Below are positions 1 to 64,000 of a stretch of DNA of 64,000 nucleotides, piece after piece. Source of the DNA: Bacteroidota bacterium (GTDB taxonomy: Bacteria > Bacteroidota > Ignavibacteria > Ignavibacteriales > Ignavibacteriaceae); assembly GCA_021824145.1 (NCBI GenBank), contig JAKALM010000001.1, forward strand, positions 124,001 to 188,000, read 5' to 3'. Numbering within the stretch: the stretch's first letter is position 1; each line of letters starts with the position of its first letter. The notes under the pieces are model-generated. The model did not search any database. It was not told the origin of the DNA and worked only from the letters and a program-made list of their open reading frames with translations. Made by a program: the position numbers and the translations under genes.

Positions 1-734
1 AAACTGGAATTCCTTTCTCGGCATCTGTAATGTTTGTTTGCCCTTGGTATCAAGAAGCTGTGGATATTTTAAAAGATCATCCGCAAGTTACGGTAGGCAT
101 ACATTTAACTTTAAATGCTGAATGGAAAAATTATAGATGGGGACCGGTTACCGGAAGGTCGGCAGTGCCAAGTCTTGTTGATAGTTTGGGATATTTCTTC
201 CCGTCAAGAGCGGCGTTTGAAGCGAATCATCCGAAGCTTAATGAAATTGAGAAAGAGCTCCGCGCTCAAATAGAAAGAGCAGTTCACAGCGGATTGAATA
301 TTAAATATGTTGATTACCACATGGGCACCGCAGTTGATAAACCTGAATACCGTGCAATTTTGGAGAAGCTTGCAAACGAATATCATCTTGGAATTTCCCG
401 ATACTTTGGAGAACAAGATATTCCTAGTATGTATTCCGATCCGATTGAAAGTAAAGCCGACAGCCTTTACAAAACGCTTTCAAACATTAATTCGAATCAA
501 GTAAATTTGCTCGTCTGTCATATTGGAATTGATAACCCCGAACTTCAAGCAATGACTGATTTAAATCCTTTTGGTCCAAAAGAGATGAGCAAAAATCGTC
601 AAGCAGAATTAAATGCGTTGATTTCCCCCAAATTTTTAGAAGCAATAAAATCAAATCATATTATGCTGATAAATTATGAGCAGCTTATTTCAAAAGTTGG
701 ATTACAAAATATGAAACGGCCTGAAGAAAATTAA
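1..734 (+). CDS. ChbG/YdjC-like carbohydrate deacetylase (5' partial)
   Basis: The reading frame is open from base 3 to the stop at 734, and the residues before the first ATG at 30 (TGIPFSASV) fit the family, so the gene begins outside the window. It resembles the ChbG/YdjC family, metal-dependent deacetylases that remove an acetyl group from chito- or other amino-sugar oligosaccharides. Visible metal-site signatures are GIHLTL (about 25 residues after the first ATG) and DYHMGT further on; the N-terminal metal Asp lies upstream. A later CHIG segment also fits the family. It converges on the metallopeptidase at 841, with an inverted repeat between them. Family assignment is good; the actual substrate cannot be read from the sequence. 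Confidence 0.8.
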   Translation, partial: TGIPFSASVMFVCPWYQEAVDILKDHPQVTVGIHLTLNAEWKNYRWGPVTGRSAVPSLVDSLGYFFPSRAAFEANHPKLNEIEKELRAQIERAVHSGLNIKYVDYHMGTAVDKPEYRAILEKLANEYHLGISRYFGEQDIPSMYSDPIESKADSLYKTLSNINSNQVNLLVCHIGIDNPELQAMTDLNPFGPKEMSKNRQAELNALISPKFLEAIKSNHIMLINYEQLISKVGLQNMKRPEEN

Positions 735-756
735 AATTGTTTTGTTTACTAACAAG

Positions 757-836
757 AATGGAATATTGCAGTAGTGGAATCTTGTATTTAGTGTTACGTA
801 TTCTTATACATCATTCCAAAACTCCAATATTCCAAA
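757..836. repeat. Imperfect inverted repeat at convergent gene ends
   Basis: A 10-base arm (TGGAATATTG, 759-768) is matched by its complement at 825-834, with a second weaker pair inside (GTGGAAT near 774, ATTCCA near 813). The right arm, read on the minus strand, resembles the repeat at 3994-4050. It lies between two convergent genes and could act as a shared 3' end hairpin. Confidence 0.55.
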
Positions 837-840
837 TTAT

Positions 841-3090
841 TTATTTCAACAGCACCATTTTCTTTGTCTGCACGAAGCTTCCGGCTTCAATTCTGTAATA
901 ATAAACTCCGCTTGAAAGATTATTTCCATCAAATTTTATTGAATAACTTCCCGATGAATATTCTTGATCGGCAATTTGAGAAACTTGCTGCCCAAGCTGG
1001 TTGTAAATTGTTATTCTTACTTTCTCAGCTTTTGGCAAAGTGAAATCAATTGAAGTTGATGGATTGAAAGGATTAGGATAATTCTGCGACAAAGAAAATT
1101 GGCTTGGAGTTAATTCAACTTCCTGTTGTATGCCAGTAACCAAAGAAACATAAGCGCGGATTAAATACTGATATGTTGCGATTGTGCTATCAACATAATA
1201 TAACCAGGTGTTACTACTTACATCATATGTCCAACTATTAGCAAAGTTAGTTCCAGGTGTTTCTGTAACCATTACTTTAGGATTATTAGTCGAAGGTATT
1301 ACAAAAGCTACAGCAAACGGCTGGTTAGTTGATATATTTAAATTTGAAAGATCAACTTTGGACCAATTCGGCCATGGAACAGGATAAGGAATGCCGGGTG
1401 TCGTTGATATTGAAGCCACAAATGGTCCTGCTAACTTTGTTTGTAAAGGTGATTTTGTGAAATTCTGATTATAAGTCCAAATTCCGCCTGTAATAGAACC
1501 AGAAGTTCTTAAACCTATTCTCACCGAATCAAGCTTTCCTCCTTGAAAGGCATCAAATACAACCGCAACCGTATCAGAAGCAGGTAATTGTAAATATCCA
1601 ATAGGCTCGGTGTCATCCCATTTCAATTCGGTTGTATTTGAAGTTACCGTTCCGGTTGCTTGATAGTTGAAGATCTGCGATGAAGACTGATTAGTATCAA
1701 TAACAGCGAATGTAATTGTGGAATAAGTGCTTCCCCAAGCTGGCTCTGAAAATTGCGAATTGAGAGGAACATCCAACACTCTTTTTGTATTGTTTCCAGT
1801 TTCAATAGCTTTTATAACAATTGAATTTGCCGGTGCAGTGAAAGTAATATTTAAATTTGATCCGTTTTTAAAAGTAAGATATTCTGCGGCAAGCCTATTT
1901 ACAGTATCAGTTGCGGTTACATTTGGATTATAAAAAGTTTTACCAACCGAAGCAGGAAGGTTTGGATATAAATATCCCCAAGAAGAATTTATCGTTCTAT
2001 CATTTAATTCATTTGCCATTTCCCAATTTGTCATTAGCTGTCCGAAGCTTAATGTTTGTCCGGATTTAGACAAAGCATTAACCAAGCCGCTGACTCCGGT
2101 TAGATTATCTTGAACAACATTTTTCATGCTTGCAGTTCCAAATTGATCATTCCAGTAAATAAAAAATCTTTGAGCTCGTGAATAATCATTTAACACAAGA
2201 GTATTATCATTTCCTCTCCAATCAAGTAAATAATGATTTGGTTCATTTGCGTATAATCCTTGAAATGAGGCAGGGTAGCCGCAATTAACTTCTGCAAACA
2301 TGGAAAGCCCTTCATTTATAAAAGTAGCTTCAGGATTTGTTTTGTGGTAATTCCAATTTATCATGTGCTGAAACTCGTGAGCGCAAGTTTCGAGAGCAGT
2401 TTGAAATCCGCCGCTAGAGGAAGTATCGCTTAAATTTGTTGGATTGCAATCCATATAATATATTTCAGCCTGATTACTGTATGGATATGAAACTAAATTT
2501 GTCATTTCATTGTAACTGTAAAAATAACCAGCAACCCAGCCGCCAGAATTTGTTTGGCTGTAAGTATCCTGAATATCGAGAATTTCAATTATGATTTTGG
2601 GGTCGTTGTCAACATCCGGCGGGTTACCGAAAGTATTTACATCGGTTTGATAAATACCAACATTTGAATTGGCTGGAGTTTTATTATCAAATTCTTTTAT
2701 TACAGCATCAACAGCAGTTTGTGTTACTTTGCCTGCAGTCCATGAAGCATTTTCCACAAAAACATAACAATTAACTCCAACACCGCGGCAAGTTGAAGGA
2801 ACAGAATAAAAGGAATTATTAGTAAAATTAGTTGCATACCAATTGTGAGTTGAACCTATGGAAAAATTCCATGAAGTTTTTCTTAACGGTTGGTTTTTAA
2901 ATTCTTCAGGATGTGCCGCGACGTATTTGGCAATTTCTTGTTCTTGTTTCCACAAAAGCATGCTTCCATCAATTGGATAACTTTTTGCCGAAATGTTTTC
3001 TTTAACTGGTGATTTCATAATCACATTTTGCGGGAAAATGGTAATTGAAAAAAATGTACATAAAACCAGTACCGCATAAATGAATCTCAT
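841..3090 (-). CDS. Secreted M30-like zinc metallopeptidase with T9SS sorting domain
   Basis: A 749-residue exported protein. The start at 3090 is preferred over the in-frame ATG at 3156 because it has a GAGGTAAAT Shine-Dalgarno and begins directly with a signal peptide (MRFIYAVLVLCTFFSITIFPQ). The zinc motif HEFQHMINW places the ligands at about H238 and H242 with E239 as catalytic base, followed by NEGLSMFAE; this layout resembles peptidase family M30 (hyicolysin). The C-terminal 85 residues are a type A T9SS domain beginning LSQNYPNPFNPST and ending KKMVLLK, predicting export through the T9SS and cell-surface attachment or release. The middle is beta-rich. Extracellular protein degradation is the likely role; the substrate is unknown. 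Confidence 0.85.
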   Translation of the reverse strand: MRFIYAVLVLCTFFSITIFPQNVIMKSPVKENISAKSYPIDGSMLLWKQEQEIAKYVAAHPEEFKNQPLRKTSWNFSIGSTHNWYATNFTNNSFYSVPSTCRGVGVNCYVFVENASWTAGKVTQTAVDAVIKEFDNKTPANSNVGIYQTDVNTFGNPPDVDNDPKIIIEILDIQDTYSQTNSGGWVAGYFYSYNEMTNLVSYPYSNQAEIYYMDCNPTNLSDTSSSGGFQTALETCAHEFQHMINWNYHKTNPEATFINEGLSMFAEVNCGYPASFQGLYANEPNHYLLDWRGNDNTLVLNDYSRAQRFFIYWNDQFGTASMKNVVQDNLTGVSGLVNALSKSGQTLSFGQLMTNWEMANELNDRTINSSWGYLYPNLPASVGKTFYNPNVTATDTVNRLAAEYLTFKNGSNLNITFTAPANSIVIKAIETGNNTKRVLDVPLNSQFSEPAWGSTYSTITFAVIDTNQSSSQIFNYQATGTVTSNTTELKWDDTEPIGYLQLPASDTVAVVFDAFQGGKLDSVRIGLRTSGSITGGIWTYNQNFTKSPLQTKLAGPFVASISTTPGIPYPVPWPNWSKVDLSNLNISTNQPFAVAFVIPSTNNPKVMVTETPGTNFANSWTYDVSSNTWLYYVDSTIATYQYLIRAYVSLVTGIQQEVELTPSQFSLSQNYPNPFNPSTSIDFTLPKAEKVRITIYNQLGQQVSQIADQEYSSGSYSIKFDGNNLSSGVYYYRIEAGSFVQTKKMVLLK

Positions 3091-3171
3091 ATTTACCTCA
3101 TTTAGTTTTTCAAATATCACAAAAAGCATTCCTTTAAAGTTTATAATATTTTGCAATCATTTTGATGTTTT

Positions 3172-3483
3172 TCAGTTTTGAGTGCCCGAAAATATTTCCG
3201 CTTTCTTTACAAAAATTTCTTTTGGCGTCTTATCATTATCGATGGAATCGTAAAATATTTTTATCATTTTCCCTTGGTTTTTGAAAAGAAAAGTTTTTGT
3301 TTCGTTATCACAATTTAAAATGTAAACGCTTGTCGGATTTATTTTAACTGCCAGGTTTATGAAAGGTTCATTTCCTACAACTTCAACTTCGCCAACAACA
3401 AATTTTGAATTAATTGAATCTTTGGTTGAACAACCGGCAGTAAATATGAATATTAGGATAACTGCTGCAATTATTTTTTTCAT
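3172..3483 (-). CDS. Small predicted lipoprotein, function unknown
   Basis: A 103-residue protein with a lipoprotein signal peptide ending in the lipobox TAGC (Cys18), so a lipid-anchored envelope protein is predicted. The remainder is a short hydrophilic, probably beta-rich domain with no family I recognise. It lies about 80 bases upstream of the metallopeptidase on the same strand and may be cotranscribed with it. Nothing in the sequence indicates a specific role. Confidence 0.65.
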   Translation of the reverse strand: MKKIIAAVILIFIFTAGCSTKDSINSKFVVGEVEVVGNEPFINLAVKINPTSVYILNCDNETKTFLFKNQGKMIKIFYDSIDNDKTPKEIFVKKAEIFSGTQN

Positions 3484-3708
3484 TAAATTTTTGTTCCCTT
3501 CCCTTTTAACAAAGCCTTATTAAATGATATTAAGTGCAAAGAAATTTAATTCTAATAATAAATTTAAAATTACGCAAACAAAATGAGCAATATCCAATTT
3601 AAATCAAAGAGAAAAATAAAATCACATTGGTAGTATTCTTGCCTCAATTATTAAGTATGTATAACTTTATAAAGTAAAAATTTTTGTTGTAAGTAATTTG
3701 GAGTATTA

Positions 3709-3987
3709 ATGGAAAATGGAATAATTCACGATAAGGAAGAAAATAAATTTTTTAAGATTGTTAACGGCAAAGAAGCTTATCTTCGGTACATAATGTTAGA
3801 TAATAAAACAATGGATATGATTAAAACTTATGTGCCGCCGGAACTGCGCGGCCGTGGGCTTGCCGCCGAAGTTGTATTTGCTGGAGTTAATTTTGCCAAA
3901 GAAAATAACTTAACAATTATTCCTTCGTGTTCTTACGTTGAAACTTTTATTGAACGGCACAAAGAATATCAAGAGCTGGTAAGATAA
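3709..3987 (+). CDS. Small GNAT-type N-acetyltransferase (YjdJ-like)
   Basis: 92 residues, matching the short single-domain YjdJ-like acetyltransferases. The acetyl-CoA pyrophosphate loop appears as VPPELRGRGLAAEVV, followed by a helix (FAKENNLTIIP) and the YVETFIERHKEY tail typical of this subfamily. A GGAG ribosome-binding site stands 7 bases before the ATG. These proteins are presumed to transfer an acetyl group to an amine, but no substrate is established for the subfamily. It converges with the OsmC gene across a strong inverted repeat. Confidence 0.85.
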   Translation: MENGIIHDKEENKFFKIVNGKEAYLRYIMLDNKTMDMIKTYVPPELRGRGLAAEVVFAGVNFAKENNLTIIPSCSYVETFIERHKEYQELVR

Positions 3988-3993
3988 GAAAGT

Positions 3994-4050
3994 TGATTGG
4001 AATTTTGGAGTAATGGAATAATTGATACGTCTATTACTCCATTACTCCGC
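3994..4050. repeat. Inverted repeat between convergent genes, related to 757-836
   Basis: Arms GGAGTAATGGAATAAT (4007-4022) and ATTACTCCATTACTCC (4033-4048) are complementary at 15 of 16 positions, giving a 10-base loop. The flanking TTGGAATTTTGGAGT resembles the minus-strand reading of the repeat at 757-836. It may terminate both convergent genes, though there is no clear uridine tract. Confidence 0.7.
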
Positions 4051-4072
4051 AAGTAAGAAAAATATTTTTTAT

Positions 4073-4504
4073 TTACTTTTTCAGATTAGCTGTTAAAACG
4101 ATTTCAGTTCCGGTAAGCGCTTTAGAAACCGGACAACCTTTTTTTGCTTCTTCAGCATGCTTCAAAAAAGTAGCTTCATCAATTCCGGAAACATCTGCAT
4201 CACATTGCATCTCGATTTTTGTAATAGTAAATCCGCTTTCAAGTTTTACAATATGGACTTTATCCTCAGTCTTTACCGAATTTACAGTAAAGCCTGCGCC
4301 AGATAAAATATTTGAAAGAGCCATTGAATAACAAGCTGCATGCGCCGCGCCGATTAATTCTTCCGGATTAGTTTCATTTCCAGATTCAAATCTTGATACA
4401 AAATTGTATGCAACATTTTTCAACACACCGGATTCTGTTGAAATATTTCCGCTTCCATTTCTCAAATCACCGCGCCATTCGGCATTAGCTTTTCTAATTG
4501 GCAT
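4073..4504 (-). CDS. osmC: OsmC-family organic hydroperoxide reductase
   Basis: 143 residues, full length for OsmC. These cytoplasmic homodimers reduce organic hydroperoxides with two redox cysteines; here they are C58 (in AAHAACYSMAL) and C124 (in GCPVSKAL), both in the family's context. The N-terminal TESGVLKNVAYNF and NPEELIGAAHA segments are characteristic of the OsmC rather than the Ohr branch. The start is supported by AAAGGAG 7 bases upstream. Monocistronic, transcribed towards the convergent repeat. A role in peroxide resistance is inferred from the family. Confidence 0.92.
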   Translation of the reverse strand: MPIRKANAEWRGDLRNGSGNISTESGVLKNVAYNFVSRFESGNETNPEELIGAAHAACYSMALSNILSGAGFTVNSVKTEDKVHIVKLESGFTITKIEMQCDADVSGIDEATFLKHAEEAKKGCPVSKALTGTEIVLTANLKK

Positions 4505-4726
4505 AATTATCTCCTTTTTCTTTTTAATTGTTTTTTACTGTATTGAAATTATAACATTTTTTATCTAACTAATCAAAACTTGAAAATTTTATATCACATG
4601 GCAATAACATAAGAATTATTTTATTAAATAAATTTTCCGAATAAACTTTTATGAGAATTTCTTGCAACAGAATAATTTTTATTCTTATTATTACATTCAA
4701 ATTTATAAACTCAAAGTGGAGTTCTT

Positions 4727-6841
4727 ATGAAATTCAGGTTTACATTTTTTATTTTATTGGTAACTGTTATGGCAATATATTCGCAGACAAAATTAAAATA
4801 TCCCAACACAAAAAAAGTTGATGTGAAGGATAATTATTTCGGCACAATCGTTTCCGATCCTTATAGATGGCTTGAGAACGATACAGCCAAAGCGGTAAAA
4901 GAATGGGTGAAAGAAGAAAACAAAGTTACATTCGATTATCTTTCAAAAATTCCATACCGGGAAAAAATTAAGCAGCGCCTTGAAAAACTTTGGAATTATC
5001 CTAAATATTCTGTGCCGTTCAAAGGCGGAAACAACTATTTCTTTTTTAAGAATGATGGACTTCAAAATCAAAGTGTTTTGTACATTCAAAAAGATTTAGA
5101 ATCAACTCCAGAGGTTTTTTTAGATCCTAATAAATTATCTAAAGATGGAACAGTTTCGCTTTCAACTTATGCAGTTTCAAAAGATGGAAAATATTTTGCA
5201 TACGGCACGGCTTCCGGCGGCTCTGATTGGAATGAATTTTTTGTAATGGATGTTGCAAGCAAGAAAAAATTGAGCGACGATTTGAAGTGGATAAAATTTT
5301 CGGGAATTGCGTGGTATAAAGACGGATTTTTTTACAGCCGCTATCCGGAACCTGCAAAAGGACAAGAACTCGTTTTAAGCAATGAATATCATAAAGTTTA
5401 TTATCATAAAATTGGTACTGAGCAAAGTCAAGACAGTTTGATTTACGAAGATAAAAGTGAACCGAAGATGACGATGGGAGCGCAAGTTACAGATGATGAA
5501 AGGTTTTTGATTATTTATCTTTCAAAAGGAACAAGCAACAATGCGCTTTATGTAAAAGATCTTAATGATTCTAATTCTCCTTGGATGAAAGTTATTGACA
5601 ATTTTGATAACAACTACAGTGTTATTGATAATATTGGTGATAAGCTTTTGGTGATGACAGATAAAAGTGCGCCTATGTACCAGTTGGTATTGATTGATCC
5701 GAAAAATCCTGAAGAAAAAAATTGGGAAACAATTTTACCGGAACAAAAAAGTGTTCTTCAATCTGTTTCAATTATCGGCGGAAAACTTTTTGCGGAATAT
5801 ATGAAGGACGCTTGCAGTCATGATTACATGTACGATCTTAATGGGAAAAATGAAGAAGAAATAAAACTTCCTGGAATCGGAACAGTAGGCGGATTTAGCG
5901 GAAAGAGAGATGATAAAACTGCTTTTTATGCTTTCACATCTTTTACCTTTCCAACAACAATTTACAAGTTTGATGTTGATACAAAAAAATCATCAGTTCT
6001 TTATAAACCTGAAATCGATTTTAATTTTGAAAATTATATAACCAAACAAATTTTTTATAAGAGTAAAGACGGCACAAAAGTGCCGATGTTCATTGTCTAC
6101 CAAAAAGGCTTAAAGATGGACGGAAATAATCCGGCATTTCTTTATGCTTACGGCGGATTTGATATCAGTATCAATCCCGCATTCAGCATTTCAAGATTAA
6201 TTTTTCTAGAAAACGGCGGAGTGCTTGCAATCCCAAATATCCGTGGCGGAAGCGAGTATGGCGAAGCATGGCACAAAGCAGGAATGCTTGAGAAAAAGCA
6301 AAACGTATTTGATGATTTTATTGCTGCGGCAGAATATTTAATTAAGAATAAATATACTTCGGCTAAAAAGTTAGCGATTAACGGCGCATCAAATGGCGGA
6401 TTGCTAATTGGTGCAGTTACAAATCAAAGACCTGATTTATTTAGAGTTGCAATTCCGCAAGTTGGAGTGCAGGATATGCTGCGCTTTCAAAAATTTACAA
6501 TCGGCTGGGCTTGGGTTGGAGAATACGGCTCTAGCGATGACTCAGCACAGTTTCAATATCTTTATAAATATTCTCCGCTGCAAAATATAAAATCCGGATT
6601 AAACTATCCGGCAATTTTGGTTACAACCGCAGATCATGATGACCGTGTTGTACCAGCTCATTCATTTAAATATATTGCAACGCTGCAGGAAAAGTATAAA
6701 GGAAATAATCCGGTTTTGATTAGAATTGAAACCAGAGCCGGGCATGGCGGCGGAAAACCAACTTCAAAAGTTATTGAAGAACAAACGGATATTTGGTCGT
6801 TTATATTTAAGAATCTTGGTGTGAAACCGATATATAAATAG
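4727..6841 (+). CDS. Secreted prolyl oligopeptidase (S9A family)
   Basis: 704 residues with a signal peptide (MKFRFTFFILLVTVMAIYSQ), so an exported prolyl oligopeptidase, which cleaves short peptides after proline. Layout: N-terminal linker (YPNTKKVDVKDNYFGTIVSD), a seven-bladed propeller and a C-terminal alpha/beta hydrolase domain. The catalytic triad is visible: S555 in GASNGGLL, D638 in DHDDRVVP and H673 in AGHGGGKPT; R640 would contact the substrate. Length fits the family (about 680-720). A TGGAG site precedes the ATG. It is followed by a bidirectional intrinsic terminator shared with rseP. A role in peptide nutrition in the periplasm is likely. Confidence 0.93.
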   Translation: MKFRFTFFILLVTVMAIYSQTKLKYPNTKKVDVKDNYFGTIVSDPYRWLENDTAKAVKEWVKEENKVTFDYLSKIPYREKIKQRLEKLWNYPKYSVPFKGGNNYFFFKNDGLQNQSVLYIQKDLESTPEVFLDPNKLSKDGTVSLSTYAVSKDGKYFAYGTASGGSDWNEFFVMDVASKKKLSDDLKWIKFSGIAWYKDGFFYSRYPEPAKGQELVLSNEYHKVYYHKIGTEQSQDSLIYEDKSEPKMTMGAQVTDDERFLIIYLSKGTSNNALYVKDLNDSNSPWMKVIDNFDNNYSVIDNIGDKLLVMTDKSAPMYQLVLIDPKNPEEKNWETILPEQKSVLQSVSIIGGKLFAEYMKDACSHDYMYDLNGKNEEEIKLPGIGTVGGFSGKRDDKTAFYAFTSFTFPTTIYKFDVDTKKSSVLYKPEIDFNFENYITKQIFYKSKDGTKVPMFIVYQKGLKMDGNNPAFLYAYGGFDISINPAFSISRLIFLENGGVLAIPNIRGGSEYGEAWHKAGMLEKKQNVFDDFIAAAEYLIKNKYTSAKKLAINGASNGGLLIGAVTNQRPDLFRVAIPQVGVQDMLRFQKFTIGWAWVGEYGSSDDSAQFQYLYKYSPLQNIKSGLNYPAILVTTADHDDRVVPAHSFKYIATLQEKYKGNNPVLIRIETRAGHGGGKPTSKVIEEQTDIWSFIFKNLGVKPIYK

Positions 6842-6860
6842 CGAAACTCTTTAAAAGCAA

Positions 6861-6890
6861 AAAGCCCGATTTCAAAAATCGGGCTTTTTA
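6861..6890. terminator. Bidirectional intrinsic terminator
   Basis: Stem AAAGCCCGAT (6861-6870) pairs with ATCGGGCTTT (6879-6888), followed by T on the plus side and preceded by a run of A, giving a T tract on the minus side. It separates the convergent prolyl oligopeptidase and rseP genes. Confidence 0.9.
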
Positions 6891-6903
6891 ATTTTGTAGA
6901 TAA

Positions 6904-8259
6904 TTACAAGTTGATGATATCGTTATAAATTATAAAAGCCATCAGTAAAAGTAGAATTACGAATCCAGCATTTTGAATTGCAATTTTTACTTTTATAGGA
7001 ATTTCTTTCTTTGTTATTCCTTCAATAATTATCATCAACAAATGCCCGCCGTCCAAAACCGGAAATGGAAAAATATTTATAATCGCTAAACTCAAGCTTA
7101 GCATCGCTAAGAAATAAAGAAAGCTTACTATTCCATTATCCGCAAACTTAACTGCGTATTGTGCAATCTTTACAGGGCCGCCGAAAGCTTTTCCAAATGC
7201 TATTTTCCCTTTGATAACATTGCCCGCCATTTGATATGTCATTTCAGTAATTTTAGCAATGTCCTTCATTCCATAAATAAATGATTCAAAGAAACCATAA
7301 GTTTCGTAAACAACCGGACCAGTAAAAGCGTCGCCAAGTCCAACTCCAATCATTCCATTTGAACCCGGAGTGACTGCAATGTTTAAAGTGTCCTTGTCTC
7401 TCAAAACAACTAAAGGGATTGTAATGTTTTTATGACTAGAAACAATTCCTGTAACTTGTTTACTGCTGTATAATGGAGTGTTGTCAAGTTTAAGCAAAAT
7501 GTCACCGGTTTTTATTCCAGCAACTTTAGCGGGGGATTTTGCCAAAACATCAGTTATTATTGGCTGTATTCCGGACGGAATTAAAAACAATTCTTTGCTT
7601 TCATCTGTAGGAATTTTTTTCCGTGGAATAACAGTTTCTTCAACTTTACCATTGCGAAGATATTTTATATCAACATCGTGTCCCATTGATGCAACGAAAA
7701 TATCAGTCCTTACATCTTCCCAATTATTAACCAGCTTTCCGTTGATTGATAAAATTTTATCGCCCGCCATAAAGCCAAGCGAATCAGCAGCGCTGTGTGG
7801 TTCAACGTAACCGATGGTTGTAGTTTTTGTAAATTCTTTTCCGTGGAAAAAGTTAAACCCCCAGAAAACAAATAACGCAAGAAGGAGATTCATTATTACG
7901 CCGGCGGAAATAACAATTATTTTTTGCCACGTTGGCCTTGCGCGGAATTCATAAGGCTGCGGTTCTTTATCTGCAAAATCTGTATCGAAACTTTCATCTA
8001 CCATACCGGCAATCTTAACATAACCGCCAAGCGGCAGAAGGCTTAATCTATAATCAGTATTTCCTTGTCCGTCAAAATCTTCAGGCAAATCACCAAAAGT
8101 GAAGCCGGTAATTTTATTCCATCCGAATAATCTTTTTCCAAAACCGATCGCAAAAACATCTGCACGCATTCCGCAAAGTTTAGCAGCAGCAAAGTGTCCG
8201 AATTCATGTATAAAAACAAGGACGCCTATAGTTATAATAAAATAAATTACATAATCCAT
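6904..8259 (-). CDS. rseP: RseP-like intramembrane site-2 metalloprotease
   Basis: 451 residues. Intramembrane zinc protease that cuts membrane-embedded substrates such as anti-sigma factors and leftover signal peptides. The zinc motif HEFGH (H18, E19, H22) sits in the first transmembrane helix, and the third ligand motif LDGGH is in a late helix. Two PDZ domains lie between, starting about GYVEPHSAADSLGFMAGD and ITDVLAKSPAKVAGIKTGD. An AGAAGGAG site precedes the start. It lies directly downstream of dxr on the same strand, the classic dxr-rseP order. No anti-sigma factor is visible in the window, so the regulatory target is unknown. Confidence 0.95.
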   Translation of the reverse strand: MDYVIYFIITIGVLVFIHEFGHFAAAKLCGMRADVFAIGFGKRLFGWNKITGFTFGDLPEDFDGQGNTDYRLSLLPLGGYVKIAGMVDESFDTDFADKEPQPYEFRARPTWQKIIVISAGVIMNLLLALFVFWGFNFFHGKEFTKTTTIGYVEPHSAADSLGFMAGDKILSINGKLVNNWEDVRTDIFVASMGHDVDIKYLRNGKVEETVIPRKKIPTDESKELFLIPSGIQPIITDVLAKSPAKVAGIKTGDILLKLDNTPLYSSKQVTGIVSSHKNITIPLVVLRDKDTLNIAVTPGSNGMIGVGLGDAFTGPVVYETYGFFESFIYGMKDIAKITEMTYQMAGNVIKGKIAFGKAFGGPVKIAQYAVKFADNGIVSFLYFLAMLSLSLAIINIFPFPVLDGGHLLMIIIEGITKKEIPIKVKIAIQNAGFVILLLLMAFIIYNDIINL

Positions 8260-8347
8260 TAAAAAAGATTCTCCTTCTAAGTTTCCAATAAGACTAAACC
8301 AGGGTTAAAAAGATTCAAACAAAAATACAGATGGCTAAAGAAATAAC

Positions 8348-9490
8348 CTAACCTAAAGCAAGTACATATTCTCTGGTTTCTTTGTCACATTCAAAGATAG
8401 TTTTTACATCCGGTGACTTATGATTTTCTATTTTCTCCAATGCTTTTGTTATTAAATGCGGTATTTGTGAGAATTTAATTTTACCTTTTAAAAATTTATC
8501 CACAGCAATTTCATTTGCAGCGTTTAAAATACATGGCGCCGTGCCGCCGGCTTCCAAAACTAAATAGGCAAGTTTTAAACATTCAAATTTATCTTGGTCG
8601 GGCGGATAGAAATTTAAAGTTCCGATTTGTGCAAGGTCAGTTCGCGGAAAATCATTCGGAAGTCTTTCCGGATAAGTTAAAGCATATTGAATTGGAAGCT
8701 TCATATCAGGCAATCCCATTTGAGCTTTAATCGATCCATCAACAAACTGAACCATTGAATGAATAATTGACTGCGGATGAATTACAACATCAATTTTATT
8801 TTTTTCAATTCCGAAGAGCCAACGAGCTTCAATTATTTCCAAACCTTTATTCATCATCGAAGCAGAATCAATCGTAATTTTATTTCCCATTTTCCAGTTG
8901 GGATGATTCAAAGCTTCTTTAACCGAAACTTCATCAAAATAAGATTTTGTTTTGTTTAAGAAAGGCCCGCCGGAAGCTGTTAATATAAGCTTTTCAACTT
9001 GGTCTTTTTTTTCGCCTTCGAGGCATTGGAAAATAGCGCTGTGTTCGGAATCTATCGGGATGAGCTTGGCATTATTTTCTTTGCAAAGTTTGGTTACTAA
9101 TTCACCCGCAACAACTAAAGTTTCTTTATTTGCGAGTGCAATTATTTTACCGCGTTTAATTGCTTCAAGTGTTGGCGCCAATCCACTGAAGCCGACCATT
9201 GCGCCGACGAAAATATCGTATTCTAATTTTGAAGCCGCTTCAATCAAACCTTCATGTCCAAAAAGCACTTCGCATTTGCCTGAAATTCTTCGCTTAAGTT
9301 CTTGTCCAAGTTTTTCATCTTTAACAACAACTGTTTTGGGATTGAATTCATCTATTTGCGGTTCAAGCAAATCTATTCTTGTATTTACCGTAAGAGCGGC
9401 AATTTCAAACTTGCTGGGAAAATTTCTAATTACGTTAAGTGTGTTTATCCCTATTGAACCCGTTGAGCCTAATATTAAAACTTTTTTCAT
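8348..9490 (-). CDS. dxr: 1-deoxy-D-xylulose 5-phosphate reductoisomerase
   Basis: 380 residues. Converts DXP to 2-C-methyl-D-erythritol 4-phosphate with NADPH, the second step of the MEP isoprenoid pathway. The start at 9490 is chosen over the ATG at 9532 because the protein then begins MKKVLILGSTGSIG, with the NADPH loop GSTGSIG at its usual place. ANKETLV, IPIDSEHSA, and HPNWKMGNKITIDSASMMNKGLE are the family's active-site segments. It pairs with ispG (23185-25194), a later step of the same pathway, elsewhere in the window. It is transcribed into rseP after an 88-base gap. Confidence 0.96.
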   Translation of the reverse strand: MKKVLILGSTGSIGINTLNVIRNFPSKFEIAALTVNTRIDLLEPQIDEFNPKTVVVKDEKLGQELKRRISGKCEVLFGHEGLIEAASKLEYDIFVGAMVGFSGLAPTLEAIKRGKIIALANKETLVVAGELVTKLCKENNAKLIPIDSEHSAIFQCLEGEKKDQVEKLILTASGGPFLNKTKSYFDEVSVKEALNHPNWKMGNKITIDSASMMNKGLEIIEARWLFGIEKNKIDVVIHPQSIIHSMVQFVDGSIKAQMGLPDMKLPIQYALTYPERLPNDFPRTDLAQIGTLNFYPPDQDKFECLKLAYLVLEAGGTAPCILNAANEIAVDKFLKGKIKFSQIPHLITKALEKIENHKSPDVKTIFECDKETREYVLALG

Positions 9491-9788
9491 ATTCTTACTT
9501 AAATCTGGTCTCAAAAGTAAAGAAGAATGCATTCTTAATCAATGTAAAATTATAATAGTCAGTGTTGGAAATTGTGTTTAGAATAAATTATTCTTTACAA
9601 ATTTTAATTAATTATTTCAAAGCAAAAAATGTAGATTCTTCTTTCTTTGTTGATTAATACAAGCTGTCCCAATTATTTGTTTTGCAACACATTGGTGAAC
9701 AGAAAATAGAATTTTAATGAACTAAATTAAACTCAGCTTTTTAAAAATTAGTCATAACTGCAAATTAAAATCTATCTTAGGGAGGTTC

Positions 9789-10934
9789 ATGAAACGAATA
9801 AAATTATTTGTGATAATTCTGTTTACTGTATTTTTTTCCGGGCAGATTTTTTCTCTTCCTCGTTTCGCTTTAAGAATGGGAGCTCAATGCATCGACTGCC
9901 ACATAAATCCAACCGGCGGCGCAATGAGAAATAGAGGAGGATGGCATTACGGCTTAAGGGTACTTCCTTTAGTTTCACCTTACCAAAGAGATCAAGATCT
10001 TACAATGGATAACAACATTGGCAAGAATATTCAAATCGGCTTTGATTACCGCACTCAATATTTGTATTCGCAAGCGTTAAGCAAAACAACATTTCAAAAA
10101 ATGCAGGGCTCAATTTATTTAAACGCAAGAATTATGGACAGCATTGACATCTACGCAAACTACGATATTGTGAATGCATATTGGGAAGGTTTCGCTGTTG
10201 CACATATTCTACCTAACAGCAGTTACATTAAAGCCGGTACATTCGTTCCGGATTACGGAGTTTTAATTGATGACCATACAGCTTATACGCGCGGCGGAGA
10301 TATGGGATATTTATTTGCAACGAACACTCGGCAAGGATTAATTTTTGATCCGCGCTATAACATTACCGGCGTTGAAGTCGGCGCAAACATTTCTGATTAT
10401 GGTTTATTTACAGTGAGCGTTGGAAGTCCGGTTTCGCTTAATTTTAATTCTGATCCGACATACACAGCAAGCATACATTTTAATCCAGTTGTTGCAAATA
10501 AAATTGCGCTTATGTTTGGTGGTTCGTACTCAAACTTCATGGGTCCGTTAATTTATACTCAAGTTCCATCCGAGCATAAAGTAAATATGTTTGGTGGATT
10601 TCTCGGCTTTGGCGTTGGCAGCTTTACTTTGATCGGAGAATATGATGTTGCAAAAGATTATATTTTAACAGGTACAAACTCAACTGCGCAGATGGTTGAA
10701 GCATCTTATGTTTTGACAAAAGGATTAGAAGCCGTTGTTCGTTATGATAGATTCGATCCGAACACATCTGTAAGCAATGATGAAGTTTCAAGATTAAATG
10801 TTGGATTCAGTTTTTATCCTTACAGCTTTGTTGAAATTATTCCTGAATACAGATTCCAATTTCAAGCCGTTCCGCCGGGACAACCGAAACCAAAGAATGA
10901 TTCTGCACTTCTGCAATTTCATTTCTATTACTAG
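9789..10934 (+). CDS. Outer-membrane beta-barrel protein with N-terminal mono-heme CxxCH site
   Basis: 381 residues with a signal peptide (cleaved near residue 22). Directly after it comes one c-type heme site, C34-I-D-C37-H38, in a MGAQCIDCHINPTGGAMRNRG context, so covalent heme attachment in the periplasm is predicted. The remaining ~320 residues are alternating beta strands rich in Tyr and Phe, ending in LLQFHFYY, which looks like an outer-membrane barrel with an aromatic C-terminus. I recognise the CxxCHxxPxGGxxR context from outer-membrane electron-transfer-associated proteins of anaerobes, but cannot name a function. The start has a strong GGGAGG site. It is followed by a 24-base perfect palindrome. 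Confidence 0.75.
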   Translation: MKRIKLFVIILFTVFFSGQIFSLPRFALRMGAQCIDCHINPTGGAMRNRGGWHYGLRVLPLVSPYQRDQDLTMDNNIGKNIQIGFDYRTQYLYSQALSKTTFQKMQGSIYLNARIMDSIDIYANYDIVNAYWEGFAVAHILPNSSYIKAGTFVPDYGVLIDDHTAYTRGGDMGYLFATNTRQGLIFDPRYNITGVEVGANISDYGLFTVSVGSPVSLNFNSDPTYTASIHFNPVVANKIALMFGGSYSNFMGPLIYTQVPSEHKVNMFGGFLGFGVGSFTLIGEYDVAKDYILTGTNSTAQMVEASYVLTKGLEAVVRYDRFDPNTSVSNDEVSRLNVGFSFYPYSFVEIIPEYRFQFQAVPPGQPKPKNDSALLQFHFYY

Positions 10935-10954
10935 GATAAATTATTCTTCCATGT

Positions 10955-10978
10955 AGGCATTTGATTAATCAAATGCCT
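10955..10978 (+). terminator. 24-base perfect palindrome, probable terminator
   Basis: A perfect self-complementary sequence (AGGCATTTGATT and its complement) 20 bases after the stop of the heme-barrel gene. The following uridine tract is weak (AATTCTTT), so termination is plausible rather than certain. Confidence 0.55.
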
Positions 10979-10989
10979 GCAATTCTTTA

Positions 10990-11355
10990 ATGCTTAGCGC
11001 TAGGATGAGCTTAAAACTTTGGTTCGGTATTGATGCGAGCATGTATTTAAGCTATTCTCCCGAAACAGCGAGCAAGAAATATATAAGCAATCAAAGATCG
11101 TGCTTCTCAATTTATTTAAGTAAAGCTTTCATGGATCAGAAGTTGAAAGTAAATGTTTCTGTCCCAGATATTTTAAACAGCAATGTTTACGATAGACAAA
11201 CTTACGGAACAGATTTTTACATGCGCAGCAGCTATACAATGCTTAAAAGGCGCAGCATATCAATCGGCTTTACTTATATGATTAATAACTATAAGGAAAG
11301 ACAAGACAGAAATATTGACGATAGCAGAGACGCAAGCGGACAATCGATGAAGTGA
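10990..11355 (+). pseudogene. C-terminal remnant of a TonB-dependent receptor (outer-membrane beta-barrel)
   Basis: The frame encodes about 121 residues that look like only the last strands of an OMP_b-brl_3-type TonB-dependent receptor: strands around ASMYLSYSPET, a FMDQKLKVNVSVPDILNSNVYD strand-turn (families have KVxDIFNT here), then TMLKRRSISIGFTYMINNYKERQDR. In intact receptors the corresponding segment is preceded by a plug domain and hundreds of barrel residues. Here there is a stop just upstream, no signal peptide, and no Shine-Dalgarno. A typical terminator follows the stop. I read it as a 3' fragment left by deletion. The alternative is a short expressed protein, which is less likely. 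Confidence 0.6.
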
Positions 11356-11372
11356 AAAGAAATTTATTATTA

Positions 11373-11405
11373 TTAGCCCATAAATTAATTTACGGGCTAA
11401 TTTTT
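11373..11405 (+). terminator. Intrinsic terminator after the receptor remnant
   Basis: TTAGCCC (11373-11379) pairs with GGGCTAA (11394-11400), extended by the inner AT palindrome, followed by TTTTT. It retains the position expected for the lost receptor gene. Confidence 0.8.
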
Positions 11406-11475
11406 ACTATACCCAATAAAATCATTCCTCTATTTCTTCCCTTGCAGCCTCAATGGAATTTACTATTTTTGAATT

Positions 11476-13326
11476 ATGTTGAAGAAAATTTTTGCAGCAA
11501 TAGTTTTTATCTCAAGTTTTGCTTTAGCGCAGATTGATCAAAGCAATCAATACATGCTTGCGCAAAGTTATGTGCAAGCTGCAATGTATGAAAAAGCAAA
11601 ACCAATTTTGGAAAACCTTTACCATAATCAGCCGGGCAATTACGAATATTTCCGCTCACTTAATGAAGTTTACACTCAGCTTAAAGATTACGATGCTTCA
11701 ATCGCATTGATTGAAGATAAATTGAAAACTTCTTCTCAAGATATTAATCTTTATGGTATGCTTGGGTCTACATACTATCTTAAAGGCAACGATAAAAAAG
11801 CTTTTGAAGTTTGGGATAATGCATTAGCAGCTTTGCCTCAAACCGAAGTGAATTATAGAGTGATTGCTAATTACGCTATCGAACGGCGGACATTTGATAA
11901 GGCAATTCAGTATTTAAAGAAAGGACAAGACATTTCAAGCAATCCAATTTATTTTGCTTACGATCTTGCAAATCTTTATTCACTTACTATGCAATTCAAA
12001 GATGCAACTGAAGAATATTGTATGATACTTTCGCAAAATCCAAATCAGCTTAATATTGTTGAAAGTAAGATAATGGGATATATTGCCAAGCCAGGCGCAC
12101 TGCAAACTTCATTGCCTGTAGTAGAAAAATATTCGAACAGTGAAAATATTAATTTCAAATTTCTTTTGGCAAGGTTTTATATTGAAGAAAAATCATATGA
12201 TAAAGCATTCGATATTTATGAAAAAATTGATGCTGTTCAAAATGATCAGGGAGCACAACTGCTTGGCTTTGCGCAGTTTTTATTTGGAGATAAAATTTTC
12301 AAAACTGCTTCGGATGTTTACAACGAGATAATAAATAAATATCCTAATTCGCCATATACTCCAACAGCAAAACTTGGATTAGCAAAAACACTTGAAGCAC
12401 TTTTTGAAGAAGAAAATGCTGCTAAAATTCCAACTTGGAAACCTTACTATGAAACTCCCAAATTCAATTCAGAACAAATTGATAAAATAATTTCTGCTTA
12501 TTTAGAGATTACAAAAATTTATCCACATTCTGAAGTTGCAAACGAAGCTTTACTAAGAATTGGTGAGCTTAAATTGTCCAAGCAAGGAAAAATTTCTGAA
12601 GCGGAAGGATATTTTAATAATATCATAACCGATTCACCGCTTTCACAATATGCTGCTGATGCTTATCTTGATTTAGCAAAGGCATCAATACTCAACAATA
12701 ATTTGGATAAAGCTGCATCATATTATTTGAAGATTACGACAACAGGAAGATATCCTGATGATAAAAAGAATATTGCAACTTACCGGCTTGCAAGAATTTA
12801 TTTCTACAAAGGAGATTTTGAAAAAACAAAAGAATATTTGAAGGATATGCTTGATAATTTAGGTAATAATTCTGCAAACGATGCTTTGGAGCTTTCTCTT
12901 CTATTGAACACTTCGCAGAATGATTCGTCTAACCTTGCGGTGTTTGCATCTGCGGAGCTTCTTTCTGAACAAAACAAGTTTAATGAAGCTTATGATAAGT
13001 TTAAAATAGTTACTTCCGATCCGAATAAATTGATGCTTCAAAATTTGGCAAGTTTAAGAGAAGCTGAAATGGAATTGGCAGAAAATAATATTGATAGTTC
13101 AATCGCTCATTTTCAAAAGATTGTTAATGACAATGACAAAAACATTTATGCCGATAAAGCGTTATATTTATTAGGTCAAATTTATGAGTACGGTAAAAAC
13201 GATAAGGAAAATGCAGTTGCGAGTTACGAAAATTTACTTGCAAAATTCCCAAACTCATTATATCTTGATCAGGCAAGGGCTGAAATAATTAAATTGAAAG
13301 ACATCAAAACAAATAGAATAGACTAA
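11476..13326 (+). CDS. Secreted TPR-repeat protein
   Basis: 616 residues with a signal peptide (MLKKIFAAIVFISSFALAQ). The body is a series of tetratricopeptide repeats from about residue 25 to the C-terminus (for example MLAQSYVQAAMYEKAKPILE, GMLGSTYYLKGNDKKAFEVW, ALYLLGQIYEYGKNDKENAV), suggesting a periplasmic or outer-membrane-facing scaffold. Repeats of the YbgF/BamD kind (YPNSPYTPTAKLGLA) occur in the middle. The stop is 3 bases before the clpX start, so the two genes are probably cotranscribed and translationally coupled. Binding partner unknown. Confidence 0.85.
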   Translation: MLKKIFAAIVFISSFALAQIDQSNQYMLAQSYVQAAMYEKAKPILENLYHNQPGNYEYFRSLNEVYTQLKDYDASIALIEDKLKTSSQDINLYGMLGSTYYLKGNDKKAFEVWDNALAALPQTEVNYRVIANYAIERRTFDKAIQYLKKGQDISSNPIYFAYDLANLYSLTMQFKDATEEYCMILSQNPNQLNIVESKIMGYIAKPGALQTSLPVVEKYSNSENINFKFLLARFYIEEKSYDKAFDIYEKIDAVQNDQGAQLLGFAQFLFGDKIFKTASDVYNEIINKYPNSPYTPTAKLGLAKTLEALFEEENAAKIPTWKPYYETPKFNSEQIDKIISAYLEITKIYPHSEVANEALLRIGELKLSKQGKISEAEGYFNNIITDSPLSQYAADAYLDLAKASILNNNLDKAASYYLKITTTGRYPDDKKNIATYRLARIYFYKGDFEKTKEYLKDMLDNLGNNSANDALELSLLLNTSQNDSSNLAVFASAELLSEQNKFNEAYDKFKIVTSDPNKLMLQNLASLREAEMELAENNIDSSIAHFQKIVNDNDKNIYADKALYLLGQIYEYGKNDKENAVASYENLLAKFPNSLYLDQARAEIIKLKDIKTNRID

Positions 13327-13329
13327 ATA

Positions 13330-14580
13330 ATGGCAAAGAAACAAAATCAAAAACTAGTTAAATGTTCATTTTGCGGAAGAGATGGAAGTGAAGTCGGAAG
13401 CATGATTGCTGGTCCAGATGTTTATATTTGCGATATCTGTATTACCAGCAGTGTTGATATATTAAAAAATAATTTAGCTGCATATAATTACAAATCGAAA
13501 AATTCATTATTGCAATCTCCATCCGCAATTAAAAAAACTTTGGACGAATATGTAATAGGACAAGACAAAGCAAAGAAAATACTTTCGGTTGCTGTTTATA
13601 ATCATTATAAAAGAATTAATTCTAAAACTTCATTCTTTGAACTTGATGATGTTGAAATTGAAAAGAGCAATATTCTGCTTATCGGACCAACCGGAGTTGG
13701 TAAAACTTTACTTGCTCAAACACTTGCAAAAATTCTGGATGTTCCATTTGCAATTGCCGACGCGACAACTCTTACAGAAGCTGGCTATGTAGGCGATGAT
13801 GTTGAAACGGTACTTGTTCATCTTCTACAAGCTGCAGATTATAATTTGGAACGAGCGCAAAAAGGAATTGTTTATATTGATGAGATAGACAAGATTGCAA
13901 GAAAAAGTGAGAGCACTTCAATTACAAGAGATGTTTCTGGTGAAGGAGTTCAGCAGGCGCTGTTAAAAATTTTGGAGGGAACAGTTGCTGGTGTTCCTCC
14001 CAAAGGCGGAAGAAAACATCCTGAACAAAGTTTAATAAACGTTGATACAAAAAATATTTTATTTATTGTCGGCGGAGCTTTTGAAGGAATTGATAAAATA
14101 ATAGCCGCAAGAATAAATAAAAATAAAATGGGTTTTACTTCTGACGGAATAAAAGGCAAGACCGAAGGTGAAGATCTTTTGAAATACATTTTACCGGAAG
14201 ATCTTCTTCGATTCGGATTAATTCCGGAACTCATCGGAAGAATTCCTGTTATTGCTCCTCTTCAACCACTTTCTGAAGAAGCATTAAAAAGCATCTTAGT
14301 TGAACCAAGGAATGCAATTCTTAAACAATACAAAAAACTATTTTTGCTTGAAGGGATTGAACTTGAATTCGATCCTTTGGCAATAGATGCTGTTGTCGGC
14401 AAAGCGATGGCTCGGAAAACCGGTGCAAGGGCGCTTCGATCAATTGTTGAAGATTTTATGCTTGATGTAATGTACGATTTACCAGGCAAAGAAAAAGTTG
14501 ATAAATGTATTATTACAAAAGATGTAGTTGAAAAAGGTTCTGAACCAATATTTATTGAAGCTGATAGAAAATCTGCATAA
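13330..14580 (+). CDS. clpX: ATP-dependent Clp protease ATP-binding subunit ClpX
   Basis: 416 residues, full length. AAA+ unfoldase that feeds tagged or misfolded proteins to ClpP. N-terminal zinc-binding domain with C12, C15, C34 and C37; Walker A GPTGVGKT at 119-126; pore loop GYVGDD; Walker [11 protein letters not shown]; sensor and C-terminal small domain ([16 protein letters not shown]). It follows the TPR gene by 3 bases and is closed by a strong terminator. clpP and tig, its usual neighbours, are not in the window, so the context is atypical. Confidence 0.97.
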
Positions 14581-14610
14581 ATAATTTAATAATTATGTAA
14601 CATGTTTTTT

Positions 14611-14640
14611 AAGGCGATCTAAAAGATCGCCTTTAATTTT
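14611..14640 (+). terminator. Intrinsic terminator of clpX
   Basis: AAGGCGATCT (14611-14620) pairs with AGATCGCCTT (14624-14633), three-base loop, then TAATTTT. It lies 30 bases after the clpX stop. Confidence 0.92.
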
Positions 14641-14658
14641 AAAGATTATTGGTGTGTT

Positions 14659-15915
14659 ATGTTGAAGAAAATTTTGTTAATCCTTTCCTTAATTCCAATC
14701 TATGCGTATTCTCAGGCAAAAATTTTAATTTATATGGATCTTAAACAAACTGATCATTTGAGAGCATACGGAATTACTTTCCATGCGTTGGAGCGCGGTG
14801 AAAAAGCCGATTGGCTTTTAAATTATCGCGGCGGCTCATTCATGCTTGATTATACAAATCAATCTGCTAACGAATGCCGAGTTGAAGGAGTTGCCTTTGA
14901 TGAGCTATCAACTTCACAAGCATCTGAAATTTATTCAACAGTTCAAAGTGATGATAATAATATGTCCGTTGTTCGCTTGGAGAAAGCACCCAAAATTGCT
15001 GTTTATGTCCCACCAAGTTTTCATCCTTGGGATGATGCTGTTACTCTTGCGCTCGATTATGCAAAAATTCCTTACACAAAAATTTGGAATGATGAAATTC
15101 TGCGCGGCGATCTATCAAAATATGATTGGCTTCATCTTCATCACGAAGATTTTACAGGACAATATGGAAAATTTTATGCAAGCTTTAGCAATGCTCAATG
15201 GTATATTGACAATCAGCTGCAATACGAAGCAGACGCAAAGAAAAATGGCTTTAAAAAAGTATCAGATATGATGAAAGCTGTGGCGCAAGATATAAAAAAT
15301 TATGTTGGTAATGGCGGATTTCTTTTTGCGATGTGTTCGGCTACAGATACATTTGATATTGCACTCGCTGCGGAACATACTGATATTTGTGCTTCGATGT
15401 TTGACGGCGATCCAGCTGATCCGGACGCACAACAAAAATTAGATTTTTCAAACACTCTAGCTTTTACAAACTTCAAGCTTGAAATGAATCCTTACGTTTA
15501 TTCATTTAGCAATATTAACATTCAGCCGAGTGAAGTTGGAAGTCCTGATAATGATTATTTCACTTTATTTGATTTTTCGGCAAAGTACGATCCGGTTCCT
15601 TGCATGCTGACTCAAGATCATGTAAATGTTATTCATGGATTTATGGGGCAGACGACTGGATTTCACAAAGAAGTGATTAAAAAATCTGTAATCATTTTAG
15701 CTGAGCGCCAAGGAACAGATCAAGTAAAATATATTCATGGAAATTATGGCAGAGGAACCTTCACATTTTATGGCGGCCACGATCCCGAAGCTTACCAACA
15801 CCTTGTTGGAGATCCGCCAACCGATTTATCACTTCACAAAAATTCGCCAGGTTATAGATTAATTCTAAACAATGTTTTGTTTCCAGCAGCAAAAAAGAAA
15901 GAGCAAAAAACTTAA
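14659..15915 (+). CDS. Secreted conserved protein (asparagine synthetase B-like in Bacteroidota annotations), function uncertain
   Basis: 418 residues with a signal peptide (MLKKILLILSLIPIYAYSQ). The start of the mature protein (KILIYMDLKQTDHLRAYGITF) and RGGSFMLDY belong to a family that, as far as I recall, is labelled asparagine synthetase B in Bacteroidota genomes. I see neither an N-terminal Cys nucleophile after Met nor the ATP-pyrophosphatase SGGxDS loop of AsnB, and the protein is exported, so that label is doubtful. The middle (KIAVYVPPSFHPWDDAVTLALDYAKIPY) and GNGGFLFAMCSATD suggest a class I glutamine-amidotransferase-like fold. It stands alone after the clpX terminator. Confidence 0.6.
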   Translation: MLKKILLILSLIPIYAYSQAKILIYMDLKQTDHLRAYGITFHALERGEKADWLLNYRGGSFMLDYTNQSANECRVEGVAFDELSTSQASEIYSTVQSDDNNMSVVRLEKAPKIAVYVPPSFHPWDDAVTLALDYAKIPYTKIWNDEILRGDLSKYDWLHLHHEDFTGQYGKFYASFSNAQWYIDNQLQYEADAKKNGFKKVSDMMKAVAQDIKNYVGNGGFLFAMCSATDTFDIALAAEHTDICASMFDGDPADPDAQQKLDFSNTLAFTNFKLEMNPYVYSFSNINIQPSEVGSPDNDYFTLFDFSAKYDPVPCMLTQDHVNVIHGFMGQTTGFHKEVIKKSVIILAERQGTDQVKYIHGNYGRGTFTFYGGHDPEAYQHLVGDPPTDLSLHKNSPGYRLILNNVLFPAAKKKEQKT

Positions 15916-16009
15916 AATAAGTTTTTACTTGTCGTTGTAATTAAGAATGGCTAATTTTTCAAAGAAGAATTGTTGAATCAAATACTCAGAAATCATTTAA
16001 GCAAATTTT

Positions 16010-16666
16010 ATGAAATCAATCAGAATAAGAAATTCGTCAAAAGAAATTCCCATAGGCAAAATAGTTTGCGTTGGAAGAAATTATGCTGAACATGCAAAAG
16101 AATTAGGTAATGAAATTCCAGAAAAGCCGGTTATATTTTTGAAGCCTGCTTCCTCTGTAATTTATTCAGGAGATAAAATTGTTTATCCAGCTTTTTCAAA
16201 TGAAATGCATCATGAAACTGAATTAGTTTTACTCATAGGGAAAAAAATTAAAGACGCAGATGAAAAAATATCTGAAGTGGCAATTGCCGGTTATGGTTTA
16301 GGATTGGATATGACTTTAAGGGATGTGCAAAACGAATTGAAGAAAAAGGGCCATCCATGGACTATTGCAAAATGCTTCGATACTTCGGCTGTGCTTTCTG
16401 ATTTTGTTCTCAAAGAAAATTTTCATTTAACTTTGGATGAGGAAATTTCATTAACAGTAAATGGTGAACTGAGGCAAAAAGAAAAATTAAATATGATGTT
16501 GTTCCCACCAATTAAAATCGTACAATATATTTCTTCTTTAATGACTTTAGAAGAAGGTGATTTAATTTTTACCGGCACGCCAAAAGGAGTTAGTAAAGTT
16601 GAACGCGGAGACAAGCTGCATGCGGAAATTTCTGGAATGACTTATTTGGACTGCAGTGTTTCGTAA
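16010..16666 (+). CDS. Fumarylacetoacetate hydrolase family protein (acylpyruvase/FAHD1-like)
   Basis: 218 residues, the size of the short FAHD1/YcgM-type members, which hydrolyse acylpyruvates or decarboxylate oxaloacetate. The divalent-metal ligands are visible as E69 and E71 in HHETELV and D100 in GLGLDMTLRD. Other family segments: CVGRNYAEHAKELGN, PVIFLKPASSV, FTGTPKGVSKVERGD. No pathway partner is adjacent, so the physiological substrate is not determined. It ends 10 bases before the convergent ruvA stop. Confidence 0.9.
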   Translation: MKSIRIRNSSKEIPIGKIVCVGRNYAEHAKELGNEIPEKPVIFLKPASSVIYSGDKIVYPAFSNEMHHETELVLLIGKKIKDADEKISEVAIAGYGLGLDMTLRDVQNELKKKGHPWTIAKCFDTSAVLSDFVLKENFHLTLDEEISLTVNGELRQKEKLNMMLFPPIKIVQYISSLMTLEEGDLIFTGTPKGVSKVERGDKLHAEISGMTYLDCSVS

Positions 16667-16676
16667 TTAAAAAATT

Positions 16677-17258
16677 TTAGCGATTTAAAATGCTTAAAGA
16701 TTTTTTTATTAAATCTTCTAATGCAGAGTTAGGTTCTTCAACTAAAATATCTCTAACAACTTTTTCCGCAAGTTTAGAATTGTAACCAAGTGTTGTTAAT
16801 GCGGCAACAGCTTCATTTTTAATGTTGAACGGAATTTCAATTCCACCTTCTTCAGAAATCATTTCCACTTTTGACCGCAATTCAAGAACTAAACGCTCGG
16901 CAGTTTTTCTTCCAATTCCAGGAACTGCGATAATTCTTGAGTAATCTGCTGATTGAATTGCTCTTTTTAATTCATCAGTTTTTATCCCTGATAAAATACT
17001 TAATGCTATTTTGGGTCCAATTCCGTTAACAGAAATAAGCAGTTCAAACATTTCTTTTTCAGATTCTTCAGAAAATCCAAAGAGTGTAATTGAATCTTCC
17101 TTTACACTCATGTGAATAAATAATGAAGCGGATTCTTTTCCTGTAATTTTTTCAAAAGTATTTATTGAAATGTTTACTAAGTAACCAACTCCATTTACAT
17201 CCAGCAAAATTTTTGTTGGTTTAGCCGATAATATTTTTCCATTTAAATAACCGATCAT
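16677..17258 (-). CDS. ruvA: Holliday junction branch migration protein RuvA
   Basis: 193 residues from the ATG at 17258 (MIGYLNGKIL, the usual RuvA start); a TTG nine bases upstream is in frame but less likely. RuvA binds four-way junctions and positions the RuvB helicase. N-terminal OB fold, central helix-hairpin-helix motifs (LISVNGIGPKIALSIL and IIAVPGIGRKTAERLVLEL) and a C-terminal RuvB-binding domain (EAVAALTTLGYNSKLAEKVV). It is downstream of ruvC by 27 bases. ruvB is not in the window. Confidence 0.96.
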   Translation of the reverse strand: MIGYLNGKILSAKPTKILLDVNGVGYLVNISINTFEKITGKESASLFIHMSVKEDSITLFGFSEESEKEMFELLISVNGIGPKIALSILSGIKTDELKRAIQSADYSRIIAVPGIGRKTAERLVLELRSKVEMISEEGGIEIPFNIKNEAVAALTTLGYNSKLAEKVVRDILVEEPNSALEDLIKKSLSILNR

Positions 17259-17285
17259 ATTTTTCAATCAAATATTTTTTGGAAT

Positions 17286-17825
17286 TCAATTTTTTATAAC
17301 TCGTTCCGGGTAAGCCTCAATAAATGATTTCCAATCTTTACTTTTCTTCACAAATGATCTCATCCTGAATGCATGACAAAGAGCCACAGCTAAAGCATCA
17401 CTTTCATCAAATCGCATTTTATCGTTTTTGATTTCCAATATTGTTCTGATCATATAATTTACTTGCTCTTTTGATGCTGCGCCTGTGCCGACAACTGATT
17501 TTTTTATTTCCCTTGGTGAATATTCACTTGTGGGAATATTATTATGAACTGCGGCTAAAATAGAAACGCCACGAGCATATCCAATCTTCATTGCTGATTG
17601 AACATTCTTTCCATAAAATGCTGTTTCAATTGCAAATTCATCTGGCTTGTATGTTTTAATAATTTTATCCAACTCGTTATAAATAATTTCAAGTTTCTGA
17701 GGAAGAAGCTTTGTTGAAGGAAGTTTTATTAATCCATTTTTTATGCGATTAAAATTATTTTTACTTTGATTGATTATTCCGAATCCAGTATAATTGGTTC
17801 CGGGATCAACGCCAAGAATAATCAT
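17286..17825 (-). CDS. ruvC: Holliday junction resolvase RuvC
   Basis: 179 residues. Endonuclease that cuts Holliday junctions symmetrically. All four acidic active-site residues are visible: D7 (GVDPG), E67 (AIETAF), D140 and D143 (RFDESDAL). The ATG at 17825 gives the canonical MIILGVDPGTNYTG start. It lies downstream of yebC, but an intrinsic-terminator-like hairpin stands between them, so ruvCA may have its own promoter or be attenuated. Confidence 0.96.
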   Translation of the reverse strand: MIILGVDPGTNYTGFGIINQSKNNFNRIKNGLIKLPSTKLLPQKLEIIYNELDKIIKTYKPDEFAIETAFYGKNVQSAMKIGYARGVSILAAVHNNIPTSEYSPREIKKSVVGTGAASKEQVNYMIRTILEIKNDKMRFDESDALAVALCHAFRMRSFVKKSKDWKSFIEAYPERVIKN

Positions 17826-17844
17826 TTAACAAGTCAGTTGATTT

Positions 17845-17876
17845 TAAAAATAAATGGGCTTTTAAATTAAAGCCCA
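17845..17876 (-). terminator. Terminator-like hairpin between yebC and ruvC
   Basis: Read on the minus strand, TGGGCTTT (17876-17869) pairs with AAAGCCCA (17862-17855) around a six-base loop, then TTTATTTTTA. It stands 11 bases after the yebC stop and 20-30 bases before the ruvC start. Confidence 0.8.
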
Positions 17877-17886
17877 ATAAATAAAT

Positions 17887-18627
17887 TTAATTGCTTAGAG
17901 AAGATTCATCAATATCTGCATTGGTATAAACATTTTGTACGTCATCGCAGTCTTCAAGAGATTCTATTAACTTTGATACTTTTTCAGCGTCTTCGCCTGT
18001 AACACGAATGAAATTTTTAGCTATCCATTGAAGCGAAGCGTTTTCTACTGTTAGTCCTTTATCAAGCAAAGCTTTTCGAACTGGCTCAAAGGATTCAATT
18101 GCAGATTGAACAACGTAATATTCATCTTCGGTCTGTAAATCTTCAGCTCCAGCTTCAAGGATGATTTCCATTATTTCATCTTCAGTTTTGTTTTGCTTTG
18201 GAAGAGTAACAACGCCTTTTTTATCAAACATCCACGCAACAGATCCGTTTTCACCCATACTGCCGCCGCCTTTGCTAAATAGATGCCTTACTTCAGCAAC
18301 TGTTCTGTTTTTATTATCGGTTGCAACTTCAACAACAACAGCAACGCCTGCGGGTCCGTAACCTTCGTAAGTTAATTCATGATAAGTTACGCCTTCCAGT
18401 TCACCTGTAGCTTTTTTAATTGCGCGTTCAATATTGTCCGCCGGCATATTAACAGATTTTGCATTGTCGATTGCAAGTCGTAAGCGTGGATTACCATTCG
18501 GATCTCCGCCTCCTTCTCTTGCTGCAATAGTAATTTCTTTAATAATTTTTGTGAAAGCCTTACCGCGTTTTGCATCGATAGCAGCTTTTTTTCTTTTTGT
18601 GGTTGCCCATTTAGAATGACCTGACAT
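17887..18627 (-). CDS. yebC: YebC/PmpR-family protein
   Basis: 246 residues, full length, starting with the conserved [23 protein letters not shown]. Further family segments are [20 protein letters not shown]-like (residues ~47-62), [10 protein letters not shown] and [18 protein letters not shown]. The family has been described as transcriptional regulators and, more recently, as factors that relieve ribosome stalling; which applies here cannot be read from sequence. It lies 11 bases after recJ and ahead of ruvC-ruvA, the widespread yebC-ruvCA arrangement. Confidence 0.95.
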
Positions 18628-18638
18628 TTATCTTACTC

Positions 18639-20354
18639 CTAATTATTTTCTTTTACTTTTAAATCTTTAAGTTTTAATTGCGGAAATGTTTTTCCGTCAC
18701 GAACTAATTTATCAATTGAATAGACAATATCTAAATTTGAATTGGTTTTTATTGAATCAATAAACTCACTCATATTAAATCCGATACAATCAAAAACTCT
18801 ATCGCAGCCAGATTGCTTAACATTTATTATAAGATGATTCAAACCAACAATTCTTGGCGAACTTACAACCGTAACATTTTCGGAAATAAAAACAGGTCTC
18901 ATGTTGCCGGGACCGAAAGGAGAGAATTGATCAATAACTCGTAAAAACTTAGCGGTTATCTCAGAGAATTTTAACTTAGAATCAATATGCAGTTCAGGCA
19001 ATAAGTCTTCTTCATTCATTGATTCCTTTACGATTTGATTAAATTTAAATTTAAATTCATCAATCTTCTCCACTTCAACCGCAAGCCCTGCCGCTGCTTG
19101 ATGCCCGCCAAAATGAATTAATAAATCTTCACATTTTTTTAGAGCTTCATAAATATTAAAATTTGAAATGCTTCTTGCCGAGCCTTTAGCTATACCATCA
19201 ACTGTGGTAAGCATAATTGTAGGACGATAATATTTTTCGACCAATCTTGATGCCACAATGCCTATAACTCCAGGATGCCATTTTTCCTGATGAAGAATTA
19301 TTGCGATGTCTTCACTTAAGTCTAAAGAATTTTCAACAATATCTAAAGCATTATCAAAAGTATCTTCGTCTATTTTTCTTCGCTGATAATTTTCTGATTC
19401 TAAAACTTTAGCTAATTCCAGCGCTTGATTTTTATCTTTTGTAATAAGAAGTTCAACAGCCCGCTGAGCATCGCCTAACCTGCCAACAGCATTAATTCTA
19501 GGTGCAATAGTAAAAACAATTTGTCCGGAAGTTAAATTTCCTGAAGATATATTACTACTTTCAATCAAAGCTGCAATTCCGGGACGAGGATTAGAGTTTA
19601 TCATTTCTAATCCTTCTTTTACCAAAACTCTATTCTCATCAATTAACGGTACAATATCTGCAGCGCCTGCCAGTGCAACCAAATCCAAATATTTTAATGG
19701 AAGTTCTCTTTTGCCAATTCTTTCTGCAACACCTTGAGCTAATTTAAAAGCAACGCCGGCGCCCGATAAATATTTAAATGGATAATTACAGCTTGGTTTT
19801 AGAGGGTCTAAAACTGCGTAAGCATTTGGAATTACATCTTTGGGCTGATGATGATCGCAAATAATTAAATCTATTCCAAGTTCATTTATATATTTTGTTT
19901 CTTCAATAGCTGTAATTCCGCAGTCAACAGAAATTAATAATGAAGTTCCTCGGCATTTAATATTATCTATTCCGCTTTGTGAAATTCCATAACCTTCTGT
20001 TAAACGTTGGGGGATATAAAATTCAACATTAGCGCCAAATTCTTTTAAAAACATATAAAGCAGGGCAGTAGAGCAAGTTCCGTCAACATCGTAATCGCCA
20101 TAAATACAAATTAGTTGATTTTCTGTTAACGCTTTTATTAGTCGATAGGTTGCTGCTTCCATTCCATCCATTAGGAATGGATCGTTCAATAATTCTAACG
20201 TTGGACGGAAAAAATTTTTTGCTTGATGAAAGTTTTTAATATTTCGAAGCGCCAATAATTTGGCTAAAACTTCAGAAATATTTATAGAATCTGATAACGA
20301 TTTTATAATATAATCATCATCGGTTTCTTTTATTTTCCAACGTTTTTTCAACAT
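18639..20354 (-). CDS. recJ: Single-stranded-DNA-specific exonuclease RecJ
   Basis: 571 residues from the ATG at 20354. The frame is open further upstream to 20441, but that extension overlaps the 3' part of the RNase P RNA gene and encodes a hydrophobic stretch foreign to RecJ, so it is rejected. RecJ degrades single-stranded DNA 5' to 3' in recombination and mismatch repair. DHH-domain motifs are visible: DYDVDGTCS, SVDCGI, CDHHQP, and the DHHA1 segment HFGGHQAAAGLAVE. It heads a minus-strand group recJ-yebC-ruvC-ruvA devoted mostly to recombination. Confidence 0.95.
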   Translation of the reverse strand: MLKKRWKIKETDDDYIIKSLSDSINISEVLAKLLALRNIKNFHQAKNFFRPTLELLNDPFLMDGMEAATYRLIKALTENQLICIYGDYDVDGTCSTALLYMFLKEFGANVEFYIPQRLTEGYGISQSGIDNIKCRGTSLLISVDCGITAIEETKYINELGIDLIICDHHQPKDVIPNAYAVLDPLKPSCNYPFKYLSGAGVAFKLAQGVAERIGKRELPLKYLDLVALAGAADIVPLIDENRVLVKEGLEMINSNPRPGIAALIESSNISSGNLTSGQIVFTIAPRINAVGRLGDAQRAVELLITKDKNQALELAKVLESENYQRRKIDEDTFDNALDIVENSLDLSEDIAIILHQEKWHPGVIGIVASRLVEKYYRPTIMLTTVDGIAKGSARSISNFNIYEALKKCEDLLIHFGGHQAAAGLAVEVEKIDEFKFKFNQIVKESMNEEDLLPELHIDSKLKFSEITAKFLRVIDQFSPFGPGNMRPVFISENVTVVSSPRIVGLNHLIINVKQSGCDRVFDCIGFNMSEFIDSIKTNSNLDIVYSIDKLVRDGKTFPQLKLKDLKVKENN

Positions 20355-20391
20355 ATAAATTATCCAGAAGATAATCGAAAGAACAAATAAT

Positions 20392-20798
20392 AGTTCAGGC
20401 TTATAAGCCGAATTCTGTACCTCAAAAAATTGAGGCGGCAATTATTTATCTTGATCACGAATTACTCCGTGATTCATGCAGTCTACCCTGAAATCCAGTT
20501 TCGATAAACTCAAAACATTCAAAGCGAACAACCTTGATCCCTAAAAAGGGAAGATTTCTTTATTTGACCTTGCTTCAGGTGGGGTTTGCCCTGCCGAAAA
20601 TGTTACCATTTCCGCGGTAGGCTCTTACCCTGCCATTTCACCCTTATCCTGAAAAAATCAGGACGGTATATTTTCTGTGGCACTTTCCGTATTCCAAATA
20701 ATATTGGAACCCCGGATGTTATCCGGCACCTTGTTCTTTGAAGTTCGGACTTTCCTCCCACTCAATTTTATTGAGAGAGCAATTGCCCAGCCTGAACT
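20392..20798 (-). ncRNA. rnpB: RNase P RNA (bacterial class A)
   Basis: Read on the minus strand. The first and last segments pair as helix P1: AGTTCAGGCT (20798-20789) with AGCCTGAACT (20401-20392). The universal GAGGAAAGTCCGAAC is at 20757-20743, the GGGTGAAATGGCAGGGTAAG... core with TACCGCGG at about 20644-20612, GGCAAACCCC near 20590, and the 3' conserved GATAAATAATTGCC...ACAGAATTCGGCTTA at 20450-20402. Length about 407 bases. It is the catalytic RNA that matures tRNA 5' ends. Exact ends may differ by a few bases. recJ starts 38 bases downstream. Confidence 0.95.
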
Positions 20799-21112
20799 AT
20801 GTTTTATTCAAAAAATTGTATGATACAACTATTACAATTACTTCTTTAACTTTATTTTATTTAAATGAATTAAATAAGTTAAATTATTTTAATAGTTCTA
20901 ATATAATAAATTACATTTCGGAAATCAGTAGGAAATCGATTCAAAAATATTTAAAAATTTGATAGAATTTAAGGGTGAAAAGTAGAATTTAGTCAGAAAC
21001 TAAAATTTTTCTTCTTCTCGTACCGGCTGTAGCTTTTTTAAGTTACAAGCCATGCCAGTACAAGAATTAAAAAATTATTGGATAAGTTAATAAATCTAAT
21101 AAAAGACTTATT
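20799..21112. other. Intergenic region upstream of rnpB, no gene seen
   Basis: About 310 very AT-rich bases between the end of the zinc-ribbon gene and rnpB. It should hold the rnpB promoter, but I cannot single out convincing -35/-10 boxes. The only structure is the imperfect inverted repeat at 21020-21061. Confidence 0.6.
21020..21061. repeat. Imperfect inverted repeat
   Basis: GTACCGGC (21020-21027) is complementary to GCCAGTAC (21054-21061) with one G-T pair; an inner TGTAGC/TTACA segment can extend the hairpin. GC content is above the surroundings. It lies 52 bases after the minus-strand stop at 21113 and could be that gene's 3' hairpin, but lacks a uridine tract. Confidence 0.5.
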
Positions 21113-21838
21113 CTACTCATCAATTGTTTCAGCAATTTCAGCTGAAACTAAAATTCTGCCGCAATATTCACAAAAGAAAAGTTTATTGTTCCGCCTTATC
21201 TCAAGTTGTCTTTGAGAGGGAACAATATTATGGCAGCCTGAACAAGCTGAGCGTCGAATGGTTGCAACCGCTTTTCCCTTCTTAGCTTTTCTTATTCTCA
21301 TATAAGCTGCATAGTCAGCTTTTTTTGTTAGCGCTTCAATTTCTTTTCTCTTTGCTCTAAGCTTAGCTTCTTCCTTTTCGTTTGCTTTAATTATTTCCTT
21401 GAGATCTGCTTCCTTTACTTTCAGTTCTTCTTTCAATTCATCCATTTGAGGCTCAATTTCTGAAATTTCATCAGATAATTTTTTGCTAAGATCGGCAAGT
21501 GAATTATTTTCAGCTTCTAGTTTGGTGAACAACTCTTCTGTATGATCAATCTCTTTAGTCAATGCATCGTATTCTTTATTATTTCTAACTTGATAAAGCT
21601 GTGCTTTGAATTTCTTTTGATTCTCTTTTAGCTTTTTTATTTCTTCTTCATTGTCCTGCCTTTTTTCAAGAGATTCTTTCTGCTCTTTTTCTTTGTTGGC
21701 AATGTCATCTTTTATTGCAGTTATTCTTGTTTTAAGATCTTCTACTGCAACAGGAAGATCACCGCGCAGCTCTTCCAGTACATCTAGCTGATCATCCAGT
21801 TTTTGTAATTCATACAATATTTTTAATCTATCAAACAA
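21113..21838 (-). CDS. Coiled-coil protein with C4 zinc ribbon (zf-RING_7/DUF164 family)
   Basis: 241 residues. Residues 1-180 are a long charged coiled coil (starting MFDRLKILYELQKLDDQLD), followed by a C4 zinc ribbon with CSGCHNIVPSQ and FFCEYCGRILV providing the four cysteines. This architecture is shared with a widespread family that includes CdsZ of Chlamydia. A nucleic-acid or ribosome-related role is suspected for the family but not shown here. It follows the Nif3-like gene by 14 bases, a neighbour pairing that is common across bacteria, so an operon is likely. Confidence 0.88.
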   Translation of the reverse strand: MFDRLKILYELQKLDDQLDVLEELRGDLPVAVEDLKTRITAIKDDIANKEKEQKESLEKRQDNEEEIKKLKENQKKFKAQLYQVRNNKEYDALTKEIDHTEELFTKLEAENNSLADLSKKLSDEISEIEPQMDELKEELKVKEADLKEIIKANEKEEAKLRAKRKEIEALTKKADYAAYMRIRKAKKGKAVATIRRSACSGCHNIVPSQRQLEIRRNNKLFFCEYCGRILVSAEIAETIDE

Positions 21839-21852
21839 TTTATATTCGCTCC

Positions 21853-22965
21853 TTATTTATTATAAAAAAAAATTGGATTCGTCGATCCTTCATATTTAAA
21901 AATCTTTGTATTAATATTTTTTCCAATGGTGTAATGGCTCAATTTTCTTTTAACTTCATCAAGTGAATGAATTTCTGTTTCATAATGCCCGGCGTCAATA
22001 AGAAGAATTTTTTCATTGGCATCTTGAAATGTATGGTATTTTAAATCTGCAGTAATAAAAGCATCGGCGCCAGAGTTAAGAGCGTCTTTAACTAAATCGC
22101 TGCCGGCACCGCCGCAAAGCGCTACTTTCTTAATTTTATTATTTCCTTTCGAATATCTAAAATTTTTAATTTTTAGATTGTCTGCCACATAATCTAAAAA
22201 TTGTTTTTGATGCATCGGTTTATCCAATTCGCCAATTGTACCAGCGCCATAATTTTTATTAGAATTTGCAAGAGGATAAATGTCGTATGCTACTTCTTCG
22301 TAAGGATGAGTTTCAAAAATTGCAGTAAGAATTTTTTTCAGTTTCCATGAATCAACTAATACTTCTAATTTAATTTCTTCAACCAATTCAATTTTATTTT
22401 TTTCGCCGAGGTACGGATTTGAATTACCCGAACCTTTAAAGGTTCCGTTACCTTTAGTTCTAAAACTGCAATTGGTGTATTCGCCAATTCGTCCGCCTCC
22501 GTTTTCAAATATTGCATTTGCAACTTTATCAACAAAATCTACCGGAACAAAAACACTTAATTTATATTGATTAGAATTTTGATGTACTAAAAAATCAATA
22601 TTGTTTAGTTTTAATTTTTTAGCAAGTTCAAAGCTTACGCCTTCTTTTGTAAAATCTAAATTTGTGTGGGCGGAGTAAAGAGTAATATTATTTTTAATTA
22701 GTTTTTCTATTAGTTTGGAATTTTTATCGTTTTGCAGGTCAATTTTTTTGAGTGGTTGAAAAAGTAATGGGTGGTGCGAAATAATAAGATTACAATTCTT
22801 TTTTATTGCATCATCGATAACTTGGTCATGTAATTCTAAACAAAGAAGAATATTATTCAGTTTATTATTTAATGAACCAACTTGTAAACCAACGTTATCT
22901 TTTTGCCAGGCAATTTCTTTAGGCGCCCATTCCTCAAAGTATTTAATTATTTCCTTACACGTCAT
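21853..22965 (-). CDS. Nif3-like dinuclear metal center protein (YbgI/GTP cyclohydrolase I type 2 homologue)
   Basis: 370 residues from the ATG at 22965 (MTCKEIIKYFEEWAP). The frame is open upstream to 23049, but that part runs through a terminator-like hairpin and is not family-like. Nif3 proteins form hexamers with a two-metal site; visible ligand segments are SHHPLLF, SAHTNLDF, and near the end DAGHYETE. The long form carries a PII-like insertion in the middle (KLSVFVPVDFVDKVANAIFENGGGRIGEY and THPYEEVAYDIYPL). The biochemical role of the family is still unsettled despite the cyclohydrolase label. Transcribed with the zinc-ribbon gene. Confidence 0.9.
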   Translation of the reverse strand: MTCKEIIKYFEEWAPKEIAWQKDNVGLQVGSLNNKLNNILLCLELHDQVIDDAIKKNCNLIISHHPLLFQPLKKIDLQNDKNSKLIEKLIKNNITLYSAHTNLDFTKEGVSFELAKKLKLNNIDFLVHQNSNQYKLSVFVPVDFVDKVANAIFENGGGRIGEYTNCSFRTKGNGTFKGSGNSNPYLGEKNKIELVEEIKLEVLVDSWKLKKILTAIFETHPYEEVAYDIYPLANSNKNYGAGTIGELDKPMHQKQFLDYVADNLKIKNFRYSKGNNKIKKVALCGGAGSDLVKDALNSGADAFITADLKYHTFQDANEKILLIDAGHYETEIHSLDEVKRKLSHYTIGKNINTKIFKYEGSTNPIFFYNK

Positions 22966-23001
22966 ATTAAAAAAAAATGCACTTCGGTATTTGAAGTGCA
23001 T
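22966..23001 (-). terminator. Terminator-like hairpin in the leader of the Nif3-like gene
   Basis: On the minus strand ATGCACTTC (23001-22993) pairs with GAAGTGCAT (22985-22977), loop of seven, followed by a run of about eight T and then AATATG, where ATG is the start codon at 22965. A second small hairpin (GCTGC/GCAGC) is upstream near 23025-23040. It may be the terminator of ispG or an attenuator. Confidence 0.75.
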
Positions 23002-23184
23002 CTTTCTAATTTTATAATTCTTGCTGCTCGGCAGCGGATTTATATACAATATTAAAAAATATAAACTTTTCTATTTTTATTTCCATTTTCAAGCTATCAA
23101 ATATACACCAACAAGAAATAACTTCCAATATTTTACTATAAGAATATATTATTGGTATGAAATTTTATGTGATATAAAATAAGT

Positions 23185-25194
23185 TCATTTAGTTTCCACC
23201 CAATTACCATCTTCTTTTATAATTTCTATAAGTGAATCAACCGCTTCACTCGAAGAAACATTTCTTCGGACAATCTCTTTTCCGCGGTAAAGAGTAATTT
23301 TTCCAACTCCCGAACCAACATACCCGTAATCAGCGTCTGCCATTTCTCCAGGCCCATTAACAATGCAGCCCATAATTGCGATTTTAACACCCTTTAAATG
23401 TTCAGTCCTTTTTCGAATTTTTTCTGTTGTAGTTTGTAAATCGAATAAAGTTCTTCCACAAGATGGACATGCAATGTATTCTGTTTTTGAAATTCTTACT
23501 CGTGCAGCTTGTAAAATTCCAAATAAAATTCGGTTGATTATTTTTTCTTTAGTTTCTTCTTTAACAAAATTTCTAACTAAAATGTTTTCGTCTGAAGAAG
23601 CATTTTCTTCGAGTTCTAATTTCTCTGTATTTACCCAAACTCCATCGCCAAAACCTTCAATTAATAATGCGCCAAAATCAGTTGAAGAAAATAGTCTTAA
23701 GTTTTCTAAGTCTATATTTTGATAATCTCTTTTTATGATGACAGGATTTAAGATCTCTTTTTCAATTAATTCGATAAAAAATCTTCTCTGTTCTGCCATT
23801 CCATGAGAATTATTCGTTGTTAAAACCATTACTGAAGTTTTGTCGTTTTTGATTTGATTTAAAATATCATCTGTCAAAGAATTAATATTTCCCGAAATAA
23901 AGTTTAATATTGAAGATTTTTTATCAGATTTTAAATATTCATCAGCAGTGAAAAGCGGAAATGATTGATCCGCGTTTCCAGAATTAACCCAAATTTCAAA
24001 ATCATAAATTGGCTTTAACGATAATGGAAAATCAATTAGCGATTTGTTCTTTCCCAAGTAAATAAAATCAGGTGAACCATCGTTCATATTCCATTTATCG
24101 GAAAATGAATCATAAAAATAGCCAATGGAAATTAAATCATTATAATTTTTTATCTGGATAGAACTAAAATCCGCAATAACTCTTGGGACGTTATGATTTC
24201 CAATGTTTAAAACTTCAAATGAATTTCTTTTTGTGTAATTAAAAGGATCGTAAGGAATATTATCAATTGGTTTTATTGAATTATGTATGGAGCGGTTTTT
24301 ATAGCGATTGACTAAACGAATTGCAACCGGCGCTTCAAATTCCGGATCTTCTGTCAGCGAAACTCGAACAGTATCGCCGATTCCATCTTCAAGCAAAGCA
24401 CCAATTCCAAGAGCTGATTTTATTCTGCCGTCTTCCCCGCCGCCAGCTTCTGTAACTCCAAGGTGAAGCGGATAATTCATACCCTCTTCATTCATTTTAT
24501 TTATAAGCAGTCTATATGCTTGAATCATAACTTGCGGGTTGCTTGATTTCATCGAAAGAACAATGCTGTAATAATTTAACTCTTCACATATTCGAACAAA
24601 TTCGAGAGCAGATTCTACCATTCCTAGCGGAGAATCGCCGTATCGGCTCATAATTCGATCTGACAATGAACCATGGTTAGTTCCAATTCGCATTGCGGTG
24701 CCGTATTCTTTGCAGATTTTTACAAGCGGCGAAAATCTTTCCCTAATTCTTTCAAGCTCGGCATTGTATTCAGCATCTGTATATTCAATCGTTTGGAATT
24801 TTTTCCGATCAATATAATTTCCAGGATTTACTCTAACTTTTTCTACAATTCGTGCTGCAAGTTCTGCTGCATTTGGAGTAAAATGTATATCTGCAATTAA
24901 CGGCACTTTATAACCGCGGTTTCTTAATTCTTTTTTAATTAATTCAAGATTTTGTGCTTCAAGTTTACTTGGTGCTGTTATTCTAACATAATCGCAGCCA
25001 GATTCCACCATTCTTATTGTTTGTTCAACTGTAGCAATTGTATCCATCGTGTCAGTTGTTGTCATCGATTGAATTCTAATTGGATTATCGGCACCTAATG
25101 GAATATCGCCAACAAAAACTTCCCTTGTTTTTAATCTGGAAAATTTTGTTAGACTGTTGCAGTACAATTTTGTTTTTTGAATAGAATTATCCAT
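23185..25194 (-). CDS. ispG: 4-hydroxy-3-methylbut-2-enyl-diphosphate synthase (long form)
   Basis: 669 residues, far longer than the ~370-residue E. coli enzyme, because of a large central domain (about residues 300-560) as in Bacteroidota, Chlamydiae and plants. IspG uses a [4Fe-4S] cluster and reduced ferredoxin or flavodoxin to convert MEcPP to HMBPP in the MEP pathway. N-terminal TIM barrel (IRIQSMTTTDTMDT, LIADIHFTPNAA), C-terminal cluster domain with CPSCGRTLFDLQ and GCIVNGPGEMADADYGYVG. It diverges from dnaG. With dxr in the same window, two MEP steps are encoded here. Confidence 0.96.
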   Translation of the reverse strand: MDNSIQKTKLYCNSLTKFSRLKTREVFVGDIPLGADNPIRIQSMTTTDTMDTIATVEQTIRMVESGCDYVRITAPSKLEAQNLELIKKELRNRGYKVPLIADIHFTPNAAELAARIVEKVRVNPGNYIDRKKFQTIEYTDAEYNAELERIRERFSPLVKICKEYGTAMRIGTNHGSLSDRIMSRYGDSPLGMVESALEFVRICEELNYYSIVLSMKSSNPQVMIQAYRLLINKMNEEGMNYPLHLGVTEAGGGEDGRIKSALGIGALLEDGIGDTVRVSLTEDPEFEAPVAIRLVNRYKNRSIHNSIKPIDNIPYDPFNYTKRNSFEVLNIGNHNVPRVIADFSSIQIKNYNDLISIGYFYDSFSDKWNMNDGSPDFIYLGKNKSLIDFPLSLKPIYDFEIWVNSGNADQSFPLFTADEYLKSDKKSSILNFISGNINSLTDDILNQIKNDKTSVMVLTTNNSHGMAEQRRFFIELIEKEILNPVIIKRDYQNIDLENLRLFSSTDFGALLIEGFGDGVWVNTEKLELEENASSDENILVRNFVKEETKEKIINRILFGILQAARVRISKTEYIACPSCGRTLFDLQTTTEKIRKRTEHLKGVKIAIMGCIVNGPGEMADADYGYVGSGVGKITLYRGKEIVRRNVSSSEAVDSLIEIIKEDGNWVETK

Positions 25195-25482
25195 CGTTTT
25201 TAATTATCTAATTTAAAATGTTTTTCAAGTGATGAAATTAATTTCCGCATTAATTAGTCGAATTGAATTTTTCTGTTAAGAACCTTTTTTCAATATTATA
25301 AATATAATCATTGTTAAAAATGAATAAAAACCAATTAATTAAACTTTGATTTGAAAAAACTTTAAAATGACTTTGAACAATCGTAACAATCTTATTACTA
25401 ATTTTTATTAAATTACAATTGATAAAAATTATACCTCTAAATTTACTGAGAGTAATTATTTTTAAGTTAAAATTGATTTCGA

Positions 25483-27357
25483 ATGAGAATATCAGATAAT
25501 AAGATCGAAGAAATACGTATTGCGGCAAATATTGTTGATGTAATATCCGAATATGTCCAGCTGAGAAAAAGAGGTAAAAATTATATCGGGCTTTGTCCTT
25601 TTCATTCCGAAAAAACACCGTCGTTTACCGTAAGTGAAGAAAAACAAATTTTTAATTGTTTCGGCTGCCATAAAGGCGGAAACGTTTATAAGTTTTTGAT
25701 GGAATATGAAAAAATTTCTTTCATTGAATCTGTTCAAGAGCTTGCGCAAAGATATGGTGTAAATATAGAAGTTGATGAAGAAACTACCGGCAAGCAAAGT
25801 GAACAAGAAATTCTTTATGATATTAATACGGAAACAGCAAAGTATTTTTCTAATAATCTATTAAACAGTTCCGAAGCTGAAATTGCAAGAGAATATTTTC
25901 AAAAAAGAAAAATAAAACCTCAAACAATGCGGTCATTCGGATTGGGTTATGCATTTCCAAGCTGGGACCATTTTGTAAATTACGCGCAAGATAAAAAGAT
26001 TGACTTGGAAAGAGCAATTTCTCTCGGCTTAATTGGGCAAAGCAATGACGGAAGGCTTTATGATAAATTTTCTGGAAGAATTATCTTCCCAATTTTTTCA
26101 CCAAATGGCAGAGTTGTTGCTTTTGCCGGAAGAATAATTGAGAAAAAAGAAAACTCTGCTAAATATCTCAACTCGCCTGAATCATTAATTTATGTTAAAG
26201 GAAGAATTCTTTACGGTCTTTCTCACTCAAAAGATGAAATAAGAAAATTAGATAAAGCAATTCTTGTTGAAGGTTACATGGATTTAATTTCGCTTCATCA
26301 AAGTGGAATTAAAAATGTAGTTGCTGTTTCCGGAACTGCGTTAACCGAAGAACAAGTTCAACTGCTTTCGCGTTACACAAAAAATGTTGTACTTTTATTT
26401 GATGCCGATACAGCGGGCATAAAAGCATCTATGAGAAGCATTGAGCTTCTTCTTAAAAAAGATATGGAAATTAAAATTGCTTCACTGCCTTCTGGGGAAG
26501 ATCCGGATTCTTTTGTAAACAATTTTGGACGTGAAAAATTTGAAGAGATAATTAAGAAAGCTCAAAATTTTTTGGAGTACCAAACAGAATTTTACAGCAA
26601 TCAAGGAATGTTTGAAGACCCTTCAAAAACCGCCGAGGCAATTCGAGAGCTTGTAAAACCGGTTTCAATTATCAATGACGAATTGAAAAGAAGCTTGTTG
26701 ATTAAATCAATTGCGAAAAAATTTAATTTAAGAGAAAAACTTTTAGAGAATGAACTTGATAAAGCTATCCAGTCTTTTGGTAAACAAATTACAAATGAAG
26801 AAAGAATTCGCGATAAAGAATTAATAAAAAAGCAATTAGAAGCTAAGCTGCAAAAAGACAGAAAAATTTCTCCGCGAGAAATAAGATTAGAAAAGGAAAT
26901 TCTAAAACTCCTTTTCGAAGGCAAAACAGAAATAGTTGGATTTGTTTTTTCACAAATTTCGCCTGAGGAATTTTTAACTGAAGAGCATGCAAAATTGGCA
27001 GAAATAGTTTATGAAGCATATAAAAATAATGAAGAAATAATTGCCGCCTCACTAATTGAAAAAATTAGCGACGAAAAATTACAATCGTTTGTCCTTAATT
27101 TAACTTTTGATAAATATTCAATTAGTAGAAATTGGGAAGATATTTATCCTGGATTGCCTCACGAAAAAATTCTGCAAAAAATAGCCGTCGATACTGTTAA
27201 AAGATTTAGAACTGAAAAAATAAATTTCGAAATAAAAAATAATTTTAGATTAATTGAATCCGCAACTGAAGAAGAGGAAAGATTTGAGTTGATGAAACTC
27301 AATCATGAGCTTGAAAAAGAAAAGCAAAAGCTCAATCTCAATATTAGTATCGAATAA
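25483..27357 (+). CDS. dnaG: DNA primase
   Basis: 624 residues. Makes RNA primers for replication. N-terminal CHC2 zinc finger with C38, H41, C59 and C62 (LCPFHSEKTPSF, NCFGCHKGG); catalytic core around RIIFPIFSPNGRVVAFAGR; TOPRIM domain with LVEGYMDLISLHQSG and FDADTAGIKAS; C-terminal helicase-binding domain rich in Glu and Lys. It is first in a plus-strand run that continues with ferredoxin, prenyl reductase, hemH and the PduS/PduT pair. rpoD, a common partner of dnaG, is absent. Confidence 0.96.
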   Translation: MRISDNKIEEIRIAANIVDVISEYVQLRKRGKNYIGLCPFHSEKTPSFTVSEEKQIFNCFGCHKGGNVYKFLMEYEKISFIESVQELAQRYGVNIEVDEETTGKQSEQEILYDINTETAKYFSNNLLNSSEAEIAREYFQKRKIKPQTMRSFGLGYAFPSWDHFVNYAQDKKIDLERAISLGLIGQSNDGRLYDKFSGRIIFPIFSPNGRVVAFAGRIIEKKENSAKYLNSPESLIYVKGRILYGLSHSKDEIRKLDKAILVEGYMDLISLHQSGIKNVVAVSGTALTEEQVQLLSRYTKNVVLLFDADTAGIKASMRSIELLLKKDMEIKIASLPSGEDPDSFVNNFGREKFEEIIKKAQNFLEYQTEFYSNQGMFEDPSKTAEAIRELVKPVSIINDELKRSLLIKSIAKKFNLREKLLENELDKAIQSFGKQITNEERIRDKELIKKQLEAKLQKDRKISPREIRLEKEILKLLFEGKTEIVGFVFSQISPEEFLTEEHAKLAEIVYEAYKNNEEIIAASLIEKISDEKLQSFVLNLTFDKYSISRNWEDIYPGLPHEKILQKIAVDTVKRFRTEKINFEIKNNFRLIESATEEEERFELMKLNHELEKEKQKLNLNISIE

Positions 27358-27431
27358 ATTTAATTTTATATTTGTCTTTCAAAAAATAATATTGTTTAAA
27401 AATGTTTCGGCAAGCAAAAAATGGTAAATTA

Positions 27432-27620
27432 ATGATCGAGATCCTTCCGGATAAATGCGATTTCTGTGGTTGCTGCGTAGGTATTTGTCCAGAAGATGCA
27501 ATTGAATTGAAAGAAGCTGAAATTTTTATAATTGATGAGCGCTGCACAAACTGCGCAAAATGTGTTTGGAGTTGCCCAATCGAAGTAATTCGCTTTAATA
27601 AAGAAGGCGTTGTTGTTTAA
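27432..27620 (+). CDS. Small 2x[4Fe-4S] ferredoxin
   Basis: 62 residues from the ATG at 27432 (MIEILPDKC); an in-frame ATG at 27402 would add ten residues and cannot be excluded. Two classic cluster motifs are present: CDFCGCCVGICP and CTNCAKCVWSCP, each followed by an acidic or beta segment, giving the bacterial 2[4Fe-4S] ferredoxin fold. It is 17 bases upstream of the geranylgeranyl-reductase-family flavoprotein, which suggests it is that enzyme's electron donor, though it could also serve IspG or the PduS-like protein nearby. Confidence 0.9.
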   Translation: MIEILPDKCDFCGCCVGICPEDAIELKEAEIFIIDERCTNCAKCVWSCPIEVIRFNKEGVVV

Positions 27621-27637
27621 CTTAACTCGAAAATAAA

Positions 27638-28807
27638 TTGTTAAAAACTGATTATGATGTTATAGTTGTTGGCGCTGGACCCGCAGGTTCGATTGCAGCA
27701 CGTTTCGCTGCCGAGCAAGGTGTTTCAGTTTTGATGCTCGAAAAAGATCGCGATGTAGGCTATCCGGTTCGCTGTGGTGAAGCAATTAGCAAAAGCGGCG
27801 TTGAAGAATTTATTCCTTCAAACGAAAAATGGATTACCTCACACATTGATAAATTTTCTCTCAACTCACCGGATGGAACTGAGGCTATAATAGAATTTCA
27901 AGATGCCGGCTATGTTCTTGAAAGAAGAATTTTTGATTACGAACTTGCAAAAACTGCCGCTGCTGCTGGAGCGGAAATTTTAACTCGAGCATATGTTAAT
28001 GGACTGATAATTGAAAACGATAAAGTTTGCGGAGTTAAATATGAATATCGTGGAGAAAAAAAAGAGATAAAAGCAAAAATTGTAATTGGTGCAGACGGCG
28101 TTGAATCAAGAGTTGGAAGATGGGCTGGAATAAAAACCCACATCCATTTTAAAGATATGGAATGCTGTACTCAAGTCACTGCTTCAAATATAAATGCAGA
28201 TTCAAACACACTGTATTTTTACTTCGGACAAAATTATGCGCCGGGCGGATATTTTTGGGTTTTCCCAAAAGGAAAAGGTATTGCAAATATTGGTCTTGGC
28301 GTAAGCGGAATGGTTGGCAAAAAAAAATCTGCGCTTTCTTATTTAAATGATTTTATGAGCGAAAACTATCCAACAGCACCTATACTTACTTCAATTGCCG
28401 GAGGAGTTCCAAGTACAGTTACTTTGGAAAAAATTTCCGCGCCAGGAATTATGCTTGTTGGAGATGCTGCAAGGCAGGTTAATCCATTAAGCGGCGGCGG
28501 TATCGCTTCCGGAATGATTGGCGGGAGCATTGCGGGAAGAATTGCCGGAGAAGCAATTAAGAAAAATAATCTTAATTATATTTTAACTTACGATAAAGCT
28601 TGGCACGACAGATTGGGTAAGCGTCACGAAATTTTTGAAAGAATTAAAAACGGAATTTATAATTTCACTGATGAAAAGTTTAATAAAATCGCTCATTCAT
28701 TTAATAAAATTCCGAAAGACAAAAGAACTCTTGGAAGGTTGTTTACAACAGCGTTAATTAACCAGCCTTCTTTATTAGTTGATGTAGCGAAAGTGTTTAT
28801 AATTTAA
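27638..28807 (+). CDS. Geranylgeranyl reductase family FAD-dependent oxidoreductase
   Basis: 389 residues starting at a TTG codon (27638); no in-frame ATG lies near the N-terminus, and the FAD motif VVGAGPAGS follows at residue 10. Family segments: RCGEAISKSGVEEF (the CxGE-type sequence of this family), GADGVESRVGRWAG, and LVGDAARQVNPLSGGGI. These enzymes saturate isoprenoid double bonds in chlorophyll side chains, archaeal-type lipids, or menaquinone tails. No chlorophyll genes are present, so a menaquinone- or isoprenoid-tail substrate is the likeliest guess. It sits between a dedicated ferredoxin and hemH, probably in one operon. Confidence 0.88.
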   Translation: MLKTDYDVIVVGAGPAGSIAARFAAEQGVSVLMLEKDRDVGYPVRCGEAISKSGVEEFIPSNEKWITSHIDKFSLNSPDGTEAIIEFQDAGYVLERRIFDYELAKTAAAAGAEILTRAYVNGLIIENDKVCGVKYEYRGEKKEIKAKIVIGADGVESRVGRWAGIKTHIHFKDMECCTQVTASNINADSNTLYFYFGQNYAPGGYFWVFPKGKGIANIGLGVSGMVGKKKSALSYLNDFMSENYPTAPILTSIAGGVPSTVTLEKISAPGIMLVGDAARQVNPLSGGGIASGMIGGSIAGRIAGEAIKKNNLNYILTYDKAWHDRLGKRHEIFERIKNGIYNFTDEKFNKIAHSFNKIPKDKRTLGRLFTTALINQPSLLVDVAKVFII

Positions 28808-28820
28808 TTTTATTTTTTTC

Positions 28821-29837
28821 ATGAATTCAAAAATCGGAGTTTTGCTTGTAAATTTAGGAACGCCGGACAGCCCTTCGGTGACGGATGTTCGTAAATATCT
28901 TTTTGAATTTCTAAACGATCCACGAGTTATTGACTTACCATGGCTTTTAAGAAAATTTTTAGTAAATATAATTATTGTTCCATTTCGTGCTCCGAAATCG
29001 GCAAAGATTTATCAACAGCTTTGGACTAAAGATGGCTCACCGCTTTTAATTTACGGCGAAAGAGTAAAAGAAAAATTACAAACTGCGCTTGGAAATAATT
29101 TTGAAGTTGAACTTGCAATGAGATACCAAAATCCAAGCATGGATGATGTTCTTGAAAAGATGAGATTGAAGCAGCATCAAAAATTAATTATTATTCCAAT
29201 GTTTCCTCAATATGCATCAGCCACAACAGGTTCAGTTGTAGAAAAGGCAATGAAGATAATCAGCAAATGGTGGGTAATGCCTGAGATAAAATTTATTGGG
29301 CAATTTTATGATGATGAAAATTTTTTAAATTCATTTATTGAACGCGCTAAGCAATTTAATATAAATGAATACGACCATGTTTTATTCAGCTACCATGGAC
29401 TTCCGGTTAGGCAAGTTGATAAAGTTTATGTTGACGGAAAGCCGTGTTCGGATCATAACTGTGAAAATGAAATTACAGAAGACAACAAGTTTTGTTATAA
29501 AGCTGCTTGCTATGCCACAACAAGACTTCTTGCTGAAAAGCTAAATCTTACAAATAAAAATTATACTGTCTGCTTTCAATCGCGATTGAATAAAGATTGG
29601 CTTGAGCCTTTTACTGATAAAATTATAATTCAGAAAGCGAAAGAAGGAGCAAAGAGATTGCTTGTATTTAGTCCGGCTTTCGTTGCTGATTGTTTGGAAA
29701 CAAATGTGGAAATAGGAATTGAATATCAAAAATTATTTGAAGAATATGGCGGTGAAAAAATTCAATTGGTGGAAAGCTTGAATGATCATCCAATGTGGAT
29801 TGAAACGTTAAAGAAATTAATTTTAAAAAATTTTTAG
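28821..29837 (+). CDS. hemH: Ferrochelatase
   Basis: 338 residues. Inserts ferrous iron into a porphyrin in heme synthesis. Starts IGVLLVNLGTPDSPSVTDVRKYLFEFLNDPRVID, the family's N-terminus. The catalytic His is H192 in FSYHGLP, and FSPAFVADCLETNVEI holds the conserved C-terminal Glu. A cysteine-bearing segment (CSDHNCENEITEDNKFC, then YKAACYATT) is typical of the bacterial subgroup. It follows the flavoprotein by 13 bases. Heme demand is consistent with the mono-heme outer-membrane protein elsewhere in the window, but that link is inference. Confidence 0.95.
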   Translation: MNSKIGVLLVNLGTPDSPSVTDVRKYLFEFLNDPRVIDLPWLLRKFLVNIIIVPFRAPKSAKIYQQLWTKDGSPLLIYGERVKEKLQTALGNNFEVELAMRYQNPSMDDVLEKMRLKQHQKLIIIPMFPQYASATTGSVVEKAMKIISKWWVMPEIKFIGQFYDDENFLNSFIERAKQFNINEYDHVLFSYHGLPVRQVDKVYVDGKPCSDHNCENEITEDNKFCYKAACYATTRLLAEKLNLTNKNYTVCFQSRLNKDWLEPFTDKIIIQKAKEGAKRLLVFSPAFVADCLETNVEIGIEYQKLFEEYGGEKIQLVESLNDHPMWIETLKKLILKNF

Positions 29838-29894
29838 AATGAAAGATTAGGATTGTTTTAGAAAATCTATATTAAAATTATTTGTTGATTAATA

Positions 29895-31208
29895 ATGTCG
29901 TTATCTGAAAAAATATTTCAAGCTGGTGTAGTTGGCGCGGGCGGCGCAGGTTTTCCAACTCATGTTAAAGCTTCATCAAAACCAGAAATTATTTTGGCAA
30001 ACGGTGCCGAGTGCGAACCTTTAATTCATAAAGATTATGAATTGATGATTAACTTCCCAGAAAAGATTGTAAGAGGAATGGAGTTGGTTCTTGAATCTAC
30101 TTCCGCTAAAAAAGGTTTTTTCGGGATCAAATCTAAAAACGCAAAGGCGATTGAAGAAATAAAAAAACATTTTTCAAATGGGAAAATTGAAATTGCAGAA
30201 CTGGGAGATTTTTATCCTTCCGGCGATGAATATGAGCTTGTTTATTCGGCAACAAAAAGATTAATTCCTCCAGCCGGAATTCCACTTGATGTTGGATGTG
30301 TTGTAAATAATGTTGAAACTTTTTTTAACGTTGCAAATTCAGAGGAAGGGAAACCAGTTACAGAAAAATTTGTTTGCGTTACTGGCGCCGTTAAAAATCC
30401 ATCATCATTTTTTGCGCCGATTGGAATTTCTTTCCGCGAGTTAATTACTCATGCCGGCGGAACAACAACAAAAGATTTTGGAATTTTTGTAGGCGGCGTT
30501 ATGATGGGAAATTTAACTTTTGATCTTGATGAAGTTGTTACAAAAACAACAACCGGATTAATCATTCTTCCTAAAGATCATTATCTCATCAAAAGAAAAA
30601 ATCAGCCGGAACAAAATTGGCATCGTATCGGAAAATCGGCTTGCGATCAATGCAGCTACTGTACTGAATTTTGTCCCCGATATTTACTTGGATATGAAGT
30701 TCAGCCGCACAAAGTAATGCGCTCACTGGGTTTTTCAAAAACCGGTTCTGGCGTCTGGAACCAAATGGCTGAGCTGTGCTGCAGCTGCGGTTTGTGCACA
30801 CTTTATTCATGTCCGGAAGATCTTTACCCGAAAGAAGCCTGCGATAAAGCAAAAAGAGAAATGAAAAGTGAAGGAATAAAATTTACCCAGACCAAACCGG
30901 TAAAAGTTCATCCAATAAAAGAAGGAAGAAGAGTTCCGCTTAAACAATTGATAAATAAATTGAGACTCCAAGATTATAATGTTCACACTCCTTTTAATAA
31001 AAATACACCAGAGACATCTAGCGTGAAAATTTTATTGAAACAGCATATTGGTGAGGCGGCAGTTCCTAAAGTAAAAATTGGCGATAAAGTTAAAAAGAAT
31101 GATATGATTGGCGAAGTATCAAATGGTAAGCTTGGTGCAAATATTCATGCCTCAATCAGTGGAACAGTTTCTCAAGTTACAAATGAGTACATAAGAATTA
31201 ATAAATAG
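29895..31208 (+). CDS. pduS: PduS-like iron-sulfur flavoprotein (RnfC/SLBB type)
   Basis: 437 residues, matching PduS, the corrin reductase of propanediol microcompartments, and related to RnfC and NuoF. N-terminal nucleotide-binding segment GVVGAGGAGFPTHVK and ANGAECEPLIHKDYELM; SLBB-type domain near GISFRELITHAGG; two [4Fe-4S] motifs CDQCSYCTEFCPR and CCSCGLCTLYSCP; C-terminal barrel-sandwich segment PKVKIGDKVKKNDMIGEV. It should pass electrons from NADH via FMN to its Fe-S clusters. The PduT-like shell protein follows after 9 bases, as in pdu operons, but no other pdu-type gene is present. Confidence 0.88.
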   Translation: MSLSEKIFQAGVVGAGGAGFPTHVKASSKPEIILANGAECEPLIHKDYELMINFPEKIVRGMELVLESTSAKKGFFGIKSKNAKAIEEIKKHFSNGKIEIAELGDFYPSGDEYELVYSATKRLIPPAGIPLDVGCVVNNVETFFNVANSEEGKPVTEKFVCVTGAVKNPSSFFAPIGISFRELITHAGGTTTKDFGIFVGGVMMGNLTFDLDEVVTKTTTGLIILPKDHYLIKRKNQPEQNWHRIGKSACDQCSYCTEFCPRYLLGYEVQPHKVMRSLGFSKTGSGVWNQMAELCCSCGLCTLYSCPEDLYPKEACDKAKREMKSEGIKFTQTKPVKVHPIKEGRRVPLKQLINKLRLQDYNVHTPFNKNTPETSSVKILLKQHIGEAAVPKVKIGDKVKKNDMIGEVSNGKLGANIHASISGTVSQVTNEYIRINK

Positions 31209-31217
31209 GAATTTAAA

Positions 31218-31772
31218 ATGATCGAAATGAATTCAATCGGTTTAATTGAAATGGGAAGCATTGCATCCGGCATGCAGGCGGCGGATATAATGCTTAAAAC
31301 TTCTGAAGTAGAATTAATTTTATCCCGTACAATTTGTTCCGGAAAATATATGACGTTGATCGGCGGGGAAGTGGCCGCAGTAAATTCGGCAGTTAATCAC
31401 GCAGTTGAAACCATTGGATTCGGAGTGATTGATTATTTTGTAATTCCAAATGTTCACCGCTCAATTTTTCCAGCAATTTCTGGGCATAATAATGTTGAAA
31501 TGCTTGAAGCGCTTGGAATTGTTGAATCTTATTCCGTTGCTTCATTAATTGAAGGCGCCGATGCAGCAGTTAAAGCAGCTAATGTAAAATTAATTGAAGT
31601 TCGTTTGGCGATGGCTCTTGGTGGTAAAGCATTTTTTACAGTAACTGGAGAAGTTGCTGCCGTTTCAAGCGCTGTGGATGCTGGTGCGAAGGTTGTCGGC
31701 GATAAAGGTTTACTTGTAAACAAAGTTGTAATTGCTAATCCGCGGCAGGAACTTTTATCCGAAATGATTTAA
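31218..31772 (+). CDS. pduT: PduT-like tandem BMC-domain shell protein
   Basis: 184 residues with two BMC domains in tandem (about 5-95 and 97-180), the BMC-T architecture that forms pseudohexameric trimers in bacterial microcompartment facets. Each domain opens with the family signature (IGLIEMGSIASGMQAADIML; LGIVESYSVASLIEGADAAV). C40 in SRTICSGKY corresponds to the PduT cysteine (Cys38 in the described protein) that ligates an [4Fe-4S] cluster in the trimer pore. An AGGA site overlapping the pduS stop supports the start. It overlaps the convergent downstream gene by 38 bases. It presumably relays electrons with the PduS-like protein. Confidence 0.9.
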   Translation: MIEMNSIGLIEMGSIASGMQAADIMLKTSEVELILSRTICSGKYMTLIGGEVAAVNSAVNHAVETIGFGVIDYFVIPNVHRSIFPAISGHNNVEMLEALGIVESYSVASLIEGADAAVKAANVKLIEVRLAMALGGKAFFTVTGEVAAVSSAVDAGAKVVGDKGLLVNKVVIANPRQELLSEMI

Positions 31773-32742
31773 ATATTTTTATAAAAGTTTTTTTTACGAT
31801 TAGCTTTATCCAATTGCTTCTCCAAGAAATTTTCAGAATAGTTCTTAGACTTAATTCCGGTTTACAGCATAAATAAATATTTTCCCATTCAGGCGAAAAT
31901 TTATTTTTGAAATCAAATAAGCCTTTATAATTGTATGCAAACCTTAATCTTCTTCCAATAAAATTTATTATAAACTCCTTTGAAAAAAACTTGCTGTCGT
32001 AAATAACATAAGGAACTTCACCTAAACTCCATGTTTTAAAACCTTCATTCTTTAATTTATTAAATATGAAGTAAATCAGCGTTTCCATAGTACCGCGCGG
32101 TGAATTTTCTTTTCTTAAAATTAAATCAGTAAAAACCTTTTCATTATCTTTTATCGAGATTAAAATTCCGCCTTCCCAATTATTTTTATTATCCTTAAAA
32201 ATGAACAACCTGGAATTAGGCAAAAATTTATCGTTGAAAAAATATTTTAACTGTGGTTCTTGACCATGAATACATTTTAATTTGAAATTTTCAAGCAACA
32301 GTCTGTTTTTTTCAGAATAAAATAACTCAGTAATTGAACCGTGTTTATCTCCTGCATTTATTAATTCGACCAATGATTTTTTATTGAAATGTTCTTTGTT
32401 CAAATTTAAAATTGCCTCTTTACCAACTTTAAATGATTCGAATTTGTTTTTAATAAAGAACGGAACAAGCTTTTCACTGCAACTGCTGATTAAGATGGGA
32501 ATGTTTTCTAAAAATAATTTATTATAAACTTCGAGCGGAACTAGGTTAAATCTGTATTGCGGATTATTTATCCAGATAATTGGTTTATTCTTTTTGTTAT
32601 GCAAAAAAGGAAGATTGCTCCGCCAATTATTTTTTTTGTTGTTATTATTTTTTAAAATAAATGCGGATAACTTATCATCAATTTCAAAATCGTAAGAAAC
32701 AAATTTTTTCTTGAAATCATTTTCGTTTTTATCTTCAATCAA
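31735..32742 (-). CDS. Soluble MprF-type aminoacyltransferase domain protein (DUF2156)
   Basis: 335 residues, resembling the C-terminal cytoplasmic domain of MprF (phosphatidylglycerol lysyltransferase, DUF2156), a double GNAT fold. Supporting segments are in the second half: RKENSPRGTMETLIYFIF, FKTWSLGEVP, and YNYKGLFDFKNKFSPEWENIYL, which match the order in MprF. There is no membrane flippase domain, so lipid lysinylation cannot be assumed; aminoacyl transfer to another acceptor is possible. Codon use is very A-rich at the N-terminus (Lys/Asn). It overlaps the pduT end by 38 bases and is 15 bases downstream of the DinB gene. Confidence 0.7.
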   Translation of the reverse strand: MIEDKNENDFKKKFVSYDFEIDDKLSAFILKNNNNKKNNWRSNLPFLHNKKNKPIIWINNPQYRFNLVPLEVYNKLFLENIPILISSCSEKLVPFFIKNKFESFKVGKEAILNLNKEHFNKKSLVELINAGDKHGSITELFYSEKNRLLLENFKLKCIHGQEPQLKYFFNDKFLPNSRLFIFKDNKNNWEGGILISIKDNEKVFTDLILRKENSPRGTMETLIYFIFNKLKNEGFKTWSLGEVPYVIYDSKFFSKEFIINFIGRRLRFAYNYKGLFDFKNKFSPEWENIYLCCKPELSLRTILKISWRSNWIKLIVKKTFIKIFKSFRIKVPAAD

Positions 32743-32757
32743 AAATTTCCTTTAAAA

Positions 32758-33225
32758 TTATTTCTGCAAAAAATTTCTTATATATTCGATGTAGTCTGTG
32801 TAAACCGGTTCTTTGCCAAGATTCCTAACCTCTTTCGCAATTTGGCCCCGGTGATATCCCGAATGATAAAATATATGAAACAAAATATCTTCAATGGAAT
32901 TAGAATATTCAATTCCTTCGCTGTTTTTATAGGTAATAAGCCGCTCCAAATCGTTATCAGATTTTTCTTTTAAATAATCGGAATATCTTTTAGAATTTTC
33001 TTGAGACAATCTGTTGCATTCGGTAAGACTTAGAACTTTCCAGAAATTTTTGTTTGAATAATCTTCACCTTTAAGCCGCATCATCCAGACACTTTCGGAA
33101 TGAACAATGTGTGACAAAAGTTTCAGTACCGATTCATCATTTATTTCCTGACTGCGAAGACTATGAATCAGCAGATCGTTTGCCCAGGTATTATATTTAT
33201 TAATTTTTGTTAGATATGTCATCAT
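32758..33225 (-). CDS. DinB-family protein
   Basis: 155 residues, a four-helix DinB/YfiT-type bundle. Metal-ligand histidines appear as HIVHSESVWMMRL near residue 42-55 and HIFYHSGYHRGQI near 117-129, matching the three-His pattern of the family. Start segment KINKYNTWANDLLI is also typical. The family includes putative thiol transferases and damage-inducible proteins; this member's reaction is unknown. Probably cotranscribed with the DUF2156 gene downstream. Confidence 0.88.
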   Translation of the reverse strand: MMTYLTKINKYNTWANDLLIHSLRSQEINDESVLKLLSHIVHSESVWMMRLKGEDYSNKNFWKVLSLTECNRLSQENSKRYSDYLKEKSDNDLERLITYKNSEGIEYSNSIEDILFHIFYHSGYHRGQIAKEVRNLGKEPVYTDYIEYIRNFLQK

Positions 33226-33320
33226 GATATTTTAACAATTGTTTATAGGACTGATTACAATATAAAAATTGAAAACTTAAATTGCAGTGACAAAAAATTA
33301 TTTTTTAATGTGTATGTAAA

Positions 33321-33346
33321 TAAAAACGGCGCCCAAAAGAGCGCCG
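33321..33346 (-). terminator. Intrinsic terminator of the T9SS amidase gene
   Basis: On the minus strand CGGCGC (33346-33341) pairs with GCGCCG (33332-33327) around an eight-base loop, followed by TTTTTA. It is 25 bases after the stop at 33372. Confidence 0.88.
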
Positions 33347-33371
33347 CAAGACAAAGAAAAAACTCTCCACT

Positions 33372-35957
33372 TTATTTTAATAATATAAGTTTCTTTGTGT
33401 CTTCATTGTTCCCTGCCCTTAGCGTGTAAAAATAAGTTCCGCTTGTAAGTTTACGACTAAGATTATCAGTGTTAAATTCAACTTGATAAATCCCCGCCCG
33501 CTGATCTTGATTAACTAATGAAGCAACTTCTTTTCCAAGCATGTCATAAACTTTTAAGGTTACAAAACTTTCTTTATTAATTTGATATTGAATAACTGTA
33601 CTTGGATTAAAAGGATTTGGATAGTTCTGTTCAAGCTTAAATTGATTAGGTGTAATATCAGAAATTGGGTTTTGAATTGCGGATAAAGATGGATTTCTAT
33701 ACTGCATTCCGTCAACATAAACTTGGCCGCTGTCTGCGCCAGCTGAGTTCTGAACAATTACAACGCTGTGGAATAAAATATCTCCGGAACTTGAAACATT
33801 TGTTAATGGGATTTCAACAAACTTCCAGCCAGTCCAATTTAGCGTATCAACTCTTACCGCAACATTCTCACTTGAATTTTTATAAAACCAAAATTCTAAA
33901 AAGTTATTGCTTGCATCTCCAAACACCCACATTCCAAAATTATTTGCCGCTGTTCCTACATCAGGTTTTGCCGCATCATAATCTCTGCAAACTCCGCCGG
34001 CATTGTTCGTAAAAACATAAGTTATTCTTCCGGAATGCTGACCGTCTACTTGAGTTCCATAAACTATATCGAATTTGGATTGTGCTGTATCAACACCAAC
34101 AGTGCTGCCGCTGTATGATGGATTTTGCCAGCTGCCAATAGCTTCAAAATTATCCACAACAGTTCCTTGAACAAAATTGCTTTTGCCTGTTCTAAATGAT
34201 GCAGTGAAATCATTGCTAAGCTGTGCCCCAATTATACTTTGTATTCCCGCTTTAATTGTAATCTTATAAACTGAGTTTTCCGCTAAGTTGGTGCTTGGTA
34301 CAAAAGCTAATACTCCGATTCCATTACTCTCATTGTAAGTAGCATTTTTAATTGAAACAGAATTTCCCGCGGAATCCTGGAAAAGAATTCTTCCGCTTAA
34401 AGAAGTTCTAACAAGAGGCGAATTAAAATTAACAATTACTCTAACTGTTGTGCTAATATTTGATTGATTATCTGTTGGATAAGAAGTAACAACATTCAGA
34501 GGAACAAATGGCTTTGTGTTAAATGTAAAAGTATAAGAACTATCAACAGGAACTCCTAAAATACTCTGTGCTGCCTGCGAAACTGTAATAGTATATTTGG
34601 TTGAAGGATTCAGTAAAGTTGTTGGAGTAAAAACCAAAGTATGTTTGTAATCTGCTAATGAAAAAGTTCCTTGTGTAGGTGGATCAATTGTTATGGCATT
34701 TTGAGTTGTTGTTTGATCCATCGCTATGCTGAATGTACATTTAAATTGTGAATTTGCCCAAACGCTGTCAGTGCTGTTAACTGGAAAATGAGAAACAGCC
34801 TTTGGAACAGTTGCGTATGATCTCATTAAATTAAAATATTTATTCCAGTCCCAATACTTACCGGGATCAGTATGGTTGTTGCAAGTCGGATCTATGTAAG
34901 GATAATTCTGTTTGATGTAAGTTTGCCACCAAGGGAATTCCCACTGCCAATGTCCGATAACATGGTTGCTGTCTAATGGAACTCCCCAAGTTTCAATGAA
35001 GTGCCTGTATAATCCAGCGGAAGCTTTGTACATTGCGTCTGTAAAATAACTTGGGGTTGAAACGTAACCTTCATGCTCAACGCCGATCATGTAGCGGTTC
35101 CAACAGGATACATGCCACGCAGCAAATTTTTCATGAACCATTTGAACAATATAGCCATCTGAGCTTCTAATTATGTAATGAGCACTTGCGCTTGACTGCG
35201 GATTCTGAAGCCATGATAAAGAAGAGGCAAATCCGCCTTCGGTATCGTGCACAACTAAAAACATGGGATTAAAATTATTGTCGTTATAAAAATTTGGACT
35301 AGGACTCCAAACTGCACCGGGATAATCTGATTGATCAGTTACCGATTCAACATTTTTCATTTTGTTTTTCGGATTAACTTCTTCGCTGAATTGGTTCATG
35401 TTGATTTCAGCTTTTGATGAAATAGTTATGCCTTCCAGATTAGTTCCATCTGAAAGAACTTTAAAAACATCAAAAGTAAAAAACGGGCGAATATTTTTTT
35501 GTGGAATTCCGGAAAACTCTTCAAGCACCGGGCGCCAATTGTTCAGGTTCGATCTATCAATCTTCAAACTATCGGCAATTGAGGAAAAAAGTGCAGCAGC
35601 AGCTTGAATATTTAATGAAGCATTTACCGCAACAATATCTGCCGGCTGATGGATTAAATTTGCACCTTCAATTAAAGAGTGGCCGAACCAATTATCATTT
35701 CTTAAACCCATTATTCCGTATACCTGCGGCTGAACCTCCGGGCCTCTGTCATTATTATTTTCTATTATGTTGTTATATCTTGTTTGAGCGTATGAAACTG
35801 CTTTTAATAAATCTTCCGGAACGTTGTAAGCTTTGGAAGCTGAAGAGAATGCATCCAGAAGCTGTGCTGTACTCGGAACGCTTTGAAGTTGCTGAGCATG
35901 AATACCAAAAGATATTCCTATTAAAATTAGGAAAAAACTATAAATACGAAAACTCAT
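33372..35957 (-). CDS. Secreted N-acetylmuramoyl-L-alanine amidase with Ig-like and T9SS domains
   Basis: 861 residues. Signal peptide to about residue 22; a transglycosylase-like helical region (about 30-140); an Amidase_2 domain (about 225-375) that cleaves the MurNAc-L-Ala bond, with likely zinc ligands H237 (VVHDTEGG), H336 (VIGHWQWE) and D364 (TDPGKYWD); two SbsA-type Ig-like domains (about 385-590, opening AVSHFPVNSTDSVW and VVTSYPTDNQSN); a beta-sandwich region; and a type A T9SS sorting domain (KLEQNYPNPFNPST to KKLILLK). Export via T9SS suggests activity on other cells' peptidoglycan or at the cell surface. In the transglycosylase-like region the position of the catalytic Glu is Q58 (AVSYAQTRY). 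Confidence 0.88.
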   Translation of the reverse strand: MSFRIYSFFLILIGISFGIHAQQLQSVPSTAQLLDAFSSASKAYNVPEDLLKAVSYAQTRYNNIIENNNDRGPEVQPQVYGIMGLRNDNWFGHSLIEGANLIHQPADIVAVNASLNIQAAAALFSSIADSLKIDRSNLNNWRPVLEEFSGIPQKNIRPFFTFDVFKVLSDGTNLEGITISSKAEINMNQFSEEVNPKNKMKNVESVTDQSDYPGAVWSPSPNFYNDNNFNPMFLVVHDTEGGFASSLSWLQNPQSSASAHYIIRSSDGYIVQMVHEKFAAWHVSCWNRYMIGVEHEGYVSTPSYFTDAMYKASAGLYRHFIETWGVPLDSNHVIGHWQWEFPWWQTYIKQNYPYIDPTCNNHTDPGKYWDWNKYFNLMRSYATVPKAVSHFPVNSTDSVWANSQFKCTFSIAMDQTTTQNAITIDPPTQGTFSLADYKHTLVFTPTTLLNPSTKYTITVSQAAQSILGVPVDSSYTFTFNTKPFVPLNVVTSYPTDNQSNISTTVRVIVNFNSPLVRTSLSGRILFQDSAGNSVSIKNATYNESNGIGVLAFVPSTNLAENSVYKITIKAGIQSIIGAQLSNDFTASFRTGKSNFVQGTVVDNFEAIGSWQNPSYSGSTVGVDTAQSKFDIVYGTQVDGQHSGRITYVFTNNAGGVCRDYDAAKPDVGTAANNFGMWVFGDASNNFLEFWFYKNSSENVAVRVDTLNWTGWKFVEIPLTNVSSSGDILFHSVVIVQNSAGADSGQVYVDGMQYRNPSLSAIQNPISDITPNQFKLEQNYPNPFNPSTVIQYQINKESFVTLKVYDMLGKEVASLVNQDQRAGIYQVEFNTDNLSRKLTSGTYFYTLRAGNNEDTKKLILLK

Positions 35958-36266
35958 AAAAACCTTTCTCCACTTTTGTGTTTACAAAATTTTAATTTAA
36001 GGATTGCCGAAGCAATGCAAATTAGAATAGCTTTTTAGAAAATTACTTGAAGTGTTTTTTGACTCTTCAGCGCGGTAATCGATCTGGTTATCGAAAATAT
36101 TTCTAACGCAGTTATTTTAGTGTGCTACTCTGTATCCTTAATTAAATCCGGCGGCAAATTAAAACAACTTTCTATTTCTTCCAACAAAAATGTTATGAGT
36201 GGAACTGAAAATTATTCCTATAAATAAAACTGTGTTACGGAAATTTATCCGTAACACAGAATAACT
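35958..36266. other. Intergenic region, terminator only
   Basis: About 310 bases between two minus-strand genes. Apart from the hairpin at 36223-36259 that ends the downstream-mapped gene, I see no reading frame, RNA motif or repeat. It presumably holds the promoter of the amidase gene. Confidence 0.6.
36223..36259 (-). terminator. Strong intrinsic terminator
   Basis: A perfect 12-base stem, CTGTGTTACGGA (36230-36241) with TCCGTAACACAG (36248-36259), six-base loop. On the minus strand it is followed by TTTTATTTATA. It ends the lipoprotein gene at 36267. Confidence 0.9.
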
Positions 36267-36974
36267 TTATGGATTGAATTGATAAGTATAATTAAAGCCA
36301 ATTAACCATCCAATAATGGTTCCCATTGTAGTTCCCGCAACTGTAGTTATTGCTAAAACATAAAACGGCAATGCTTCATTTTTTTTATTTGAAGAAAAAA
36401 TTAAAGCGGATATACCGCCCGCATAACCTAATAATGCACTGCTGATAAACCCACTTAAAAAACCAGGAATCATTCCCAACCAGTTGTTTTTATAATTTAC
36501 AGTTTTCACTCTATCAATTGGGATTGATTCATTTATGTGTTTGAATAAAGAATATTTAACCGAAGAGTCGGGAAGTATTTCGATATTCTTTTCTTTCAAC
36601 TCATTTCCGTTTTTTAGTATTACTTTGAAATCAGGATGTAAAAAATTTGTGGTATAATAATATTTTATTTCTTTAATTTCATTTTTTGATATTGTCTTTT
36701 CAATTTCTTGAACGCGCTTTACAACGTTAAGAGTATCGTTTAAAATTACTGCGCCAAACGGGGCAGATAATGAGCTATCATTATATAAAGTTACTTTAAC
36801 ATTTTTGTTTTTTGCAAAATCATTAAAGCCTTCATAAAATTTTTCCTTTGAGGAAAAGTCTTTTAGTGTATAGGTTGAAGAACAACCGATTAGAAGTAAT
36901 GCAAATCCCAAAAAATTAAATAAAGCTATTTTATTAAAATAAGCATGTGCAACAAAATGTTTTATCATTTCCAC
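36267..36974 (-). CDS. Predicted lipoprotein with two C-terminal membrane segments
   Basis: 235 residues, family not recognised. The N-terminus is a lipoprotein-type signal with LIGC lipobox (Cys31). The middle is a mixed domain (FYEGFNDFAKNKNVKVTLYNDS) with alternating charged strands; residues about 165-232 hold two Gly/Ala-rich hydrophobic stretches (MIPGFLSGFISSALLGYAGG and TTVAGTTMGTIIGWLIGF) resembling glycine-zipper membrane segments. The N-terminal choice between the two closely spaced ATGs (36974 and 36968) is undecided. It belongs to a run of envelope genes of unknown role. Confidence 0.6.
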   Translation of the reverse strand: MEMIKHFVAHAYFNKIALFNFLGFALLLIGCSSTYTLKDFSSKEKFYEGFNDFAKNKNVKVTLYNDSSLSAPFGAVILNDTLNVVKRVQEIEKTISKNEIKEIKYYYTTNFLHPDFKVILKNGNELKEKNIEILPDSSVKYSLFKHINESIPIDRVKTVNYKNNWLGMIPGFLSGFISSALLGYAGGISALIFSSNKKNEALPFYVLAITTVAGTTMGTIIGWLIGFNYTYQFNP

Positions 36975-37010
36975 GGAAATATATACTCAAAGTACTATTA
37001 TAATTCTTGG

Positions 37011-37583
37011 CTAGAAAGAAAAATTCCAACCAAAATTTAATTTTAGTTTACTAATTAACATAAGTTTTTCATTGAGAACATTATAATAATTGTAGCCTAT
37101 ACCATACGTTCTGTCGCTGTTCAATGGTAATTCAAATTCAATTTCGGCAAAGGCAATTTTAGTTGCAAAAAATCCTATCCCTAAATCTCCGTTTATAAAG
37201 TCCTTTATATAATATTTCGAAGCCAGATTTCCCTCTCCTGATCCACCCGATACATAATAATAACTCATTCCGGCCATCAAATAAATTTTATTTAAAATCG
37301 GGTGTTTCAAGTTAAATCCAATATCAGGCCCGCTCCAATTATCGGCTAAGAAAATATAGCCTCCATAAATCTCAACTTGCATATTATTATTAAATTTATA
37401 ACCTAAATGAAGATATAAATCAACCGGAGGAAGAATATTGAAATCTAGTTTGTTGTAATTATTAGTAAGCAGGCAATTTACATCGAATGACGGACCCCAA
37501 TATGCGCCAGAATCTATTTGTGCATTGGTTAAATGGGTTGTTGTTAATATAACAATAAGAATTGATAGAATAGTTTTATTCAT
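37011..37583 (-). CDS. Predicted outer-membrane beta-barrel protein, function unknown
   Basis: 190 residues with a signal peptide (MNKTILSILIVILTTTHLTNAQ). The mature protein alternates hydrophobic and polar residues with aromatic ends of strands (LYLHLGYKFNNNMQVEIYGGYIF, LMAGMSYYYVSGG) and ends KLNFGWNFSF, a Phe-terminated strand typical of outer-membrane barrels. About eight strands are plausible. It begins 9 bases after the stop of the 37593-38738 lipoprotein gene, so the two are likely cotranscribed. Confidence 0.65.
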   Translation of the reverse strand: MNKTILSILIVILTTTHLTNAQIDSGAYWGPSFDVNCLLTNNYNKLDFNILPPVDLYLHLGYKFNNNMQVEIYGGYIFLADNWSGPDIGFNLKHPILNKIYLMAGMSYYYVSGGSGEGNLASKYYIKDFINGDLGIGFFATKIAFAEIEFELPLNSDRTYGIGYNYYNVLNEKLMLISKLKLNFGWNFSF

Positions 37584-37592
37584 TTATCTGCT

Positions 37593-38738
37593 CTAATAAT
37601 TTACCCACTGTTGAGTTCCATAATAAATATCCGTTACATACCAATTACCATTTGGCCAGTTACATGTTGTACAGTTTCCACTGCAGCTCCATTCAATAGT
37701 AACATATTGCTCCATTCTTGAGAGCCAACTGTTAGCCCAAGCAGAATAACTAAATTGCTCAAGAAGATCTATCCTATTATAATCTAACGCATATAACCAA
37801 ATATCGCTTAACCCTAAGCGGTTTGCAGCACCGAAACATTGACTATAATCTGAATAACCTGTTCCATCTTGATTATCCTCCAGGCTTATCCAATTTGCAA
37901 CATTTTTTGAACCATATCCATTCTTAAAATCGGTCCAAGCACTCGTTACATCTCCTTTATAAAAGTCATCCATAATATAAACTATAGGTATAGAGACAAG
38001 ATTTTCATAAGGATAATTTGGGCTATGCCAACTTGAAACAGTCAATGTTGTGGAAGGATAAGTATATAAAAAATTAATGAATGAAGCGAGATCACTTGAA
38101 GTCCAAGGATATGCACTTGATTCTTCTAATGGTTCATCAATAAAACATCTTGTAACAGGTTTGTCTGCAGAATAGATAGAATTAAATACATTTTCGGCTT
38201 CACCTACATTATTTCCTGTCACCCACATCATATTTTGATATTGAAAACCATTATTGTAAGCACTATCTCTATCGGGTGCATATTCAATCATAATTTCTCT
38301 AAAACCTAGACTATATGGTTGAGAAGGTGAGGTCCAATTTTGCCAAATACCCAAAGTTTTTCCATTTATAGGCTGATATTGGTTCTCTAATTCCCAATAC
38401 TGTTCTCCGTGCTGATTGCATGATGGAAGGTTAGGTTGCATAGTTCGGGTTGAAAAACTAATTGTATGCTTTGTGAGATATTCATCAATCTTATTCAACA
38501 TGCTTGCTGGGATATTTTTACTAAACAAAAAAGTCTTTCCGCTTTTGGGTAGCGTTATTACCGTATCCGCTGCATGATTTATAGAAGAAGTTGGCAATGC
38601 AACTGTCTTAGTCATTGGCTTCATCTCGCCCTTGTTATCTGTCGGCGTTGTAATAAGATTTTCATTACTGCAGCTTTGTAAAATAATTGTTAAACAAAAA
38701 GACACAAAGAAAATAGAAAAAAGTTTTATGTTTTTCAT
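37593..38738 (-). CDS. Lipoprotein of unknown function, possible TIM-barrel fold
   Basis: 381 residues with a lipoprotein signal peptide (LQSC lipobox, Cys23). I do not recognise the family. Segments such as FREIMIEYAPDRDSAYNNG, CFIDEPLEESS, LTVSSWHSPNYP, IVYIMDDFYKG and DIWLYALDYN alternate strands with acidic ends and helices, which resembles a TIM-barrel glycosidase-like layout. Acidic residues in FIDEPLE and YIMDDF could be catalytic, but this is inference. The C-terminus carries a four-Cys cluster (SCSGNCTTC). GGGAAG precedes the start. Heads a two-gene unit with the barrel protein at 37011. Confidence 0.55.
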   Translation of the reverse strand: MKNIKLFSIFFVSFCLTIILQSCSNENLITTPTDNKGEMKPMTKTVALPTSSINHAADTVITLPKSGKTFLFSKNIPASMLNKIDEYLTKHTISFSTRTMQPNLPSCNQHGEQYWELENQYQPINGKTLGIWQNWTSPSQPYSLGFREIMIEYAPDRDSAYNNGFQYQNMMWVTGNNVGEAENVFNSIYSADKPVTRCFIDEPLEESSAYPWTSSDLASFINFLYTYPSTTLTVSSWHSPNYPYENLVSIPIVYIMDDFYKGDVTSAWTDFKNGYGSKNVANWISLEDNQDGTGYSDYSQCFGAANRLGLSDIWLYALDYNRIDLLEQFSYSAWANSWLSRMEQYVTIEWSCSGNCTTCNWPNGNWYVTDIYYGTQQWVNY

Positions 38739-38842
38739 GATACTTCCCGCTGAATTGTAGTTATTGCTTTTAACTCAGGGAAAAGCTATAAAATTAATCC
38801 TTTAATAAACATAGGAAATTTTCCTATTTTAAAAACAAAGTT

Positions 38843-39463
38843 TTAGGTCAAGCTTATATTTAGTTTAAATATCTCGTTTACAGTTTTTAAGCCGAATTTT
38901 TGTTTTATGTTTTCTTTATGTGTGGAGATTGTCTTAGGACTTAGAAAAAGTTTTTCTGCTATATCTTTATTTTTATAACCCTCTTTTACAAGCTGTAATA
39001 TTTCGTTCTCGCGGGCTGTTAAGCCTTTTGTGTCTTTGTCATTTTCAGAAAGAAAATCTTTCACATATTTGCAGTAATATTTTTTACCCCTTGCCACGTT
39101 TATTATTGCTTCTTTCAGGTTTTTCATATCTGCTCTTTTACTTACTATTCCGTCAATGCCTTTGCTTTCAAAAAATCTTAAATATTCTTTATTAGTATTG
39201 TATGTATAAAGTATCTTTCCTGCGTAGCTGCAATACTCGTAGCCATTTTCTTTAGCCGGTATATTTTCTTTAATCATTTCGAACTCGTTATTCTTTAAAG
39301 AGCCGTCGTCAAAAACAACCACTTCACATTTCTTTCGGTGTTTATTATAATTGGCATAATCATCAAAGTCTGATAAAACTAATGGATCGTTTGTAAAGAA
39401 GCTAATAAGCGCAGCCAATACCGATGGCTGAGTTGAAAGAAACAAAGTTTTAATTTTGCGCAT
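38843..39463 (-). CDS. LuxR/NarL-type regulator with degenerate receiver domain
   Basis: 206 residues. C-terminal LuxR helix-turn-helix (about 142-203): LTARENEILQLVKEGYKNKDIAEKLFLSPKTISTHKENI. The N-terminal receiver-like domain keeps an Asp at the phosphoacceptor place (D52 or D53 in VVVFDDGS), a Thr in ILYTYN and a Lys in GIVSKRA, but the acidic pair normally after the first strand is absent (LFLSTQPS). It may respond to a signal without phosphorylation. No histidine kinase is near. A GGGGA site precedes the start. It is upstream of the unknown envelope genes and could control them; this is only positional. Confidence 0.85.
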   Translation of the reverse strand: MRKIKTLFLSTQPSVLAALISFFTNDPLVLSDFDDYANYNKHRKKCEVVVFDDGSLKNNEFEMIKENIPAKENGYEYCSYAGKILYTYNTNKEYLRFFESKGIDGIVSKRADMKNLKEAIINVARGKKYYCKYVKDFLSENDKDTKGLTARENEILQLVKEGYKNKDIAEKLFLSPKTISTHKENIKQKFGLKTVNEIFKLNISLT

Positions 39464-39589
39464 TATATTTTCCCCGCAACGTTTTTTATAAATAAAAGTT
39501 AAACAATATTTTATTAAACCGCATCAGTATAAGTACGTAATTTTACTAAGTTAAAAACTAATTAATCTTTTGCCTTTATTGTAAATTAA

Positions 39590-39617
39590 GTAGAGACGGA
39601 AAGCTTTCCGTCTCTAC
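39590..39617. repeat. 28-base perfect palindrome
   Basis: GTAGAGACGGAAAG followed by its exact reverse complement, with no loop. It lies 9 bases after the minus-strand stop at 39626. Sequences of the GTAGAGACGnnnnCGTCTCTAC type recur in several bacterial genomes as interspersed palindromes, from memory. It could also act as a transcription terminator for the gene at 39626. Confidence 0.75.
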
Positions 39618-39625
39618 ACGGGCAC

Positions 39626-40006
39626 TTACTTAGCAGCCTGTTGTTTTCTAACAGGTTTTTTCCTCTCGGATTTACGAGTGCCGCCAAGCTGTTCTATTTC
39701 GTTTGCGTCTTCGCCAAAAGCTGCAACCGCTCCGGCAAGTACTTTGGTGCACATCGAATTGAGCTTGTCTTCTTCAGCATCTATCTGGTTGCTTAATGCA
39801 TCAGCTTGTTTCAGCAGTTGATTATATTGGCTATTCAATGAAGTGCAAAGGTCAATCTGCGTTTTCATTTCTACAGATGACAACGCATTTCCATCACCGC
39901 CATAGTTGATGACTTTCTCTTTTTTCGTTTCTATTTCAGTCATCGCAATAAGCTTATCATTAGCTCTTTTTACAGCCTTAGAAGCCACGCGTTCTTTAAA
40001 AGCCAT
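39626..40006 (-). CDS. Coiled-coil protein of unknown function
   Basis: 126 residues, family not recognised. Basic N-terminus (MAFKERVASKAVKRANDKL), a central helical region with heptad pattern (LNSQYNQLLKQADALSNQIDAEEDKLNSM), then AAFGEDANEIEQLGGTRKSERKK and a Lys/Arg-rich tail ending in QQAAK. No signal peptide. A very strong AAAGGAGGA site suggests high expression. It is richer in G and C than its neighbours. The basic tails would suit nucleic-acid binding, but that is conjecture. It stands alone between a palindrome and a minisatellite. Confidence 0.65.
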   Translation of the reverse strand: MAFKERVASKAVKRANDKLIAMTEIETKKEKVINYGGDGNALSSVEMKTQIDLCTSLNSQYNQLLKQADALSNQIDAEEDKLNSMCTKVLAGAVAAFGEDANEIEQLGGTRKSERKKPVRKQQAAK

Positions 40007-40818
40007 TTTGTTATTCCTCCTTTCTGCATTTATTAAGATTAATAAATACCTCTATTAGGCAGCAGCCCTTTTCAATATTCTGTTATGCCGTCAGTCTATA
40101 TTAAGGCGCTAACCTAATAAAGTGCCATTTAAGTTCATTTTCTTCGTTTTCAGCTTGTTTTCTTCATTTCCGTACGTACGTTTCTTTGTTCCATACATTC
40201 GTTTCTTTATTCCGGATATTGGTTTCTTTATTACCGATGTCCGTTCCTTTGTTCTACATGTATGTTCCTTTATTACCAACATTCGTTTCTTTAATCCCTA
40301 TGTCTGAAGCTTAATTCAGTACGTCTGGAAATAATCTCACTATGTAAGGAGCTTTAATCCAAACATCTGTTTCTAATTTACATACATGTAATATTTAGAT
40401 CGGGATGTATGGAGAAAGAATTCAGATATAGGGAATTTAGTTTGCTTCATTCTCTACTTTGTTTTCTTCGTATAGAATTAAATTCTAAAACCGTATTTGA
40501 AATGAGTCTCGATGTTTGTTATTAAATCAAACATCCGGAAACAGCTAACCGGTACTTGAACTTTAAGAAACTAAAAACGCTTTTTATTATCTATTAAAAT
40601 TCTATTGGAATATCTGTGATGAGCCAAGTGAATTATTCCCTTTCGAACCCTTTAATATTAATTTGGCAATACATTATCAATATATCAAAATTTCGAAAAC
40701 AAACTAACTATTTTATAAATGATGATCAAGATTAAAACATCTTTTTGAAAAAAAATGTTTTAATAACTTTTAGTACTTTTATAACAAAAATATTTTCAAT
40801 TTAGATTAATCATTCACG
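40007..40818. other. Long non-coding stretch holding a minisatellite
   Basis: About 810 bases without a credible gene. It contains the 21-bp tandem array (40137-40305), a decayed continuation to about 40400 (for example GTTTCTAATTTACATACATG), and then featureless AT-rich DNA up to the acetyltransferase at 40819. The promoter of the gene at 39626 should be in the left end. Confidence 0.7.
40137..40305. repeat. 21-bp minisatellite with heptapeptide periodicity
   Basis: Six units of exactly 21 bases start at 40180, 40201, 40222, 40243, 40264 and 40285, consensus GTTTCTTTATTCCNNAYATTC, with one or two degenerate units to the left. Read on the minus strand the units translate as ETNVGNK-like heptapeptides (ETNVGNK, GTDIGNK, ETNIRNK, ETNVWNK) with one in-frame stop, suggesting a decayed coding repeat. 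Confidence 0.85.
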
Positions 40819-41385
40819 ATGAAATTAAAAGTAGACGGCAAAATATTTTTAAAAGATATTGAATTGAATTCTGCTCAAACAGTTTTTGATTTAATAAATT
40901 CATGCAGAGAGTATTTGGGCGAATGGCTGTCGTGGGTTGAAGAGACGCTTCAGTTAAATGATACCATACTTTATATTCATTCCGTTTCCGGACGCGATTT
41001 GTTCAACGGCAGATATGTTTTTGAAGTCTGGTATCAAAATAATCTTGCGGGCTTAATTGATTTTCACTGCGGAGATAAAATTAATAAGTCTGTTGAAATC
41101 GGCTATTGGCTTGGAGAAAATTACCAGGGCAAAGGAATAATGACACGGGCATGCACTGCCTGCATTAAATATGCTTTTACAAAATTAGATTTCAACCGAA
41201 TAGTAATAAAGTGCGCGCTTGGAAACGTAAAAAGCCAGGCAATTCCAAAGCGTCTTAATTTCAAATTTGAAGGCGTTGAGAGAGAAGGTCCAATAATAAA
41301 TTACCGCTTCAATGATTTGATGATCTTTTCTATGCTTAAAAAAGAATGGCCGCTGTCCGGTTCCTTGAATGTTCCTGTTGATTGA
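40819..41385 (+). CDS. RimJ/RimL-type GNAT N-acetyltransferase
   Basis: 188 residues, the size of RimL/YdaF-like acetyltransferases that modify the N-terminus of ribosomal proteins or other small substrates. Family features: KDIELNSAQTVFDLINSCREYLGEWLSWV near the N-terminus, NNLAGLIDFHCGD and EIGYWLGENYQGKGIMTRACTA (the acetyl-CoA loop), then FNRIVIKCALGNVKSQAIPKRLNFKFEG. Monocistronic, with a terminator about 70 bases downstream. The exact substrate is unknown. Confidence 0.9.
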   Translation: MKLKVDGKIFLKDIELNSAQTVFDLINSCREYLGEWLSWVEETLQLNDTILYIHSVSGRDLFNGRYVFEVWYQNNLAGLIDFHCGDKINKSVEIGYWLGENYQGKGIMTRACTACIKYAFTKLDFNRIVIKCALGNVKSQAIPKRLNFKFEGVEREGPIINYRFNDLMIFSMLKKEWPLSGSLNVPVD

Positions 41386-41455
41386 AATATATTTGCTCAG
41401 AACTTCAACCGAGTTTCATCAAATACCACACACAATGTGCGTATCAAATATCCTG

Positions 41456-41481
41456 GCAGAATATATATTCTGCTAATTTTA
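41456..41481 (+). terminator. Probable terminator after the RimL-like gene
   Basis: An 18-base palindrome (GCAGAATAT and its complement, 41456-41473) followed by TAATTTTA. It is 71 bases after the stop and 96 bases before trpB2. Confidence 0.6.
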
Positions 41482-41569
41482 TAAAATCAATAGTTTGAAT
41501 TAAGTTGAACGATTATACAAATAAAAATTTCAAATTCAGTAAAATATATTTCAATCAAAGGGACATAAC

Positions 41570-42937
41570 ATGAACAAAACAAAAAAAATTTTATTATCCG
41601 AAAAAGAAATTCCGGAAAAGTGGTACAATATTCAGGCGGATATGCCGAATCCGACTCTGCCTCCGCTTCATCCCGGCACAAAGCAGCCGGTCGGCCCAGA
41701 AGATTTAGCGCCGCTTTTTCCAATGGAATTAATTAAGCAGGAAGTTTCTAAAGAAAGATGGATTGATATTCCGGAAGAAGTAAGAGATGTTTACAAAATA
41801 TGGCGGCCAAGTCCATTGTTTAGAGCCTACGATTTTGAAAAGCTTCTCGGCACGCCTGCAAAAATTTATTATAAGTACGAAGGAGTAAGCCCGGCGGGTT
41901 CTCATAAACCAAACACAGCAGTGCCGCAGGCATATTATAATAAAATGGAAGGCGTAAAAAGATTAACTACAGAAACAGGCGCGGGACAGTGGGGAAGCGC
42001 ACTTAGCTTTGCATGCAATCATTTTGGAATCGATCTTGAAGTTTACATGGTAAAGGTAAGCTATGATCAAAAGCCGTACAGAAAATCGATGATGAAAACA
42101 TGGGGCGCAAATGTTTTTTCTTCACCGACAGATAAGACCGAATCTGGCAGAAAAATTCTTGCAGAAGATCCGAATTCTCCCGGCAGTCTTGGCATCGCTA
42201 TTTCGGAAGCAGTTGAACGCGCCGCGAAAGACGGCGGAACAAAATATTCTTTAGGCAGCGTATTAAATCATGTATTGATGCATCAAACAGTAATTGGACT
42301 TGAAGCAATAAAGCAAATGGAAATTGCAGGAGATTTTCCTGACATTGTTGTCGGATGTTTTGGAGGTGGTTCTAATTTCGGTGGAATATCATTTCCATTT
42401 CTCGGATTAAATTTCCGCGAAGGAAAAAAAGTTCGTGCTATTGCCGCTGAACCTTCATCGTGCCCAAAACTTACTAAAGGGCAATTCAGATATGACTTCG
42501 GAGATACAGTTGGTTTAACACCGCTTATTCCGATGTATACGTTAGGACATACTTTTATTCCGGAACCAATTCATGCCGGTGGATTGCGCTATCACGGAGC
42601 CGGAGCGATTGTTAGTCAATTATTAAAAGATAAACTAATTGAAGCGCAAGCATTTCATCAGCTTGAATGTTTTGATGCCGGTGTAAAGTTTGCAAGAACC
42701 GAAGGAATTATTCCTGCGCCGGAATCTACTCACGCAATTGCGGCTGTTGTAAAAGAAGCATTGAAAGCAAAAGAGGAAGGAACTTCGAAAACAATTTTGT
42801 TTAATCTTAGCGGTCATGGATATTTTGATATGAGCGCTTACGATGCTTACTTCTCTGGCAAATTAGTTGAGCATCATCTAACGGAAGAAGAACTTCATGC
42901 AGATTTGAAAAAATTGAACACACCAACGATTGAATAA
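41570..42937 (+). CDS. trpB2: Tryptophan synthase beta-like protein TrpB2
   Basis: 455 residues, the TrpB2 type, longer than TrpB1 (~400). Condenses indole with L-serine using PLP. The PLP lysine is K113 in [21 protein letters not shown] and [12 protein letters not shown] are the substrate and phosphate-binding loops. The N-terminal extension ([19 protein letters not shown]) is characteristic of TrpB2. There is no trpA or other trp gene adjacent, so it may act alone on free indole or on serine. A GGGA site precedes the ATG. A MITE-like repeat lies 20 bases after the stop. Confidence 0.94.
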
Positions 42938-42956
42938 ATGATAATCTCACTTAGTC

Positions 42957-43086
42957 GGGGCTGTCCCAAAAGTAGAGTAGAAGTCATTGCGAGGAGTGAA
43001 ACGACGAAACAATCTTTTGTTTTTAATTCAAAATTCAGATCACTTCGCTTCTCTCGTGATGACAACATTACTTTTTGGACAGCCCC
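42957..43086. mobile_element. 130-bp MITE-like element with 18-bp terminal inverted repeats
   Basis: Ends GGGGCTGTCCCAAAAGTA (42957-42974) and TACTTTTTGGACAGCCCC (43069-43086) are complementary at 17 of 18 positions. Inside, GTCATTGCGAGGAGTGAAAC... (42983 on) is partly complementary to ...TTCTCTCGTGATGAC (43042-43063), a nested hairpin of the widespread type whose translation reads RSEATKQS. No transposase is encoded and I see no clear target-site duplication. Confidence 0.75.
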
Positions 43087-43109
43087 CTATTTAAGCTTTG
43101 TAAAAATGG

Positions 43110-43129
43110 ATGCCCGTTTTCACGGGCAT
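43110..43129. repeat. REP-like hairpin
   Basis: ATGCCCGT (43110-43117) and ACGGGCAT (43122-43129) with a four-base loop, inside GGATGCCCG...CGGGCATGACA. This resembles the common bacterial repeat whose translation is DSRFRGNDN; here MDARFHGHDN. It could terminate transcription on either side. Confidence 0.75.
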
Positions 43130-43171
43130 GACAATTTAAATCTTTAACTTTTAGTACACATATTCTTTTAT

Positions 43172-43810
43172 TTAAAACTTATTAGTTCCAACTATATTAA
43201 CTCCAATATTAATATTATCCGAAACTCTTGTTCCAAGAACCATATTCTGGACATTATATTTTGAAAGAGTAATACTGAAGTTTCCTGTAACTCCAAGAAG
43301 ATCGCCCGGTTCGCGGGTTTCAGTTTGCGGACTTTCGTCAAGATAAGTCATCGTTACTTCGGCAGTTACATCATTCGTTACTCCATGAAGAGTAAAGCCG
43401 CCGAGCACTTTTAATTTTAATTTATTCGGTGCAATCTTTTGAACATCTAAAACTTTTTTAATCTTAAAAGAAATGGTCGGATATTTTTCCGCATCAAGCC
43501 ATTTTGGAGCTTTGAGATCTTTATCTCTCATTCTAATTCCGGTTCCAAGTGATTCGGTTGGGACGGAAACTTCTCCTTGTAAAGTATTTTTAACATCACT
43601 TACGTTAAAGGAAACTTTACCGCTGACTTGAGTTGATAAACCATCAACTTCATCTAAAGGTGTAATGCTGGTGAATGTAGCCTGGTTTCTTCCTTTGTCG
43701 TCTTTAAACGAAAACTTCTGCACACCTTTTGCTTTTACATCAAAGCCTTGCGGGAAAATTGTAGCTGTAATAAACAAAAACAAAAATGATAAACTAATTA
43801 CCGATTTCAT
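43172..43810 (-). CDS. YceI-family periplasmic protein
   Basis: 212 residues with a signal peptide (MKSVISLSFLFLFITATIFPQ). YceI proteins are periplasmic beta-barrel (lipocalin-like) folds that bind polyisoprenoid or similar lipids. Seen here: KVSFNVSDVKNTLQGEVSVPTESL, MRDKDLKAPKWLDAEKYPTISFKI (the MRDxHLKs.fFdaekYP-type signature) and GGFTLHGVTNDVTAEVTMTY. The start overlaps the upstream membrane-protein gene by 17 bases, so the two are translationally coupled and may work together. Confidence 0.92.
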   Translation of the reverse strand: MKSVISLSFLFLFITATIFPQGFDVKAKGVQKFSFKDDKGRNQATFTSITPLDEVDGLSTQVSGKVSFNVSDVKNTLQGEVSVPTESLGTGIRMRDKDLKAPKWLDAEKYPTISFKIKKVLDVQKIAPNKLKLKVLGGFTLHGVTNDVTAEVTMTYLDESPQTETREPGDLLGVTGNFSITLSKYNVQNMVLGTRVSDNINIGVNIVGTNKF

Positions 43811-44075
43811 TTGCTGCCTTTCTTTTGCGCTTGAATAAAAAGAATAATATTGTTGAAGTTAAAATACTTATTGCCGAAACAACAAAAGTTAAATCCAATC
43901 CCCATATGAATTGATTTTTCCATTCTTTATAAGTTGTTCCAAACAGCGGATCCGTTTTTTCAACAAGCACTTTAGTTTGAGTAAAAACATACGTGCCGTC
44001 TGCAATCCAAATGATTAATGCAATAACAATTACACTTAATCCAGCGATGATAGTTATTTTTTGTTTTTTATTCAT
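43794..44075 (-). CDS. Small two-helix membrane protein, function unknown
   Basis: 93 residues. Transmembrane segments at about 8-25 (ITIIAGLSVIVIALIIWIAD) and 60-82 (TFVVSAISILTSTILFFLF), joined by a ~34-residue hydrophilic loop, then a basic tail KRKRKAANEIGN. I do not recognise a family. Its 3' end overlaps the yceI start by 17 bases; the loop between the helices would face the periplasm by the positive-inside rule, where YceI is located. Confidence 0.75.
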   Translation of the reverse strand: MNKKQKITIIAGLSVIVIALIIWIADGTYVFTQTKVLVEKTDPLFGTTYKEWKNQFIWGLDLTFVVSAISILTSTILFFLFKRKRKAANEIGN

Positions 44076-44309
44076 AAGAAATTTTGTTTTTGAAAAATTG
44101 CATTCGAATAATTAGTGATTCCAGCTTTAAAATATTAACCGAAAAGTAAATGTATCATTAACATAAAAAAATATATAGATTTAGCTCATGATAAAAAACA
44201 AACCGCTGTTAAAATGAATTGTTTTTTATAAATCCGATAAATGATAATTTTAGACGGTAAAATTTAATTATAGTTTAATCATTCAGAAAAATATTCTAAA
44301 AGATTGATA

Positions 44310-45518
44310 ATGGACAAACCTAAAATTTTTGATGTTGCAGTAATTGGCGGGGGGATTATTGGAACTTCCACTGCGTTAAATCTGTTAAAGTTGAAGAAAT
44401 TATCACTTGTTGTTCTTGAATCAGAAAATAAGTTAGCAGCGCATCAAACCGGAAACAACAGCGGAGTAATTCACTCCGGATTATACTACAAACCAGGCTC
44501 TCTGAAAGCAATCAACTGCGTTACCGGCAGAGAAATGATGTACAAGTTTTGCGAAGAAAATAATATAAGGCATGAGCATTGCGGTAAAATTGTTGTTGCC
44601 ACAAGTAAGAATGAAATCCCTGCACTTGATGAACTTGAGCGAAGAGGAAAAGAAAATAAATTACTAGGAATGAAGAGATTATCAAAAGAAGAAATAAAAG
44701 AATATGAACCGCACGCAACAGGCATTGATGGCTTATTTGTTCCAGAAACCGGAATAGTCGATTATACTGAAGTGACCGAAACTTATGGAAAAATTATAGA
44801 GCAGAATGGTGGCGAAATAAAAACAAAAAGTAAATTCATTTCATTTCAGAAAGACGGAACCGATTTAATTCTTGAAACAACAAATGGTGAAGTCCGCACA
44901 AAATTTTTAGTCAATTGCGGCGGATTGCAATCCGACCGTGTTGCCAGAGCTTGCGGTGTTGATCCTAAACTTCAAATTGTTCCCTTCCGCGGTGAATATT
45001 ATAAATTAAAAAAAGAAAAAGAATACCTTGTAAAAAATTTAATTTATCCAGTCCCTGATCCGAACTTTCCATTTCTTGGTGTTCATTTTACGCGAATGAT
45101 TGAAGGCGGAATTGAAGCCGGCCCAAATGCTGTGCTGGCTTTTAAAAGAGAAGGTTATACACATAAAGATTTTTCCTTTGGCGATGTTTCGCAAATGTTT
45201 TTTTATTCAGGTTTCTGGAAGATGGCATCTAAATATTATAAAATGGGAATGGGAGAATTTTATAGATCATTCAGTAAGACGGCGTTTGTAAAAGCTTTGC
45301 AAAAATTAATTCCGGAAATTGGATTTGATGACATTGAACCGGCTGGCGCTGGTGTACGCGCTCAAGCTTTAGAATCAAACGGGAAACTTGTTGATGATTT
45401 TCGAATTGTGGAAGCCGAAAAAATGATTCACGTTTTAAATGCGCCATCGCCTGCGGCAACAGCTTCGCTTAGCATTGGAAAAACGATTGCACATAAAATT
45501 ATGGAAAGATTAATCTAA
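44310..45518 (+). CDS. lhgO: L-2-hydroxyglutarate oxidase
   Basis: 402 residues from the ATG at 44310; a TTG at 44304 is also in frame. FAD enzyme of the DAO fold that oxidises L-2-hydroxyglutarate to 2-oxoglutarate, passing electrons to the quinone pool. FAD-binding VAVIGGGIIGTSTALNL; the family-specific HQTGNNSGVIHSGLYYKPGSLKA; substrate region FRGEYYKL and C-terminal ALESNGKLVDDF. Monocistronic. Glycerol-3-phosphate dehydrogenase-like relatives are possible, but the NNSGVIHSGLYY segment favours LhgO. Confidence 0.92.
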   Translation: MDKPKIFDVAVIGGGIIGTSTALNLLKLKKLSLVVLESENKLAAHQTGNNSGVIHSGLYYKPGSLKAINCVTGREMMYKFCEENNIRHEHCGKIVVATSKNEIPALDELERRGKENKLLGMKRLSKEEIKEYEPHATGIDGLFVPETGIVDYTEVTETYGKIIEQNGGEIKTKSKFISFQKDGTDLILETTNGEVRTKFLVNCGGLQSDRVARACGVDPKLQIVPFRGEYYKLKKEKEYLVKNLIYPVPDPNFPFLGVHFTRMIEGGIEAGPNAVLAFKREGYTHKDFSFGDVSQMFFYSGFWKMASKYYKMGMGEFYRSFSKTAFVKALQKLIPEIGFDDIEPAGAGVRAQALESNGKLVDDFRIVEAEKMIHVLNAPSPAATASLSIGKTIAHKIMERLI

Positions 45519-45687
45519 AAATTTTCATAGCTTCGTTTAGCTTTTACAAGCCTGACAAATGAATGTTTGTATTTTACAAGTCTCCTATCTTACAAATATT
45601 TAATAAAAATTTCTTTATCTTATATTAAATTATTTTGTTTATGTGGCATTAAGCTCTTCAGCTAAATTGAATTAAGGAGTATTATTT

Positions 45688-48531
45688 ATGAGTACATTAA
45701 TAGAGCTGTTAAACTATGGCCAAAGTTATTGGTTAGATAATTTAACAAGAGGAAAAATTAAAAACGGCGAATTGAAAAAACGAGTAGTTAATCAAGGACT
45801 TCGAGGTATCACATCCAATCCCAGCATTTTTAATAAAGCAATTACTGGAAGCACTGATTACGACAGACAAATAAAACAATTAGTCGAACAGAAAAAAGGT
45901 GTTCACGAAATTTATGAAGCATTAACAATAAAAGATGTTCAGGATGCATGCGATATTTTAAGGCCGGTTTATGATTCATCTGAAGGAGTCGATGGATTTA
46001 TCAGCATTGAAGTATCTCCTTATTTGGCGCGTGATACACAAGGAACAATTATTGAGGCAAGACGGTTGTTTAAAGAAGTTAACAGGCCGAATTGTTACAT
46101 AAAAATTCCAGGCACACCAGAAGGAATTCCTGCAATCGAGCAAGTTCTTTACGAAGGAATAAATGTAAACGTTACTTTGCTGTTTTCAGTTCAAAGTTAT
46201 GAAGCAGTAGCTTACGCTTATCTTAATGCACTTGAACGTCGAACTGCAGAGAATAAGCCAATCGATAAACTTCGATCTGTTGCAAGCTTTTTCTTAAGTA
46301 GAATTGATGTGTTGACTGACCAGCTTTTAGGAAATTTAATCATCCCCGGAAATTTCAATGAAACCAAATTACAGCCAGAAAATTATTTTGGAAAAGCTGC
46401 GGTTGCAAGTGCAAAGATTGCTTACCAAAGTTTTAAAAAAATATTTTCAGGTGAAAGATGGGAAAAGTTATTATTAAGCGGGGCAAAAGTTCAACGTCCG
46501 CTTTGGGCAAGCACCAGCACTAAAGATCCGCTGTATGATGATATTAAATATGTTGAACCGTTAATTGGTCCGGAAACTGTGAATACTTTGCCTGATGAAA
46601 CAATTGATGCATTTGCTGATCATGGTAAAATTGAAGCAAACACAATTGAAAAAGATGTGGATGAATCTTACAAAATAATTGAGGATTTAAAAAAACTTGG
46701 GATCGATATTGATTTTGTAACAGCTCAATTATTAAATGAAGCCATTCAGAAATTTATTGAGCCTTATGACAACTTAATGAAAAATATTTCACAGAAACGA
46801 GAAGTTTTTCTTGGTGAAAGAATTGGAAAACTAAAAATTAGTTTTGGTAAATCTAAATCAGAAGTTTCAGCTGCGATGAAATCACTAAACGAAAAACAGT
46901 TTGCCAGAAGATTGTTTGCGAAAGATCCTCATCTTTGGTCTGATGATCCGGAACAGATTAAAGAAATTAGTATTCGGCTTGGATGGCTTGACAGCATGGA
47001 ATATTTTCTCGGAAAATTCGATGAAGTAAATCAGGTTGTAAAGGACGTAAAAGCGGCAAAGTACAAATATGCTGTTTTGCTTGGAATGGGCGGCAGCAGC
47101 TTGTGTCCAGAAGTTTCAAGAGAAACGTTTGGATCGAAGCCTGGTTTTCTTGAACTGCATGTTTTGGATAATACAGATCCTGCTGCGGTTAAAGATGTTG
47201 AATCGAAAATTGATTTAAGAAAAACATTATTTATTGTTTCAAGCAAATCCGGGACAACTTTGGAGACTTCATGCTTCCAACATTACTTTTATGAAGAAAC
47301 AAAAAAGTTAGTTGGAGAATTTGCCGGCGAACATTTTGTTGCAATTACCGATCCAGGAACTTCTTTGATGAAAGAAGCGCAGCAAAATAATTATCGGCAT
47401 GTTTTTGAAAATCCGATTGAATTTGGTGGACGATATTCTGCTTTATCTTTTTTTGGATTAGTACCTATGGCATTGATTGGGATTGACATCAAAAAAATTC
47501 TTGATAACGCTCATCAAATGCAATTGAGCTGCGGGCCATTTGTTCCTGCAGAAGTAAATCCCGGTGCTAGCCTTGGAATATTTTTAGGAATTAATTACAA
47601 GCAAGGAAGAGATAAAATTTCATTTGTTATGTCCAAGTCGATTAGTTCGTTTGGATTGTGGGTAGAACAATTGATCGCAGAAAGCACTGGCAAAATGGGC
47701 AAAGGGCTTCTTCCCGTTGAAAGTAAAAAAATTGGTAATCCTGAAAATTATTCAAACGATAGAGTGTTTGTTCACATTTATACTTCATTTGATGATTCGA
47801 AAGCTGACGAGAAAAAACTTGCTGCTCTTGAAAAAGCAGGACATCCGGTGGTTCGAATTGAAATTAAAGATAAGTTTGCTCTTGGTGCAGAATATTTACG
47901 TTGGGAAATTGCAACCGCAACGGCTGGTGCAGTAATTGGGATTAACGCATTTGATCAACCTAACGTTGCGGAAAGTAAAAAAAATTCGGAAGAACTTTTA
48001 AAAGAATGGAAATCAAAAGGAAACTTTAGCGAAGGAGAATCAATTGTTTCAAAAGATGGAATTTCTATTTTCTGTAATGAATCAGCTAAATGGCTATTTG
48101 AGGGCCATCGAAAATCTGTAAAAGAATTTTTGAATTCATATTTTAAACTAGCAAAAACTGCGGATTATATTTCTTTTTTGGCTTACTTTTTACAAACGCC
48201 AACAAGAAATAAGCTGCTTCAAGATTTAAGAATGAATTTGAGAAATAAATTTAAAGTAGCAACTACACTTGGCTACGGGCCTCGTTATTTACACTCAACA
48301 GGACAGCTTCATAAAGGCGGTGCAAATAATGGAGTATTTATATTGTTTACTTCCGATACAAATGAAGAACTAAGTATTCCCGGAAAAGAATTTGGATTTG
48401 CAACTTTGCAAAGAGCACAAGCTCTTGGCGATTTCGGATCTTTAAATTCACATAATAGACGTGTTGTTAGAGTTCATCTTGGTAATGATGTTGAAAGCGG
48501 ATTGAAAAAAATTTTAGAATATTTGAAGTAA
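45688..48531 (+). CDS. tal-pgi: Bifunctional transaldolase / glucose-6-phosphate isomerase fusion
   Basis: 947 residues. Residues 1-365 are transaldolase: SYWLDNLTRGKI, GLRGITSNPSIFNKAI and the Schiff-base lysine K139 in NCYIKIPGT. Residues about 390-945 are phosphoglucose isomerase: LGMGGSSLCPEV, SSKSGTTLE, and the C-terminal HNRRVVRVHLG region. The fusion joins the non-oxidative pentose phosphate pathway to glycolysis. An AAGGAG site precedes the start. It heads the cluster zwf, UPF0182, HAD, gnd, zwf2. Tal-Pgi fusions are known in several unrelated bacteria, so the fusion is not novel in itself. Confidence 0.95.
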   Translation: MSTLIELLNYGQSYWLDNLTRGKIKNGELKKRVVNQGLRGITSNPSIFNKAITGSTDYDRQIKQLVEQKKGVHEIYEALTIKDVQDACDILRPVYDSSEGVDGFISIEVSPYLARDTQGTIIEARRLFKEVNRPNCYIKIPGTPEGIPAIEQVLYEGINVNVTLLFSVQSYEAVAYAYLNALERRTAENKPIDKLRSVASFFLSRIDVLTDQLLGNLIIPGNFNETKLQPENYFGKAAVASAKIAYQSFKKIFSGERWEKLLLSGAKVQRPLWASTSTKDPLYDDIKYVEPLIGPETVNTLPDETIDAFADHGKIEANTIEKDVDESYKIIEDLKKLGIDIDFVTAQLLNEAIQKFIEPYDNLMKNISQKREVFLGERIGKLKISFGKSKSEVSAAMKSLNEKQFARRLFAKDPHLWSDDPEQIKEISIRLGWLDSMEYFLGKFDEVNQVVKDVKAAKYKYAVLLGMGGSSLCPEVSRETFGSKPGFLELHVLDNTDPAAVKDVESKIDLRKTLFIVSSKSGTTLETSCFQHYFYEETKKLVGEFAGEHFVAITDPGTSLMKEAQQNNYRHVFENPIEFGGRYSALSFFGLVPMALIGIDIKKILDNAHQMQLSCGPFVPAEVNPGASLGIFLGINYKQGRDKISFVMSKSISSFGLWVEQLIAESTGKMGKGLLPVESKKIGNPENYSNDRVFVHIYTSFDDSKADEKKLAALEKAGHPVVRIEIKDKFALGAEYLRWEIATATAGAVIGINAFDQPNVAESKKNSEELLKEWKSKGNFSEGESIVSKDGISIFCNESAKWLFEGHRKSVKEFLNSYFKLAKTADYISFLAYFLQTPTRNKLLQDLRMNLRNKFKVATTLGYGPRYLHSTGQLHKGGANNGVFILFTSDTNEELSIPGKEFGFATLQRAQALGDFGSLNSHNRRVVRVHLGNDVESGLKKILEYLK

Positions 48532-48561
48532 AACTATTTTTCAAGCAAGGAGATGATGAAT

Positions 48562-50088
48562 ATGAGTGAAGAATTCGTTGAAGCAGCAAATTCTGGAATG
48601 TCGAGAGCAGTTCCACCTGAACCTTGTATTGTAGTAATTTTTGGAGTTACAGGAGATTTAACTCATCGAGAATTAATCCCATCTCTTTATGCACTTGGCT
48701 GTAAAAAATTAATGCCAACCCAGTTTGCAATAATCGGATTTGCAAGGCGTGATTGGGATGATAATTATTTTCGTAATGAAATGAAGACTGGAATGAAAAA
48801 AGTTAGCGAATGCGGCGATGTTGAATGGGAACAATTTTCTAAAAGGATGTTTTATGTTAAAGGTGATTTTAACGAAGATGCTTCAGGATCGTATTTAAAA
48901 CTTAGGGAGAAAATAAAAGCAATTCAAAACGAATTTAATATTGATGATAATATTCTTTTTCACCTTGCAACGCCACCCGAAGATTACAGTACAATTATTG
49001 AAAGACTTGGAGAGGTTTCGTTATCAAAAAGTGAAACTGGGTGGCGACGAGTAATTATTGAAAAACCTTTTGGCCGCGATGAAAACTCAGCTCGAAAACT
49101 TGATGAAGATATTCAAAAAGTTTTTTCAGAAGATCAAATCTTTAGGGTTGATCATTATTTAGGAAAAGAAACAGTACAAAATATGCTGGTGTTTCGTTTC
49201 GCTAATCCCGGTTTTGAACCGATTTGGAACAGAAATTATATTGAGAATGTTCAGATTACTGTTGCTGAAAAATTGGGAATCGGTACACGCGGTAATTTCT
49301 ATGAAACGACAGGAATATTAAGAGATATGGTTCAAAATCATTTGCTTCAGCTTTTGTGTATTACTGCAATTGAACCGCCGGTAAATTATGATGCTTCTTT
49401 GCGAAGTGAAACCGTTAAAGTTTTAAATTCAGTTTGCAAAATAGATGTTGAAAATGAATGTATACTTGGCCAATATGATAAAGGATTAATGAACGGAATA
49501 GAAGTTCCAGCATATCGTGATGAAAAAAATGTTACTAAGGATTCGAACACGCCAACATATGCAGCATTTAAAATTATGATTGACAATTGGCGCTGGGCTG
49601 GAGTTCCTTTCTTTTTACGAACCGGTAAAAGATTAAAAAGTAAATTAACTGAAGTAACAATTCAATTTAAGCCGACACCACATTTTATGTTTCCAACTCA
49701 CAATAGGAGCGAGCAGCACAAGAATATTCTTACTTTTCAGTTACAACCAAATGAAGGTATTGTTTATACTTTTATGGCAAAACAACCCGGCGCTGAACTT
49801 CATTTAAAACCTGTTAATTTAAATTTTAGATACGATACTGCGTTTAATATTTCAGAGCCGCCAAGCGCTTACCAATGGCTTTTGTTTGATGCTATGAAAG
49901 GAGACCAAACGTTGTTTCCTCGCGGTGATTGGATTTATAAAGCATGGTCAATCATTGATCCAATTATTAAGAAATGGGAAAGTGAGCCTTGGATAAAATT
50001 ACCAAATTATCCGTCCGGCTCTTGGGGGCCAGAGGCAGCCGATAAATTAATAAATAAAGTAGGTTGTAATTGGAGTATAAAAAATTAA
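48562..50088 (+). CDS. zwf: Glucose-6-phosphate dehydrogenase (copy 1)
   Basis: 508 residues from the ATG at 48562, nine bases after AAGGAG; ATGs at 48553 and 48556 are too close to that site. Oxidises glucose 6-phosphate to 6-phosphogluconolactone, forming NADPH. Dinucleotide loop [15 protein letters not shown]; active-site [13 protein letters not shown] with the catalytic His; IEKPFGRD; lower-domain RTGKRLKSK and LLFDAMKGD. It is 31 bases downstream of tal-pgi. A second zwf at 55457 is clearly a paralogue with similar motif order but different sequence. Confidence 0.96.
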
Positions 50089-50361
50089 AAATGAATTTTT
50101 AATTGATAAAATAAAATCGGAACAATTAAATTAATTTAATACAATTATGAAATTGAGCGCAAAAAACAATTAAGTATAAAATCGTTTAACAGTCCAACCA
50201 AATCTTCTTTACTCAAAGAAATCTATAAATAAAAAATAAGTGAGTGAATTAAGTTGATTACTTTAGTAAATTGTTAGCAGCAATTTCTGATTACATTCTT
50301 TAACTGCTGCAAAACTGAAAACAAATTAATGTTGACAAAAATTTTTTAAAGGAATAATTAG

Positions 50362-53154
50362 ATGTATACTTTGCTTTTAATTGTATTACTTGCCTTTGCC
50401 GTCTATTTAATTATGCTTGGTTCAAGGAAGAATCAAAAAAGTAAAATTTATATTGGATTTTTGGTCGCGGTTATTACAATATTATTTTTTTGGTTCATGG
50501 GTTTTTGGGGTGAAGTGCTTTGGTTTGAAAATCTTGGATATGGAAAACGATTTTGGACATTTATTTATTCAAATGGTGAAATTGCAATAGGCAGTGCAAT
50601 TTTTAGTTATATACTTGTTTATTTGTTAATGCTGCCAATTTCCAAAAAACACAAAATAATTCATGCAGCGGCAAAATTAATAGCTGTTATTATTGGCGGC
50701 TCATGGGGAATTTCTAATTGGGATGTGGTTCTGAAATTTTGGCATCAAGTTCCAGATGGAATAATCGATCCAATTTTCAACAAAGATGTGAGTTTTTATC
50801 TTTTCACGTTACCTTTTCTAGATAATTTTTATGAGCTTTTACTTCTTATCAGCTTGTTAGCATTAATTGCATCTTTCATTTCTTCATTCATCCGCTTTAG
50901 GGATAATAATATTGTTTTATATTTTCCTGATGAAGTTGAAGTGAGTATCGATAAATATTATTTTCCAATTTATTTAAGCAGTTCAATCTTTATTTTTATA
51001 CTTGCATTCGGCAGATTTTTAGATAGATATCATTTAATGTATTCAACAACTGGTGTTGTTTCTGGTCCAAGTTGGGTTGATGTAAATATTTATCTGCCAG
51101 CATATGTAATTGTAATTGTTTTTATGATTTTGATTGGACTTGGAATAATAATTCCATCTTTAAGAAAGAGATTCCAAAGTTTTTTATTTAAAAGATTTAG
51201 AATTAATCCAAATCGTTCTCACTTTTTGGTTTTAATTGGCTCGGGTATTTCAATTATTGTTATTTGGTTTTTGGCATTAACTGTAGTTCCAGGATTGTTT
51301 GAGTGGCTAATGGTTCAACCGAATGAAATTACTTTTGAACGGCAGTACATTTCAAATAATATAAAATTTACGAGATACGGCTTTGGTCTTGATAAAGTTA
51401 AAGAAAAAGAATACCCGATGACTGGAGACTTTACGCCGGACGTTGTTAATAACAATCCAAATATTTTTCAGAATATACGGCTTTGGGATTGGCATGCTCT
51501 AGACGCTGTGTATAAACAGTTTCAGGCTATTCGTCTTTATTATGAATTTTCTGATGTTGATGTTGATCGCTACAAAATAGATGGGAAATATAAACAGGTA
51601 ATGGTTTCAGGGCGAGAAATTAATATCAACAATCTTCCAGAACAAAGCCAAACTTTTGTTAATAAACGTTTTCAATATACACATGGATACGGATTAACAA
51701 TGTCTTTAGTAAATGAATTTACTCAACAAGGATTGCCGCATCTTTTAATAAAAGATATACCTCCAGTTAGTGAGTTTCCATCACTTACAGTTAATCAACC
51801 GCAAATATATTATGGAGAATTGACGAACTCTTATGTAGTTGTAAATTCAAAACAAAAAGAATTTGATTATCCAAGCGGAGAAAATAATGTTTATACAAGA
51901 TATGCTGGCAAAGGTGGGGTTCGTATTTCCAATTTCTGGAGAAAATTTTTATTCGGCTGGAAGTTTGACGGAACAAGTTTCTTATTTTCAGATTATCCGA
52001 CAGATCAAAGTCGTATAATGTTTCACCGCCAAATTGAAGAGCGGGTTAAACTGCTTGCACCGTTTCTTCAGTTTGATCAAGATCCTTATATCGTTCTTGC
52101 AAATGGAAAGCTTTATTGGATGATTGACGCTTACACAACCTCGGAATATTTTCCATACAGCCAACCGCTGCCTTCGCATAATGATATAAATTATATCCGG
52201 AATTCAGTTAAAGCAGTTGTAAACGCGTACGATGGATCGGTTAATTTTTATGTAATGGATGACACTGATCCAATAATTAAAACGTGGAGTAAAATTTTCC
52301 CGGATTTATTTAAAACGAAAAATGAAATGCCAAAAGATTTGTTAGCGCATATTAGATATCCAATTGATCTTCTTCAGGTGCAAGGTTCCATTTACGAAAA
52401 ATATCATATGACAGATCCGACTGTATTTTATAATCAAGAAGATCTTTGGGTTAGAGCAACAGAAAAATATTATAGTAATGTTCAGCAAGTACAGCCTTAT
52501 TATATAATGTGGCAGCTGCCTGGATCAAATAAACAACAATTTGTTCTCATGCTTCCTTTCACTCCTAAAAATCGGCAAGTTTTAATAGGATGGATTGCAG
52601 GCATGTGCGATCCGGATAATTACGGCGAGTTAATTGCATATCAATTTCCCAAAAACGAAACCGTGTTAGGTCCGCAGCAAGTTGAAACAAAGATTGATCA
52701 AGACAGCTATCTTTCCGGTCAATTAACTTTATGGGATCAGCGGGGCTCAAATGTAATAAGAGGGAATGTGTTAGCAATACCGGTAAATAATACTCTGTTT
52801 TATGTTGAGCCAATCTATCTTCAAGCAGAAACAGCTGCTTATCCTGAACTTCAGCTTGTAGTGGTTATGCACGGAAATAATATGAGTTATGCAAAATCGT
52901 TTGACCAAGCACTAGATGGATTATTTTCAAAAACTACAAATGCATTATCTTTACAACAAAATCAGGTTACCCAATCAGTTCCAAATGTAAAAAGTAATCT
53001 TCAAGATCAAATAAAAATTGCTAACGATGCCTTCAATAATTATCTGCAATTTATTGGTGATAAGAAATTTTCTGATGCTGCGAAAGAACTTGAAAAGCTT
53101 CAACAAGCACTTCAAAATATGCAAAACGAACAAAGCTCTTCAATTAAAAAATAA
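50362..53154 (+). CDS. UPF0182-family large membrane protein
   Basis: 930 residues, matching UPF0182 (COG1615). About seven transmembrane helices lie in the first 330 residues (the first at 3-20, then 30-48, a third near 75-93, further pairs up to FLVLIGSGISIIVIWFLALTVVPG), followed by a large extracytoplasmic domain with NIRLWDWHALDAVYKQFQAIRLYYEFSDVDVDRY, a conserved UPF0182 segment, and a C-terminal helical tail (ELEKLQQALQNMQNE). Function is unknown across the family. It interrupts the pentose phosphate genes, which is unusual, and has a strong terminator downstream. Confidence 0.92.
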   Translation: MYTLLLIVLLAFAVYLIMLGSRKNQKSKIYIGFLVAVITILFFWFMGFWGEVLWFENLGYGKRFWTFIYSNGEIAIGSAIFSYILVYLLMLPISKKHKIIHAAAKLIAVIIGGSWGISNWDVVLKFWHQVPDGIIDPIFNKDVSFYLFTLPFLDNFYELLLLISLLALIASFISSFIRFRDNNIVLYFPDEVEVSIDKYYFPIYLSSSIFIFILAFGRFLDRYHLMYSTTGVVSGPSWVDVNIYLPAYVIVIVFMILIGLGIIIPSLRKRFQSFLFKRFRINPNRSHFLVLIGSGISIIVIWFLALTVVPGLFEWLMVQPNEITFERQYISNNIKFTRYGFGLDKVKEKEYPMTGDFTPDVVNNNPNIFQNIRLWDWHALDAVYKQFQAIRLYYEFSDVDVDRYKIDGKYKQVMVSGREININNLPEQSQTFVNKRFQYTHGYGLTMSLVNEFTQQGLPHLLIKDIPPVSEFPSLTVNQPQIYYGELTNSYVVVNSKQKEFDYPSGENNVYTRYAGKGGVRISNFWRKFLFGWKFDGTSFLFSDYPTDQSRIMFHRQIEERVKLLAPFLQFDQDPYIVLANGKLYWMIDAYTTSEYFPYSQPLPSHNDINYIRNSVKAVVNAYDGSVNFYVMDDTDPIIKTWSKIFPDLFKTKNEMPKDLLAHIRYPIDLLQVQGSIYEKYHMTDPTVFYNQEDLWVRATEKYYSNVQQVQPYYIMWQLPGSNKQQFVLMLPFTPKNRQVLIGWIAGMCDPDNYGELIAYQFPKNETVLGPQQVETKIDQDSYLSGQLTLWDQRGSNVIRGNVLAIPVNNTLFYVEPIYLQAETAAYPELQLVVVMHGNNMSYAKSFDQALDGLFSKTTNALSLQQNQVTQSVPNVKSNLQDQIKIANDAFNNYLQFIGDKKFSDAAKELEKLQQALQNMQNEQSSSIKK

Positions 53155-53168
53155 TTTTTAACAATTTA

Positions 53169-53212
53169 ATGCCGGATATATTCATTTTGTGATGTATCCG
53201 GCATAATTTAAT
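53169..53212 (+). terminator. Intrinsic terminator of the UPF0182 gene
   Basis: ATGCCGGATA (53169-53178) pairs with TATCCGGCAT (53195-53204), 16-base loop, then AATTTAAT. It begins 14 bases after the stop. Confidence 0.85.
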
Positions 53213-53386
53213 TGATAAAATTTTAGATTAACATAATTGCTTGATCGCCATTATTGATTTCAAGACAAATAAAATATTTGTTAACTAAAATTTTTTAGTT
53301 TTTATTTTTTCAAAATTATTTATTGCGGATAAATAAATTTTCTATTTAAATACTTTTTTCAACATTAAACTATTTCACTAAAAATT

Positions 53387-54010
53387 ATGCATGCTGGAAA
53401 AATTACTACTTTATTTTTGGACATCGGTGGTGTTTTGCTTACTAACGGCTGTTACCGTCAAGCAAGATTAAACGCAATCAAATCGTTCAATCTGGATGCC
53501 GAAGAGATAAATGAGCGCCACCATCTAACATTTGATACTTACGAAGTTGGGAAAATTAGTTTAAAAGAATATTTAACTCGCGTAATATTTTATGAGAAGA
53601 GAAAATTTTCATATGATGATTTTACTTCTTTTATGTTTTCGCAATCAATGCAATTGCCGCATATGTTAGAACACATCCAAGAGTTAAAAAATAAATATAA
53701 ACTAAAAATTACCGCAGTAAGCAACGAAGGGCGTGAACTTACAGAGTATCGAATCAAGGAATTTAAATTATATGAAATATTTGATGCATTTGTAGCATCC
53801 AGCTTTGTGCATTTTAGAAAACCAGATGTAGATATTTATAAAATTGCTTTGGATGTTTCTCAAGTTAAACCAGAGAATGTACTTTATTTAGATGATAGAC
53901 ATATGTTTGTTGAAGTAGCAGAATCAATTGGAATAAATGGAATTCATCATATCGATTTCATCAAAACAAAAAATGAACTTAGTAAATACGGATTTAGTCT
54001 AAACGTATAA
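53387..54010 (+). CDS. HAD-superfamily hydrolase (subfamily IA)
   Basis: 207 residues. Nucleophile motif FLDIGGVLL, with the first Asp conserved and the second position Gly, as in YihX-type members. Motif II TAVSNEGRELT, motif III K in HFRKPDVDIY and motif IV YLDDRHMFVEVA are all present. Likely a small-molecule phosphatase acting on sugar phosphates, in keeping with its place between zwf and gnd, but the substrate is unknown. It is 21 bases upstream of gnd. Confidence 0.9.
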   Translation: MHAGKITTLFLDIGGVLLTNGCYRQARLNAIKSFNLDAEEINERHHLTFDTYEVGKISLKEYLTRVIFYEKRKFSYDDFTSFMFSQSMQLPHMLEHIQELKNKYKLKITAVSNEGRELTEYRIKEFKLYEIFDAFVASSFVHFRKPDVDIYKIALDVSQVKPENVLYLDDRHMFVEVAESIGINGIHHIDFIKTKNELSKYGFSLNV

Positions 54011-54031
54011 TCAAAAGTTTGGAGATTAAAA

Positions 54032-55447
54032 ATGAATTATTCAGAATGCGATATTGGAATGGTTGGGCTCGGAGTAATGGGCCGAAACTTAGTTTTAAAT
54101 TTTGGCGATCATGGTTTTTCAATTGTTGGCTTTGATAAAGATAAATCAAAGGTTGAAGAGCTAAATAAAGAAGCCGGAACAAGAAAAGTTTTTGGAACAA
54201 GTTCACTTGCTGAGTTTATAAAATCTTTAAAAAAGCCAAAAGCAGTAATGATGCTTGTTCCAGCTGGAGCTCCGGTAGATTCTGTAATTGAGGATGTTCT
54301 GCCATATTTAGAGCAGGGAGATTTGATAATTGATGGCGGTAACTCTCATTTTACCGACACTAACAAACGATTCAAAGAATTGTCTGACAAAGGAATTCAT
54401 TTCCTAGGTGTTGGGATATCTGGCGGCGAAAGCGGCGCAAGATTTGGCCCAAGTATGATGCCCGGCGGACCGGAGAAAGCTTATGAGCGAGTTAAATCAA
54501 TCTTTGAAGCTGCAGCCGCTAAATTCAATAACGAAAATTGTGTTATTTATTTGGGTCCAGGATCGGCAGGGCATTATGTTAAAATGGTTCACAACGGAAT
54601 TGAATATGGATTGATGCAGATAATTTCTGAAGCTTATGATTTGATGAAACGAGGAATAGGATTAAACAACCAACAGATTCAAGAAATTTTTAGTAGATGG
54701 AATAGAGGTAAACTTCAATCATATTTAATTGAAATTACGGCAGATATTTTTAGTAAGAAAGACCAAGATTCCGATTATCAATTAATTGATAAAATATTAG
54801 ACGAAGCAAAACAAAAGGGAACAGGTAAATGGACTTCAGAAGAAGCGATGGAGATGCAGGTTCCTTTACCAACAATTGATGCTGCAGTTTCGATGCGAGA
54901 TATGTCATCATTTAAATTAGAACGTGAACAATCATCAAAAATTTTATATGGGCCAGATCAGCGAATTGAAACTGACTATGAACCATTTGTTAAGCAGTTA
55001 GAGGATGCAGTGTATTTTGCAATGATTGCTGCGTATTCTCAAGGTATGACTATGCTAAAAGTTGCTTCTAAAGAATATAATTATAATTTGAATTTGAAAA
55101 ATGTTGCTAAAATTTGGCGCGGCGGATGTATTATTCGTGCAAGTTTACTTGAAATTATTAGCAATGCTTATGAAAAAAATCCTAATCTTCCAAATCTTTT
55201 TATCGACGATGTATTATCAAAGGAAATCTTAAATTCGCAGGACGAAATAAGGGCAATAATAAAATCGGCTGTTGAAAGCGGAATACCAGTTCCAGGGCTT
55301 ATGGCATCACTTGCATATTTCGATTCTTACAGAAGTGAATGGCTTCCGGCAAATTTAGTGCAAGCTCAAAGAGATTATTTTGGCGCGCACACTTATGAGA
55401 GGGTTGATGAGAAAGGAACTTTTCACACACAATGGAATCATGTTTAA
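54032..55447 (+). CDS. gnd: 6-phosphogluconate dehydrogenase, decarboxylating
   Basis: 471 residues, full length. Oxidises and decarboxylates 6-phosphogluconate to ribulose 5-phosphate with NADP+. N-terminal GMVGLGVMGRNLVLN; substrate segments DGGNSHFTDT, GVGISGGESGARFGPSMMPGG and the active-site lysine in HYVKMVHNGIEYG; C-terminal AQRDYFGAHTYERVDEKGTFHTQW. Its stop codon overlaps the AAGGAGGT site of the second zwf, so the two are translationally coupled. No gntK or pgl gene is nearby. Confidence 0.97.
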   Translation: MNYSECDIGMVGLGVMGRNLVLNFGDHGFSIVGFDKDKSKVEELNKEAGTRKVFGTSSLAEFIKSLKKPKAVMMLVPAGAPVDSVIEDVLPYLEQGDLIIDGGNSHFTDTNKRFKELSDKGIHFLGVGISGGESGARFGPSMMPGGPEKAYERVKSIFEAAAAKFNNENCVIYLGPGSAGHYVKMVHNGIEYGLMQIISEAYDLMKRGIGLNNQQIQEIFSRWNRGKLQSYLIEITADIFSKKDQDSDYQLIDKILDEAKQKGTGKWTSEEAMEMQVPLPTIDAAVSMRDMSSFKLEREQSSKILYGPDQRIETDYEPFVKQLEDAVYFAMIAAYSQGMTMLKVASKEYNYNLNLKNVAKIWRGGCIIRASLLEIISNAYEKNPNLPNLFIDDVLSKEILNSQDEIRAIIKSAVESGIPVPGLMASLAYFDSYRSEWLPANLVQAQRDYFGAHTYERVDEKGTFHTQWNHV

Positions 55448-55456
55448 GGAGGTAAT

Positions 55457-56986
55457 GTGCAGTCTGCTAGAAAACCTGATGCAACAATTATAATAATTTT
55501 TGGGGCTGGTGGCGATTTAACTTGGAGAAAAATAACCCCAGCTTTTTATAATTTATTTTTAGATGGATGGCTGCCAGATAAATTTGCAGTTATCGGATTA
55601 GATATTAAGGAAATGTCGGACGATCAATATAGAGAGCGTCTGCATGATGGTATAGATCAATTTTCAAGATCAGGAAAATCCAAACAAGAAGATTGGGAAA
55701 AATTTGCACAGTTGATTAATTATCGAAAGGCAGATTTTACAAATTCCAAATCTTATGAAGATCTTTCCAAGCAAATTTTAGAAATTGAAAAGACATGGGG
55801 AGAAAAATCTAATCGGATTTTTTATATGGCAATTCCTCCCGCATTTATTGAACCAATTGCAGATCAGCTTGGGAAATCAGACTTAGCAGAAGATAAAGAT
55901 AGAGCAAGAATTGTTGTAGAAAAACCTTTTGGCCGTGATTTAACAAGTGCAAGAAATTTAAATAAAATACTTTGCAATATTTTTAATGAATGTCAAATTT
56001 ATCGAATTGACCATTATCTCGGCAAAGAAACTGTTCAAAATATGATTGCGTTTAGATTTGCGAATGCACTATTCGAACCAATCTGGAACCGAAATTACAT
56101 AGATCATGTTCAAATTACAGTTGCGGAACAAGTTGGTGTAGAGCATCGCGGAGGTTATTATGAGAATGCAGGCGCATTGCGAGATATGATCCAAAATCAT
56201 CTTTTGCAATTGCTTTGTCTTGTTGCAATGGAACCACCGGTCTCTTTTAATGCTGATGAAGTGCGGAACAAAAAAGTTGACGTTCTTCGTGCAATAAGAA
56301 AATATAAAAGCGATGAAGTGAATTCGCATGCTGTAAGAGGACAGTACGATAAAGGTTGGATTGAAGGGAAAAAAGTTATTTCTTATCGTGAAGAGCCTGG
56401 TGTAAATAATAATTCTGAGACAGAAACTTTTGCAGCGATAAAATTTTTTATTGATAATTGGAGATGGCATGATGTTCCTTTTTATCTTCGCAGCGGCAAA
56501 AGGATGGCGGAAAGAATTTCGGTTATAACAATTCAATTTAAACCTGTTCCACATAGTGCGTTTCCTGCCGAATCAATTGAAAATTGGCATCCGAACAGAT
56601 TAATATTAAATATTCAACCTGCAAGAGGAATCAAACTTCGTTTCCAAGCAAAGAAACCAGGGCTAAAAATGATTTTGAATCCTGTTGAAATGGATTTCAA
56701 TTATGATCATATATATTCTACAGATCCGCCTGAAGCCTATGAAACTTTGATTTTAGATGTTATGCTTGGAGATGCAACTTTGTTTATGCGCGGAGATCAA
56801 GTTGAAGCTGCATGGGAAATTATAATGCCAATTTTAGATAAATGGCAAATAGCTTCATCAGCAGATTTCCCTAACTATGTTTCCGGCACTTGGGGACCGG
56901 AAGAAGCCGAAGCCTTAATTGCAAAAGATGGGCACAATTGGATTATGCTTCAAGCAAAATCTGTAGAAGGCTCCCAAATGAAATAA
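55457..56986 (+). CDS. Glucose-6-phosphate dehydrogenase (copy 2)
   Basis: 509 residues starting at a GTG codon (55457), behind a perfect AAGGAGGT at 55446-55453 that overlaps the gnd stop; the ATG at 55455 is out of frame. Same reaction as copy 1. Dinucleotide loop IIIFGAGGDLTWRKI, active-site [37 protein letters not shown] and LILDVMLGD are all present. It differs from copy 1 throughout its length, so the duplication is old. The paralogues may differ in cofactor or regulation. Confidence 0.95.
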   Translation: MQSARKPDATIIIIFGAGGDLTWRKITPAFYNLFLDGWLPDKFAVIGLDIKEMSDDQYRERLHDGIDQFSRSGKSKQEDWEKFAQLINYRKADFTNSKSYEDLSKQILEIEKTWGEKSNRIFYMAIPPAFIEPIADQLGKSDLAEDKDRARIVVEKPFGRDLTSARNLNKILCNIFNECQIYRIDHYLGKETVQNMIAFRFANALFEPIWNRNYIDHVQITVAEQVGVEHRGGYYENAGALRDMIQNHLLQLLCLVAMEPPVSFNADEVRNKKVDVLRAIRKYKSDEVNSHAVRGQYDKGWIEGKKVISYREEPGVNNNSETETFAAIKFFIDNWRWHDVPFYLRSGKRMAERISVITIQFKPVPHSAFPAESIENWHPNRLILNIQPARGIKLRFQAKKPGLKMILNPVEMDFNYDHIYSTDPPEAYETLILDVMLGDATLFMRGDQVEAAWEIIMPILDKWQIASSADFPNYVSGTWGPEEAEALIAKDGHNWIMLQAKSVEGSQMK

Positions 56987-57066
56987 GAATCTAATATTTA
57001 TTCTTATTCAAAAAGCAAAATTGAAAAAATAATTGAAAATTTTTTGAATAATTAAAAGGTACAATT

Positions 57067-57504
57067 ATGAAAACTGTTCGAACAATTTTGCAAAACAAAG
57101 GAAAAGACATTTGGCATATTTCACCGGAAGCTTCTGTTTATGAAGCTTTGCAGTTGATGGCAAACAAAGAAATTGGTGCTGTGTTAGTAATAAAAAATGA
57201 AATTATTGTTGGTATTTTATCTGAGCGCGATTATGCAAGGAAAGTTATTCTTAAAGGGAAGCATTCAAAAGAAATTATGGTTGAAGAAATAATGTCTACA
57301 AAAGTAATTTATGTAAATACAACATTAAGTGTGGAAGAATGTATGGCTTTAATGATAAATAAAAGAATAAGACATTTACCTGTAATTGAAAACGGCAGGC
57401 TTGTAGGAATAATTTCAATTGGCGATGTAGTTAAAGCAGTAATCGAAGATAAAGAATTTTTAATTGATCAACTTGTTCATTATATAACCGGGGTTCCAAG
57501 CTGA
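57067..57504 (+). CDS. Two-CBS-domain protein
   Basis: 145 residues made almost wholly of two CBS domains (about 18-70 and 76-132), which bind adenosine nucleotides as energy sensors: ASVYEALQLMANKEIGAVLVI, GILSERDYARKVILKG, and SVEECMALMINKRIRHLPVIENGRLVGIISIGDV. No other domain is present, so it would regulate a partner, possibly the neighbouring NADPH-forming enzymes, although this is only suggested by location. It ends 2 bases before the convergent gene at 57507. Confidence 0.93.
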   Translation: MKTVRTILQNKGKDIWHISPEASVYEALQLMANKEIGAVLVIKNEIIVGILSERDYARKVILKGKHSKEIMVEEIMSTKVIYVNTTLSVEECMALMINKRIRHLPVIENGRLVGIISIGDVVKAVIEDKEFLIDQLVHYITGVPS

Positions 57505-57506
57505 TT

Positions 57507-58736
57507 TTACAAATGAAGCCGAACGTTCCACTTGTTGAATAATGCAGTTAGTGCAAGCATTATTAATGAAAATATTAGTGATCTGATAATGCCAATAACT
57601 CCGTAACCAAAATATTCAGAAAGAAAATTAATTCCGAATATCCAAAGTACAGAGTAAAAAATATCCGGAAGTAAATATGCTAATAATGGATTTGTACCTG
57701 CAGGTTTTAAAAATTTAGCCCATCCAACTTTGTTTTTAATGTCAACAATCCAATAAAGTAAAGCATAGATTACAGAACAAATGGCAGATGAATAAAGAGA
57801 CCAAGTTGGGGTTGCATAAATTTTAGATATGCCGTATAAAGGACGAAGCAAAAATCCAACTACAAACATCATTGTGGCAAATACAATTATCCAAACAATT
57901 TTTTCTTTTGGAGTTTTAGCAGGAGAATTTTCTAAAAATAGAAGGGAAACAATAATTCCGGAAAGAGTAATAGCTGTATGTGCGCCGATATGTCCGCCTA
58001 ACCAAAAATAATTCTTGATGTTTTGAGAGTAAAAATTTCCTAAAGCTCCAGATTTATCTCCGATATAAAGAAGAATAAAAATTATAAACATTCCAATTAT
58101 GCCGGCAGGTTGTTTTCTAAAAATTATATAAACTGCGCTTGAGAAAAAAAATGCCCAGCCAATTAGTCCAAGAATACCCCACCATTTAGTCTGAAGCCAC
58201 CCTAAATTATTTGGCTGTCCGCTCCTGAAAATTAAAGCAAGATAAATTAAAAGAATAATTCCTAAAAATTTAAATGAATTAAATGTTAATTTCTTTTTGC
58301 CTTCAGCTTTTGGATACTGATTCCATACCAGAACTGCGCCAATAAAAACCAGCAGCATCCAAACCGAATGACTCATCCCAACCACTGAAGAATTTAAACT
58401 GGAAATATTGACCATCAAAATACCAAGAATTAATAAACCTGCTGTTCGAATTAATATATGTTTCCAAACGACAAATAGACTTTCACCACTAGCTATTCTC
58501 TTATTAATAGAAAATGGAATTGACATTCCTACTATAAATAAGAAAGCAGGAAATACAACATCAACAAACGTCATTCCATCAGTATTTTCTGGCATGTGCT
58601 GCATCCACCAGGGTATTCCTTTTACAGATGCAAGATCGTTTACAAAAATCATTACAAAAATTGTAAGTCCTCTTAAAACATCTATTGACTCAATTCGATT
58701 TTTCTTTTGAGTTGAAAGCGAAGAGTAAACTGTCAT
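57507..58736 (-). CDS. HGSNAT/NagX-like membrane acyltransferase (DUF5009)
   Basis: 409 residues from the ATG at 58736, which has a GAGAG site; an upstream ATG at 58781 and a TTG at 58796 are also in frame. The family start NRIESIDVLRGLTIFVMIFVNDL and MTFVDVVFPAFLFIVGMSIPFSI are diagnostic. About ten transmembrane helices. Relatives include lysosomal heparan-alpha-glucosaminide N-acetyltransferase and bacterial NagX, which work on amino sugars. An acyl transfer across the membrane in peptidoglycan or polysaccharide metabolism is likely; the substrate is not known. Confidence 0.88.
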   Translation of the reverse strand: MTVYSSLSTQKKNRIESIDVLRGLTIFVMIFVNDLASVKGIPWWMQHMPENTDGMTFVDVVFPAFLFIVGMSIPFSINKRIASGESLFVVWKHILIRTAGLLILGILMVNISSLNSSVVGMSHSVWMLLVFIGAVLVWNQYPKAEGKKKLTFNSFKFLGIILLIYLALIFRSGQPNNLGWLQTKWWGILGLIGWAFFFSSAVYIIFRKQPAGIIGMFIIFILLYIGDKSGALGNFYSQNIKNYFWLGGHIGAHTAITLSGIIVSLLFLENSPAKTPKEKIVWIIVFATMMFVVGFLLRPLYGISKIYATPTWSLYSSAICSVIYALLYWIVDIKNKVGWAKFLKPAGTNPLLAYLLPDIFYSVLWIFGINFLSEYFGYGVIGIIRSLIFSLIMLALTALFNKWNVRLHL

Positions 58737-58983
58737 TTTTCTCTCAGATATAATTTTTGAATCGGCAGATATTGTTGCCATTTGAAACTTAAGCAAATTA
58801 ATAGATTTACCAAATGGAACTTGCGGTGATTTTTTTAATAAAAAATTTCTTGCGTTTAGAATTATAAATTATATATGAATGGAGGGATTAATAAATAGAA
58901 AATTTTTTATGAAATGTTAATTCATAATTATGTTGGTAATCTAATTTGTGTTAAGAAACTTAAATATATTTAACTTTAAGAAT

Positions 58984-59562
58984 TTATCTTTTATACTTGC
59001 CCATTAAGTGGCCCTCGGCAATAATATGACCTTCCATTGCTTTTAAAAGCTGCTGTTTGGTAACACCTGACTCAACATGATGAAGTATTGTGTCTAATGC
59101 ATAGAGTTTGAAGAAATAACGGTGTGGTTTTCCGGAAGGCGGGCATGGACCTCCATAGCCGATTCTTCCAAAACTATTTGTGCCAAGCATAACTTCCTCC
59201 GGAATATTTCTGGATGGAGTAATATCTTCATGAAGTTCTTTTACATTCCCAGGAATGTTATAAATAATCCAATGAACAAAATCACCGCCTGGGGCATCCG
59301 GATCATCAACTATTAGAGCAAATGATTTTACGTTTTTAGGAACCTCATTCCAATGAATCTGAGGGGAAACATTAGACCCCTCGCAAGTATATTTGGAAGG
59401 GATAAATTCACCTTCTTTAAATGCAGAACTGAATAGTTTGATTTCCATTTTCTTGTCTTTATTTTTTGTTTGAGAATTAATCTTACTTTCGGATGAGCTT
59501 ATTAACAATAGAAATGCAATAATTAAGAAAAATTTAGCAAAATATTGAAGAAATCTAAGCAT
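58984..59562 (-). CDS. Secreted YbhB/YbcL-type PEBP protein
   Basis: 192 residues from the ATG at 59562, which has an AAGG site and begins the signal peptide MLRFLQYFAKFFLIIAFLLLIS; an in-frame ATG at 59619 would put 19 polar residues before it. The mature domain is a phosphatidylethanolamine-binding-protein fold of the bacterial YbhB type: FIPSKYTCEGSNVSPQIHW, ALIVDDPDAPGGDFVHWIIYNI and YGGPCPPSGKPHRYFFKLYALD. The anion-binding pocket residues D, H and PPxGxPHRY are intact. Biological role of bacterial YbhB proteins is unclear. Confidence 0.92.
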   Translation of the reverse strand: MLRFLQYFAKFFLIIAFLLLISSSESKINSQTKNKDKKMEIKLFSSAFKEGEFIPSKYTCEGSNVSPQIHWNEVPKNVKSFALIVDDPDAPGGDFVHWIIYNIPGNVKELHEDITPSRNIPEEVMLGTNSFGRIGYGGPCPPSGKPHRYFFKLYALDTILHHVESGVTKQQLLKAMEGHIIAEGHLMGKYKR

Positions 59563-59784
59563 AAAAATTACCTTAGAATTATAGTTAAATTTAATCGAAT
59601 ATAAATAATAATTCCACACATAAATAATGAAATAAAAATAAATGGTTACATTTATTGTAAATCATTTTTAAATTATTTACAAATAATTATATTTGATCCG
59701 CGGTTCATTCAATAATAATATAATTTGATAATTCAAAAAAACAGTAATAATAAATTAACTATTAAAATATCCAGGAAAGTAAAA

Positions 59785-59898
59785 ATGGAATTACCTGTAA
59801 TATTGATTCTTGTTGGAGTATTTTCAATTGTGGCCATTATCCAAATAGCAACTTTAAAAAGTTTTCTTAAACACCGAAGAGAGGATTTTAAGAAATAA
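59785..59898 (+). CDS. 37-residue single-pass membrane microprotein
   Basis: ATG at 59785, stop at 59896-59898. The product is a hydrophobic helix (LPVILILVGVFSIVAIIQ, residues 3-20) followed by a strongly basic tail ending HRREDFKK. An AGGA site lies 9 bases before the ATG. It stands isolated between the PEBP gene (divergent) and the lipocalin-like gene. Such one-helix proteins often associate with larger membrane complexes; nothing here identifies the partner. Real coding status rests on the ribosome site and the clean membrane-helix/basic-tail pattern. Confidence 0.6.
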   Translation: MELPVILILVGVFSIVAIIQIATLKSFLKHRREDFKK

Positions 59899-60154
59899 AA
59901 TTTTTAACTGTGCTTTCAAATTGTTTAGCAGCATTATTAAGATGTTAAATTGTCGCTTATTAGTTGATTATATAAACTTTAACCAATAAGTTTATAATCA
60001 TATTAGGTTAGTTTTTGATTTCGTTAGAATTTAAATAGCATATCGATTAACTGCTTAAATTTTAAAATATATAATAAAAAATAATAAACATATAAGTGTA
60101 AATTACGTCTAAATTTCTTAGTAAATTAAAATTTGTTTTAATATTGAGGTTACC

Positions 60155-60805
60155 ATGAAAACCAAATTACTGTTTTTAATTGCAATAGTTCTGAGCCTGG
60201 GTTTAACATACAGTTTAGCACAAAAGAAAACATCAAAAACAGTTTCTAATCCGCTAGTTGGAAAATGGGAAACAGTTCCCAACCCCTTGGAAGCTTCAAG
60301 TTTATTTTTGACTTTTAATAAAAACAAATCTTTCAGCTATTTATTAGAATCTAATTGGAATGGGAAATATTCGCTTGATGGGACAAAATTAATAACGTTT
60401 ACTTCAATACCAATTCTTAACAAAGTAAAAACCGACACATCAACAGTTTTAATTTATTCAGACACATTAGTTCAGGTAACAAAAGTTAAGGGAAAAGATA
60501 TTACAAATAAAATGGTACGTATTAAAGAGAAAAAAAAATTAGGTGCTGGCATTATCGGGACTTGGAGAATGACAGTTCCAGAAGCTGAATATTCAACAAT
60601 AAATTTTAATTCTAACGGAACTTTTCATATCAAAAATATTCTAAAAACATTTAAAGGCAATTATTTAGTAAAACAAGATACCGTAATGGTATTCTCAAAT
60701 GGTATGCAGATGATGAAAAATAGATTTATTCTTGATAGAGGGCAGCTCTGGCTTTATGGCCATACTCAAAGTGCACCAATAAAATTGCAAAGAACAAAGA
60801 ACTAA
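60155..60805 (+). CDS. Secreted duplicated lipocalin-like domain protein
   Basis: 216 residues with a signal peptide (MKTKLLFLIAIVLSLGLTYSLAQ). The mature part is two copies of a ~85-residue beta-rich domain. Copy one starts LVGKWETVPNPLEASSLFLT and copy two IIGTWRMTVPEAEYSTINF; both continue with a matching strand pattern (NGKYSLDGTKLITF; KGNYLVKQDTVMVF). The G.W start is typical of lipocalin-like folds that bind small hydrophobic ligands in the periplasm. No specific family recognised. A plausible GAGG site precedes the start. Confidence 0.7.
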   Translation: MKTKLLFLIAIVLSLGLTYSLAQKKTSKTVSNPLVGKWETVPNPLEASSLFLTFNKNKSFSYLLESNWNGKYSLDGTKLITFTSIPILNKVKTDTSTVLIYSDTLVQVTKVKGKDITNKMVRIKEKKKLGAGIIGTWRMTVPEAEYSTINFNSNGTFHIKNILKTFKGNYLVKQDTVMVFSNGMQMMKNRFILDRGQLWLYGHTQSAPIKLQRTKN

Positions 60806-60901
60806 ATTATAGTAATGTTGATTGCATGACAATATATTTATCCGCTAATTAATTTTAATTTGTTCAAATAAATTATTTCTTTGAAAATGAATTGAAAATT
60901 T

Positions 60902-62215
60902 GTGGGACGTAAAAAACATTTTAGCGAACAGAAAATAGAAAACATTAGTCTGGAGCAATTACAAAGGGGATTACCAAATCTTTTTAGAAAAAAAATAAAT
61001 TTTAAACAAACATTTTCAGCACTCAAATTTCCGAATTACAAATTATGGTTCATTGGGCAAATTATTTCTTTGTTCGGAACATGGATGCAAATAACCGCTG
61101 AAGGTTTTTTAATTTTTGAACTTACACATTCGCCCCTTTATTTAGGATATGTTGGATTTGCATCGGGAATACCAGCATGGCTTTTTATGTTTTATGGCGG
61201 TATCATTGCAGATAGATATTCGAGAAGAACTATTCTGATTTTTACTCAAACCTTGATGATGCTTCTTGCACTAACACTTGCAGTTTTAACTTTTTTTCAA
61301 GTTGTTCAGGCATGGCATATAATTTTATTGGCATTTTTTCTCGGATTAGCAAATGCTTTTGATGCACCTGCACGGCAGACTTTTTTACTTGAGATTGTTG
61401 ATAAAGAAAATGTTATTAATGCAATTGCACTTAATTCAACTATGTATAACTCAGCAAGAGTTGTTGGGCCAGCAATTGCAGGTTTAGTTTACGCTGCATT
61501 TGGCCCGGCTTGGTGTTTTGCCTTAAATGGATTTTCATTTCTTGGAGTAATTACTGCTTTGATTAAGATGAATATCAAACATACAATATATACTGAACCT
61601 AGAAAATCAATCACTAAAGAATTAAAAGAAGGAATTAAATATACAGCTACACATCCAATGATTAGGAATTTAATTATTTTAGTTTCAGCAATAAATCTTT
61701 TCGGAATTTCTTTCGTAACTTTGATACCAGCGTGGGCAGTTAAAATTCTTCATGGCGATGCAACTACAAATGGAATTCTTCAATCTGCCAGAGGTGTTGG
61801 TGCTTTACTTACGGCATTGATGATTGCTTCATTAAGCAGCTCTAAATATGTTTATAGATTATTAACTATTGGAATTTTTTCTTTCCCGATTTCTTTAATA
61901 ATTTTTGCATCCTTACACCAAATGACAATAACGCTTTTATCTTTATTTTGGACTGGCGCCGGAATTATTTTAATATTCAATTTATCAAACGGAATTCTTC
62001 AAAATCTAGTTCGTGATGATTTGCGCGGAAGAGTAATGAGTTTTTATTCTTTTACATCATTTGGATTTCAACCCATTGGAGCTTTGATTATCGGAATTAT
62101 TGCAGAACACTATGGCGAATCTAATTCGGTTCTTATCTGTGCTTTTATTACAATTATATTTTCTTTTGTAATTTGGAATTCAATGAGAAAAGTTGAAAAG
62201 TTAAATGTTCTTTGA
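60902..62215 (+). CDS. MFS exporter (MFS_3/EntS-type)
   Basis: 437 residues starting at a GTG (60902), the first plausible start in frame. About twelve transmembrane helices; the N-terminal part FSALKFPNYKLWFIGQIISLFGTWMQITAEGFLIFELTHSPLYLG is typical of the enterobactin-exporter-like MFS_3 family. The intracellular loop motif appears as GIIADRYSRRTIL. The first ~35 residues are a charged cytoplasmic extension. Proteins of this group export small molecules, including siderophores and drugs, by proton antiport; the substrate is not indicated. Next gene is 41 bases downstream. Confidence 0.88.
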   Translation: MGRKKHFSEQKIENISLEQLQRGLPNLFRKKINFKQTFSALKFPNYKLWFIGQIISLFGTWMQITAEGFLIFELTHSPLYLGYVGFASGIPAWLFMFYGGIIADRYSRRTILIFTQTLMMLLALTLAVLTFFQVVQAWHIILLAFFLGLANAFDAPARQTFLLEIVDKENVINAIALNSTMYNSARVVGPAIAGLVYAAFGPAWCFALNGFSFLGVITALIKMNIKHTIYTEPRKSITKELKEGIKYTATHPMIRNLIILVSAINLFGISFVTLIPAWAVKILHGDATTNGILQSARGVGALLTALMIASLSSSKYVYRLLTIGIFSFPISLIIFASLHQMTITLLSLFWTGAGIILIFNLSNGILQNLVRDDLRGRVMSFYSFTSFGFQPIGALIIGIIAEHYGESNSVLICAFITIIFSFVIWNSMRKVEKLNVL

Positions 62216-62256
62216 TTATATAAAAAAAATTTGTTTTAATCACTCTAAATTTAATA

Positions 62257-63624
62257 ATGATAAAATTTCTTCCGCTTGGCGGTGCTTGTGAGATTGGCGC
62301 CAATAGTTATTATTTGAATATTTCAGGCGTAGGAATTATTCTAGATTGTGGAATGCATCCACAAAAAATTGGTATTAGCTCGCTTCCAAATCTAGAATTA
62401 ATTAAAAATTTAAATGTAGATTACGTCTTAATTTCACATGCTCATCAAGATCATTTAGGAGCGCTGCCTTACCTTGTTCAAAAACATCCTTATATTAAAA
62501 TTATCTCAACACCGCAAACTCGTGCCTTGGCAGAATTGACACTGCATAATTCTGTAACAATATTAAAACAACAAGTAACTGAAGAACCTAATTTCAAAGT
62601 TTATGATCATGAAGAAATTGATCTTTTAATTAGATCTATTGAGTATAAATCATATAACGAAGCAGTTTATTTAAGCGGTTACAATCAAAAAACTAAGCCG
62701 ACAGTTTCGGCTAGCTTTTACGATGCTGGGCATATACTTGGTTCTGCAGGAATTTTGCTGGAGTATAATAGCAAGAAAATATTTTATACTGGTGATATTA
62801 ATTTAAATAACCAGGAACTTCTTCCAGGTGCAATTCTTCCAAATACCAAAGTTGATGTTTTAATTATGGAAACTACTTATGGCGATACTGATTCATCAAC
62901 AATTCTTAGTTGGAAGGAAGAATCTTTGAGGTTTGCAGCTTCAATAAATAAAATAATGAATGCTGGCGGTTCGATTTTAATTCCTGTTTTTTCATTAGGT
63001 AAAATGCAGGAAATTTTAGCTCTAATTTGGAATTTAATGAAAACTGGTAAACTTACCGAAGCAGATATTTATACTGGAGGTATAGCAAATAAAATAAGCA
63101 ATGTTTACGATTATAACCGTTACGTTGTGAATAGAATTGATCCTGATTTTGAAATTAGTTCTATTCCGCAAAAAGATTTATATGAAGTTGATCAACCGGA
63201 AAAGTTCTTTAAAAATCCAAGCATAGTTTTAGCTCCAAGTGGAATGATGATTGAGGGAACAGCTTCGTTTAATCTTGCAAGAAGATGGCTTAAACAAAGC
63301 AATTCAGCAATTTTTACGGTTGGATACATGGAGGAAAAAACTCCCGGCTTTGTTTTTTCAAATTCAAAAAAAGGCGATAAAATTAAATTGAACGAAATAA
63401 CAGATATAGAAGAAGTTAAATGTACAATTGAGTCATTTAGATTCTCTTCACACTCTAAAAGAGAAGAATTGGTTAAAATTGTTGAGCGGCTTAAACCTGA
63501 AATAGTAATTTTAGTCCATGGGAGCTTAAATGCAATAGATTGGATTGGCAATGCTGTACTGAAAAAATTTAAGGGAACAAAAGTATTTGCAGCAACAAGC
63601 GGAAAAGAAATAATAATAAATTAA
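62257..63624 (+). CDS. MBL-fold/beta-CASP RNA-processing-type hydrolase
   Basis: 455 residues. Metallo-beta-lactamase core with HAHQDH (H61, H63, D65, H66) and later ligands DAGHILGSAG; beta-CASP insert and C-terminal RMMBL domain with VLAPSGMMIEGTA and SFRFSSHSKREELVKI, HGSLNAIDW. This is the CPSF-73/YsH1-like organisation, predicting a zinc-dependent endo- or exonuclease acting on RNA in the cytoplasm. RNase J is a sister family but is longer. It is not linked to known RNA genes here. Confidence 0.92.
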   Translation: MIKFLPLGGACEIGANSYYLNISGVGIILDCGMHPQKIGISSLPNLELIKNLNVDYVLISHAHQDHLGALPYLVQKHPYIKIISTPQTRALAELTLHNSVTILKQQVTEEPNFKVYDHEEIDLLIRSIEYKSYNEAVYLSGYNQKTKPTVSASFYDAGHILGSAGILLEYNSKKIFYTGDINLNNQELLPGAILPNTKVDVLIMETTYGDTDSSTILSWKEESLRFAASINKIMNAGGSILIPVFSLGKMQEILALIWNLMKTGKLTEADIYTGGIANKISNVYDYNRYVVNRIDPDFEISSIPQKDLYEVDQPEKFFKNPSIVLAPSGMMIEGTASFNLARRWLKQSNSAIFTVGYMEEKTPGFVFSNSKKGDKIKLNEITDIEEVKCTIESFRFSSHSKREELVKIVERLKPEIVILVHGSLNAIDWIGNAVLKKFKGTKVFAATSGKEIIIN

Positions 63625-63637
63625 ATTTAAGCGCTTT

Positions 63638-64000
63638 ATGATAAACTACAACTGGAATTCAAATTTATACATTAGTAAACATTCATATGTCTTTAAGTAT
63701 GGTGAGGATGTTGTAAAACTTTTAAATCCACAAAAAGGTGAAAAAATTTTAGATCTTGGCTGTGGAACGGGGTATCTTACAAATTTGATTTATGAAAGCG
63801 GTGCAAATGTAATAGGAATTGATAGTTCCGAAGAAATGATTAAGCAAGCAAAGCAAACTTATCCGCAAATTAATTTTGAGATTAAAGAAGCGACTAATTT
63901 TTATTTTAAAAATAAATTTGATGCAATTTTTTCAAATGCTGTCCTTCATTGGATACCGGAAAAAGTTAAAGTAATAAAATGTATTTCTGATTCATTAAAG
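63638..64000 (+). CDS. SAM-dependent methyltransferase (3' partial)
   Basis: Opens 13 bases after the beta-CASP stop and runs 121 codons to the window end. Class I methyltransferase motifs: I, ILDLGCGTGYLTNLI (SAM glycine loop); acidic motif II, VIGIDSSEEMI; motif IV, FDAIFSNAVLHWI. The last motif and the YNWNSNLYISKHSYVFKYGEDVV start resemble trans-aconitate methyltransferase or cobalamin-independent small-molecule methylases. The C-terminal half is outside the window, so substrate class cannot be assigned. Confidence 0.85.
   Translation, partial: MINYNWNSNLYISKHSYVFKYGEDVVKLLNPQKGEKILDLGCGTGYLTNLIYESGANVIGIDSSEEMIKQAKQTYPQINFEIKEATNFYFKNKFDAIFSNAVLHWIPEKVKVIKCISDSLK

What the first reader, a model, noticed from the sequence alone, without database searches (positions are those of the whole stretch)
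29895..31772. Orphan PduS/PduT pair with intact Fe-S pore cysteine, outside any microcompartment operon
A PduS-like flavo/iron-sulfur protein and a PduT-like tandem-BMC shell protein are adjacent (9 bases apart), as in propanediol microcompartments. Nothing else of the pathway (signature enzyme, encapsulation peptides, hexameric BMC-H, pentameric BMC-P) is in the window. PduT keeps the cysteine (C40, SRTICSGKY) that is known to hold a [4Fe-4S] cluster in the trimer pore, and PduS keeps two [4Fe-4S] motifs, so the pair looks functional as an electron conduit. In this setting it could either serve a microcompartment encoded elsewhere (satellite locus) or have been re-used as a stand-alone redox complex.
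Basis: partly seen in the sequence, partly recalled or inferred. Interest (0 to 1): 0.75.

Follow-up and report, generated by a model that had tools for sequence, protein, structure and literature searches.

The report
Piece of a scattered bacterial organelle
The two neighbouring genes are not orphans: they encode the electron-handling part of a protein-shelled organelle whose other parts are scattered around the same chromosome, and two of those parts carry apparent address tags and together should break down the sugar of DNA, which gives a testable function to an organelle type that had none.

Summary
PduS (29895-31208) and PduT (31218-31772) lie 9 bases apart; the pore cysteine C40 and all eight PduS cluster cysteines are invariant in relatives.

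'Orphan' is wrong. The same genome (3.48 Mb, 95% complete) holds two BMC-H and three BMC-P genes at three other places among housekeeping genes. This is the published 'FRAG' microcompartment type of Ignavibacteria, whose function was unknown.

Far from any shell gene lie an acylating aldehyde dehydrogenase with a C-terminal targeting-like helix and a deoxyribose-phosphate aldolase (DERA) with a ~65-residue N-terminal extension. Across 197 genomes of the class the DERA extension tracks this dehydrogenase 65/3/0/67, and it was lost together with the shell several times independently. In other phyla the same parts sit in one compact sugar-phosphate (SPU) locus. DeoB, which makes DERA's substrate, adjoins the BMC-P pair in 26 of 30 loci.

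Best reading: a dispersed deoxyribose-5-phosphate metabolosome in which PduS oxidises lumenal NADH and PduT's Fe-S pore exports the electrons. The compartment assignment is well supported; the electron role is inferred. About one third of such genomes lack PduT, so the conduit is optional. A stand-alone redox complex is not supported. New variant of a known kind.

The parts
29895..31208 (+). pduS-like gene (437 aa): FMN/NADH domain, SLBB, dicluster 4Fe-4S domain, RnfC barrel
   Evidence: Pfam domains; 30 of the 32 aligned homologues other than window copies come from PduT or BMC loci; always next to PduT where both are held
29925..29957 (+). glycine-rich nucleotide/FMN motif of PduS (GVVGAGGAGFP, residues 11-21)
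   Evidence: G11, G14, G16, G17, F20, P21 invariant in 32 sequences
30642..30674 (+). first 4Fe-4S cysteine motif of PduS (C250-C260, CDQCSYCTEFC)
   Evidence: C250, C253, C256, C260 invariant in 32 sequences
30777..30812 (+). second 4Fe-4S cysteine motif of PduS (C295-C306)
   Evidence: C295, C298, C301, C306 invariant in 32 sequences
31218..31772 (+). pduT-like gene (184 aa): tandem BMC-domain (BMC-T) shell protein
   Evidence: PF00936 twice; solved BMC-T relatives 3nwg, 3pac, PduT 3n79
31335..31337 (+). codon of the pore cysteine C40 of PduT (SRTICSGKY)
   Evidence: 37 of 37 homologues keep it; in PduT of other species this cysteine binds a 4Fe-4S cluster (PMC6325248)

Best explanation
PduS and PduT are the redox module of one complete but scattered metabolosome of the FRAG kind, and that metabolosome degrades deoxyribose-5-phosphate. 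Its shell is built from two BMC-H proteins (contig C14), three BMC-P proteins (a pair on C2 beside deoB, one on C29 beside dprA) and PduT (this window). [quoted passage not shown] The acylating aldehyde dehydrogenase (C27, 460 kb from this window) with a C-terminal targeting-like helix turns acetaldehyde, CoA and NAD+ into acetyl-CoA and NADH. DeoB supplies deoxyribose-5-phosphate from nucleosides. PduS, docked on PduT, oxidises the NADH through FMN and two 4Fe-4S clusters, and the 4Fe-4S cluster in the PduT pore passes the electrons to a cytosolic acceptor, so lumenal NAD+ is regenerated without an alcohol dehydrogenase. Shown here by sequence: the parts, their dispersal, the co-occurrence, the compact counterparts and the conserved residues. 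Inferred: encapsulation, substrate, direction of electron flow, and acetyl-CoA leaving for a cytosolic phosphotransacetylase.
For: Shell set complete but dispersed in this genome: BMC-H pair at C14:91046-91555, PduT here, BMC-P pair at C2:10348-10959, BMC-P at C29:12080. AldDH of 535 aa with C-terminal FGSGIKEEEIQKIMKEF, conserved as G(S/T)GISE(D/E)EIxKIIxEF in nearly all of 29 relatives, nucleophile C250 invariant, closest solved relatives a chain that I know as Listeria EutE (3k9d) and an acetylating acetaldehyde dehydrogenase (5j78). DERA of 284 aa, of which solved DERAs match only residues from about 47-67 on. Over 197 genomes of the class, N-extended DERA against this AldDH counts 65 / 3 / 0 / 67 (both, extension only, AldDH only with plain DERA, neither); the discordant genomes are 68-79% complete or have a DERA cut by a contig end. 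All 67 AldDH genomes have BMC-P. Plain DERAs of shell-less genomes nest inside the extended clade, so the extension was lost repeatedly; G192 and G170 keep remnants of it. Compact loci elsewhere unite the parts: L317 (Bacillota) has AldDH 55%, BMC-H, PduL, PduT 45%, BMC-H, BMC-P, PduS, RpiB, two BMC-P and DERA within 10 kb; L174 (same class, G085) has RpiB-DERA-BMC-P-AldDH-BMC-H. deoB lies within 1.5 kb of the BMC-P pair in 26 of 30 loci. In G011 DERA lies about 6 kb from PduT. PduS binding to PduT, NADH-dependent reduction of its FMN and clusters, and export of electrons as a proposal are published for the PDU proteins (PMC2982820, PMC6325248).
Against: PduT is missing from 21 of 67 genomes that have the AldDH, several of them near-complete, so the electron conduit is not essential to the compartment. 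No PduL is found and the plain Pta (C31, 327 aa) has no targeting extension, so CoA recycling inside the shell is unexplained. Helical-moment tests of the putative targeting helices are mixed (significant for Kryptonia and f20 DERA, not for this genome's). No expression, localisation or enzymatic data exist. Related genomes are not independent, so the Fisher value of 2e-35 overstates certainty. PduT scores below NCBIfam's PduT cut-off.
Confidence: 0.78

Rival explanations
1. PduS and PduT have been re-used as a stand-alone redox complex (for example an NADH:acceptor oxidoreductase tethered to a BMC-T trimer) that has nothing to do with a compartment.
For: No shell or pathway gene lies within the window or near it; PduS alone is an NADH-oxidising flavoprotein in other species (PMC2982820).
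Against: All 50 genomes with a full-length PduT also have BMC-P; none of the 124 genomes without BMC-P has one. In G011, L317, L326, L175 and L177 the pair lies in or near loci with shell or DERA genes.
Confidence: 0.04
2. The scattered shell encloses a class II aldolase pathway (fucose/rhamnose, PVM-like) rather than DERA. Melioribacter roseus has been listed with a PVM-like locus (PMC4207490), and this genome has a class II aldolase about 5 kb from one BMC-P gene.
For: Class II aldolase at C29 (L012 6580-7236; PF00596 6e-47) on the same contig as the third BMC-P gene.
Against: That aldolase has no visible terminal extension; its gene is not a recurrent neighbour of the BMC-P3 gene in the seven relatives examined, where dprA and a phosphoglucomutase-like gene recur instead. 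Genomes with other compact BMC loci (G119, G065, G174, G096) lack both the FRAG-type AldDH and the DERA extension.
Confidence: 0.06
3. The compartment is a DERA/SPU-like one, but PduS-PduT works inward or as a corrin/flavin reductase remnant: electrons enter the lumen to reduce something there, or the pair is a relic of a PDU ancestor without present function.
For: PduS reduces cobalamin in PDU (PMC2982820); Axen et al. suggest that PduS in SPU loci may be a remnant (PMC4207490). Many DERA extensions carry 3-4 cysteines that could accept electrons.
Against: All cluster cysteines and C40 are invariant across deep divergence, which argues against a relic. No lumenal electron acceptor is known. 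This genome's DERA keeps only two of the cysteines.
Confidence: 0.2

Closest known systems
FRAG bacterial microcompartments (Sutter et al. 2021, PMC8217296)
   Same: Shell genes at several separate places, BMC-P triplet, reported for Ignavibacteriae, mostly remote from enzymes. This case has four shell places, three BMC-P, and housekeeping neighbours.
   Different: Published FRAG types are described as lacking an obvious signature enzyme; here DERA with a targeting-like extension is proposed as that enzyme, and the AldDH is placed. The published shell-protein HMM classes could not be run.
SPU (sugar phosphate utilisation) metabolosomes (Axen 2014 PMC4207490; Sutter 2021)
   Same: Same parts list: DeoC-type aldolase, RpiB, AldDH, BMC-H, BMC-P triplet, and in some PduS/PduT. 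L317 matches the dispersed set almost gene for gene.
   Different: Not in one locus; PduL not found in this genome; RpiB with an N-terminal domain shown in relatives only, not in this genome.
HO microcompartment (Haliangium ochraceum)
   Same: Sutter et al. report a pfam01791 aldolase at a separate place in some HO genomes, some copies with an EP-like N-terminal extension: the same logic of a remote, tagged DERA.
   Different: HO has a main locus with its own AldDH; here there is no main locus.
PduS-PduT of the PDU metabolosome
   Same: Adjacent genes, pore cysteine in a C-S/P-G-K-Y/F motif, two 4Fe-4S motifs, FMN domain.
   Different: No propanediol enzymes or PduL co-occur; PduT lies below the NCBIfam PduT cut-off; the pair forms a small unit of its own, with hemH upstream here and other neighbours elsewhere.

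Membership tests
FRAG microcompartment | shell genes in several distant genomic places | tested here: met
   C14, C2, C29 and C27
FRAG microcompartment | BMC-P triplet | tested here: met
   three BMC-P genes here; three in most of the 73 BMC-P-positive genomes
FRAG microcompartment | shell genes remote from known enzymes of a BMC pathway | tested here: met
   housekeeping neighbours; deoB beside the BMC-P pair is a partial exception
FRAG microcompartment | shell-protein HMM class of the 2021 catalog | not testable with these tools
   those HMMs are not in the libraries on hand
SPU metabolosome | DeoC-type aldolase (pfam01791) as candidate cargo | tested here: met
   DERA with N-terminal extension; extension tracks shell and AldDH
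SPU metabolosome | AldDH with targeting helix | tested here: met
   encapsulation itself not tested
SPU metabolosome | RpiB-type isomerase (pfam02502) belonging to the compartment | tested here: inconclusive
   this genome has two RpiB matches, only the plain 147-aa one was placed; 14 relatives have an RpiB with an N-terminal domain whose other profile hits lie almost all in BMC loci
SPU metabolosome | aldolase, isomerase and AldDH in one locus with shell genes | tested here: not met
   all at separate places in this genome; met in relatives L174 and L317
PDU metabolosome | PduL phosphotransacylase | tested here: not met
   no PF06130 match in the genome
PDU metabolosome | B12-dependent diol dehydratase | not tested
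   no genome search was left; none is in the window or in the fetched loci that I read
PduS | Complex1_51K + SLBB + Fer4_17 + RnfC_N, two tetracysteine motifs | tested here: met
PduT | tandem BMC domains with pore cysteine C-(P/S/A)-G-(K/R/S)-(Y/F) | tested here: met
PduT | score above NCBIfam TIGR02526 cut-off | tested here: not met
   109.7 against 250.3 bits

The most novel reading that the evidence does not exclude
In most shell-bearing Ignavibacteria-like lineages the FRAG organelle is a vertically kept deoxyribose-5-phosphate metabolosome with its genes dissolved into housekeeping neighbourhoods, lost repeatedly as a unit although its parts are unlinked; and its DERA carries, beside the targeting helix, a cysteine motif (C-x4/5-C-x2-C-x2-C in its fullest form) shared with SPU loci of other phyla, which may bind a metal or Fe-S cluster and couple the aldolase to the PduS-PduT redox relay.
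Probability: 0.3. Interest if true: 0.8.

Novelty: new variant of a known kind. Interest (0 to 1): 0.66.

Why it matters
The 2021 catalog lists FRAG compartments as enigmatic, without an obvious signature enzyme, and expects their function to come from environmental correlation. The comparison here names a specific enzyme set and substrate for the FRAG type of this class. That makes the question testable in one growth experiment and one co-expression experiment. It also shows that a multi-protein organelle can persist with its genes scattered over at least six places, held together by co-occurrence and targeting sequences rather than by an operon. For methods, it warns that locus-based BMC surveys miss cargo encoded far away.

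Tried and rejected
PduL as the phosphotransacylase: no PF06130 match in the genome. Class I FBA-type aldolase at C31:400-1170 (the best DeoC-family hit): a 349-aa protein of the fructose-bisphosphate aldolase kind by my reading, no extension, not DERA. The other two full aldehyde dehydrogenases (C16 and C26): they look like ordinary semialdehyde dehydrogenases without targeting ends, by reading. Pta: the C31 copy is plain, and the C35 match lies in a 766-aa frame that I take for a malic enzyme-Pta fusion. Amphipathicity as a statistic for the targeting helices: mixed, so the case rests on conservation and co-occurrence, not on helix moments. BLASTP between the RpiB N-terminal domain and the stand-alone SPU protein in L317: no similarity; only a profile search found it (3.5e-6). 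AlphaFold model of an extended DERA (L298 with A1): barrel confident, helix 3-20 at pLDDT about 60, cysteine stretch below 50, so it gives no evidence for a folded metal site. One search call failed on coordinates and was repeated without that entry.

Full report
Observation. The two ORFs are at the stated coordinates, 9 bases apart, on the + strand. PduS has the four Pfam domains known for the family and PduT is a tandem BMC protein whose nearest solved relatives are BMC-T trimers, PduT 3n79 among them. C40 of PduT is kept in 37 of 37 homologues and the eight cluster cysteines of PduS in 32 of 32. Pfam scans of 30 further window ORFs found housekeeping genes and no other BMC part.

The rest of the shell. 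A whole-genome search with the BMC and BMC-P families found two BMC-H genes on contig C14 between yqgF/ruvX and a ybbR-like gene, two BMC-P genes on C2 between deoB and a sigma-70 gene, and one BMC-P gene on C29 next to dprA. Two BMC-H, one BMC-T and three BMC-P make up the three shell protein types that shells are built from. The pair in the window is therefore a member of a dispersed set. Sutter et al. (PMC8217296) describe this as FRAG: shell genes at up to six places, a BMC-P triplet, found in Ignavibacteriae, function unknown.

The survey. In 197 genomes of the class, BMC-domain genes occur in 77 and BMC-P in 73, in most of them three copies. All 50 genomes with a full-length PduT have BMC-P; none of the 124 genomes without BMC-P has PduT. 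PduS lies beside PduT in all 30 PduT loci (some PduS reading frames cut by the locus end; in G011 and G141 one extra ORF lies between them). This excludes, as far as sequence can, a stand-alone complex. Twenty-one of 67 genomes with the FRAG-type AldDH lack PduT, so the redox module is optional.

Candidate cargo. Aldehyde dehydrogenase and DeoC family searches of the genome led to two unusual proteins far from any shell gene. The first is a 535-aa acylating aldehyde dehydrogenase at C27:615861-617465 that ends in FGSGIKEEEIQKIMKEFGKS; the ending is conserved in nearly all of 29 relatives. Its closest solved relatives are 3k9d, which I know as Listeria EutE, and an acetylating acetaldehyde dehydrogenase, 5j78. 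The second is a 284-aa DERA at C35:76659-77510, immediately after folD. Solved DERAs match it only from about residue 47-67 on, so some 50-65 residues are extra. Such terminal helices joined by a linker are how encapsulation peptides are described (PMC8217296).

Co-occurrence. Among genomes with a readable DERA, the extension and this AldDH occur together in 65, extension without AldDH in 3, AldDH with plain DERA in 0, and neither in 67. The three exceptions are genomes 68-79% complete. Two AldDH genomes had no readable extension: in one the DERA is cut by a contig end, the other is 74% complete and shows no DERA. Genomes with other, compact BMC loci (G119, G065, G174, G096) do not have the extension, so it does not simply follow any shell. 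The counts are of related genomes and the Fisher value (2e-35) should not be read as independent evidence. The tree of the DERA core domain alone helps here: plain DERAs of shell-less genomes (G165, G173, G192), and of G119, which has only the other BMC type, fall inside the extended clade; the extended label needs at least four changes on well-supported branches. G192 keeps half of the extension and G170 keeps a helix without the cysteines. Loss of shell and of extension went together several times.

Compact counterparts. A scan of named genomes with DERA gave loci that contain the same parts in one place. L317 (a Bacillota MAG) reads AldDH, BMC-H, PduL, PduT, a small protein, BMC-H, BMC-P, PduS, RpiB, BMC-P, BMC-P, DERA in about 10 kb (PduL confirmed). 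L174, from the same class as the window (G085), reads RpiB, DERA, BMC-P, AldDH, BMC-H. These match the published SPU type, for which DNA-derived deoxyribose was proposed (PMC4207490, PMC8217296). The dispersed set here is that list minus PduL.

Genomic links to the pathway. deoB, the phosphopentomutase that makes deoxyribose-5-phosphate, is found within 1.5 kb of the BMC-P pair in 26 of 30 loci and in this genome lies upstream on the same strand with an 83-base gap. Whether deoB and the sigma gene are neighbours also without BMC-P was not tested. In many genomes of family f2 the DERA lies 8-15 kb from the BMC-H pair, and in G011 DERA and PduT are about 6 kb apart.

RpiB. This genome has two RpiB matches, of which only the plain one (C27:114013) was listed with a place. 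In 14 relatives a second form has a ~65-residue N-terminal domain. A profile of that domain, run over all ORFs held, hits next only ORFs in loci with BMC genes (L177, L318, L174, L329, L179, L317, L175, L178), down to 0.005; further down there is one unrelated chance hit and one more BMC locus. The domain therefore looks BMC-associated. Its presence in this genome was not verified.

Mechanism. DERA in the lumen would release acetaldehyde, a volatile and toxic aldehyde, which the AldDH converts to acetyl-CoA with formation of NADH. PduS of Citrobacter reduces its FMN and an Fe-S cluster with NADH and binds PduT (PMC2982820), and export of electrons through the PduT cluster has been proposed (PMC2982820, PMC6325248). 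The same route would regenerate NAD+ here. This last step is inference; nothing in sequence tells the direction of flow. Genomes without PduT must use another NADH sink.

A further feature. The DERA extension carries cysteines: C-x5-C-x2-C-x2-C in Kryptonia, similar in SPU loci of Armatimonadota, Bacillota and Auribacterota, and only two in this genome's family. An AlphaFold model leaves that stretch disordered. A metal or Fe-S site is possible but unproven.

Verdict. The pair is the redox part of a FRAG compartment; the evidence assigns that compartment to deoxyribose-phosphate degradation. In the papers that could be searched here, no earlier statement of this assignment was found; subscription literature and catalog supplements were not readable. 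The nearest precedent is the remark that some HO genomes have a remote DeoC with an EP-like extension.

Noticed in passing
L005 15320-16084 (C14) and relatives L020-L048: The second BMC-H protein ends, after a long charged linker, in a conserved ~45-residue tail (LNVHELRHLARSFENFPIKGRQISRANRDELIEHF) with no Pfam match; it reminds me of Rho_N/SAP-type nucleic-acid binding modules and of the tail of EutK.
   Followed up: partly
A1 columns 86-101 (L298, L304, L306, L315, L316, L329 and others): A cysteine motif next to the targeting helix of DERA, shared by FRAG and SPU loci of several phyla and reduced to two cysteines in the window's family.
   Followed up: partly
L191 1764-988 (G192) and L193 854-1675 (G170): Shell-less genomes whose DERA keeps a degraded remnant of the extension, a natural loss series.
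   Followed up: yes
L234-L240, L244-L246, L248: RpiB with an extra N-terminal domain, in families f1/f2 placed between a manC-like gene and pyrK-pyrD-folC.
   Followed up: partly
L212 12493-12849 (G011): A small ORF lies between pduS and pduT; by reading it looks like a 23S rRNA intervening-sequence (four-helix) protein.
   Followed up: no
L012 12047-12334 and L334, L337-L339: The single BMC-P gene is linked to dprA and, in relatives, to a phosphoglucomutase/phosphomannomutase-family gene.
   Followed up: partly
window 45688-56986: A pentose-phosphate cluster: transaldolase-phosphoglucose isomerase fusion, two glucose-6-phosphate dehydrogenases and 6-phosphogluconate dehydrogenase, about 14 kb from the pair.
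   Followed up: no
L088 1480-2043 / L265 9977-10840 (G093, Melioribacter sp. MnB_16): The extended DERA gene has an in-frame stop in this assembly.
   Followed up: no
G130 and G165: Genomes with weak BMC-domain matches but no BMC-P, possibly remnants of a lost shell.
   Followed up: no
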